DNA from: Treponemataceae bacterium
GTDB taxonomy: Bacteria > Spirochaetota > Spirochaetia > Treponematales > Treponemataceae
Direction of reading: 5' to 3'
Assembly: GCA_024402495.1 (NCBI GenBank)
Contig: JAKSTR010000021.1
Coordinates: forward strand, 1-38,800
DNA length: 38,800 bases
Numbering within the stretch: position 1 is the stretch's first letter; every line of letters begins with the position of its first letter. Of this stretch, positions 1 through 38,800 are shown piece after piece. A model generated the notes under the pieces. The model worked only from the letters and a program-made list of their open reading frames with translations, was not told where the DNA came from and did no database searches. Both the position numbers and the translations under genes were made by a program.

Positions 1-212
1 GCTATACAAATATTAGGCTGTGCTGTCTGCCATGTTTGCCGGTATTTAATTTTCCACGTACACAATCAGAAACCACAAAATTTTTTTCATATTTTTTCTT
101 CAAAAAGTGTCAAAAAATTTTTTTTATGCGTATTAAAAGATGAACACAGTTTGCGCCGCAGCAAAATAAAATTTCCTTATGTTTGCGGCGCGGCACTTTA
201 TCTTTGGAGAAA

Positions 213-1025
213 ATGATGAAACCATTTGAAGAACTGGCTTTTTACGACGACTTTATGTTCGGGCAGATAATGCAGGACAGGGAAATCTGCAGGACGGTGC
301 TGGAGATTCTGCTGGGCATAAAAATAGACCGGCTGGAATACCCGGAAGTGCAGAAAATCATAGCGCCCTTTTACACCACAAAGGGCGTGCGCTACGACGT
401 TTATGTGGAAGGCGGAAAGCGCGTGTACGATGTGGAAATTCAGAACGCAACCGAGCCGAACATCGGCAAGCGCACGCGGTTTTACCAGAGCATGCTGGAC
501 GTAGTTGCCCTGATGCGCGGACAGAACTACGAAGAACTGAAAGAAAGCATAATAATATTCCTCTGCCGCTACGACCCTTTCAAAAAGGGCATTCCGTGCT
601 ATACTGTGGAACGTAAATGCAGGGAAGACGGCAGCATACGGCTGAACGACGAAGCGACGCTGTACGTATTCAACTGCAGGGCATACCAGAACGCCCAGAG
701 CAGCGAGCTTAAAGGCTTTTTAAAGTATATAGAATGCGGCAAAGCCGAAACAGACTTTACCCGGAGGTTACAGAAGATGGTAGAAATAAAGATAGGAAAC
801 GAAGTAATTAAAAACGCATACCTTTCGTGGAGCCTTGCAGAACACGATGCCATCCGCAAGGGCAGAGTAGAAGGCTTGGCTGAAGGTATAAGTAAAGGCG
901 AACAAAAAAATAAACTTGCAAACGCCAGAAACCTGCTTGCCATGAAGGTTCTTACCAACGAACAGATAGCCCAGGCTGTGGATTTGCCGCTGGAAACGGT
1001 AGAAAATCTGGCAAAGCAGCTGTAA
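213..1025 (+). CDS. Rpn family PD-(D/E)XK nuclease / transposase-like protein
   Basis: This 270-aa protein matches the Rpn (recombination-promoting nuclease, 'PD-(D/E)XK family transposase') pattern. The nuclease core is N-terminal, with an acidic residue in RYDVYV (about D62) and a D-V-E-I-Q motif (E75, Q77). A charged, Gly-rich linker (GRVEGLAEGISKGEQ) leads to a C-terminal HTH-like segment (LTNEQIAQAVDLPLETVENL). Family members are DNA endonucleases linked to RecA-independent recombination and, in E. coli, to phage defence. The ATG pair at 213/216 is chosen because GGAGA lies at 206-210; a TTG at 183 is also open. The gene stands alone, ends before a hairpin-rich spacer and terminator, and contains a second in-frame ribosome-binding site (see 777-1025). 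Despite its usual name it is not flanked by transposon ends. Confidence 0.85.
   Translation: MMKPFEELAFYDDFMFGQIMQDREICRTVLEILLGIKIDRLEYPEVQKIIAPFYTTKGVRYDVYVEGGKRVYDVEIQNATEPNIGKRTRFYQSMLDVVALMRGQNYEELKESIIIFLCRYDPFKKGIPCYTVERKCREDGSIRLNDEATLYVFNCRAYQNAQSSELKGFLKYIECGKAETDFTRRLQKMVEIKIGNEVIKNAYLSWSLAEHDAIRKGRVEGLAEGISKGEQKNKLANARNLLAMKVLTNEQIAQAVDLPLETVENLAKQL
763..776 (+). promoter_or_regulatory. Internal Shine-Dalgarno within the rpn gene
   Basis: GGAGG at 763-767 is followed by nine bases and then an in-frame ATG at 777. This site is stronger than the one serving the full-length start. It lies at the boundary between the nuclease domain and the C-terminal domain. Confidence 0.55.
777..1025 (+). 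CDS. Candidate short C-terminal Rpn product (RpnS-like)
   Basis: Translation from the internal ATG would give an 82-aa protein consisting only of the C-terminal linker and HTH-like domain (MVEIKIGNE... to ...ENLAKQL), in the same frame as the full protein. In E. coli, several rpn genes are known to produce such intragenic C-terminal proteins, which bind and inhibit the full-length toxic nuclease. The same layout here is inferred from the GGAGG site, its spacing and its position at the domain boundary. Expression is not shown by the sequence alone. Confidence 0.45.
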   Translation: MVEIKIGNEVIKNAYLSWSLAEHDAIRKGRVEGLAEGISKGEQKNKLANARNLLAMKVLTNEQIAQAVDLPLETVENLAKQL

Positions 1026-1038
1026 TCCGTTAATGCAC

Positions 1039-1188
1039 TTTCTGCCGGCTGCATTGCAGATATATGCCTGCACCGACAGCAATTGCATAAAACCCCAGTC
1101 GCTGCCTGCGAATATGCAGTTTGCCCTGCAAACTGCGCACTTGCGCCCGCTAATATGCGGTTTTACCAGCGGCAGTTGCATAAAACAA
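1039..1188. repeat. Hairpin-rich imperfect repeats after rpn
   Basis: The spacer holds a perfect 9-bp hairpin (GCAGTTTGC, loop CCT, GCAAACTGC; 1116-1136). A second inverted pair, CCGCT/AGCGG, spans about 1148-1173. Two near-copies of AGCAATTGCATAAAAC occur at about 1077 and 1172, and two related AATATGCAGTTT/AATATGCGGTTT words lie between them. GC content is higher than usual for a spacer here. It could be a REP-like element or an RNA structure; no coding signal is convincing. Confidence 0.5.
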
Positions 1189-1190
1189 AC

Positions 1191-1229
1191 AGAACCGGCT
1201 TGCGGCTGGTTCTGACCTTCTTTTTTTTT
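1191..1229 (+). terminator. Rho-independent terminator
   Basis: The stem is AGAACCGGC/GCTGGTTCT (9 bp with one G-T pair) around a TTGCG loop, followed within a few bases by a run of nine T. It ends the rpn transcript and insulates the following mcp-like gene. Confidence 0.85.
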
Positions 1230-1265
1230 GTTTCCATACTGTAAAAAACGTGCGATATTAGAAGT

Positions 1266-2762
1266 ATGAGTTTATTTACTTACTTTATGACATATCTTGT
1301 CTGCATTTCTTTTTACGGCGTGTTTTTTCTTCGTATTTTTCATTACGTATTCATTTATCAGGATCCGGTACAAATTCCTTTAGGCTGCGGAACAGCCGTT
1401 GGCTTAACGATAACACTTTGCGCCATCGTGGGCGTAATTCAAAAGAAAATAATCAGGCATTTTGAACAGGCACTAAAAGCAAATGATTTTGCAAAAGCAC
1501 AGGAAAGCTATAACAAATTCAATATGCCTGTTGCCTGTATTTACGCCCTGGGCTTTTTTGTTGGCGTAGGCGGCACCAACATAATAGAAAGCATTACCGG
1601 CAAAATTGAATTTGATGCCGTGGTTTTTGTAATTATGCTGCTGCAGGGAATAGCCGTAGGTTTTTTGGGCTATACGCTGACCATTTACAAGGTGAAAATG
1701 GGACGCATGGCAGACATGCTGATAAAAGCCGGCGTTAGGGAACTGAACACAAAAATAAATTCTACGCTGAATGTGTCTGTTTTTGCGTGCATTCTTTTAA
1801 GCATAACAAGCTTTATGAGCGTTCCAATCGGAATGCTGAAAAACCCTGCCGCCAGCCCGATGATAAAATTTTCCGTTTACTGCGCCATTGCCTTTATAAT
1901 GACCGGCGCAACCTGCGTTTTGTGCTACACCATGCTGGCAAACTCCATGCAGAAACGCGACCAGACCCTTAAACACCATCTGTACGAACAGACCCAGACA
2001 CTTGCAGATGCGGCAAAAGATTCTGCGGCAAGCGGACAGGAACAGAGCGCAGCCGTAAAGGAAATTGTTGCTACGGTAGAAGACAACAACAATTTAAGCT
2101 GTAACATTCAGCAGAAACTTTCTGACGTTACGGGGCTTGCAAATAAATCGCGGGATGACGTTACCAGCGGCATTGAATATTTGCAGCAGAACGTAAAGGA
2201 CCTGATGGAAATAACAGAATGCAACTTGCAGACAATAGAAGGCATAAAAGATTTGTGCAGCAAGGTTGCAAACATCTGGGATATAGTAACCCTTATTACG
2301 GATGTTGCGGCACAGGCAAAAATAATAGCCTTTAATGCAGAACTTGAAGCAAGCGCGGCTGGTCCTGCCGGTGCAAATTTCCATATCGTGGCAACGGAAG
2401 TAAGGCGGCTTTCGGACAACATTATCGACAGCTCGCTTGAAGTAAAGCAGCATATTGCAGAAGTGCAGAAGTCGGCAGACCAGCTTATTGCAGCAAGCAA
2501 GCAGGGCAGTGAAAAAATCAATTCCGGCTATCAGAATGCAAAGGAACTTGAACAGCGTTTTTCCAGCATAAAATCATCTTCCGAAGCTACGGCAACGGCA
2601 TCGCTTGACATGAATGACTACATTTACCAGATGACGGCGGCAAGCCAGCAGATTTTGGTAACAATGAAGCAGATTGCCGGCAACATTGAAAGTTTCAGTC
2701 AAAGCACCAGCAATGTTTCCCAGTCATCGGAATCGCTAAAAGATATAGCATCTTTGCTTTAG
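1266..2762 (+). CDS. Methyl-accepting chemotaxis-like membrane protein with degenerate signalling tip
   Basis: The 498-aa protein has about six N-terminal membrane helices (roughly residues 5-29, 38-58, 86-103, 115-140, 166-185, 200-222) and no large periplasmic ligand domain. A long cytoplasmic coiled coil follows. Around residues 345-385 it carries a recognisable MCP hairpin (IIAFNAELEASAAG...IVATEVRRLSDN). The tip is diverged: the canonical ARAGE becomes SAAGP, so the Arg (Tsr R388) and following Glu are lost, and Tsr F373 is replaced by Ala. The Asn and Glu corresponding to N381 and E385 remain. It likely senses a membrane or cytoplasmic signal, but normal CheA/CheW coupling is uncertain. 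The ATG has only a weak upstream AGAAG. It is monocistronic between two terminators. Confidence 0.8.
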   Translation: MSLFTYFMTYLVCISFYGVFFLRIFHYVFIYQDPVQIPLGCGTAVGLTITLCAIVGVIQKKIIRHFEQALKANDFAKAQESYNKFNMPVACIYALGFFVGVGGTNIIESITGKIEFDAVVFVIMLLQGIAVGFLGYTLTIYKVKMGRMADMLIKAGVRELNTKINSTLNVSVFACILLSITSFMSVPIGMLKNPAASPMIKFSVYCAIAFIMTGATCVLCYTMLANSMQKRDQTLKHHLYEQTQTLADAAKDSAASGQEQSAAVKEIVATVEDNNNLSCNIQQKLSDVTGLANKSRDDVTSGIEYLQQNVKDLMEITECNLQTIEGIKDLCSKVANIWDIVTLITDVAAQAKIIAFNAELEASAAGPAGANFHIVATEVRRLSDNIIDSSLEVKQHIAEVQKSADQLIAASKQGSEKINSGYQNAKELEQRFSSIKSSSEATATASLDMNDYIYQMTAASQQILVTMKQIAGNIESFSQSTSNVSQSSESLKDIASLL

Positions 2763-2782
2763 TTTGTTTTTTTCATACATCA

Positions 2783-2833
2783 AGCCGAAACTGTTATCCG
2801 CCTTGCAGCGCATAACAGTTTCGGCTTTTTTTT
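2783..2833 (+). terminator. Strong rho-independent terminator after the mcp-like gene
   Basis: A perfect 15-bp stem (arms 2783-2797 and 2812-2826, AGCCGAAACTGTTAT and its complement) with a 14-nt loop is followed by a run of T at 2826-2833. Confidence 0.95.
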
Positions 2834-2846
2834 CTCTAATTCGGTA

Positions 2847-2870
2847 ATCGGACAAAATATCGGACAAAAT
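2847..2870. repeat. Two tandem copies of a 12-mer
   Basis: ATCGGACAAAAT occurs twice head to tail (2847-2858 and 2859-2870), just downstream of the truncated XRE gene. It may be a scar or slippage product; function unknown. Confidence 0.6.
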
Positions 2871-2921
2871 ATAGGGTTTGAGTGAATGCGGCAAAAGCAG
2901 GCTGAAAAATGCAAAATCCTG

Positions 2922-3135
2922 CTATTGATTGTGCGATTTCATTTCCTTAACAAGTGCCAGAACCGATTTCCTGTCATTTTCCGAAAGCCTGTCGAAGGTT
3001 TCTGCAATAAAGTTTGCCTCGCGCGAAACGGGTTTTGCAGAACCTGCACCGTTTTCCGAGTTTCCCGTTACAAGATATTCAACAGTAACGCCAAGAGCTT
3101 TTGCAATTATTACGGCATGTTTTAAATTGTTTTAA
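2922..3135 (-). pseudogene. Truncated XRE-family repressor (C-terminal remnant)
   Basis: On the minus strand about 69 codons end at a TAG (2922-2924). They read NLKHAVIIAKALGVTVEYLVTG and then a charged tail (LSENDRKSVLALVKEM). This is the last helix of an HTH_3 domain plus the C-terminal tail typical of small phage or plasmid-type repressors. The frame runs back into a TAA at 3133-3135 with no start codon, and the DNA-binding helices are missing, so this is a 5'-truncated relic. Its base composition resembles the chromosome rather than the AT-rich operon immediately upstream, suggesting the restriction island arrived at or near the break. Confidence 0.7.
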
Positions 3136-3238
3136 TAGTCACTCGAATGCCGGATTTTTATAAATTATGCAGGGAACACCTTTTTCGACCAGTTATAGGC
3201 AACGCTCTCAAGATTAATTTTGAAGGTTTTGTCTAGTC

Positions 3239-4828
3239 TTAGCATGCTTTATATAATTTGTCAGTATTTTCAAGATACTCTACAAATCCTTCTATAGAAT
3301 AGTCTCTGATAATCAATTTTTTTGTAAATTTTACGTACTCGATCTGACGCTTAGAATCAGGGTAAATTGAAGGTGCAGTAAAAATAACTTGAGAATCAAT
3401 TTTATGATCTTGAATAAAAGTTTCTAGGTGCCTTTCTATCGGCCATATTTCCATCATTGTTTGGGTTCGACCTTCTGCCATTGTTACTTCTACAAGAATA
3501 CCTTTATTTTCTTCATAGCATTCTATATCGCCTTTATTACCGCCAGCAGTAGAAGTCGGAAGCCCTGTATCATCACAAGAATAATTTGGTTTTACAGTAA
3601 TATTTGGAAGTTTTGATTTGATAGCTAGAGCTGTTAAGAATTCCAAGCGAACGGGGGCTGACAAGAATTTAAGAATATCATCTTTTGAGGGTTTTCTTGT
3701 AGAGAGATTTTTTAGTTCCTGTTTTATAGAATCCCAATTATATGTTTTTGTCCATTCAGAAAGTAAATCATTGGTTTGTTTTGTTGATACAGTTTCTGCT
3801 TCAAGTGAAATAAGGTTTTTGTCTATAGATGACATATATTTAAAATATTCATATTCATCTGTGTAATGTTCGTAATCGCCATATTCCTCAAGAATGTAAT
3901 CTACTTTTTTATCTTCATTATGATTTATATCAATGAAACGACCGGCACCACGTAACGAAATAAGTCCTGACATACGCATTTTACGAATAAATTCATCCGT
4001 ATAATCAGTCATCAAAGAATCTGTTTTGAATTTCTTAAAATTTCCACCCATGATTTCGTTCAAACAAATATCTGATATTACTTCATCACTTGGTGTAAAA
4101 CCATAATCTTCACGTAATTGCTTAATTCTTAGGAAGAGATTTGCTGCATTGTTATCTTTCCAAAACAATAATAAAGGTAGTTCTCTTCTGGAAATTCCTT
4201 TGCCATTGTCAAAATTAATCAACCGAATTGTTTGTAATAATAAAAGAAGAGGAATGTTGTCATTTAAAACTTTTACAAACGGATTTGATCTTTGTGACCG
4301 TGCTAAAGATTGAAGAAAAACATTCTGTTCTCGTTCTGGTTGATTGAATTCTACTGTAAGTAAACTATTTTCTTCTGTTACTTTAACTATATCTACAAGA
4401 ATATTTCCGAGCTCTGAAAATTCAATTTTTTTACCCGTCATAAAATATACAAAACCAAATTCTTTTGCTAAATCAAAAATTGTGGCAAATCTGGAAGGAT
4501 ATCCCCAAGCGAAACCTGCTTCTTTATGTTTTTGCGGATTGTCGATTTGTATTTTTTTTGCATCTTTTTTTGAAATAAGAGAGACGGCAAATTCTCCTTT
4601 GGGAGTTTGCTTCCAGATTTCAGCTATATTTTTCGGAACTTTCATAGGTCTATATAATCCGTATCGAATTAATTCACCGACTATTTCAGTTGCTAACTCA
4701 TCTGTAAGAATTTTTCCGTCATATTTCTTTAAAATAAACAAATTAAGTTTAATTCGTTCAGGGTTTCTTACAGTTGTCGTATAGAGCAATGGTTTATATT
4801 CTGCATTTCTTTCTCTAGTTTGATTCAT
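3239..4828 (-). CDS. AlwI/BstNBI-family type IIS restriction endonuclease
   Basis: The 529-aa protein begins with a segment (TTTVRNPERIKLNLFILK) that aligns by eye with the start of N.BstNBI-type enzymes. Near the C-terminus it has the family's catalytic block: STAGGNKGDIEC (D434), then LVEVTMAEGRTQ (E447-V-T449) and a following IERHL. D and E-x-T are the PD-(D/E)XK-type catalytic residues. The AlwI/BstNBI family recognises short asymmetric sites (GGATC, GAGTC) and cuts outside them; the exact site here cannot be read. The start ATG lies 14 bases inside the upstream methylase gene. A perfect AAGGAGG (4844-4850) sits 15 bases away, an unusually long spacing. It is last in the operon, so methylases are made first. 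Confidence 0.85.
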   Translation of the reverse strand: MNQTRERNAEYKPLLYTTTVRNPERIKLNLFILKKYDGKILTDELATEIVGELIRYGLYRPMKVPKNIAEIWKQTPKGEFAVSLISKKDAKKIQIDNPQKHKEAGFAWGYPSRFATIFDLAKEFGFVYFMTGKKIEFSELGNILVDIVKVTEENSLLTVEFNQPEREQNVFLQSLARSQRSNPFVKVLNDNIPLLLLLQTIRLINFDNGKGISRRELPLLLFWKDNNAANLFLRIKQLREDYGFTPSDEVISDICLNEIMGGNFKKFKTDSLMTDYTDEFIRKMRMSGLISLRGAGRFIDINHNEDKKVDYILEEYGDYEHYTDEYEYFKYMSSIDKNLISLEAETVSTKQTNDLLSEWTKTYNWDSIKQELKNLSTRKPSKDDILKFLSAPVRLEFLTALAIKSKLPNITVKPNYSCDDTGLPTSTAGGNKGDIECYEENKGILVEVTMAEGRTQTMMEIWPIERHLETFIQDHKIDSQVIFTAPSIYPDSKRQIEYVKFTKKLIIRDYSIEGFVEYLENTDKLYKAC

Positions 4829-5729
4829 AATTTGTTATTAAAACCTCCTTAAAGGATTTTATGCTGTTGTCATGATAATTTATGTAATTACTTTTTATTG
4901 GATATACATTATATTTTTTTGCCCATTCAAGTAATCTCGTATTCTCTTTTCCTTTGTAGCTTACTACATTCGACATCGCAAATTTAATTTTTCTCTTAGT
5001 GAAATCATCAAGTAAAGATAGCATTTTGATATCATCTTCCTGATTCCATAACTTGTTATATTCGCTTGCTGTAATTAAATATGGTGGATCGAGATATACG
5101 AAATCATTATTTTCAAATTCAATTGAACTTAAAAATAAAGAAAAATCTTCATTACTCCATACAATATTTTTTTTATTAACAAGTGTTATATAGTTTTCCA
5201 AAGCATCATGAACGTTTTTATTATAGTCAACATTTCCAACGGGAACATTATATTTACCTTCTTTGTTAAATCGGAGCATTCGGTTGAACCCATATATTAA
5301 CAATAAGTACAAGATAACAGAATCCTTTTTGGTTCCGTTATTATAATCCTTTTTCATTTTATCAAAGAATGTTTTATTATATTTTGCAAAATAAGTTTTT
5401 TTAAATTGATTTCTTAAATCCTGTGGAACAGAATTTTCAATGAAGGAGCATGATAGATTATAATTACTTATTTCTTTAAAGAGTTTTTTTTCTAATTCAT
5501 TAATATCTGTAAAGGATGATAAGAAAGAATGCAATGACATAATATTGGCATCAATATCATTTTCGAGAAAAATTTTTGCTTCTATATTTAAAAAAACAGA
5601 CCCGCCACCTACAAATGGTTCAATAAACTTATTAATATTCTGAGGAAAATAGAGTTTCATTTCATTAATTAACTTGTATTTGTCTCCAGTATAAAACATT
5701 GGAGATCTTATAACTGTTTCTTTTTTCAT
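4815..5729 (-). CDS. D12-class (Dam-like) DNA adenine-N6 methyltransferase
   Basis: The 304-aa protein is a compact Dam-type methylase. The N-terminal RSPMFYTGDKYKL and FIEPFVGGGSVFLN form the SAM-binding motifs (the Gly-rich loop near residue 40), an NDID acidic motif follows, and the catalytic LDPPY is at about D214. A conserved MSNV follows. It transfers methyl from SAM to adenine. Paired with the other methylase it would protect both strands of an asymmetric recognition site. Its ATG overlaps the stop of the upstream methylase in an ATGA, implying translational coupling, and its 3' end overlaps the nuclease gene by 14 bases. Confidence 0.92.
   Translation of the reverse strand: MKKETVIRSPMFYTGDKYKLINEMKLYFPQNINKFIEPFVGGGSVFLNIEAKIFLENDIDANIMSLHSFLSSFTDINELEKKLFKEISNYNLSCSFIENSVPQDLRNQFKKTYFAKYNKTFFDKMKKDYNNGTKKDSVILYLLLIYGFNRMLRFNKEGKYNVPVGNVDYNKNVHDALENYITLVNKKNIVWSNEDFSLFLSSIEFENNDFVYLDPPYLITASEYNKLWNQEDDIKMLSLLDDFTKRKIKFAMSNVVSYKGKENTRLLEWAKKYNVYPIKSNYINYHDNSIKSFKEVLITNYESN
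4844..4850 (-). promoter_or_regulatory. Distant Shine-Dalgarno for the restriction nuclease
   Basis: AAGGAGG on the minus strand is the only strong ribosome site for the nuclease gene, but it is 15 nt from the ATG at 4828. An in-frame TAA lies between them and no better start exists. The long spacing may deliberately keep nuclease translation below that of the methylases. Confidence 0.45.
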
Positions 5730-7054
5730 TTTTTTACTTTAGTAATAAATAGCAGTTCCTGATGATTGTTTAAATCTGTTTTTCCGGCGTTAAAGAATCT
5801 GTAATCTTTTGAAAATACTTTTGTTTCTCCTTTTCTATTCAAAATTTCTTCAATTTCATCTAATGTGATTTTATTCTTGGAACTTCCACTTTTTGAGTTG
5901 TAAGTATTGTTATAAGATACTACTAGGTATTTTGTATCTAATTTCTCTATTAAATCAGCGAATGCTGATGGAGCAGATACAGTACAATATTTGCTCATAT
6001 TTTCTACTGGGGGTTTCATTGCGACACCGCGAAGAACAGGTTTATTCCATTTAACTAATGTTTCATAAACATGGTAAAATCGGCAATATTGTCTGGAGTT
6101 ATAAGGAGGATCGATATAAACTAAATCAGATTTGATTTTTTCAGCAAGGATATTTGAATCTTCTTGGTGAATTTCAATATTCTTACATTCATGAACATCG
6201 ATTAAACGAATATAAAAATTAGCTTTTTTGATGGGTTTTTTTATATAAGCTTCAAAATGCCCAACGGTATTTGCGTGTTTATCAATGTTATAAATCAAGG
6301 TTGCTAATAAAATAGCGTATTCTTTCTCTGTCAGATTTGGTTTTGAATCTTCAATATCTTGACGGATAAATCCTATCTTTTTAGCTAAATCATTTTCAAA
6401 ATATTTATCTCCAAAGTTTTCTGAAAAATAATTTTCCTTAAGGCTATTTGCCTCTAAAGAGTTGTAATAGTTTATTTTTTTTAAGATTTTTTCTTTATCC
6501 CATGTAGTAGGAGAAAAAAAAGCTTCGTATATATAATGATTTGAATATAAAGTGTCATTGACAATAACTTTGCTATAGAGTTTTAGCATTCGTTTTGCAA
6601 CAACACCAGTTCCAGTAAAAATATCAACGGCAGTTTTTACATTTTCGGTTTCTTTTTCAATTATTTCAAAAATCCAATTTATAAGCTTTGCTTTACTACC
6701 AATGTAACGTCTACTTTCTAATGGGATAGAGCTACCTAAAATATTTGTATTTTGAGTTAGGTAGTTCTCCTTAGAATCAATTTTTTCTTTCACTATCAAA
6801 AGAGTTTCCTCTGGATATTGTAAGGAAGAAGCTTCATTAAGAAGTTTGTCGCTATCTCTCTGCTTTATAAGGTCTGTGGAATCAAGATTGTATAATTCTG
6901 AAAATTTAAGTAATAAATCATCGGTTGGCAGTCTGGTTCCTGATTCAATTTTTGAGAGTAGACTTTCTTTTATGCCTATTTGCTCTTGCAAGTCTAATAA
7001 AGTGTATCCATTTTCTTCTCTGAGATTTTTTAAAATTGTTCCAGTATACATAAA
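5726..7054 (-). CDS. HTH-XRE fused D12-class adenine-N6 methyltransferase
   Basis: The protein (442 aa from the ATG at 7054; a TTG at 7102 would add 16 residues) starts directly with an XRE helix-turn-helix (LKNLREENGYTLLDLQEQIG, then SLLSKIESGTRLP). A linker follows, then an adenine methylase with VDIFTGTGVV as SAM motif I and YIDPPYNSRQY (D315) as catalytic motif IV. It is the first gene of the operon. The ATG start is preferred because the HTH begins at once; the Shine-Dalgarno is weak. The HTH either adds DNA binding to the methylase or acts as the operon's controller, since no separate C protein is present. Confidence 0.9.
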   Translation of the reverse strand, partial: FMYTGTILKNLREENGYTLLDLQEQIGIKESLLSKIESGTRLPTDDLLLKFSELYNLDSTDLIKQRDSDKLLNEASSLQYPEETLLIVKEKIDSKENYLTQNTNILGSSIPLESRRYIGSKAKLINWIFEIIEKETENVKTAVDIFTGTGVVAKRMLKLYSKVIVNDTLYSNHYIYEAFFSPTTWDKEKILKKINYYNSLEANSLKENYFSENFGDKYFENDLAKKIGFIRQDIEDSKPNLTEKEYAILLATLIYNIDKHANTVGHFEAYIKKPIKKANFYIRLIDVHECKNIEIHQEDSNILAEKIKSDLVYIDPPYNSRQYCRFYHVYETLVKWNKPVLRGVAMKPPVENMSKYCTVSAPSAFADLIEKLDTKYLVVSYNNTYNSKSGSSKNKITLDEIEEILNRKGETKVFSKDYRFFNAGKTDLNNHQELLFITKVKK

Positions 7055-7143
7055 ATTATTCCAGTTGTTGTCAAATTTATGTAAAAATTGATAAATATTC
7101 AATGGTTTTTTTTTCGAAAATTCTTGAAATTAGACTATCCAAT

Positions 7144-7515
7144 TAGTATATATCCGTAATAATCGAAAAACTGCTTTTCACAAAGTTGGGTTTCCTCAAA
7201 ATGCGGAAAGCTGTTTTTAAAAAAGTTGGGCTTCCGCAAAATGCGGAAAGGCGTTTTTTTAAAAAGTTGGGTTTCCGCAAAATGCGGAAAGCTGTTTTTT
7301 AAAAAGTTGGGCTTCCGCAAAATGCGGAAAGGCGTTTTTTTAAAAAGTTGGGTTTCCGCAAAATGCGGAAAGGCGTTTTTTTAAAAAGTTGGGCTTCCGC
7401 AAAATGCGGAAAGCTGTTTTTTAGAAAAATTAGTTTGCAGAAAAATGCGGAATCCGGATTTGAAATATGACTAAAATTCTGCAAAATATGGAATATTATT
7501 CTTTTTTTCTTTTAT
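7144..7515. repeat. Tandem array of ~41-bp hairpin units
   Basis: Six well-conserved units begin (at GTTGGG) at 7185, 7225, 7266, 7306, 7347 and 7388, spaced 40 or 41 bp. Each holds the inverted repeat TTCCGCA-AAA-TGCGGAA, followed by AAAGCTG or AAAGGCG, a run of T and a run of A. Units alternate GGGT/GGGC and CTG/GCG, suggesting an ~81-bp dimer as the amplified unit. Degenerate copies flank the core on both sides (about 7145, 7430, 7472 and 7525). There are no unique spacers, so it is not CRISPR. Open frames across it are repeat translations, not genes. It lies between the start of the methylase operon and the DUF6261-like gene. Confidence 0.9.
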
Positions 7516-7602
7516 TTATATATATTGCGGAAACCTTGCTTATCCTTTGTTGTTTCTTATGCAAACATAACAAAAACTTACTTGTATAAGGAGACAAAAG
7601 TA

Positions 7603-8328
7603 ATGAAGAAATTAAGAAGTCAGATTCGCAATACCGAGATTGACGGATTTTCGGACACAGTCCTTCGCCTGTATAAGGATGACGCGCTGGCGCAGAAAGA
7701 AGAATTCCTTAGCGGGCTGATGGCGGAACTGGATGAGCTGAGTTCTCAGATTACGAGTGCGATTCTGCAGGACAGGGCTCTTTCCATGCTGGACGCGGCG
7801 GACTGCGAACGCGACGAAGCCATAAAGACTTTGGGCGCGGTGCTTGGTGCCTATGCCGTTTTTCCCATTGCGGCAAAAAAGGAACTGTCGCTTCCGCTTA
7901 AGGCAATTTACGATAAATATGCTAAAGCCGGAATTGTTACTGCCAACTATGCAAGCGAATCTTCCATGATTGAAAGCCTTCTGGAAGATTTTGCGGCAAA
8001 AGAAATTGCAGGTAATATTGCAGGTCTTGAAGGTGTTGCCGAAGCGATTGGTGCAATCCGCACTGCACAGGATGCTTTTACAAAAGCCAATGATGACTAT
8101 GTAAAGGCAAACGCAAGCAAGAGTGCTTCGGCTTCCAGCTATAACAAGCCTATTGTTTCGCTTGTAAACGAAAGGCTTGTGCCTTATTTAAGCACAATGC
8201 AGATTATGGGCAACAAAAACTGTGCAGGTTTTGCAAAAAATATTGAAGTTGAAATAAGCCGAATGAATGAATCCATTGCAAAGCGTTCCGGCAAAAAAGC
8301 TTCGGCAGAATCTGCAAAAGAAGCATAG
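7603..8328 (+). CDS. DUF6261-like protein of unknown function
   Basis: A 241-aa acidic, Ala-rich, probably all-helical protein with no signal peptide or membrane segment. The pattern D-A-A-D-x-E-R-D-E-A-I near residue 65, then a helical 'AAKKELSLPLKAIYDKY' stretch and ESSMIESLLEDF, resembles the DUF6261 family known mainly from Bacteroidota and some treponemes. This assignment is from memory of the family pattern. The ATG at 7603 follows AAGGAG at 7588-7593; upstream codons belong to the repeat array. The Lys/Ala/Ser-rich tail (KRSGKKASAESAKEA) looks disordered. It is monocistronic with its own terminator. Function is unknown; its position next to the hairpin array may be meaningful. Confidence 0.7.
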   Translation: MKKLRSQIRNTEIDGFSDTVLRLYKDDALAQKEEFLSGLMAELDELSSQITSAILQDRALSMLDAADCERDEAIKTLGAVLGAYAVFPIAAKKELSLPLKAIYDKYAKAGIVTANYASESSMIESLLEDFAAKEIAGNIAGLEGVAEAIGAIRTAQDAFTKANDDYVKANASKSASASSYNKPIVSLVNERLVPYLSTMQIMGNKNCAGFAKNIEVEISRMNESIAKRSGKKASAESAKEA

Positions 8329-8345
8329 CCAGAAATAACACCAGA

Positions 8346-8383
8346 CAAAAAAAGACCGCTGAAAAATCAGCGGTCTTTTTTTA
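8346..8383. terminator. Bidirectional rho-independent terminator
   Basis: An 11-bp perfect stem (AAGACCGCTGA at 8352-8362 and its complement at 8367-8377) with loop AAAA is flanked by A-run and T-run. It can therefore end both the DUF6261-like gene and the convergent fba gene. Confidence 0.93.
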
Positions 8384-8402
8384 TGCGCTTAAAGCACAAA
8401 AA

Positions 8403-9398
8403 TTAAAGCTTGTCGTTAGATCCGAGAACTTCAATGATTTTGTGTTCGTACATTTTCTGCATGTTTTCGCGTGCAGGTTTAAGGTACTGGCGTGGGTCAA
8501 AGTGATCCGGGTGTTCGTTGAAGTATTTGCGAACAGCAGCTGTCATTGCAAGACGAGAGTCTGAGTCAATGTTGATTTTGCAAACTGCTGATTTAGAAGC
8601 TTTGCGGAGCTGTTCTTCTGGAATACCAACTGCATCTGGCAATTTACCGCCGTTTGAGTTGATTGTATCAACTTCGTCCTGTGGAACTGATGAAGAACCG
8701 TGGAGAACGATAGGGAATCCAGGGAGCTGTTTTTCGATTGCTTCCAAAACGTCGAATGCTAATGGTGGTGGAACCAGTTTACCTGCTGCGTTGCGTGTGC
8801 ACTGTTCCGGTTTGAATTTGTATGCACCGTGTGATGTACCGATAGAAATAGCCAGAGAGTCACAGCCTGTGCGTGTAGAGAAATCTACAACTTCTTCTGG
8901 TTTTGTGTATGTTGAGTGTTCAGCAGAAACTTCGTCTTCAACACCGGCAAGAACACCAAGTTCAGCTTCTACTGTAACGTCGTGTGCGTGTGCATATTCA
9001 ACAACTTTTTTTGTAAGAGCAATGTTTTCTTCGTATGGAAGGTGTGAACCGTCAATCATTACTGAAGAGAAACCGTTGTCGATACAATCTTTGCAAAGTT
9101 CGAAAGAATCGCCGTGGTCAAGGTGAAGAACGATCTGCGGATTTTTGCATCCAAGTTCTTTTGCATATTCTACAGCACCCTGTGCCATATAGCGAAGGAT
9201 TGTACCGTTAGCATAGTTGCGGGCACCTTTAGAAACCTGCATGATAACTGGTGAGTTTGTTTTTACTGCAGCCTGTACAATTGCCTGCATCTGTTCCATT
9301 GTGTTGAAGTTGAAAGCAGGAATGGCGTATCCGCCTTTAACAGCCTTTGCAAACATTTCTTTTGTGTTTACAAGACCAAGTTCTTTATAACTTGTCAT
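8403..9398 (-). CDS. fba: Class II fructose-1,6-bisphosphate aldolase
   Basis: A 331-aa zinc-dependent aldolase that splits fructose 1,6-bisphosphate into glyceraldehyde 3-phosphate and dihydroxyacetone phosphate in glycolysis. Visible landmarks are AFNFNTMEQ near the N-terminus, the metal and catalytic segment VLHLDHGDS, EAELGVLAG, SIGTSHGAYKF, IVLHGSSSVP and KINIDSD. Length and motifs fit the class II B group also found in T. pallidum. AGGAGC lies just upstream of the ATG, and a clear sigma-70 promoter lies farther up. In T. pallidum the aldolase also sits beside flaA-type genes, as here, which supports the assignment. Confidence 0.97.
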   Translation of the reverse strand: MTSYKELGLVNTKEMFAKAVKGGYAIPAFNFNTMEQMQAIVQAAVKTNSPVIMQVSKGARNYANGTILRYMAQGAVEYAKELGCKNPQIVLHLDHGDSFELCKDCIDNGFSSVMIDGSHLPYEENIALTKKVVEYAHAHDVTVEAELGVLAGVEDEVSAEHSTYTKPEEVVDFSTRTGCDSLAISIGTSHGAYKFKPEQCTRNAAGKLVPPPLAFDVLEAIEKQLPGFPIVLHGSSSVPQDEVDTINSNGGKLPDAVGIPEEQLRKASKSAVCKINIDSDSRLAMTAAVRKYFNEHPDHFDPRQYLKPARENMQKMYEHKIIEVLGSNDKL

Positions 9399-9431
9399 TT
9401 TTTGCTCCTATAAATAGAAAATGATACTCGT

Positions 9432-9460
9432 ATAATAAGCTGTATATTGAAAATAATCAA
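9432..9460 (-). promoter_or_regulatory. Sigma-70 promoter for fba
   Basis: On the minus strand TTGATT (9455-9460) and TATTAT (9432-9437) are 17 bp apart, with the fba ribosome site about 20 bases farther down. Confidence 0.65.
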
Positions 9461-9691
9461 TAGATTGAAAAGCTTTGAAAAGAATGGCAGACGTTGCAAA
9501 AGCTAAGCACGGATTGAAGGAATCATAAAAAACTGGAAATGCGCATTGTTTTTTTTCGCTGTTTTTTTTAACGGACTTTAGGGAAAAACTTATTATTCTT
9601 CAAGTTTTTTTCAGTTTTTGACGATAATACCATTGTGTTTCTCTGAAACTGTGAATGCACTTCTGCGATTACAGTGCTAAAGTCAAATTAT

Positions 9692-9720
9692 TTGACAAAG
9701 CAACAGAGGGATAATATAAT
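9692..9720 (+). promoter_or_regulatory. Perfect-consensus sigma-70 promoter for the flaA pair
   Basis: TTGACA (9692-9697), a 17-bp spacer and TATAAT (9715-9720) match the consensus at every position. The rest of the 376-bp spacer between fba and flaA (9399-9774) holds only the fba promoter and T-rich DNA, with no gene seen. Confidence 0.9.
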
Positions 9721-9774
9721 AATTCGGTAAGAAGTGTAATGAGCTTTTTCTGATTATAGTAAAAGGAGTTTTGG

Positions 9775-10497
9775 ATGAAACAGGGCAGATTAATCGTTTG
9801 TCTGGTTCTCGTTGGTTTGCTGTTTGCTTTGCCAGTTTTTGGTCAAAACAAAGACACAACAAGCTACGAATCAATTATGATCGATAACTTTGACCAGCAA
9901 CCTCAAGACTGGTCATGGCATGTTACAGCTAGTAGATTTGTTCATGAAGGTTATCCTAGATTGCAGTATTTTGAAGGTGCTCCAAATTCGGTTAAGTATC
10001 TTCAAGACCCAAGTCTTAATGCAAAAGTTCTTGGTGTAGAAATTTCTTATGACCGTAAAGGTGATAACTGGTTTGAAATTTTCCCGGCTAAACAGGACTC
10101 GAACGGAAAATACGTTCCATACGATGTTCCTCTTCAGGGAAAAGTAGACCACATCGATACTTGGGTATGGGGTGCCGGTTACGGATACAACCTCGACCTC
10201 CTTATCAGAGATGCTGACGGACGTGTTCATGCTTTGCCAATGACAAAGCTTACATATCACGGCTGGCGCAACATTAAAACGGTTATTCCAGGTTGGCTGG
10301 TTCAGCGCTCAAGACTTAGAGGCGGCAGCAAGACTGCTTACTTCGTAGGTTTCCGTGTAAGGACAGATCCTGAAGCACCAGTTGATATTTTTACAGTTTA
10401 CTTTGATCAGTTGAAATATCTTACCAACGTATTTGCTGATATTTACGATGGTTACAACTTTGATTCAATCGTTTTTGATGAAGGAGCTGGTAAATAA
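9775..10497 (+). CDS. flaA: Flagellar filament outer-layer (sheath) protein, FlaA family
   Basis: A 240-aa secreted protein with a signal peptide (KQGRLIVCLVLVGLLFALP..., cleavage likely after VFG) and the FlaA pattern: IDNFDQQP, VLGVEISYDRKGDNWFEI, WVWGAGYGYNLDLLIRD, GWRNIKTVIPGW and VGFRVRTDP. FlaA proteins coat the FlaB core of spirochaete periplasmic flagella. AAGGAG is at 9763-9768. It forms a two-gene operon with the next flaA paralogue, the stop and start overlapping by one base (TAATG). It probably corresponds to a second-tier FlaA (FlaA2/FlaA3 type) rather than FlaA1. Confidence 0.9.
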   Translation: MKQGRLIVCLVLVGLLFALPVFGQNKDTTSYESIMIDNFDQQPQDWSWHVTASRFVHEGYPRLQYFEGAPNSVKYLQDPSLNAKVLGVEISYDRKGDNWFEIFPAKQDSNGKYVPYDVPLQGKVDHIDTWVWGAGYGYNLDLLIRDADGRVHALPMTKLTYHGWRNIKTVIPGWLVQRSRLRGGSKTAYFVGFRVRTDPEAPVDIFTVYFDQLKYLTNVFADIYDGYNFDSIVFDEGAGK

Positions 10498-11213
10498 TGA
10501 AAAAGATTTTAACAGTTTTAGCTTGCTTGCTTGTATCTGCATGCGTTTTTGCTCAGCAGAGCTTGGTTGAACCAGATCCAGAAATGCTTGGTGTTGATGC
10601 TGCTCGTCAGGCTTTAAGAGAAGTTTCTCTTGATTTGTTTGAACGTGAAGCTGCCTGGGATGTAACAATGCCGATTGACGACGGTATTATTAGCGCTCGC
10701 CTTTTCGACGGTTCTCCTCTTGCAAAAGAACCACTTCCTGCTGGTGTTCCGGAAGGACAGACTGATAATAAAGTTCTTGGTGTTCGTGTTGATTTTATGC
10801 ACCGTGGACATGAAAGTTTCTTTATTAAACCTGTACGTCCAATCCCGATTGAAGGTGTAACAAAAACTGTTTCACTGTGGGTTTGCGGTAGAAATGTTAA
10901 CCATAAATTGACATTGCTTGTTCAGGATTTCTACGGAAGCAGTTTTGAACTTTATGTAGGTTCACTTAACTTTTCTGGCTGGAAAAAACTTACAGTTGCT
11001 ATTCCACCTTCTCCAGACGGAGTACACGGAATCGTTCAGGCAAATGCCCGTTATGGCGATCATCCTGGATTGCGCATCTGCGGTTTCCGCGTAGATACAG
11101 ATCCGCTTGAAGCATACGGTTCTTACTATATGTATATTGATGACCTTCGTGCTGTTACCGATTTGTACGCAATGGAAAATCGTGACAAAGACGAAATGTC
11201 AGACAACTGGTAA
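10497..11213 (+). CDS. Second FlaA-family flagellar sheath protein
   Basis: A 238-aa secreted paralogue: signal peptide KKILTVLACLLVSACVFAQ, then the same block order as its neighbour (VLGVRVDFMHRGHESFFI, VSLWVCGRNVNHKLTLLVQD, FSGWKKLTVAIPPS, ICGFRVDTDP, YIDDLRAVTD). The Cys near the signal end (SAC-VFA) is compatible with signal peptidase I cleavage at VFA-Q; a lipobox is less likely. AAGGAG lies inside the upstream gene 10 bases from the ATG, so the pair is coupled. A terminator follows directly. It corresponds in position to the FlaA3-type gene of T. pallidum. Confidence 0.88.
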   Translation: MKKILTVLACLLVSACVFAQQSLVEPDPEMLGVDAARQALREVSLDLFEREAAWDVTMPIDDGIISARLFDGSPLAKEPLPAGVPEGQTDNKVLGVRVDFMHRGHESFFIKPVRPIPIEGVTKTVSLWVCGRNVNHKLTLLVQDFYGSSFELYVGSLNFSGWKKLTVAIPPSPDGVHGIVQANARYGDHPGLRICGFRVDTDPLEAYGSYYMYIDDLRAVTDLYAMENRDKDEMSDNW

Positions 11214-11233
11214 TAGAAATATTGCTTAGTGAA

Positions 11234-11259
11234 AGCCCGGTTAACGCCGGGTTTTTTTT
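11234..11259 (+). terminator. Rho-independent terminator after the flaA pair
   Basis: A GC-rich stem (GCCCGG...GCCGGG with loop TTAAC) is followed by eight T. The 160 bases after it up to 11421 hold nothing recognisable. Confidence 0.85.
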
Positions 11260-11421
11260 GTTTTAAATATATGGTCTGTTTTTTTTATACGGGAAGCGGT
11301 GAGAACAGCTTGTTAAAAAATCCGCACCGAAATCATGTTGAAACGATAAAAGTTTTTTCTCTATTTAGTTTTGAATCAAAATAAATCCGGGGCTTGTAAA
11401 ATCTGGTGCTTAAAAGGTACG

Positions 11422-12153
11422 TTAAAGTATAAAACTGTAATATTTGCTTTTGCCTGCAACTTTGGTTTGTTTAATGGCGTTCAGTTTTTTCAGGCACCAG
11501 ATTACCAGACTGGCATTTTCTTTTATTGCGGTTTGCTTTAAGTCCTTCAGGCAAAATTCTTCTTTTTGCGCAATTTCATTTTTTACTAAATTTATTAAAT
11601 CGTTTTTGCTTGTAATTTCAATTTCGTTGTTTATTGCTGCCAGTTTTTTGTCTAGTGGAATCCATTCGCGTTTGTGCCGGCGGCTTTTATTTGCCAGCTG
11701 AACGGCTTCTTCTGTTTTTTGGCGTATGCGCTGCTGGTTTATGAATAAAACTTTTATGCCAAAATTTTCCCAACCGAATAAATCTAAAATGCCGGTAATT
11801 TGCCTGTAAATACAGAAAATGTTTTCTTTTTTTGGGCTTTTTCTTTTGCTGATGGTTTTGCCGTTTTTGTCAATTATTACAATTTCCGTAATTTCTGCAA
11901 CAGGAAAAACTATCCAGATTTTCCGGGTTTGACTTAGGTTTTCAATTTTGGGGCGCAGTTTGGAAATATTTGAAGTTTGAATCTCGTAAATTACTTCGTC
12001 GTTTATAACGTCGCAGATAAAACCGCCGTATTCAACTTCGGTTTGCCCGCGGCATAATGCGGCATATTTTTCTTTTAGTTCGCGGTGCAGCGAAGATTCG
12101 TTGTAAGTATTTATCATAATTTTACGTGCAATAGCATTAAAAAGGTAATGCAT
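11422..12153 (-). CDS. Conserved PD-(D/E)XK-like protein with C-terminal winged-helix-like region
   Basis: A 243-aa protein of a family seen across bacteria without an assigned role. The N-terminal half has a nuclease-like arrangement: a conserved SSLHRELKEKY helix, GGFICDV (D48), then VIYEIQTSN (E57, Q59), a Lys-bearing helix and a strand (KIWIVFPVAEI). This recalls restriction-endonuclease-fold proteins with E-x-Q. Then comes RKSPKK, and the last ~70 residues (FCLKDLKQTA... LVIWCLKKLNAIKQTKVAGKSKYYSFIL) look like a winged helix. The ATG at 12153 has a weak AGGTAG upstream; an ATG at 12117 (INTYNESSLH) fits the family start better. Function unknown, possibly nucleic-acid binding or cleavage. 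It is a lone gene, divergent from mraZ. Confidence 0.65.
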   Translation of the reverse strand: MHYLFNAIARKIMINTYNESSLHRELKEKYAALCRGQTEVEYGGFICDVINDEVIYEIQTSNISKLRPKIENLSQTRKIWIVFPVAEITEIVIIDKNGKTISKRKSPKKENIFCIYRQITGILDLFGWENFGIKVLFINQQRIRQKTEEAVQLANKSRRHKREWIPLDKKLAAINNEIEITSKNDLINLVKNEIAQKEEFCLKDLKQTAIKENASLVIWCLKKLNAIKQTKVAGKSKYYSFIL

Positions 12154-12172
12154 TTTTCTGCAAAACTCTACC

Positions 12173-12186
12173 TATACATATGTATA
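12173..12186. promoter_or_regulatory. Perfect 14-bp palindrome in the divergent promoter region
   Basis: TATACATATGTATA is a perfect palindrome 20 bases upstream of the minus-strand start at 12153. It may be an operator, but AT-rich palindromes of this length also arise by chance. Confidence 0.3.
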
Positions 12187-12239
12187 TATCGAAAATGTGC
12201 TGTCGGCATACTTTCTTAAAAACTTGAACATTTTTTGCG

Positions 12240-12267
12240 TTGACATAATATTTTTATTTGGTAAAAT
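12240..12267 (+). promoter_or_regulatory. Sigma-70 promoter of the dcw cluster
   Basis: TTGACA (12240-12245) and TAAAAT (12262-12267) are separated by 16 bp and lie immediately before the MraZ repeats. Confidence 0.75.
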
Positions 12268-12275
12268 GGAAATAT

Positions 12276-12311
12276 GTGGGAGAAAGTGGGAATAAGTAGG
12301 TAAAAGTGGAT
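12276..12311 (+). promoter_or_regulatory. MraZ box: four 10-bp-spaced repeats
   Basis: GTGGGA (12276), GTGGGA (12286), GTAGGT (12296) and GTGGAT (12306) recur exactly every 10 bp, separated by four-base spacers. MraZ is known to bind such GTGGG-type direct repeats upstream of its own gene and repress or modulate the dcw operon. The third repeat doubles as the likely Shine-Dalgarno and the fourth overlaps the mraZ ATG (12310). Confidence 0.88.
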
Positions 12312-12753
12312 GAAGCTTCTTACTGGCGAGTACCGTAACACTTTGGATGAAAAAGGTCGTATCCTTTTTCCAACGCGTTTACGGTCAGAGTTGACAGATA
12401 ATGTTCTCATTCTTACACAGGCATTGGACCGCTGTTTGTGGCTGTTTACGCCTGAAGAATGGAAGAATTTATCTGGAAAAATTATGGAAGCTGTTTCTCC
12501 ATTTAATCCGCAGGCGCGTCTGGTTTTGCGCCGTTTAATAGCACCCGCCCAGGAAGTGGAATTCGACAAATCTGGTCGCATTTCAATTCCTCAGTCTCTC
12601 CGCGAATATGCTAATTTGTCAAAAGAATGCGTTGTGCTTGGGGTTAACAAGTACATAGAATTGTGGGATTACGCAAGTTATCAGAAATATCTTGAACAGA
12701 CAGAATCCTCTTTTCAGCAGGCCGCTGAAGGCTTGTCGTCAATTTGCTTTTGA
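12310..12753 (+). CDS. mraZ: MraZ transcriptional regulator of the dcw cluster
   Basis: A 147-aa protein with two AbrB/SpoVT-like halves: GEYRNTLDEKGRILFPTRLR in the first and VEFDKSGRISIPQSLREYA in the second, each with the DxKGR/DxxGR loop typical of MraZ. It forms ring oligomers that bind the repeats in its own promoter. It is the first gene of the division cluster. The ATG at 12310 lies inside the fourth repeat. Its stop TGA overlaps the next gene by ten bases (or by four, as TTGA, if rsmH starts at 12750). Confidence 0.96.
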   Translation: MKLLTGEYRNTLDEKGRILFPTRLRSELTDNVLILTQALDRCLWLFTPEEWKNLSGKIMEAVSPFNPQARLVLRRLIAPAQEVEFDKSGRISIPQSLREYANLSKECVVLGVNKYIELWDYASYQKYLEQTESSFQQAAEGLSSICF

Positions 12754-13718
12754 AAAATGGAGTTCCTTTGGAAATTACACATACTTCGGTACTTTTAAAC
12801 GAATGTTTGGAATACCTGTCGCCGGAAAACGAAAATTATGGCAGTTCGCCGCTTTTAATCGATTCTACTTTGGGCGAAGGCGGACATTCTGAGGCTTTTT
12901 TAACCAGATACCCTCAGCTGAAAGTTACCGGAATTGACGCAGACCCTGTAATTCAGGAACGGGCAAAAATGCGGCTTGCGCCATTTGGTGAACGCATGTC
13001 GTTTTATTCCGGCTGGTTTGACGATTTTTACGCAAATTACCCGGAAGAAAAAGAAAAACCGAACTTGATTTTATTCGATTTGGGCATTTCACTGTTTCAT
13101 TACGAAAAATCAGGAAGAGGTTTTTCTTTTCGGTATGATGAACCGCTGGATATGCGCCTTTCGCCAAATGCGGAAACAAGCGCCGCTGATTTAATTAAAA
13201 CCTTAAACGAAAATGACCTTGCCGATATGATTTATGCTTACGGCGAGGAACGTTATAGCCGGAGAATCGCCAGGGCAATTGTAGAAGCCCGGCGGGTTAG
13301 TGCAATAGAGAATGCAAAGGAACTTGCCGATATTATATACAGAGCTGTTCCGGCGCAATATCGTCACGGCAACATTCATCCGGCAACTAAAACTTTTCAG
13401 GCTTTGCGCATAGCCGTTAACCACGAGCTAGACCGTTTGCCAAGAGTTTTAGATTCGGCTTTTAAAGTATTAAAAGTCGGTGGAAAATTAGGTGTAATTA
13501 CCTTTCATTCCCTTGAAGACCGAATTGTGAAGGTTCATTTCAGAAACCTTGCAAAAGAATGCATTTGTCCGCCGGAACAGGCGCAATGCACTTGTGGCGG
13601 AAAACGCCGCGCCGAACTTTTGACGCGCAAAGCCGTTGATCCTACGCCAGAAGAAATTGCAAAAAATTCACCTTCACGCAGCGCAAAGCTGAGGGTTATT
13701 CGCAAAGAAAGGGATTAA
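12744..13718 (+). CDS. rsmH: 16S rRNA (cytosine1402-N4)-methyltransferase
   Basis: A 324-aa SAM-dependent enzyme that methylates C1402 of 16S rRNA. It shows IDSTLGEGGHSEAFL (SAM loop), THTSVLLNECLEYL at the N-terminus, LFDLGIS, GRGFSFR...PLDMRL, the THPATKTFQALRI-like block (HPATKTFQALRIAVN) and GVITFHSLEDRIVK. Two TTG starts are possible, 12744 and 12750; the latter forms a TTGA overlap with the mraZ stop. No strong independent ribosome site is seen, so coupling to mraZ is likely. Confidence 0.96.
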   Translation: MLLKNGVPLEITHTSVLLNECLEYLSPENENYGSSPLLIDSTLGEGGHSEAFLTRYPQLKVTGIDADPVIQERAKMRLAPFGERMSFYSGWFDDFYANYPEEKEKPNLILFDLGISLFHYEKSGRGFSFRYDEPLDMRLSPNAETSAADLIKTLNENDLADMIYAYGEERYSRRIARAIVEARRVSAIENAKELADIIYRAVPAQYRHGNIHPATKTFQALRIAVNHELDRLPRVLDSAFKVLKVGGKLGVITFHSLEDRIVKVHFRNLAKECICPPEQAQCTCGGKRRAELLTRKAVDPTPEEIAKNSPSRSAKLRVIRKERD

Positions 13719-13730
13719 AAGGTTTTTATT

Positions 13731-14075
13731 ATGACTGCAAAAGATTTTTTTGAAAAAGTTCGTGTAGACGATGTAAAAAAAATCAAGATAAACGTAAAAA
13801 ATGTTTTCGTTTGTATTCTGGCGCTGGCGATACCGGCTTTGCTTGTGCTGAATGTTTTGCAGGCAAAACAATATGCACAGCTGGAAAATGATACAAAAGA
13901 AATTGAGCGCAGGCAGTACGAAGTTATTGAACAGAATAAACGCCTTGTTGCAGAAATTTCAAAACTTTCCAGCCCTGACCGCATTGAATGGATTGCGACC
14001 AACAATCTTCAGATGGAAAAGGCATCGCCGGAAGATATTATACGTGTAGAAATAAAAGATAAAGATAAAAACTAA
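13731..14075 (+). CDS. ftsL: FtsL-like division protein
   Basis: A 114-aa bitopic membrane protein: short basic cytoplasmic N-terminus, one membrane helix (about residues 24-42, VFVCILALAIPALLVLNVL), then a coiled coil (residues ~46-85) with few prolines. FtsL sequences diverge strongly, so the assignment rests on size, topology and position between rsmH and murF, the standard dcw place. It would stabilise the FtsQ-FtsB-FtsL complex that activates FtsW. AAAGG precedes the ATG by about nine bases. Confidence 0.75.
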   Translation: MTAKDFFEKVRVDDVKKIKINVKNVFVCILALAIPALLVLNVLQAKQYAQLENDTKEIERRQYEVIEQNKRLVAEISKLSSPDRIEWIATNNLQMEKASPEDIIRVEIKDKDKN

Positions 14076-14184
14076 AAGTTGAAAAAGCAGTTAATTTTTG
14101 CAATTCATTCAGTTTATGTTGAAAATTGCAAAAAAAAGAGTTCTTTTAAGATTGTTAGTTTTTTTCTGTTTTAAGGGAAAAATT

Positions 14185-15597
14185 GTGAGAAATATAGCAG
14201 AAACACTTTTGCCATTCGATTTGCTTGTAAAAGCTGTAAACGGGCTTGTGATTGAGCCCTGTGCAAAAGATGTATGTTTTACAAATGTTGCCACCGACAG
14301 CCGGAAAGTAAACCAGAATACGCTTTTCATTCCGTTAATCGGCACAATGCAGGACGGGCACGATTACATTCCGGCTGCGTTAAAAAGTGGTGCTTCTGTT
14401 ATTTTTGTTGCAAAAAGCCATTTACCGCAAAAACAGGCTGAATTTAGTGCCCTTGCCGCCGAATCTGGCGCGGCTTTTGTTGCAGTTGAAAATACAATGA
14501 CCGCATTGCAGGCGGCGGCAAAAGCCTATGTAGAACAGTTTCCGTCTTTGATTAAAATCGGCGTAACCGGTTCTTCGGGCAAAACCACCACAAAAGAAAT
14601 CATCGCTTCTGTTTTAAGCCAGAAATATAACGTTGTTACCAATGAAGGTAATTTGAATTCTGAAACGGGTCTGCCTCTTTCGGTTTTTAAAATTCGCCCA
14701 GAGCACGAAGTTGGCATTTTTGAAATGGGCATGAACCGCCGCCACGAAATTACGGAAATTGCCGGCGTTTTAATGCCTTCAATTGGCGTAATTACAAATA
14801 TCGGCAACGCACATATCGGTATTTTGGGCAGCCAGCAGGCGATTGCCGAAGAAAAAAAGCAGATTTTCGCCGGTTTTACAGAAAACTGCGTTGGTTTTGT
14901 GCCTGAAAATGATAAATTTGCTGATTTTTTACGAGATGTTCCTAAAGGCAAAATCTGCACTTTCGGTGTAAAATCGAATAAAGCCGTAAAAGATGTTTCT
15001 GCAAGCGGTTTGGACGGCACGATTTTTGAATATCACGGAACTTTCATAAAGTTTCCGGTACCGGGCAAACACAATTTCAGCAACGCGCTTGCGGCATTGT
15101 CTGTTGCAGAATATATGCATTTAAGTGTTGAAGAAATTAAAAAAGGCTTGGAATCTGTAAAAACGATTTTCGGCCGCAGCCAGGTTTACCGTGGCAATTA
15201 TACTTTGGTACACGACTGCTACAATGCAAACCCGGATTCAATGGAAAGTGCGATAAGTTTTTGCGACGACCTTTTGTGGAAGGGTAAAAAGATTTACGTT
15301 TTGGGTGATATGCTTGAACTTGGCGAAAAATCCAACGAAGAACACGCCAAAATCGGCGCTTTGTGTGCAAAAAGCAACGCGGACTTGTTTTTGTTTTTCG
15401 GACCGGAAATGTACGCCGCTTACGATACTTGCAGAAATTCAAAAGCCTGTTTTTGGACAGAACAAATGGACGAATTAAAGTCGTTCTTAAAAACCGAAGT
15501 TTGCAAAGGCGATCTGGTAATGCTGAAAGCTTCTAAAGGCATGGCTTTGTGGCGCGCTGCCGAAGCATTAAACATTACCCTTGGGGGCGAGATTTGA
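14185..15597 (+). CDS. murF: UDP-N-acetylmuramoyl-tripeptide--D-Ala-D-Ala ligase
   Basis: A 470-aa ATP-dependent Mur ligase that adds the D-Ala-D-Ala dipeptide in peptidoglycan precursor synthesis. The ATP loop GVTGSSGKTTTKE is near residue 129. Other marks are TDSRKV, NEGNLNSETGLPLS, EMGMNRRHEI, NIGNAHIG and the C-terminal HDCYNANPDSM and LGDMLELG blocks. The GTG at 14185 is chosen because AAGGGA (14173-14178) precedes it by six bases. It also gives a normal MurF N-terminus (RNIAETLLPFDLLVKAV), whereas upstream TTG/ATG starts add a spurious hydrophobic stretch. The stop overlaps the ftsW start (TTGA). Confidence 0.95.
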   Translation: MRNIAETLLPFDLLVKAVNGLVIEPCAKDVCFTNVATDSRKVNQNTLFIPLIGTMQDGHDYIPAALKSGASVIFVAKSHLPQKQAEFSALAAESGAAFVAVENTMTALQAAAKAYVEQFPSLIKIGVTGSSGKTTTKEIIASVLSQKYNVVTNEGNLNSETGLPLSVFKIRPEHEVGIFEMGMNRRHEITEIAGVLMPSIGVITNIGNAHIGILGSQQAIAEEKKQIFAGFTENCVGFVPENDKFADFLRDVPKGKICTFGVKSNKAVKDVSASGLDGTIFEYHGTFIKFPVPGKHNFSNALAALSVAEYMHLSVEEIKKGLESVKTIFGRSQVYRGNYTLVHDCYNANPDSMESAISFCDDLLWKGKKIYVLGDMLELGEKSNEEHAKIGALCAKSNADLFLFFGPEMYAAYDTCRNSKACFWTEQMDELKSFLKTEVCKGDLVMLKASKGMALWRAAEALNITLGGEI

Positions 15598-16721
15598 CCT
15601 CCGGGATTTTTCAGGATAAAGTTATCATTTCCAAAAAAACGGACATGAACTTTATCATTGCTTTCGTTTTGCTGCTTGGTTTAGGTTTAGTAACCTTGTA
15701 CAGCGTTTCTAGCGGTATAAGTTTGCGCCCTAAAGGCGACGAACTGTTTTTTATAAAGCGCCAGCTGAAATTTGCTGTTGTTGGGCTTGTTTTTATGATA
15801 GGGTTAACGATGGTTGACCTTGATAAACTGCGCCAGTACCTGCCGGTTATAGTTCTGGTAACGATTGTTGCGTGTCTTTTGACAAACGTGCCGGGCATCG
15901 GCATTGAAAAAAACGGCGCGCACCGCTGGATTGGTTTTGGCGGCTTTGAACTTCAGCCTTCCGAACCGGCTAAAATTGTAATCGTAATGTTTTTGGCAAA
16001 TATTTTTGCAAAAAAGCATGAAAAAATAAACGACTTGATGACAAGCATCATTCCGGCGCTTATAATGTCGGCGATTTTTGTCATGATGATTTTCATGCAG
16101 AATGACTTTTCAACAAGTATCATTGTTGTCTGCATCTGCATAGTAATGTTTTTTTTCGCCGGAATAAGCTTTTGGTATTTTCTTGGTATGATAGTTCTGG
16201 CTGTACCGGTTGCCTTTATGCTTATTTTTGTTGAAGAATACCGCGTAAACCGCCTGATTGCGTTTTTTAAGCCCGCTTCTGATACTTTGGGCAAAAACTT
16301 TCAGCCAACTTTGGCAAGGCAGGCAGTTGCAAACGGCGGTTTCTGGGGCAGCGGCATAGGTGCTTTTACAAATAACATTCCTGAAGTTCAGTCTGACTAC
16401 ATTTTTGCAGGCTGGGCTTCGCAAATGGGATTTTTCGGCATTATTTTATATTTTCTTGTGCTGATTTATTTTGCCATAAGCGGTTATAAAATTGCCTTTA
16501 AATGCGAAGACCGTTACCGGAGTTTACTTGTTTTTGGAAGCGTCAGCGCTCTTTTGGTGCAGTCGCTTGTAAACTGCGCGGTTGTCTGCGGACTTTTGCC
16601 ACCAACCGGTATACCGTTACCGTTTTTTTCGCTTGGTGGTACGTCGCTGATTGTTTCTATGCTTTTTTGTGGATTAATAATAAATGTGTCGCGGTGGAAT
16701 TCTGCCGGGGGGAAGTATTAA
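15594..16721 (+). CDS. ftsW: FtsW septal peptidoglycan glycosyltransferase (SEDS)
   Basis: A 375-aa SEDS polymerase with about ten membrane helices. Signature blocks are GAHRWIGFGGFELQPSEPAK, VQSDYIFAGWASQMGFFG and PPTGIPLPFFSLGGTSLI. The SEDS family also contains RodA. The dcw position between murF and ftsQ and the FtsW-type terminal loop favour FtsW. The TTG at 15594 overlaps the murF stop as TTGA and sits behind GGGGGCGAG; a GTG at 15549 would be a longer, less likely start. No murD, murG, murC or mraY accompanies it. Confidence 0.9.
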   Translation: MTSGIFQDKVIISKKTDMNFIIAFVLLLGLGLVTLYSVSSGISLRPKGDELFFIKRQLKFAVVGLVFMIGLTMVDLDKLRQYLPVIVLVTIVACLLTNVPGIGIEKNGAHRWIGFGGFELQPSEPAKIVIVMFLANIFAKKHEKINDLMTSIIPALIMSAIFVMMIFMQNDFSTSIIVVCICIVMFFFAGISFWYFLGMIVLAVPVAFMLIFVEEYRVNRLIAFFKPASDTLGKNFQPTLARQAVANGGFWGSGIGAFTNNIPEVQSDYIFAGWASQMGFFGIILYFLVLIYFAISGYKIAFKCEDRYRSLLVFGSVSALLVQSLVNCAVVCGLLPPTGIPLPFFSLGGTSLIVSMLFCGLIINVSRWNSAGGKY

Positions 16722-17642
16722 ATGGGTGACAGTTATCTTTTTTCGGACTATGCAGATTTAGATCAGTATATGCCGCAAAAGAAATCGGTGGTAAGTTCTC
16801 ATACATCAAAGAATTCTGATGTGAAAACGAACATTTTAAAAATTCTGGTGGGCGTACTTTTTGCTGTTTTGATTATCGAAGCAGTCGTTTATCTGGTTAT
16901 TATTCCGTGTACCGCTTCGGTTCAGGTGCGTTTTTCGGGCTTAACCCAGTTTTCGCCGGAAGAAATTATTAAAATGAACGGAATTAACGTGCGCCAGACA
17001 TGGATAAATTTTGACGTAAACGATATTTCTGCAAAATTGTCTAAATCTCCGCTTTTTGAAAGCGTTGAAGTTTCAAAAACTTTTCCGGATCAGGTTTTGA
17101 TAACCGTAAAAGAGCGCAAAACCGCCGCAATCGCAATTGCATCGCTGAACGGTCATTCGGTGGCTTTGCAGATTGACAAAAACGGCTATGTTTACCGCGT
17201 AGACGGCGCAATTCCAAACGGCAATATTCCTATTATCAGCGGACTGAATTTTGATAACCCGCGTCCGGGTGTGCGCATTAACAGCAAACTGCGCCCGCTG
17301 CTTAACCAGATTGGTACGATTTTGGAAAATCGCCCGGAATATTTTAGTGCAATTTCTGAAATTTGCATTTCGCCGAAAGATTACGGCGAATACGATTTGA
17401 TATTGTATCCGATGCATTCAAAAATTAAAGTTTTGGCCGATAAAGAATTGAATGAAGAAGCATTACAGTATATGATGATTGTACTTGATGTAATCGGTCG
17501 CATTGAACCGGATGTTTCTGAAGTTGATTTGCGTTATGGTGCAGTTTCCTATAAGACAACTGGTTCGCAGGTACCGCAAATTCTTTCTAGTGTTTCTTTG
17601 CATCAGGGTTTTTCAAATGGCGTTATGGGAGCAGGGCGTTGA
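16722..17642 (+). CDS. ftsQ: FtsQ/DivIB division protein
   Basis: A 306-aa bitopic protein: ~36-residue cytoplasmic tail, one membrane helix (about 37-62), then a POTRA domain (VQVRFSGLTQFSPEEII to ITVKERKTAAIAI) and a β-rich FtsQ domain (GYVYRVDGAIPNGNIPII). It binds FtsL and FtsB at the septum. The ATG abuts the ftsW stop with no gap, with a GGGGGGAAG ribosome site inside ftsW. Its stop forms a TTGA overlap with ftsA. Confidence 0.9.
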   Translation: MGDSYLFSDYADLDQYMPQKKSVVSSHTSKNSDVKTNILKILVGVLFAVLIIEAVVYLVIIPCTASVQVRFSGLTQFSPEEIIKMNGINVRQTWINFDVNDISAKLSKSPLFESVEVSKTFPDQVLITVKERKTAAIAIASLNGHSVALQIDKNGYVYRVDGAIPNGNIPIISGLNFDNPRPGVRINSKLRPLLNQIGTILENRPEYFSAISEICISPKDYGEYDLILYPMHSKIKVLADKELNEEALQYMMIVLDVIGRIEPDVSEVDLRYGAVSYKTTGSQVPQILSSVSLHQGFSNGVMGAGR

Positions 17643-19000
17643 GTGATGTAATTGTCGGCTTGGATATTGGAACAAGTAACGTAAGGGTTGTTGTTGCAGA
17701 ATTTACAGAAGAAAACAAGCTGGAAGTAATTGGTCTTGGTACAAGTCCTTCAACTGGACTTAGAAAAGGTGCTGTTTTAAATATTGAAGCAACTGTACGG
17801 GCAATTACAGATGCCGTTGAAGAAGCTGAAAAAATGGCAGGGCACGAAATTAAAAGCTGCAATGTCGCTATCGGCGGTTCTCAGATTGACGGCTTTAATT
17901 CTAAAGGTCAGGTAGCCGTTACCGTAAAAGGCCGCGACAGCAGCGGCGACAATAAAGAAATTGATCAAAACGACATTAACCGCGTAATTGAAGCTGCGCG
18001 CAATATAAAAATTCCGCCGGACAGATGCATTTTGCACGTTATTCCTCAGTCTTACACTGTTGACGGTCAGGAAACAGATTCTTCGCCAAAAGCAATGCTG
18101 GGCTGCCGTCTTGAAGTGGAAGTTCATATTATTACAGCCTCGGTTACGGCAATGGAAAATATCCGCCGCTGCGTTTTCCGTTCCGGCTATGAAGTAAGCG
18201 GAATTGTATTGAAAACTTTGGCGGCGGCACGTTCCGTAATGACCGAAGAAGAACGCAAGCTTGGTTCAATTTTGATTGATCTTGGCGGCGGTACTACTGA
18301 TGTGCTTATAATACAAAAAGATGCGCCGGTTTGTTCTTGCTCGGTTCCGCTGGGCGGACAGAACGTTACAAAAGATATTGCCGCCGTAAAAGGCATTACG
18401 GAAAGTACGGCGGAACAGTTAAAAATTCAGTCTGGCTGCTGCTGGGCACCGCTAATTGACAGTGATGAATATATTACGCTGCCAAGTGTTGGCGGCCGTC
18501 CGCCGGAAGAAATTTCGCGGCAGGAATTATGCCAGATTATTGAACCGCGCGTAATGGAAATATTGATGATGGCGCGTGACAAGCTTGCCATGCACAGCCG
18601 CTCGCATCAGCTGGCGGGCAGTGTAGTTTTGTGCGGCGGCGGCGCACTGATGCCCGGCGTTCAGGATTTGGCGCAGCATGTTTTTCAGACAAATGCCGTA
18701 CGCATCGGTAAATCTGCGGATTTATCGCGTGTGTTTAACAGAACTAATTCGGGCTATGCTAATCCGGCAGAAAATGCTGGTTTGTTCAAGGAACTTTCTG
18801 CAATGAACCAGCCGGTTACAACTTCCAGTTTTTACGATGAATATAATTCTTCGGAATTTGCTACGGCAACTGGAATTGTCCTGCTTCGTGCCGATGAATA
18901 CCGCAAACAGATTGAAGAAGGAAAATATCAGGTTCGGTCTGCACCAAAAAGCAGCGAACTTGGTCAAAAGCTTTGGGGCTTCTTAAAAGAATTTTTCTAG
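17639..19000 (+). CDS. ftsA: FtsA actin-like divisome protein
   Basis: A 453-aa actin-fold ATPase that ties FtsZ to the membrane. It has VGLDIGTSNVRVVVAEF (phosphate 1), the SHS2 insert with the GGSQIDGFNSKG region, ILIDLGGGTTDVLII (phosphate 2) and VVLCGGGALMPGV (adenosine). An amphipathic C-terminal membrane-targeting helix (KLWGFLKEFF) ends the protein. The TTG start overlaps the ftsQ stop as TTGA, with GGGAGCAGGG just upstream. A terminator follows, so ftsZ is not simply co-transcribed. Confidence 0.96.
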   Translation: MSDVIVGLDIGTSNVRVVVAEFTEENKLEVIGLGTSPSTGLRKGAVLNIEATVRAITDAVEEAEKMAGHEIKSCNVAIGGSQIDGFNSKGQVAVTVKGRDSSGDNKEIDQNDINRVIEAARNIKIPPDRCILHVIPQSYTVDGQETDSSPKAMLGCRLEVEVHIITASVTAMENIRRCVFRSGYEVSGIVLKTLAAARSVMTEEERKLGSILIDLGGGTTDVLIIQKDAPVCSCSVPLGGQNVTKDIAAVKGITESTAEQLKIQSGCCWAPLIDSDEYITLPSVGGRPPEEISRQELCQIIEPRVMEILMMARDKLAMHSRSHQLAGSVVLCGGGALMPGVQDLAQHVFQTNAVRIGKSADLSRVFNRTNSGYANPAENAGLFKELSAMNQPVTTSSFYDEYNSSEFATATGIVLLRADEYRKQIEEGKYQVRSAPKSSELGQKLWGFLKEFF

Positions 19001-19011
19001 TTGCTGATAAA

Positions 19012-19055
19012 TGGGCTTTTTCAAAACTTATGTTTGCAAAAAGCCCGTTTTTATT
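19012..19055 (+). terminator. Rho-independent terminator between ftsA and ftsZ
   Basis: A 10-bp stem (TGGGCTTTTT at 19012-19021 with AAAAAGCCCG at 19038-19047, one G-T pair) with a 16-nt loop is followed by a T-rich tail. Confidence 0.8.
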
Positions 19056-19108
19056 TTAAATAGTCCGAATGTCGGGTTTTAAAGTTTTGACATCCCGAAC
19101 TTGCTTCT

Positions 19109-19162
19109 GAATCTGTTTTGGGTACCAAATCTGATGCTGAACTAAATTCTGCATGACAGAAT
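19109..19162. repeat. Dispersed palindromic intergenic repeat, copy A
   Basis: The core GATGCTGAACTAAATTCTGCATGACAG sits within imperfect outer arms (AATCTGT/ACAGAAT). The same element, better preserved, recurs at 36333-36386: both share the order [GAATC-TGTTTTGGG]...[GATGCTGAA]-[AAATTC-G-ATGACAG]. This looks like a REP-type element. Confidence 0.65.
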
Positions 19163-19575
19163 AAGTTGCATTAAATAAAAGTGATTCTTATTTAGAAATT
19201 TCTAAAAACTTGAAATTTGGGCTAAATAAGTTGCAGAAAATTGCATTTTTCTTCTATAAAAATAAGGCGAAAAACAGTTACACATTTATTTGGGGAAGAA
19301 ATAGCGTCGCGGCTGGTAAAAAAATCCGGCGCAAATAAAAATTTGCAATTTGCTAAAATCTTTGCTATTTTATATTTCACTTGGCTTGTTAAAAAAATTG
19401 AGGGGTTTTTGCAATAAGCCGTCGGTTTGTTAAAAATATTGCTGAATTTATTTTTTTAAATTCCGATAGTTTTAGATGAGGAATTTTCGGTTTTTCAATT
19501 ATTAGCTTGAAAAATTGCAAAAATCCGGTTTTTTGAAGTAAAAAATGCAAATATTTTCCCAGGTGGGGAGGAAAT
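19163..19575 (+). other. Long AT-rich ftsZ leader with candidate promoter
   Basis: No gene is seen in these ~410 bases. A candidate promoter is TTGCAA (19343-19348), 17 bp, TATTTT (19366-19371), about 200 bases before ftsZ. Words of the type TTGCA recur about every 50-100 bases. The leader ends with a very strong GGGGAGG ribosome site before the ATG at 19576. The remainder is low complexity, and regulatory function is only inferred. Confidence 0.35.
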
Positions 19576-20874
19576 ATGTTAGACGTTGAAGTTTTGGGTC
19601 AGCAGAATGTTGGACCTGCAGTTATTAAAGTTATTGGTGTCGGCGGCGGCGGTTCTAACGCTGTTAACCGGATGATTGCCTGTGGTCTTGAAGGCGTTGA
19701 TTTTATCGTTACAAACACAGACCAGCAGGCGCTTAATTTATCAAATGCCGAAAAAAAGATAGCCATCGGTTCTAAGCTTACCGGCGGACTTGGGGCTGGT
19801 GCAAAGCCCGAAGTTGGCGAAAAAGCCGCGATGGAAGATACAGAAACCTTAAAAGAAATTCTGAAAGGCGCAAATATGGTTTTTGTTACCGCCGGAATGG
19901 GCGGCGGCACAGGCACCGGGGCAGCGCCTGTTATTGCAAAGCTTGCCCGCGATCAGGGTGCGCTTACTGTTGGCGTTGTTACCAAGCCTTTCGATTTTGA
20001 AGGCAAATACAAAATGCAGCTTGCCGAAGAAGGAATTAGAAAACTTCGCGCTTCGGTTGATACTCTGATTGTTATTCCAAACCAGCATTTGTTCAAAATT
20101 GCCGACAAAAAAATGAGCCTTAAAGAAGCTTTTCAGCGTGCCGACGATGTTTTGCGTCAGGGCGTACAGAGCATTTCTGACCTTATTACCCGTGCAGGCT
20201 ATATGAACGTTGACTTTGCCGACGTAAAAACAACAATGGCAGGCAAGGGCGATGCAATTATGGGCACAGGTTTTGGTAAAGGCGAAAACCGTGCTGTTGA
20301 TGCTGCAACAAATGCCATTAACAATCCGCTTCTTGAAGATTCTCGTATTGAAGGCGCACAGAATATTCTTATCAGTATTACCGGCGATGACACTTTGACA
20401 CTTGACGAAATTCAGGAAATTTCTTCAATTATCAATGCAACCGCCGACCCGCAGGTAAATATTATTACCGGTACCGCCCTTGACCAGAATATGAACGAAG
20501 AAATCCGTGTTTCTGTTATTGCAACCGGTTTTAACGTTGATTACCGTCAGGGACAGACCAGCGACAAGGAATACATTCAGCAGACGGTTGCGCAAAACCA
20601 GATGCAGATGCAGATGCCGCATCCGGGTCAGCAGATGAGTCAGCCTCATCCAATGGTTCAGCAGCCTGTACCGGCACCAATGCAGGAAAAACCGGCTGCG
20701 GCGAAACCGGCGCAGGAACAGAATAACAATCTGTTCAGTCATGCAGAATGGCTTAGACTTGCCCCAGACGGAAACAAAATGTCTACTTCGCCGCGCATAC
20801 CAAACAAGCCAACCATTGAAGAAGATTTGGATACGCCGGCATATTTCCGCATGAACGGACAAATGAAAAAATAA
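19576..20874 (+). CDS. ftsZ: FtsZ tubulin-like division GTPase
   Basis: A 432-aa protein that polymerises at mid-cell into the Z ring. It has [21 protein letters not shown], the GTP signature [14 protein letters not shown] (about residues 110-124), the T7-type block [13 protein letters not shown] and a polar Gln/Met/Pro-rich linker (residues ~320-400). The conserved C-terminal peptide DLDTPAYFR binds FtsA and other partners. GTGGGGAGG precedes the ATG. It is physically separated from ftsA but followed one base later by xerD. Confidence 0.98.
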
Positions 20875-20875
20875 T

Positions 20876-21796
20876 ATGGAGTTTTGCTGCCAGACGATTA
20901 AGCAGTTTTATGCTTATCTTTTAAGCGTTCAGCACAAAGCCAAATTAACCGCCGAAACCTACTGTTTAAGCATGACAGAATATTTCAGGTGGTTGCAGAC
21001 AGAAGACGGCCGCGCAAGCGGCTGTTCTTTTGAGCAGATGCCGGCGGTGCAAGACCTTATGCGCTTTATTTTAAAACGCAAGGAACTTGGTGCAGACGAA
21101 CGAACCATTTCAAAAGACATTTCCGCTTTGCGTTCTTTTGGCGAATATATGATTGTTTTTAGCGGCTGGCAGGATAACCCGGCTCTTATGCTGGAAAAAC
21201 CTTCGTTTAACCGCAATTTGCCGCGGGTTTTAACTGTTGAACAGGTTGAAGCCCTTTTAGAATCCATCGATATTTCAAATCCTTTAGGGTTGCGCGACCG
21301 CGCCCTTTTTGAACTGATTTATTCCTGCGGGCTTCGTATAAGCGAAGTTTCAACCCTTTCAATTGAAAACCTGCACATGAACGAGCGCATGATTTTGATA
21401 AACGGCAAAGGCAGCAAGGAACGCATCGTTCCGTTTGGTGACGAAGCAGCTTTCTGGCTGGATAAATGGCTTTATCAGGCGCGCCCGGAAATTGTGGGCA
21501 GCAGAATTGAAAACGCCGTTTTTGTAAACTATCAGGGAAAGCCGCTTTCGCGCAAAGGAATTTGGAAAAGGTTTCAGGAACTTGAAACAAAATCGGGCGT
21601 AACTTCAAAAGTGCATACCTTGCGCCATTCTTATGCAACACATCTTTTGCAGGGCGGCGCCGATTTGCGTTCGGTACAGGCTTTGCTTGGTCACGCTGAT
21701 ATTTCTACTACACAAATTTATACCCACGTTGACAACGAATCTTTGCGCGATTATCATTCGGAATATTTTCCTTCGCATAATTCTTCCGAAAAATAA
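20876..21796 (+). CDS. xerD: Tyrosine recombinase XerD-like
   Basis: A 306-aa site-specific recombinase with an N-terminal SAM-like domain (residues ~5-100) and a catalytic domain containing the full RKHRHY set: R154 in SCGLRISE, Lys in GKGSKER, HTLRHSYATHLL, LGHADISTTQ and Tyr282 in IYTHVD. XerC/XerD resolve chromosome dimers at dif near the division septum, fitting its place directly after ftsZ. A second Xer gene lies at 25945, so the two probably form the pair. Which is C and which is D is inferred from gene order (T. pallidum has its xprB-type gene here and codV after topA). Confidence 0.88.
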   Translation: MEFCCQTIKQFYAYLLSVQHKAKLTAETYCLSMTEYFRWLQTEDGRASGCSFEQMPAVQDLMRFILKRKELGADERTISKDISALRSFGEYMIVFSGWQDNPALMLEKPSFNRNLPRVLTVEQVEALLESIDISNPLGLRDRALFELIYSCGLRISEVSTLSIENLHMNERMILINGKGSKERIVPFGDEAAFWLDKWLYQARPEIVGSRIENAVFVNYQGKPLSRKGIWKRFQELETKSGVTSKVHTLRHSYATHLLQGGADLRSVQALLGHADISTTQIYTHVDNESLRDYHSEYFPSHNSSEK

Positions 21797-21810
21797 AGGA
21801 GAGATTTAAT

Positions 21811-22554
21811 ATGAAAAAAACTTCTGTTTTGGGCAAAATAGCCGCAGCAATTGGAATTTTTGCAGTAATTTTTGGTTTTAGCAGCTGTAACGGCGTAAAC
21901 GCAAAAACAATCAAGCGCGTACAGATGATGGAAGAGGGCGTTTCAAATCCTTCCACAATTGAAGAATTAAGCAGCGCCATAAAAAAATACGAAAAACGCA
22001 GTGCTGACCTTATTGCCGCACAGGAACAGACCGGCACATGGTACAAAATTCTTGCAACACGCTACCTTGATAACGGCATGTACGCCGAAGCACTGGACGC
22101 GCTTGAACACGCAATTCATTATTACCCTACAAACCAGAATCTTTTTTATTATGTCGGCGTTTCTGCCGGACAAATGGCAAACGCTTCGCTGGATTTTAAA
22201 GCAACCGGCAGCAGCAGCGAACGCACCCGGTATCTTCTTCTTGCCGAAAGTGCCTTTTTGCAGGCGCTTCAGCTGGAACCGACCTATGTGCGCGCCCTGT
22301 ATTCTTTGGGCGTGCTTTACACCTGCGATATGGATCAGCCGCTGAAAGCAATTCCGTATCTGGAAAAACTTTTGACGATTGATACAAAACACACCGACGC
22401 AATGATGGTTTTGGCGCGGGCACATTACCAGCTTTACAATTACGATGCCGCCGTTACATATTACGATCAGGTAATTTCAACAAGCGGCGATAAGCAGAAA
22501 GTTGCAAATGCCACATACAACAAAAAGGTTGTTCTTGATGCAGCGTACAACTAA
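21811..22554 (+). CDS. TPR-repeat lipoprotein
   Basis: A 247-aa exported protein. A hydrophobic signal (KIAAAIGIFAVIFGFSSC) ends in a spirochaete-type relaxed lipobox with Cys near residue 27. Then come at least three tetratricopeptide repeats (ILATRYLDNGMYAEALDALEHA, AESAFLQALQLEPTYVRALYSL, MMVLARAHYQLYNYDAAVTYYD). It probably serves as a membrane-anchored scaffold, perhaps for envelope or division proteins given its neighbours, but no specific partner can be read. AAAGGAGAG lies upstream of the ATG. Its 3' end overlaps dprA by 17 bases. Confidence 0.82.
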   Translation: MKKTSVLGKIAAAIGIFAVIFGFSSCNGVNAKTIKRVQMMEEGVSNPSTIEELSSAIKKYEKRSADLIAAQEQTGTWYKILATRYLDNGMYAEALDALEHAIHYYPTNQNLFYYVGVSAGQMANASLDFKATGSSSERTRYLLLAESAFLQALQLEPTYVRALYSLGVLYTCDMDQPLKAIPYLEKLLTIDTKHTDAMMVLARAHYQLYNYDAAVTYYDQVISTSGDKQKVANATYNKKVVLDAAYN

Positions 22555-23515
22555 AACAGAACTTGCGCTGGCAATTTGTCATTTAACCTTTTTAAGCAGC
22601 AGCGAAAAAAAAATCATTTTTGAAAAACTAGAAAGCCTTACTCACTTAAAATCTCTTTCGGTTGAAGAAATGTCTAAACTTGTAAACCGGAATTTGCGCA
22701 CAAAAGACGGTCTGAACAAAGATTTTGACAAGCTGGTAGAAAATTGCCTTAAGCTTATGGCGGCATACAAAATAGAAGCCTGTTTTATGGAAGATTCTGT
22801 GTACCCGTCTCTTTTAAAAGAAATTTTCGACCCGCCTTTTATGATATTCTGGCGCGGAAATATTGACTGCCTGCACCAAAAATGCTGCGGCATGGTTGGC
22901 ACGCGCCGGGCAACTGCGGCGGGGCTAAAAAATGCCTTTAATACCGCCAGTATTCTTGCCCAAAACGGCGTAACGGTAGTTTCCGGGCTTGCAATGGGCA
23001 TTGATACCGCCAGCCACAAAGGCGCCCTTGATGCAAGGCAAAGCCTTATAAAAGCCAATTTGCAAAATGGCGCTAATTCTGAACTAAACGAAAATGAAAA
23101 TGTAACCGAAAATATTGGCAAAACGGCTGCGGTTTTAGCCTGCGGCGTAGAAAACATTTATCCGGCTACAAACCGAAAACTAGCCGGGCAAATCATTCAA
23201 ACCGGGGGCTGTATTTTAAGCGAATACCCGCCGGGGCAGCCGGCATTTACATGGACTTTTCCGGCGCGGAACAGGATAATTGCAGCTTTGTGCCAGACAA
23301 CGCTGGTTGTGCAGGCACCGGCTGGCAGCGGCGCGCTTATTACCGCCGATTTTGCGCTGGAACAGGGGCGCGATTTGGTTTTTTGCAGCGAGGCGTTAAA
23401 ATATCCGGCTGGTAAAACCGATGAAAAGAATGCCGGAAAGCGGAGCGTTCAAAATTACATAGAAGAAGGCGCGCCGCTTATACAGTCGCCGGAAGAAATT
23501 CTTAATTTTGTGTAG
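22538..23515 (+). CDS. dprA: DprA/Smf DNA-processing protein
   Basis: A 325-aa protein with an N-terminal helical region and a Rossmann-like DprA fold: GMVGTRRATAAGLKNAF, VVSGLAMGIDTASHKGAL, VLACGVENIYPATNRKLA, FTWTFPARNRIIAALC and PAGSGALITADFALEQGR. DprA loads RecA onto incoming single-stranded DNA in competent bacteria, but the gene is also common in species without known competence. A roughly 30-residue Asn/Glu-rich insertion separates the SGLxxGID and LACGVE blocks. The ATG at 22538 is preferred over 22502 because AAAAAGG precedes it at suitable spacing. Confidence 0.93.
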   Translation: MQRTTKTELALAICHLTFLSSSEKKIIFEKLESLTHLKSLSVEEMSKLVNRNLRTKDGLNKDFDKLVENCLKLMAAYKIEACFMEDSVYPSLLKEIFDPPFMIFWRGNIDCLHQKCCGMVGTRRATAAGLKNAFNTASILAQNGVTVVSGLAMGIDTASHKGALDARQSLIKANLQNGANSELNENENVTENIGKTAAVLACGVENIYPATNRKLAGQIIQTGGCILSEYPPGQPAFTWTFPARNRIIAALCQTTLVVQAPAGSGALITADFALEQGRDLVFCSEALKYPAGKTDEKNAGKRSVQNYIEEGAPLIQSPEEILNFV

Positions 23516-23654
23516 TTTTGCAGAATTGGCGCAAGTTTTTTTAAGAATTGAAAATTAACATAATTAAATAGAAAGAAATTAACAGTTTTGGGCACAAAAC
23601 CGAATTTTTGCATAAATTTTTCAGTTTTGCCGATTGTTAAGTTGGAGCAAGGTT

Positions 23655-25787
23655 ATGCCAGAGAAGAAAGCAGTTTCAAAAAAATCCCCAAAAAGTACTC
23701 TCGTAATTGTAGAGTCGCCTACCAAGGCAAAATCTATCGAAAAATATTTAGGTCCGGGTTTTACCGTTCGGGCTTCCATGGGGCATTTGATTGATTTGCC
23801 AAAATCTCGGCTTGCGGTAAATATAGAAGACAATTTTTCGCCCGAATACATTACTGTTCGCGGGCGCGCCGCTTTGCTAAAAGAATTACAGAAAGAAGCC
23901 AAAAAAGCAGATCAGGTGCTGCTCGCATCCGATAACGACCGCGAAGGGGAAGCCATTGCGTGGCACTTGCGCAGCGCTTTGGAAGGCAAGGTAAAAGCAC
24001 CTATCAAGCGCATCGTTTTTAACGAAATTACGCCGGCAATCATAAAAGAAGCCGTAAAAAATCCTGTAGATATTGATGAATCCAAAGTAAATGCACAAAA
24101 AGCCCGGCGCGTTTTAGACCGTCTGGTTGGCTATAACCTTTCGCCGCTTTTGTGGAAAAAAGTAAAAAACGGACTTTCTGCCGGGCGCGTTCAGTCTGTT
24201 GCCCTGCGCCTTATCTGCGAGCGCGAAGCCGAAGTTGAAAACTTTATTCCAGAAGAATACTGGAGTCTGGACGCAGATTTTTCTAAGGGAAAATCCAAAT
24301 TTTCGGCACAGCTGGTACAGTATCAGGGCAAAAAGCCAACTTTGGAAAACGAAAACGCCGTAAAAGCCATTATTGAAGAAATAAAAAACGCTGACTGCGT
24401 GGTTTGCGACATAAAGGAAAGCGATAAAATGGTTCGCCCCAAAGCGCCGTTTACCACTTCAAAATTGCAGCAGGCGGCGGCAAACCGTCTGGGCTTTACC
24501 AGCAAAAAAACCATGCAGGTAGCCCAGCAGCTTTACGAAGGTATTGCAATTGGCAGCCAGCGCGTAGGTTTGATAACTTACATGCGTACCGACTCTACGC
24601 GAATTTCGCCTTTGGCAATTGAAGAAGTGCGCAAATACATTGCCGAAAAATTTCCAAAAGAATTGCCGGACGAACCGATTGAATATGCCGTTGGCAAAAA
24701 AGCTCAGGACGCCCACGAAGCGATTCGCCCTACTTACGTAAAATATACGCCGGAATATGTAAAAGAATACTTAACCCGCGACCAGCAGCGCCTTTATGCA
24801 ATCATCTGGGAACGGTTTGTTTCAAGCCAGATGAATAATGCCAAAAACCGTACCACAAGCGTTGACATTCAGGCGGCAAATGCAATTTTCAGGCTTTCTG
24901 CAACAAAAGTTATAGAAAAAGGCTTTTACAAAGTTATTAAAACTTTGGGCAGCAAGGAAGAAAAAGGCACGGCTTTACCGGCTTTAGCAGTTGGCGAAAA
25001 ACTTGAATGCCAGAAATTTTACCCGGAACAGCATTTTACACAGGGCCCGGCACGCTATACAGATGCAAGTATCGTTAAAATGCTTGAAGAAAAAGGCATC
25101 GGACGCCCGGCGACTTATGCACCGATTATTTCGGTATTGGGCGACCGCTATTATGTAACGCGCAGCAACAAGCAGCTTGTGCCAACGCCGCTGGGCAGAA
25201 TGATTAACGAGATACTGGTTGAATCATTCCCGGACGTTATCAACGAAAACTTTACTGCCCAGATAGAAACAAACCTTGACCTTGTAGCCGAGGACAAGCT
25301 CAACTGGACTTCGATGATGGGCGAGTTCTATTATCCTTTCAAGGGGCATTTGGACGAACTTATGGGCAGCCTTGAAAGCTATAAAGGCACAATGGACGAA
25401 GAAACGGACAAGATTTGCGAAAAATGCGGCAAGCCGATGGTTAAAAAACTCGGTCGCTTCGGATTTTTCCTTGCCTGTTCGGGTTTCCCGGAATGCCGCA
25501 ATACGCGTTCAATTCCGCTGGCAAAGTGTCCGCGCCCGGGCTGCAACGGCGAAATTGTTGCGCGCAAAACAAAAGGTCGCGGCAAGGAATTTTTTGGCTG
25601 TACCAATTACCCGGAATGTGATTTTATAACCCACTTTAAGCCGATTAATTCAATCTGTCCTCAGTGCGGTCAGTTCCTGGTAGAAAAATATACCAAAAAG
25701 CACGGTTCAATTAAGGCGTGCATCAACCCGGCATGTAATTATTTGCACACCCAGGAAGAAGAAGAACCGATTGACGACATTGACTGA
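23655..25787 (+). CDS. topA: DNA topoisomerase I (type IA)
   Basis: A 710-aa enzyme that relaxes negative supercoils by transient single-strand cleavage. The TOPRIM domain opens with LVIVESPTKAKSIEKYLG and continues with ASDNDREGEAIAWHL. The catalytic Tyr (~309) is in VGLITYMRTDSTRISP, and GIGRPATYAPII follows. The C-terminus has three four-Cys zinc modules (CEKCGKP...CSGFPEC, CPRPGCN...CTNYPEC, CPQCGQ...CINPAC) that bind DNA. The ATG at 23655 is chosen because GGAG is seven bases upstream; the in-frame TTG at 23634 is less likely. The 139-bp spacer before it shows no clear promoter. Confidence 0.97.
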   Translation: MPEKKAVSKKSPKSTLVIVESPTKAKSIEKYLGPGFTVRASMGHLIDLPKSRLAVNIEDNFSPEYITVRGRAALLKELQKEAKKADQVLLASDNDREGEAIAWHLRSALEGKVKAPIKRIVFNEITPAIIKEAVKNPVDIDESKVNAQKARRVLDRLVGYNLSPLLWKKVKNGLSAGRVQSVALRLICEREAEVENFIPEEYWSLDADFSKGKSKFSAQLVQYQGKKPTLENENAVKAIIEEIKNADCVVCDIKESDKMVRPKAPFTTSKLQQAAANRLGFTSKKTMQVAQQLYEGIAIGSQRVGLITYMRTDSTRISPLAIEEVRKYIAEKFPKELPDEPIEYAVGKKAQDAHEAIRPTYVKYTPEYVKEYLTRDQQRLYAIIWERFVSSQMNNAKNRTTSVDIQAANAIFRLSATKVIEKGFYKVIKTLGSKEEKGTALPALAVGEKLECQKFYPEQHFTQGPARYTDASIVKMLEEKGIGRPATYAPIISVLGDRYYVTRSNKQLVPTPLGRMINEILVESFPDVINENFTAQIETNLDLVAEDKLNWTSMMGEFYYPFKGHLDELMGSLESYKGTMDEETDKICEKCGKPMVKKLGRFGFFLACSGFPECRNTRSIPLAKCPRPGCNGEIVARKTKGRGKEFFGCTNYPECDFITHFKPINSICPQCGQFLVEKYTKKHGSIKACINPACNYLHTQEEEEPIDDID

Positions 25788-25802
25788 TAGGTAAAAAACG
25801 GT

Positions 25803-25850
25803 CTGGCAGAAAGAAGCTGAAAGCGTAAAATATTTCAGTCTTTTTGCCGG
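25803..25850 (+). terminator. Long imperfect hairpin after topA, terminator-like
   Basis: About 18 pairs can form between CTGGCAGAAAGA..CTGAAA and TTTCAGTCTTTTTGCCGG around a 10-nt loop. The inner stem CTGAAA/TTTCAG is directly followed by TCTTTTT, so it can act as an intrinsic terminator. Confidence 0.6.
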
Positions 25851-25944
25851 GCATAAGTTTCAAGTTTTTCAATTGAAAGACTTAAAACGTTCCTTTTATA
25901 AAGCTGGCTTTTACAAATTGAATTTTTAGAAGCTTCCTTAATTT

Positions 25945-26916
25945 TTGCGGCGGACTGAATTGCAAAACAATAAAAATATTGCTGATTTAATAGAAGAATT
26001 TTTGTCTTATATTTTTGGCGTGCGCAATGTTTCGCCGCGTACGGTAGAAAGCTACCGCAACGATATGGCGCATTTTTTGCAGATGATTGACAAAGATGCG
26101 CCGCTTTCTTCAATAACCCTTGCCGATTTGCAAATCTGCATAGCAAGCCTTTCCGAACAGAATTACGCCGCCACAAGCATCAACCGTTTTATTTCAGCGC
26201 TGCGCACTTTTTTTGACTACTGCTACCGTTTGGGCTATATAAGCACAAACCCGGCGGCACGGTTAAAAAACATAAAAGCGCCGCAAAAAATGCCAAAGTT
26301 TCTGTTTCAAAGCGAAAGCGATGAACTTTGCGCAATGCCGGACAAACTGAACATTTTGTGGCCGGTACGCGACAAGGCGATAATTGAATGCCTGTATTCT
26401 TCCGGCTGCCGTGTTTCGGAACTTGCCGGCATAAAAATTGCAGACCTTGATAAAAATTTGCGCAGCGCAATTGTTCTTGGTAAAGGCAGCAAGGAACGGC
26501 GCGTGTATTTTTCGCCGGAAGCCGCCGCTGCGCTGAAAGAATATTTAGAAGACCGCCTGAAAAAATTTCCCCGCGCAAAAGATATGCCGGAAGTTTTTTT
26601 AAATATGCAGGGCAACAAAATAAGCCGCACAAGCATCTATACGGTTATCAGCCGTTATTCCGGGGTAGAAGGCACAAATCACCCGGTTTCGCCCCATGCT
26701 TTGCGCCATACTTTTGCAACAACAATGCTGAACAACGGCGCAGACATTCGCATTGTGCAGGAACTTTTGGGGCATGCAAATATTTCTACCACCCAGCGCT
26801 ATACCCACGTTACCACGGCGCAGCTGGTAAAAACTTATAATCAGGCGCACCCGCACGGCAGCGGCGCAGAAATTGATAAAGAAATTCTTCCGGCAGAAGA
26901 AAAACAGAAAAAATAG
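25945..26916 (+). CDS. xerC: Tyrosine recombinase XerC-like (CodV position)
   Basis: A 323-aa Xer recombinase. The N-terminal core-binding domain is followed by the catalytic residues: Arg in SSGCRVSELAG, Lys in GKGSKERRVYF, HALRHTFATTMLNNG, LLGHANISTTQ and the Tyr nucleophile in RYTHVTT. It partners the Xer protein encoded after ftsZ. The start is uncertain: TTG codons at 25945 and 25960 are available, neither with a strong ribosome site and no ATG nearby. Its place directly between topA and hslV matches codV in Bacillus. Confidence 0.9.
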   Translation: MRRTELQNNKNIADLIEEFLSYIFGVRNVSPRTVESYRNDMAHFLQMIDKDAPLSSITLADLQICIASLSEQNYAATSINRFISALRTFFDYCYRLGYISTNPAARLKNIKAPQKMPKFLFQSESDELCAMPDKLNILWPVRDKAIIECLYSSGCRVSELAGIKIADLDKNLRSAIVLGKGSKERRVYFSPEAAAALKEYLEDRLKKFPRAKDMPEVFLNMQGNKISRTSIYTVISRYSGVEGTNHPVSPHALRHTFATTMLNNGADIRIVQELLGHANISTTQRYTHVTTAQLVKTYNQAHPHGSGAEIDKEILPAEEKQKK

Positions 26917-26947
26917 GAAAAACTTTTTTGCTTTCGGTTTAATTTCT

Positions 26948-26976
26948 TTGCCAATGAATAAAAAAAATAGTATCTT
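26948..26976 (+). promoter_or_regulatory. Candidate promoter for hslVU
   Basis: TTGCCA (26948-26953), 17 bp and TATCTT (26971-26976) lie in the 120-bp spacer between xerC and hslV. The match is moderate. Confidence 0.4.
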
Positions 26977-27036
26977 TTAAAAGAAGCGCACGCTTTCAAT
27001 TGAAGTGAAAAAAAACTGACTGATACAGGAGCAGAA

Positions 27037-27573
27037 ATGCAGGAAAAAATAAGAAGTACCACAGTTATTGCCGTAAAAAAAGACGGCAAAGTTGCAATGG
27101 CCGGCGATGGTCAGGTTACGATGGGCAACACTGTAATGAAAGGCAACGCAAAAAAAGTTCGCCGTATTTATAATGGAAAAGTTTTAACAGGTTTTGCAGG
27201 CGCAACAGCCGACGCATTCAATCTTTTTGACAAATTTGAAGCAAAACTTGGCGAATTTAACGGCGATTTAACCCGCGCCGCCGTAGAACTTGCAAAAATG
27301 TGGCGTACTGATAAAGCTTTGCGCAATCTTGAAGCGCTTTTGCTTGTTGCCAATTCTGAAAAAATTTTGCTTATTTCCGGTAACGGCGACGTTATTGAGC
27401 CGGAAAACAATGTTCTGGCAATTGGCAGCGGCGGCAACTACGCTTATGCGGCGGCTTTGGCTTATCTGGAATCTTCCGATTTAAGCGCCCTGGAAATTGC
27501 AAAACGCAGCTTGAACATTGCAGGTTCAATTTGTATTTATACCAACGGTAATGTTACCGCCGAGGAGCTTTAA
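27037..27573 (+). CDS. hslV: HslV (ClpQ) peptidase subunit
   Basis: A 178-aa N-terminal-nucleophile peptidase that forms the proteolytic core of HslUV. It has [43 protein letters not shown] and [15 protein letters not shown]. The conserved TTxxxVxK start is preceded by seven residues (MQEKIRS), so the catalytic Thr would be residue 8 and a short propeptide must be removed. CAGGAGC before the ATG supports the called start. hslU follows with a two-base gap, its ribosome site (AGGAG) inside the hslV end. Confidence 0.96.
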
Positions 27574-27575
27574 TT

Positions 27576-29012
27576 ATGGCAGAAAAAACTGGCCTGGAAG
27601 AACTTACACCAAGAGAAATTGTTAACCGCCTTGATACTTACATCATTGGACAGAACAAGGCAAAAAAAGCTGTTGCAATTGCACTGCGCAACCGTACCCG
27701 CCGTTTAAAGCTGCCGGAAGAAATCCGTGACGAAATTGCACCGAAAAATATTCTTATGATTGGTCCGACCGGCGTTGGTAAAACCGAAATTGCCCGGCGT
27801 CTTGCAAAACTGTGCAACGCGCCATTTTTGAAAGTTGAAGCCACCAAATACACCGAAGTCGGTTATGTCGGCCGCGATGTTGAATCAATGATTCGCGATT
27901 TGATGGCAGTAAGTTACAACATGGTAAAAGCCGAAATGCAGGAACAGATGAAAGTTTCGGCAGAAAGCCAGGTTGAAGAAAAACTGCTTGACCTGCTTTT
28001 GCCGGGCAGCGGCAAAAAGAAACCAGAAGCCGAAAATGCAAACGTTTTCGGTCATTTGCCGGCTTTTACCGATGTTAGCGGTGTTGCCGCCAGCCAGCCT
28101 GAAACCAGTGCCGAAACCGGCAACATGGATTCTACCCGCGAAAAATTCCGCCAGATGCTGCGCGAAGGCAAGCTTGAAGACCGCGAAGTAGAAGTTAGCG
28201 TAAGCAAAAAGGCAAACGTGCCTACAATGGAAATTTTTGCAGGCGGCAATATTGAAGACCTTGAAGCCACAATGCAGAGTTTTTCTTCGCTTTTAACCGG
28301 CAACCGCAGCAAAAAGAAGATGGTTACCATTAAAGAAGCCCGCGAAATTATTACCGCTGAACAGCTGGACAAAATGATTGATCCGGACAAAGTTTGCGAC
28401 GAAGCTAAAAACCGCGTTGAACAGATGGGAATTATTTTTATCGACGAAATCGATAAAATTGCCGTTCGCGGTGACCGCGGTTCCGGACAGGATGTTTCGC
28501 GCGAAGGTGTACAGCGCGATATTCTGCCAATTGTTGAAGGTTCCAACGTTAACACAAAATATGGCGTAATTGATACAACCCATATTCTGTTTATTGCTGC
28601 GGGCGCTTTCAGCCTTTCAAAACCGAGCGATCTGATTCCTGAGCTTCAGGGTCGTTTTCCGCTGCGTGTGGAACTGGAATCGCTTAACGCCGAAGACTTT
28701 AAGCGTATTTTGCTTGAACCAAAAAATGCGCTTATCCGTCAGTACCGCGAGCTGCTGGCAACAGAAGGCGTTACCCTGGAATTTACAGACGATGCAGTTG
28801 ATAAAATGAGTTCGCTTGCAGAAGAAGTAAATTCGCGCATGGAAAATATTGGTGCGCGCCGCCTGCATACGATTATGGAATCTTTGCTTGAAGAACTTTC
28901 TTTTGAAGCCGATGCCCACGCAGGCGAAACCGTTAAGATTGATGCCGCTTATGTAGACGAACATCTTGCCGGCATTGTAAAAGATCAGGATTTGCAGAAA
29001 TATATTTTGTAA
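27576..29012 (+). CDS. hslU: HslU (ClpY) ATPase subunit
   Basis: A 478-aa AAA+ unfoldase feeding substrates to HslV. It has the N-terminal [17 protein letters not shown], the Walker [10 protein letters not shown] (about residues 62-70), the pore motif GYVGRDV and Walker [11 protein letters not shown] (about 285-294). The sensor/Arg region [10 protein letters not shown] and the family C-terminal tail DQDLQKYIL complete it. The I-domain (residues ~110-240) carries a family-typical variable insertion. It is co-transcribed with hslV and is the last gene before the flagellar operon. Confidence 0.97.
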
Positions 29013-29042
29013 TCCGCAAAATATTCGCAAAGCTGGCTAAAA

Positions 29043-29133
29043 AACAGCAGGCAGGGAAGGGCGGAAAGCCGGACATTCGCAAAAGGCAGAAAAGTCCGCA
29101 AAGTTTTCCGCCTTTTCTGCTTAAACAGCTGTT
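29043..29133. other. Nested and competing inverted repeats after hslU
   Basis: AACAGC (29043) pairs with GCTGTT (29128-29133), GGCGGAAA (29060-29067) with TTTCCGCC (29105-29112), and GCAGAAAAG (29086-29094) with CTTTTCTGC (29112-29120). The arms share bases, so alternative folds are possible. No T-run follows. It may be a weak terminator or a processed 3' structure for hslVU. Confidence 0.4.
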
Positions 29134-29213
29134 ATAATTTCTAAAACCCGTAACAAAATCAAAAAAAATCTGTTTCTTTCTATTTATTCTCTAATTCCTT
29201 GCGTTGATTTTAG

Positions 29214-29240
29214 TTAAGTCTGTTTTTTGAATGCCGACAA
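29214..29240 (+). promoter_or_regulatory. Sigma-28 (FliA-type) promoter for the flagellar operon
   Basis: TTAAGTCT (29214-29221), 11 bp and GCCGACAA (29233-29240) match the flagellar sigma consensus TAAAGTTT-N11-GCCGATAA at 13 of 16 positions with exact spacing. It lies 22 bases before flgB. Confidence 0.75.
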
Positions 29241-29262
29241 TGTAGTTAGGTAGGTCAGAAAA

Positions 29263-29676
29263 ATGAACAGTTTTACACGAACAACAGATTTACTTCATCG
29301 TGCAATGGACGTAAGTACCTTGCGTTATCAGGTAACGGCTAACAACCTTGCCAATTCTGAAGTTCCAAATTACAAGCGTGTTGAAGTTAATTTTGAAAGC
29401 GAGCTTAAACGTGCCCTGGATTCTGAAAAAAACGAGCACGAATCGTTTAAAATGCGCACAACAAACGAAAAACACATTCAGTCTGAAACACCACGCGATT
29501 ATCGCGATGTACAGCCACGGCGTGTGCGTGATTATTTAACCACGACAAAAGCCAACGGCAACAACGTAGATGCTGAAACAGAAGCAATGAACGTTCTTAA
29601 GATTCAGCTTAACTACCAGTTGTTAACACAATTGCAGACTTTCGAGTTCAGCCAGGTTAAATCAGTTTTGAAATAG
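29263..29676 (+). CDS. flgB: Flagellar basal-body rod protein FlgB
   Basis: A 137-aa proximal rod subunit: residues LHRAMDVSTLRYQVTANNLANSEVPNYKR at the N-terminus (in the sequence as two blocks, LHRAMDVSTLRYQ and ANNLANSEVPNYKR) are the rod/hook family signature. The C-terminal helix (VLKIQLNYQLLTQL) is the partner coiled-coil segment. It is the first gene of the operon, followed nine bases later by flgC. Confidence 0.96.
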   Translation: MNSFTRTTDLLHRAMDVSTLRYQVTANNLANSEVPNYKRVEVNFESELKRALDSEKNEHESFKMRTTNEKHIQSETPRDYRDVQPRRVRDYLTTTKANGNNVDAETEAMNVLKIQLNYQLLTQLQTFEFSQVKSVLK

Positions 29677-29685
29677 AGGTAATTT

Positions 29686-30141
29686 ATGGGTCTTTTTACA
29701 AGTATTAACATTGCAGCAACCGGAATGAGCGTTGAACGCTTGCGGACAGACGTTATTTCAGATAATATTGCAAATGCTTCAACAACTCGTACACAGGACG
29801 GCGGAGCTTTTAAACGCAAGCGCGTTGTTCTTGAACCTGTTTCTAAAGAATTGTCATGGCGCACGCCATTCGTACCGGAAAACATGGATGCCGGCGCAGG
29901 TGACGGTGTAAGAGTTTCGGAAATTGTTAAAGACGATACACCGGGAAGACTGGTTTACGATCCCCAGCATCCTGATGCAATCGTTTCTGGTCCAAACGCC
30001 GGTTATGTTGAATATCCAAACGTAAATATTGTAAACGAAATGGTAGATTTGATTTCTGCCTCTCGTGCATACGAAGCAAACTCATCTGTTATTCAGGGCT
30101 CTAAAGAAATGTTCAGCAAAGCCCTTGAAATTGGGAGGTAA
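29686..30141 (+). CDS. flgC: Flagellar basal-body rod protein FlgC
   Basis: A 151-aa rod subunit with ATGMSVERLRTDVISDNIANAST at the N-terminus (blocks ATGMSVERL and ISDNIANAST) and the C-terminal GYVEYPNVNIVNEMVDLI and SRAYEANSSVI motifs typical of FlgC. AGAGGTAA precedes the ATG. It joins FlgB in the proximal rod in the periplasm after type III export. Confidence 0.96.
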   Translation: MGLFTSINIAATGMSVERLRTDVISDNIANASTTRTQDGGAFKRKRVVLEPVSKELSWRTPFVPENMDAGAGDGVRVSEIVKDDTPGRLVYDPQHPDAIVSGPNAGYVEYPNVNIVNEMVDLISASRAYEANSSVIQGSKEMFSKALEIGR

Positions 30142-30144
30142 TAG

Positions 30145-30492
30145 ATGATTACAAGCATGGGCACTTTGTCAATGATTCGCACTGATTCTGCACATCTGGG
30201 AACCAGCAGCTTAACTTCGATGATGTCTGGCAATGTGCAGAAAAAGCAGGGCGAAAAGACTGAAAAGGCAAAAGGTACTTTTGAACAGTATTTTCTGGAC
30301 GCTGTTAATTCGGTAAACGACAAGCAGATTTCCAGCGATGCCATTGCCCAGCAGCTAATCACTGATCCGGATTCTGTTGATGTACACGATGTTACCATTG
30401 CAATGGCAAAAGCAAGCCTTAGTTTAAGTCTTGCCCAGACTGTTGTAGACCGTGTCATTAAAGACTGGAACGAAATTACCACAAACCGGTAA
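30145..30492 (+). CDS. fliE: Flagellar hook-basal body protein FliE
   Basis: A 115-aa protein linking the MS ring to the rod. The C-terminal half carries the FliE pattern: TFEQYFLDAVNSVND, VHDVTIAMAKASLSLSLAQTVVDRVI and a terminal YNEI-like motif (WNEITTNR). Its ATG follows the flgC stop by three bases, with GGGAGG as ribosome site. Confidence 0.93.
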   Translation: MITSMGTLSMIRTDSAHLGTSSLTSMMSGNVQKKQGEKTEKAKGTFEQYFLDAVNSVNDKQISSDAIAQQLITDPDSVDVHDVTIAMAKASLSLSLAQTVVDRVIKDWNEITTNR

Positions 30493-30505
30493 TTAAGTAA
30501 AAAAA

Positions 30506-30559
30506 ATTGAAGGTTTTCTTCAATAAACGGTAATCAATTATTTAATATTGTGATATAAT
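30506..30559 (+). promoter_or_regulatory. Hairpin and extended -10 promoter candidate before fliF
   Basis: A 7-bp hairpin (ATTGAAG, GTTTT, CTTCAAT; 30506-30524) follows fliE. TGATATAAT (30551-30559) is an extended -10 without a good -35. Together they suggest a possible secondary start of transcription for fliF in the 168-bp gap. Confidence 0.35.
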
Positions 30560-30660
30560 TAGTAGCTTTTCTAGCAAACCGGCTTTTGCCAGCAACTAGA
30601 AAAAATATAAAAAAGCTTTCAAACAGAAAGTACTGATAGTTCGTTCACGGGAGGGGTGTG

Positions 30661-32367
30661 ATGAACGAATGGCTTAAAAAGCTGTCGGCACAGATTAAGG
30701 ATTTATGGTCTAAATGGACCGTCGTGCAAAAGGGCATTTTATTTGGAATTGTTCTTGTTATAGTTGTAGGGCTTGTTTTACTTTTACGTGTTTCTTCAAG
30801 TCCGTCTTCAGTTCCGCTTATCAGCGGCGTAAACTTTACTGATGCAGAACGCGACACAATCATGATGCGTCTTGCAAAGGAAAATGTTGATGCCAGTGTA
30901 AACGCAGCAGGCGTAATTACCGTAAAGGATAAATCAACTGCGCAGCGTATGCGTTCTGTTTTGTGGAACGAAGGCTTGATACCTGACAGAGCAGACCCTT
31001 GGGCACTTTTTGACATGCAGAGCTGGCAGACAACCGACTTTGAACGCAATGTAGATTTGCGCCGTGCCGTTACAGATGCAATTAAAAAGCACATTGAATC
31101 TTTAGACGTTATTGACAATGCAAACGTTGTAATTACCATTCCGGAACGCCGTACCTTGGGTTCGCAGCAGGAAGACCCTACTGCAAGCATCGTTCTGCGC
31201 CCGAAAGTTGGCGTAAACCTTGCAGACAACCGTGACACTGTACGCGGCATTCAGGCTCTGGTAATGAAATGTATCAGCGGCTTAACTGCTGACAACGTTA
31301 CGATTTCTGATTCCAACGGTAACATCTTAAACGATTTTACAAACCAGCTGGCTGCTGACAACGTTAACATTACAGAACGTGAACAGAACGTTATTAAAAA
31401 GCTGGAAGCCAAATACCGCGCTGACGTTTTGAACCAGTTGCAGTCAATTTTTGGCGACGACCGCGTACGCGACCTGAACATTAAAATTGAAATGGATATG
31501 TCAAAACGGTTTGAAGAATCAACCGAACATACTCCAATCGTTATAAAGGCAGACAACCCGGATACACCTTACGACGACAGTGAACTTGTAGAATCAATTA
31601 CGATTTCTTCAGAACAGGTTGACAAAGTATGGAAGGGTACAAGCTACAATCCTGAAGGTCCTGCCGGTGTTGAAGGCCAGAATCCTCCTGTTTATTCAGA
31701 CATGAGTAACCTTTACGGTGTTTCAGAAGAACATGGCGTTAAAAAGAATCAGGTTGTTAATGAAAAACATGTTTCTTCAGAAAAACGCCCTTCAATCGAC
31801 AAGATTTCAGTTTCTGCTGCAATTGATGGCAAATGGATTATTAAATATAACGAAGACGGTACGCCTGTAGAAAATACAAACGGAACTCTTGAACGCGAAT
31901 ACATTCCTGTAAGTGCTTCGGATCTGGAAAGTGCTACACGACTTGTTCAGAGCGCTGTCGGTTACGACCGTTCGCGCGGCGATACAGTTTCCATCGTAAA
32001 CATCAGTTACGACCGTACAACCCAGTTTGAAGAAGAAGACAAGGCATATTTCCGCCAGAAACAGACAAAAACAACCGTATTCTACACAGTTACCGGTTTG
32101 GTACTGCTGTTAGTAATCTTCATCCTTTACCGCCTGATCAGCCGCGAAATGGAACGCCGCCGCCGCCTGAAGGAAGAAGAACTTATGCGCAAGCATCAGA
32201 TGGAACGCGAAGCTGCGCTGCTTGCTGCTGAACAGGCAGGTATGGAAGTTTCAATGTCTGTTGAAGAACGCAGACGTATGGAACTGCAGGAAACTGCCCT
32301 TACATTGGCAAAAGAACATCCGGAAGATGTTGCTCTGCTTATTCGTACCTGGATTATGGAAGAATAG
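30661..32367 (+). CDS. fliF: Flagellar MS-ring protein FliF
   Basis: A 568-aa protein with two membrane helices (about residues 20-43 and 472-495) bracketing a large periplasmic region with ring-building motifs. Marks include VPLISGVNFTDAERD, ALFDMQSWQTTDFERNVDLRRA, VVITIPERRTL and VSIVNISYDR. The cytoplasmic C-terminal tail (ALTLAKEHPEDVALLIRTW) binds FliG. The ATG at 30661 is preferred to a GTG at 30658, with GGGAGGGG at 30649-30656. fliF anchors the rotor and export gate. Confidence 0.96.
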   Translation: MNEWLKKLSAQIKDLWSKWTVVQKGILFGIVLVIVVGLVLLLRVSSSPSSVPLISGVNFTDAERDTIMMRLAKENVDASVNAAGVITVKDKSTAQRMRSVLWNEGLIPDRADPWALFDMQSWQTTDFERNVDLRRAVTDAIKKHIESLDVIDNANVVITIPERRTLGSQQEDPTASIVLRPKVGVNLADNRDTVRGIQALVMKCISGLTADNVTISDSNGNILNDFTNQLAADNVNITEREQNVIKKLEAKYRADVLNQLQSIFGDDRVRDLNIKIEMDMSKRFEESTEHTPIVIKADNPDTPYDDSELVESITISSEQVDKVWKGTSYNPEGPAGVEGQNPPVYSDMSNLYGVSEEHGVKKNQVVNEKHVSSEKRPSIDKISVSAAIDGKWIIKYNEDGTPVENTNGTLEREYIPVSASDLESATRLVQSAVGYDRSRGDTVSIVNISYDRTTQFEEEDKAYFRQKQTKTTVFYTVTGLVLLLVIFILYRLISREMERRRRLKEEELMRKHQMEREAALLAAEQAGMEVSMSVEERRRMELQETALTLAKEHPEDVALLIRTWIMEE

Positions 32368-32370
32368 TAT

Positions 32371-32763
32371 ATGCGCTTAGATGGGTTTATCAAACAGACA
32401 TCTAGCCTTTCTGGTAGTGAAAAAGCCGCAATTCTTTTAGGCGAACTGGGCTTGTTCACTACCGAACATTTGATGCGGTATTTTACCGATGACGAAATAA
32501 AAAAAATAAATCGCGGTTTTGCCAGAATTGGCAGAAACTTAGATGCCAGCGTTGAAAATCAGGTTCTGGAAGAAGCTGTGGCTTTCGGCATTTCAAAAAA
32601 GCATTTACCCCAAACTGCTTTGTTTGCCGGTCAAAACTCTTACTACGGTTCCAACGCTTCTCAAAACGATTATTCTACCGGCAATGATATTGCATACCAA
32701 GGTACCGGTGTTAATACAGACGATCTAGCCCAGGCGATTTCGCAGTGGTTGAGGGAGGAATAA
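32371..32763 (+). CDS. Stand-alone FliG N-terminal-like protein
   Basis: A 130-aa protein whose first ~60 residues (LSGSEKAAILLGELG, then DDEIKKINRGFARIG) align block by block with the start of the full FliG in the next gene (LNGKQKAAIFLVSLG, DEIETLTCEIARLD). The FliG middle and C-terminal torque domains are absent. Instead there is a polar Asn/Tyr/Ser-rich linker (residues ~88-115) and a short acidic helix (DDLAQAISQWLREE). Its FliG-N-like part suggests binding to the FliF C-terminal tail or to FliG. It starts three bases after fliF and abuts fliG, so all three are translated together. The FliG relation is read by eye; the role is inferred. Confidence 0.75.
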   Translation: MRLDGFIKQTSSLSGSEKAAILLGELGLFTTEHLMRYFTDDEIKKINRGFARIGRNLDASVENQVLEEAVAFGISKKHLPQTALFAGQNSYYGSNASQNDYSTGNDIAYQGTGVNTDDLAQAISQWLREE

Positions 32764-33825
32764 ATGGCTAACCAGGCTAATGCAAATGGTTCAAAAGAAA
32801 GCTCGAAGAAAAAAGAGAAAAACTATAAAAATCTTAACGGTAAACAAAAGGCAGCTATCTTCTTAGTTTCTCTTGGTTCTGAAGTTTCTGCCGAAATTTT
32901 CAAACACCTCCGTGAAGACGAAATTGAAACTTTAACCTGCGAAATTGCCCGTCTTGATTCTGTTGAAGCAGAATTTAAGGACGCAGTTCTTGAAGAATTT
33001 CAGGAACTGATGCAGGCACAGAACTTTATTACATCCGGCGGTATCGATTATGCCCGCGAACTTCTGGAAAAATCCCTCGGTTCGCAGAAAGCAATCGATA
33101 TTATCAACCGTCTTACAAGTTCCCTGCAGGTTCGTCCGTTCGACTTTATCCGCCGTACCGACCCTGCGCATTTGCTGAACTTCATTCAGCAGGAACACCC
33201 GCAGACAATCGCCCTTATTCTGGCATATCTGGAACCGAACAAGGCTTCAATTATTCTGCAAAGTCTTCCTGAAGAAATTCAGAGTGACGTTGCCCGGCGT
33301 ATTGCAACCATGGACCGTACATCACCAGACGTTTTGCGCGAAGTTGAACGCGTTCTTGAAAAGAAACTTTCAAGCCTTTCAAGCGAAGACTACACGGCTG
33401 CCGGTGGTGTTGAATCAATCGTTGAAATCCTCAACCTTGTTGACCGTTCTTCTGAAAAAACCATCATCGAATCTCTGGAAGAAGAAGACCCGGATTTGGC
33501 AGAAGAAATCAAGAAACGCATGTTCGTATTCGAAGATATTGTTATGCTCGACGACCGTGCCATTCAGAAAGTTATGCGTGAAGTTGATACACAGGAACTT
33601 GCAAAAGCCCTTAAATCGGTTGATACCGAAGTTCAGGACAAAATCTTCCGCAACATGTCTAAACGTGCCGCCCAGATGCTTAAAGAAGACATGGAATACA
33701 TGGGACCGGTTCGCTTGAAAGACGTTGAAGAATCACAGCAGAAAATCGTATCTACGATTCGCCGCCTTGAAGATTCTGGTGAAATTGTTATCGCACGTTC
33801 TGGCGAAGACGAACTTGTTGTATAA
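32764..33825 (+). CDS. fliG: Flagellar rotor switch protein FliG
   Basis: A 353-aa full-length FliG: N-terminal FliF-binding domain, the middle-domain EHPQTIALILAYL motif (about residue 144), the second armadillo part, and the C-terminal torque domain (RMFVFEDIVMLDDRAIQKVMREVD...). The charged stator-facing residues lie in DVEESQQKIVSTIRRLEDSGEI. The ATG abuts the preceding stop with GGGAGGA just upstream. Spirochaetes often have two FliG proteins; this is the conventional one in the fliF-fliH operon. Confidence 0.97.
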   Translation: MANQANANGSKESSKKKEKNYKNLNGKQKAAIFLVSLGSEVSAEIFKHLREDEIETLTCEIARLDSVEAEFKDAVLEEFQELMQAQNFITSGGIDYARELLEKSLGSQKAIDIINRLTSSLQVRPFDFIRRTDPAHLLNFIQQEHPQTIALILAYLEPNKASIILQSLPEEIQSDVARRIATMDRTSPDVLREVERVLEKKLSSLSSEDYTAAGGVESIVEILNLVDRSSEKTIIESLEEEDPDLAEEIKKRMFVFEDIVMLDDRAIQKVMREVDTQELAKALKSVDTEVQDKIFRNMSKRAAQMLKEDMEYMGPVRLKDVEESQQKIVSTIRRLEDSGEIVIARSGEDELVV

Positions 33826-33835
33826 CGGTTTGGTG

Positions 33836-34020
33836 CAAAGCCCGAACGGGTTTTGTTCCGAGCCATCAGGTTTTCAAATTTCTGTTTCAGGAAAATTGAA
33901 AACCTGCAAAATTTTAAATATCGAAAAGAGATATTTTTTTATTTACGGTTTACTACAAACCTTAAAAACGGCAAAGTCAGGATTTTGGCATCTGCCAGCC
34001 CGGACTTTGGCGTATTGCTA
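33836..34020 (+). other. Hairpin-rich fliG-fliH gap with terminator-like element
   Basis: Between the tightly packed flagellar genes lies a 209-bp gap. It holds a small CCCG/CGGG hairpin with T-run (33841-33854), a perfect 11-bp stem CAGGTTTTCAA/TTGAAAACCTG (33867-33906) and AAATATC/GATATTT with seven T (33916-33940). These are followed by GGTTT/AAACC and AAAGTC/GACTTT pairs. Part of it resembles sequence near 36903-36978 on the other strand. It could attenuate or process the operon mRNA, lowering expression of fliH-fliI. Confidence 0.5.
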
Positions 34021-34034
34021 GGAGAATTGCATAA

Positions 34035-34967
34035 ATGGCAAAATCTGTTTTTCGGCCTAATGAATTTACCCCAGTTGCAGACAAAATTATGCTTAAGTTG
34101 TCGCACAGTTATGTTGAAGAAACCCCGGAAGTGGTTGAAGAAACTGAACCTGAATATCAGGGACCAACTGTTGAAGAACTTAAAGCCGAAGCCGACGAGT
34201 TTAAGGCAAATTGGGAAATTGAAAAAAAACGCATGCTAGACGAAGCAAAAGCCGAAGCTGACCGCATAATAAACGGAGCGGAACAGGCTGCTTTTGAAGA
34301 AGTTAAGCGTCAGACTGACCAGGGACAGGTTCTTAAAAATCAGGCTGCGGCTGAAGCCGAAAAACTTTTAAAAGATGCAAAAGCCGAAGCTGAAGCAATT
34401 CTTGCCGAAGCAAAGCAAAGCCAGGAAAATATTACGAACAACGCCTATAAAACCGGCTACGAAGAAGGTCACGAAGAAGGTTTTAAAGAAGGCAAAGCCG
34501 AAGCTGAACGTCTGGTAGACCGTTTGCACTTGATGATTGAAAAAATCATGGACAAGCGCGAACAGATTTTAAGCGAAACAGAACAGCAGATTGTAGATCT
34601 GGTACTTTTGATGACCCGCAAAGTTGTCAAAGTTATTTCAGAAAACCAGCGCAATGTTGTTATGTCAAATATCGTTCACGCTTTGCGCAAGGTAAAAGGC
34701 CGCGGTGATGTTTTAATTCACGTAAATATGGCAGAACTTGCGCTTACAACCGAACATTCAAAAGAATTTTTATCTTCAGTTGAAAACGTTAAAAACATTA
34801 CAATCGTTGAAGATTCTGCCGTTGACAAGGGCGGCTGTATTATTGAAACCGACTTCGGTTCAATTGATGCACGCATTTCAAGCCAGCTTAGCGAACTTGA
34901 ACAGAAGATTCTTGAAATTTCACCGGTTAAATCAAGCGTAAAACCAACCATTCCAACAGAAGGCTAG
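34035..34967 (+). CDS. fliH: Flagellar assembly protein FliH
   Basis: A 310-aa mostly coiled-coil protein regulating the FliI ATPase. It has a long Ala/Glu/Lys-rich helix (residues ~50-135), the FliH GxxxG-type run ([16 protein letters not shown], about 140-155) and a globular C-terminal domain ([10 protein letters not shown]...[14 protein letters not shown]). It begins after the hairpin-rich gap with TAGGAG before the ATG, and fliI follows with a three-base gap. Confidence 0.93.
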
Positions 34968-34970
34968 GGC

Positions 34971-36320
34971 ATGCCGACACTTTTTGACAAATATATCGAA
35001 AGTATTGAACAAACCGAAACTATTCTCTACAACGGAACTGTAACAAGGGTTCGCGGCATGCTGATAGAAAGCCACGGACCGCAGTCTGTTATTGGCGAGA
35101 TTTGTCATATAATTATTCCAAGCACCGGCGAATCAATTGCGGCGGAAGTAATTGGCTTAAACCAGACAACCGTGCAGCTTATGGCTTTTGGCGAAACCAA
35201 AGGTATTGAAATCGGCGCAAAAGTTGTTGCTTCAGGTTCAATCTTAAAGGTTGGAGTCGGCAAACAGCTTTTGGGGCGTGTTTTGGACTGCATGGGCAAA
35301 GCCGCCGACGGTAAAGCCGACATCATACCCGAAACTTTTTATCCTGCAATCGCAAGTCCGCCAGACCCGATGAGCCGCCGTTCCATTAAAAAACGCGTCG
35401 TTACCGGTGTTCGCGCCATCGATTCGCTTCTTGCCGTGGGCGACGGACAGCGTCTGGGTATTTTTGCAGGTTCTGGCGTAGGTAAATCTACGCTTTTGGG
35501 CATGATTGCCCGCAATACAAGCGCCGATATTAACGTAATTGCCTTAATCGGCGAACGTGGCCGCGAAGTTATTGATTTTATAGAACGCGATTTGGGCGAA
35601 GAAGGCTTAAAACATTCCGTTGTTGTCAGCGCTACTTCGGATCAGTCGCCGCTTTCGCGCATTCGCGGTGCATATACGGCAACTGCAATTGCCGAATATT
35701 TCAGGGATCAGGGCAAAAGCGTAATGCTTATGTTCGATTCTGTTACGCGTTTTGCAAAAGCCCAGCGCGAAATTGGTCTTGCCATTGGTGAACCGCCTGC
35801 ACAGCGCGGCTATACGCCAAGTGTTTTTGAAACCCTGCCAAAACTTCTGGAAAGAACCGGTACAAATCAGGAAGGTTCGATTACGGGCTTTTATACCGTT
35901 TTGGTTGACGGCGACGATATGGACGAACCGATTGCCGATACCGTGCGCGGTATTCTGGACGGGCACATTATCTTAAGCCGAAACCTTGCCCAGTCGCGGC
36001 ATTATCCGGCAATTGATGTGCTTGCTTCAATTAGCCGTCTTGCCAACCGTGTAAGCGGCGCGGAAACCAAAAAAGCCTGCGATTACGTGCGCCGCCTGAT
36101 GGCTGTTTACGCAGAGCAGGAAGACTTGATAACCGTGGGCGCGTACCAGAAAGGTTCAAATCCGGCAGTTGACGAAGCGATTGCAATGCACGATGCTATT
36201 AACGAGTTTTTGGAACAGGAAGAACTTGAAAAAATAACGATTGAAGATACAATGCGCAGGCTTGGCGAACTTGCCGGCATTGATATTCCGGAAAGTGAAT
36301 ATAAAGAAGTGAGGCTCTGA
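34971..36320 (+). CDS. fliI: Flagellum-specific export ATPase FliI
   Basis: A 449-aa ATPase of the F1-β-like type III export family. It has GIFAGSGVGKSTLLGM (Walker A, about residues 163-178), LIGERGREVIDFI, VMLMFDSVTRFAKAQREIG (Walker B) and EPPAQRGYTPSVFE. The later blocks are RTGTNQEGSITGFYTVLVDGD and HIILSRNLAQSRHYPAID. It energises or times export with FliH and FliJ. A 122-bp spacer with a dispersed repeat follows before fliJ. Confidence 0.97.
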   Translation: MPTLFDKYIESIEQTETILYNGTVTRVRGMLIESHGPQSVIGEICHIIIPSTGESIAAEVIGLNQTTVQLMAFGETKGIEIGAKVVASGSILKVGVGKQLLGRVLDCMGKAADGKADIIPETFYPAIASPPDPMSRRSIKKRVVTGVRAIDSLLAVGDGQRLGIFAGSGVGKSTLLGMIARNTSADINVIALIGERGREVIDFIERDLGEEGLKHSVVVSATSDQSPLSRIRGAYTATAIAEYFRDQGKSVMLMFDSVTRFAKAQREIGLAIGEPPAQRGYTPSVFETLPKLLERTGTNQEGSITGFYTVLVDGDDMDEPIADTVRGILDGHIILSRNLAQSRHYPAIDVLASISRLANRVSGAETKKACDYVRRLMAVYAEQEDLITVGAYQKGSNPAVDEAIAMHDAINEFLEQEELEKITIEDTMRRLGELAGIDIPESEYKEVRL

Positions 36321-36332
36321 AAAGTTTTTTTA

Positions 36333-36386
36333 GAATCCTGTTTTGGGACGAACCGGATGCTGAAATAAATTCAGTATGACAGGATT
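36333..36386. repeat. Dispersed palindromic intergenic repeat, copy B
   Basis: Outer arms AATCCTGT/ACAGGATT (8 bp, perfect) enclose an inner stem ATGCTGAA-ATAAA-TTCAGTAT. It matches copy A at 19109-19162 in order and most bases. It separates fliI from fliJ without an obvious terminator tail. Confidence 0.7.
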
Positions 36387-36442
36387 TGGTATATAAAAAA
36401 ACTTGGATTTGAGCTAAAGTAAAATAATAAAGAGCGTATTTT

Positions 36443-36874
36443 ATGAAAAAGTTTCAGTTTACTTTACAAAAGGTGCTTGATTTGCGCCAGTTTACCGAAG
36501 ATCAGGCAAAAACAGCTTTGGCGCAGGCAATCAGCCATGCTGACTATATTAAAGTTCAGCTTGCAGAAGTTGCAGAAAAACGCGCCGCTGCCAATGCTTC
36601 GCGGTCAACCTGCGCCAGCATTGAAGAACATATTGTAATTGAAAACTTTATTACGCGCATGGATATTAAAAAAGAATCTTTGCTGCAGGAACTGGCGCAG
36701 GCAGAACTTGTTATTGAAGAAAAACGCAAAGTTTTTGCCGAAGCAATGAAAGACCGCAAGGTTCTTTCTAACCTGAAAGAAAAAAAATACGCCGAATACC
36801 GCAAAACCTATTTTAAAATTCAGGATGAAATGGTGGACGACATTACAAGTTCACGCTACAACGTTGCAATATAG
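36443..36874 (+). CDS. fliJ: Flagellar export chaperone FliJ
   Basis: A 143-aa almost entirely coiled-coil protein beginning KKFQFTLQKVLDLRQFTEDQAK, the typical FliJ start (F-x-L-x-K-V-L-x-x-R). FliJ sits in the centre of the FliI ring and recycles chaperones. The assignment rests on this N-terminus, size, helical character and position after fliI. A short spacer holding repeat copy B precedes it. It is the last gene of the flagellar run in this window. Confidence 0.85.
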   Translation: MKKFQFTLQKVLDLRQFTEDQAKTALAQAISHADYIKVQLAEVAEKRAAANASRSTCASIEEHIVIENFITRMDIKKESLLQELAQAELVIEEKRKVFAEAMKDRKVLSNLKEKKYAEYRKTYFKIQDEMVDDITSSRYNVAI

Positions 36875-36899
36875 CAGGCGCGCCGGTTTTTGGTGCAGC

Positions 36900-36985
36900 C
36901 GCCTTCGGCTGGCTTAAAGCTTGCTTTCGCCGTTTCAAATATTTTAAGATTTGTCACAATCCTTAAATAAAAAAAGCGCTTCGCA
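36900..36985 (-). repeat. Second dispersed repeat type (similar to 33930-33990)
   Basis: Read on the minus strand, TTTTTTTATTTAAGGATTG...ACAAATCTTAAAA...ACGGC closely resembles the plus-strand stretch TTTTTTTATTTACGG...ACAAACCTTAAAA..ACGGC in the fliG-fliH gap. Neither region has a convincing gene. Confidence 0.5.
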
Positions 36986-37004
36986 AACCGAAGCGCTTTT
37001 TTTG
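36968..37004. terminator. Bidirectional terminator between fliJ and the kinase gene
   Basis: An 11-bp perfect stem AAAGCGCTTCG/CGAAGCGCTTT (36973-36983 and 36989-36999) with loop CAAAC is flanked by A and T runs, serving both converging transcripts. Confidence 0.93.
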
Positions 37005-37005
37005 T

Positions 37006-37039
37006 ACCCTGCAAGCTTTTTACAGCAAGCAGGGTTTTT
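37006..37039 (+). terminator. Second terminator for the flagellar operon
   Basis: ACCCTGC (37006-37012) pairs with GCAGGGT (37029-37035), followed by T at 37035-37039, giving a tandem terminator on the plus strand. Confidence 0.65.
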
Positions 37040-37065
37040 GTATTTTTCAGCAATATAAAAATGCC

Positions 37066-38724
37066 TTAATATTTATATTCGCTTCCGCCAATAAATTCGC
37101 GCAGCAGCGACTGACCCGGAACAAAATTGGAAGGAATAGGCGCAAAGTTCGACAGGAATTTCAAAAGCCTTGAAGCTTCGGCATATTCTTTTTCCATCGG
37201 CGTAACGCAGCGCAAAAGCGGTTCTGCATAAACCTTAAGGACAGCAAGCTCGTAATCAAGGGCGGTGTTTATCATCAAGTCCGCATTGCCCTGAAACGGG
37301 AAAATATGCAGGCGTTCGCCCTTGCGTACATTTGGCCACATTGAAATTGTTGCCGCCGCCGATTTGCCCCTGAACTGGGAATCGCGGACAATGCGCCGGA
37401 TAAGGCGGTTGTCGCTGGTTGGAATGCGGTTGTGGTCGTCAAGGTTAAGCTGGGTTAAAGCCGAAACATAAATCTTGAATTTTACGGAACTGTCGATTAG
37501 CGGCGTCAGTTTGTCGTTCAAACCGTGAATTCCTTCCAGAATCAGGATATCGTTTTCGTTTAAGCGCAGCTTCTTGCCCGTAAACTTGCGCTTGCCTTCG
37601 TTAAAGTCGTAGCCCGGCATGTCAATTTCCTGCTGGTTGAACAGTTTAATAAGGTTTTCGTTCAAAAGCGGAATATCAAGCGCTTCAAGACATTCATAGT
37701 CGTAGTTTCCAAACTCGTCTTTCGGGGTCTGGTCGCGCCCAACGTAATAATCGTCAAGGCTTATAACCCGCGGCGTATAGCCGATAACCTGCAGCTGCTG
37801 TGCAAGTTTTTTAGACGACGTAGTTTTGCCCGAACTTGAAGGACCTGCAATAAGCACAACCTTAACGCCGCCGCGCTTGTGAATCATATCTGCGGCTTCG
37901 GCAAAACATTTGTTCTGCATGGTTTCGGTAATGTTGATGAATTCCTTGTAGCTGCGGTCAATAATGCGCCTGTTCAAATCTGGGGCGCAGGTTACGCCGA
38001 TAACTTTTCCCCATTCCTTGTAGCGCTTGTAAACCGAAAAAAGTTTCGGGCTGTCGGTATTTTCGTCCAGTTTTTTTGGGTTGCCGGAAAGCGGGAAGCG
38101 GAGCATGAAACCCTGACCGTATTCTGTAAGGTCAAAGGTCTGCAATTTGCCGGTGCTGTCTAAAAGCGGTGCAAAATGCAGGTTTGAAAAACCGGCAAGC
38201 GAGTTTAATACGACGCTTGGCGGACACGAATAGCGCAGGCTTTCGCGGGTTTGAACCATGTTAAGGCGTTCCAGCTCTTCCAGTGCTTCTTCGTAGCAAA
38301 GCCGCTTTTGGGTAATTTCCAGATTCTGCTCAACCATCAGTTTCATTTGGGCTTTAAGCTGGGCAATTTCAAAAAGCGTAATATTTTTTTCGGAATCCAT
38401 GGTGTAGTAATAGCCGTGCCCCAGACTGTGTCCTACAATCAGGCGTTTTTCCGGAAAAAGGGTGTGTGCCGCCGCAGCAAGCAAAAAACACAAAGTACGG
38501 CGGTAAATTGCCGCGCCTTCGTCGCTGGTAAGCAAAACAGGTTCAATTTTTGCATTAAAATCGATAGGGTAGGTAAGCTGGCAAATTTCGTTATTTACCC
38601 GCACCGCCACAATAGAATCAACCAGAACGCAGCTGGCTTTGGCAAGTTCTGGTAAAAAGTTTTTTGCCGGTGTAGCTTCGGCAAATTCTATAGATGAATC
38701 ATCTAAAAAAGTAAGCTTAATCAT
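37066..38724 (-). CDS. Nucleoside (uridine-type) kinase with ThrRS-like N-terminal domains
   Basis: A 552-aa fusion protein. Residues ~1-65 resemble a TGS domain (IKLTFLDDSSIEFAEATPA). A block like the second additional domain of threonyl-tRNA synthetase follows (FPEKRLIVGHSLGHGYYYT). The C-terminal half is a P-loop kinase of the uridine kinase/phosphoribulokinase family, with VVLIAGPSSSGKTTSSKKLA, SLDDYYVGRD, LILEGIHGLN and the RRIVRDSQFRG arm. The family is usually annotated 'nucleoside kinase'; the true substrate is not settled from sequence. The ATG at 38724 is preferred to a GTG at 38742 because TATAAT lies between them. No Shine-Dalgarno is visible. Confidence 0.85.
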   Translation of the reverse strand: MIKLTFLDDSSIEFAEATPAKNFLPELAKASCVLVDSIVAVRVNNEICQLTYPIDFNAKIEPVLLTSDEGAAIYRRTLCFLLAAAAHTLFPEKRLIVGHSLGHGYYYTMDSEKNITLFEIAQLKAQMKLMVEQNLEITQKRLCYEEALEELERLNMVQTRESLRYSCPPSVVLNSLAGFSNLHFAPLLDSTGKLQTFDLTEYGQGFMLRFPLSGNPKKLDENTDSPKLFSVYKRYKEWGKVIGVTCAPDLNRRIIDRSYKEFINITETMQNKCFAEAADMIHKRGGVKVVLIAGPSSSGKTTSSKKLAQQLQVIGYTPRVISLDDYYVGRDQTPKDEFGNYDYECLEALDIPLLNENLIKLFNQQEIDMPGYDFNEGKRKFTGKKLRLNENDILILEGIHGLNDKLTPLIDSSVKFKIYVSALTQLNLDDHNRIPTSDNRLIRRIVRDSQFRGKSAAATISMWPNVRKGERLHIFPFQGNADLMINTALDYELAVLKVYAEPLLRCVTPMEKEYAEASRLLKFLSNFAPIPSNFVPGQSLLREFIGGSEYKY

Positions 38725-38730
38725 AGCGCA

Positions 38731-38759
38731 ATTATAAAACACAAATTTCCAAAAGTCGA
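38731..38759 (-). promoter_or_regulatory. Promoter placing the transcript start at or near the kinase ATG
   Basis: On the minus strand TATAAT (38731-38736) and a weak TCGACT (38754-38759) are 17 bp apart. Only six bases separate the -10 from the ATG, so transcription would begin at or within a base or two of the start codon. Confidence 0.5.
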
Positions 38760-38800
38760 ATTTTTTGTAAATTAAAGGGAATTAATTTGTAAAACCGGTG

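Follow-up and report, generated by a model that had tools for sequence, protein, structure and literature searches.

The window analysed here, which is the whole stretch of 38,800 nucleotides of a contig from a gut spirochaete (Treponemataceae), carries an intact rpn gene close to its 5′ end, preceded by only 212 bases. The features of the gene and its surroundings, in window coordinates, are as follows:

206-209, + strand: Shine-Dalgarno (SD) sequence GGAG of the full-length start, 6 nt 5′ of ATG 216; duplex -6.4 kcal/mol
213-1025, + strand: rpn gene with RpnL-like full-length product (TIGR01784, PF12784, open frame)
255-590, + strand: PD-(D/E)XK nuclease domain, residues 15-126 by PF12784, with the core extending to about residue 160 in the structural model
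396-443, + strand: catalytic residues of the PD-(D/E)XK type, D62 ... E75-x-Q77 (D73 in most)
763-767, + strand: internal SD GGAGG in codons CGG AGG (Arg184-Arg185), read from the sequence and from nucleotide-level selection
777-779, + strand: internal in-frame ATG (Met189), read from the sequence
777-1025, + strand: predicted RpnS-like short product of 82 aa, one long helix and two short ones, helix-turn-helix-like
861-896, + strand: four-residue repeats GRVE GLAE GISK in the long helix, with lengths varying by multiples of four
1190-1214, + strand: terminator-like hairpin followed by a T-run, a pattern match only, 165 bases past the stop
3239-7102, - strand: type II restriction-modification set, an AlwI-like endonuclease and two D12-class adenine methyltransferases

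The full-length product has 270 residues if translation begins at ATG 213, or 269 if it begins at ATG 216, and ends at TAA 1023-1025. It scores 108 bits against TIGR01784 (cut-off 52.1) and 35.4 bits against PF12784 (cut-off 27.4), and the catalytic residues D62, E75 and Q77 are invariant across 56 homologues. PADLOC returned no convincing model for the gene (E 0.009). The full-length start would pair with the anti-SD at -5.2 kcal/mol for ATG 213 and at -6.4 for ATG 216. The anti-SD end of the 16S rRNA is absent from the assemblies of the window genome and its congeners; in four other genomes of the same family it is the usual TGGATCACCTCCTT. Terminator-like hairpin patterns such as the one downstream of the gene were found three times, with 1.8 expected. 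At 1266-2762 (+) lies the gene of a membrane protein that has a methyl-accepting chemotaxis signalling domain.

Inside the gene, the preliminary description had pointed to a GGAGG at 763-767 and, after a nine-base spacer (768-776), an ATG at 777 in frame with the ORF 213-1025; all three elements were confirmed, as was the 82-residue length of the predicted product (coding stretch 777-1022). At the sequence level, an in-frame SD and start codon thus stand before the tail, and for the GGAGGT of the site the computed duplex with the anti-SD is -10.2 kcal/mol. Taken by itself, the window gene is only suggestive of more than chance, as 7% of synonymous shuffles equal the strength of its site (p about 0.07). 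A background rate drawn from the window alone gave one site at -7 kcal/mol and none at -10 among the 181 internal in-frame ATGs of its 20 other long ORFs. RNA folding around 763-777 showed nothing unusual (z -0.24).

It had also been claimed that the internal site is better than the full-length one, as expected if an inhibitor has to be in excess. This holds for the window gene (-10.2 against -6.4 kcal/mol) and fails for the family, where the medians are -7.7 (internal) and -8.4 kcal/mol (full-length) and the internal site is the stronger one in 35 of 106 genes against 58 of 106 for the full-length site. We therefore reject a general superiority of the internal site, and an excess of inhibitor, if there is any, must arise elsewhere, e.g., from a separate transcript. 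In E. coli, such a short transcript with its own promoter exists. Our scan of the window gene found no promoter-like (sigma-70-like) sequence within it, with the caveat that spirochaete promoters may differ.

The AlphaFold2 model of the full-length protein is confident (mean pLDDT 90.9). Past the nuclease core it places helices at 164-175 and 181-194, a 48-residue helix at 197-244 and two short helices at 249-256 and 260-269. One statement of the preliminary description, that ATG 777 sits exactly at the boundary of the nuclease domain, has to be corrected accordingly: the core ends near residue 160, some way before Met189, which falls within helix 181-194, with the long helix starting eight residues further on. 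Shedu and McrC are among the PD-(D/E)XK nucleases to which the nuclease part shows similarity, but only at modest Z, and a Foldseek search against the PDB gave no confident match for either the tail or the whole protein. The window tail alone matched no solved structure; only the family profile, built from 57 tails, found one, that of RpnA-S (7TH0, a crystal structure; E 3.6e-7), and this match aligns the GEQ motif. By it the tail family is homologous to RpnA-S, and the modelled tail has the three-helix fold with a long first helix. The first tail helix is also hypervariable in units of four residues, since tail lengths differ by 0, 4, 8, 12, 16 or 20 residues in 74 of 80 close homologue pairs.

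These properties bring the gene close to a known system. Zhong et al. (2023) detected short products from five rpn genes of E. coli K-12 and RpnS expressed from one gene of C. difficile; the C. difficile rpn, placed in E. coli, lost its short product once the predicted internal SD and start were mutated (PMC10327210), and by its published description that gene is among the closest known systems. With RpnA-L/RpnA-S and the other four K-12 rpn genes, the window gene and its relatives share the PD-(D/E)XK N-terminus, the in-frame SD and ATG, the homologous tail, the four-residue length variation and the occasional stand-alone tail genes downstream. They differ from RpnA in the extent of the short form, which has 49 residues and starts about 9 before the GEQ motif in E. 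coli, while the predicted product of the window gene has 82, starts 40 before GEQ and includes a further conserved segment. They differ also in that the start position varies here between clades (177, 189, 195, 204, 206).

The short protein could be made and yet not be an inhibitor, acting instead as a stoichiometric partner of the full-length protein or as a helix-turn-helix regulator of rpn expression. The modelled tail indeed resembles small helix-turn-helix folds (TrpR at Z 6.6, with the DNA-binding parts of resolvase and DeoR lower), and many antitoxins regulate their own operons; however, a Z under 8 may reflect only a common arrangement, and the roles of regulator and inhibitor are mutually compatible. 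Cas10d provides a precedent for a partner that arises by internal initiation (cited in PMC10327210). Cas10d/Cas11d is likewise a gene within a gene, in frame and with a C-terminal product, but there the product is a required partner rather than an inhibitor, and the sequence is unrelated. Against both roles stands the homologous E. coli tail, which blocks toxicity and DNA cleavage (PMC10327210), and we consider this explanation unlikely.

The case for internal initiation itself comes from the relatives of the gene, gathered from contigs of the genus, the family and named genomes, of which 114 full-length homologues below 92% identity were kept. In all 114, an in-frame ATG falls within the stretch that corresponds to residues 180-212. 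In this linker the SD duplex reaches -7 kcal/mol or lower in 74 of 114 and -5 or lower in 104 of 114, leaving 10 with a weak SD only; synonymous-codon shuffles within each gene gave 21.4 +/- 3.7 genes at -7 or lower, with a maximum of 34 in 200 shuffles. Under a strict definition (exact 5-nt SD, spacing 5-10), the site was found in 68 genes against 22.1 +/- 3.7 in shuffles, and ATGs outside the linker showed no excess by the same definition (24 against 23.2). Strong sites are concentrated in the ten-residue bins at 180, 190 and 200 (24, 9 and 41 genes), every other bin holding 0-3, and the other two frames of the same stretch have a strong site in 10 and 3 genes, as opposed to 74 in frame. Sites of the 206 type have long spacers (12-13 nt), and the AAGGAG-ATG of E. 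coli rpnA, our positive control because its internal start has been demonstrated in published work, scored -8.3 kcal/mol, as expected. Since the homologues are related and not independent, the shuffle counts and z-scores are not to be read as p-values. By these comparisons, the internal site recurs across homologues far beyond chance, which we take as strong sequence-level evidence.

At the letters of the SD, the protein-coding constraint can be separated from the nucleotide one. In the clade of the window, 19 genes encode Arg-Arg at 184-185, and the codon pair contains GGAG in all 19 (CGGAGG in 10, AGGAGG in 5, AGGAGA in 4), where codon usage would predict 17%. Conserved arginines elsewhere in the same 19 genes mostly drift among several codons. 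Where Arg-Gly, Arg-Glu or Lys-Glu replaces Arg-Arg, the codons are AGGGGG, AGGGAG and AAGGAG, respectively. The preliminary description had suggested aligning the homologues to see whether the SD is kept beyond what coding demands, and both this count and the shuffles above (74 against 21.4) indicate that it is.

Where ATG 189 is missing, the site stands at the equivalent of 195, 204 or 206 instead. Among the genes whose 189 site is strong, 0 of 24 have an ATG at 203-206; among the others, 89 of 90 do. In a tree of the nuclease domain alone, six changes of site position are required among strong sites, and three changes for the 189 type. The exchange of 189 for 204 can be followed in three independent pairs, two agreeing and one silent, and with so few pairs on the tree it amounts to a pattern and cannot reach significance. 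Three paralogues in the genome of the window have their site at 204, with TGGAGG or CGGAGG. Beyond the family, a phylum-wide sample of other spirochaete families and groups added 20 genes; 17 of these have a strong site, usually at the position matching residue 177 (e.g., AAAGGAGGATGCT-ATG), and other parts of the gene hold none. Bacillota homologues retained a site in 10 of 10 cases against 3.6 expected. The preliminary description had held that homologues lacking both the SD and the Met at this point would speak against it. Such homologues are literally present in other clades, with their site elsewhere in the linker, and because a replacement exists they strengthen the case. The internal site thus moves between clades and is seldom lost; the roughly 130 relatives compared show that selection preserves, and sometimes relocates, an internal start signal. 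As for copy number, genomes of other spirochaete families (e.g., G252, G271, G264) and two of the same family (G021, G037) hold up to 38 TIGR01784 matches each.

These results bear on the idea of a coincidence, in which only the full-length protein would be made, the GGAGG being a by-product of the Arg-Arg codons and Met189 a requirement of the protein. The single-gene shuffle given above leaves room for it, the clade keeps the Arg-Arg pair at the protein level, and one homologue outside the clade (locus L189) has CGG AGG and lacks the ATG. A by-product of arginine codons would nevertheless hardly account for GGAG in 19 of 19 pairs or for an SD that survives amino-acid changes, nor for the alternative sites in other clades and families and the depletion elsewhere in the gene; we regard a coincidence as very improbable.

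Tails also exist outside full-length genes. Stand-alone copies downstream of rpn genes have been reported (PMC10327210), and several of our loci carry short tail-only ORFs behind an rpn gene, in which translation could first begin at the same ATG that full-length genes carry internally. Examples are L038 (AGGAGTGAGTAT-ATG), L059 (AGGAGCGAGTAT-ATG) and L136, the last one in Treponema ruminis. Not all stand-alone tails need be active, as the start or the SD is gone in some of them (L042, with ATA; L094; L172). In the genus of the window, three of four stand-alone tails differ in tail type from their neighbour, while those of other genera match theirs. Stand-alone tails that immediately follow an rpn gene and are of a type unlike that of this neighbour were located as follows, in locus coordinates:

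L042, 2557-2285, - strand
L059, 2134-1859, - strand
L038, 2576-2319, - strand
L165, 3354-3704, + strand

These four are 39-51% or less identical to the neighbouring tail and 54-74% identical to those of other RpnL proteins. The stand-alone genes, by starting at the same ATGs, count as well against the notion that the SD-like sequence only pauses the ribosome past the nuclease domain, where the sites do lie and where a pause might help folding, for pausing needs no ATG at initiation spacing and would not make SD and ATG shift together between clades, so that we give it next to no credence.

Some loci are broken. In L074 (937-1477, +) and L076 (860-1466, +), the rpn gene is cut at about residue 100, with no catalytic residues nearby, and retains the tail with its internal start; possibly the toxin was lost and the inhibitor kept. 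In L167 (2964-3248, +), the rpn match stops near residue 187 and the tail lies in another open frame, with AGGAGG and ATG intact. A second tail copy in the genome of the window (L016, at the end of contig G000:C27; 93% identity over 43 residues) is interrupted by the contig end, and as many rpn copies lie at contig ends, their number in this assembly is probably underestimated. Another class of stand-alone tail genes, in loci L056, L064 and L072, begins with a different N-terminal segment (MNAKQSLSSIS...) behind a strong SD (ACAGGAGGCAGGACTT-ATG); L064 has two of these ORFs in tandem. It is conceivable, if rather doubtful, that heterotypic tails and truncated loci are antitoxins retained against other RpnL proteins, of the own cell or of incoming DNA, and not spares for the neighbour; under this reading, they would be comparable to the displaced immunity genes of polymorphic toxins.

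What the comparison establishes is the gene family, the internal site, its conservation beyond coding need and its relocation, the homology of the tail and the four-residue variation. The preliminary description had read this as an rpn gene in which an inhibitor-like C-terminal protein is made from a start of its own, and that reading survived every comparative test run. We consider it highly likely that the window gene is an Rpn-type (RpnL/RpnS) intragenic toxin-antitoxin gene. Beyond the conservation of the site, the mechanism is inferred from Zhong et al. (2023). The full frame 213-1025 would yield a PD-(D/E)XK nuclease with a helical tail, and a second ribosome entry at GGAGG 763-767 and ATG 777 would yield the last 82 residues as a separate protein. 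Judging from its E. coli homologues, RpnA-L and RpnA-S, this free tail would use its long helix to bind the tail of the full-length nuclease and keep it inactive, the number of four-residue repeats deciding which tails fit each other. The nuclease would be set free if the pairing failed, perhaps when a phage infects the cell. Likewise predicted from the homologues are translation at 777, toxicity, inhibition and phage defence. The restriction-modification set, in which one D12-class methyltransferase has an N-terminal helix-turn-helix, lies 2 kb from the rpn gene and lends slight support to an anti-phage role.

It had been expected that finding this layout in a spirochaete would extend the system. 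Part of that novelty was already taken: Zhong et al. (2023) reported rpn genes in 34 bacterial phyla and, in the spirochaete Leptospira interrogans, the same four-residue tail variation as in RpnS, and they proposed the generality of the short product (PMC10327210). Our literature search found, in the collection searched, no paper on spirochaete Rpn inhibitors. What is added, as judged from sequence comparison, is evidence of selection on the internal site in two phyla, the relocation of the site and the longer predicted short form (82 against 49 residues). This provides independent nucleotide-level evidence that spirochaetes and Bacillota are both under selection for internal initiation, and that the start site can shift within the linker while the arrangement persists. 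It also offers a simple sequence test for annotating a hidden small protein in many rpn genes labelled “putative transposase”, and natural variants for asking what sets the toxin:inhibitor ratio and the specificity of pairing. Very probably, a toxin and its inhibitor packed in one gene operate throughout the spirochaetes too.
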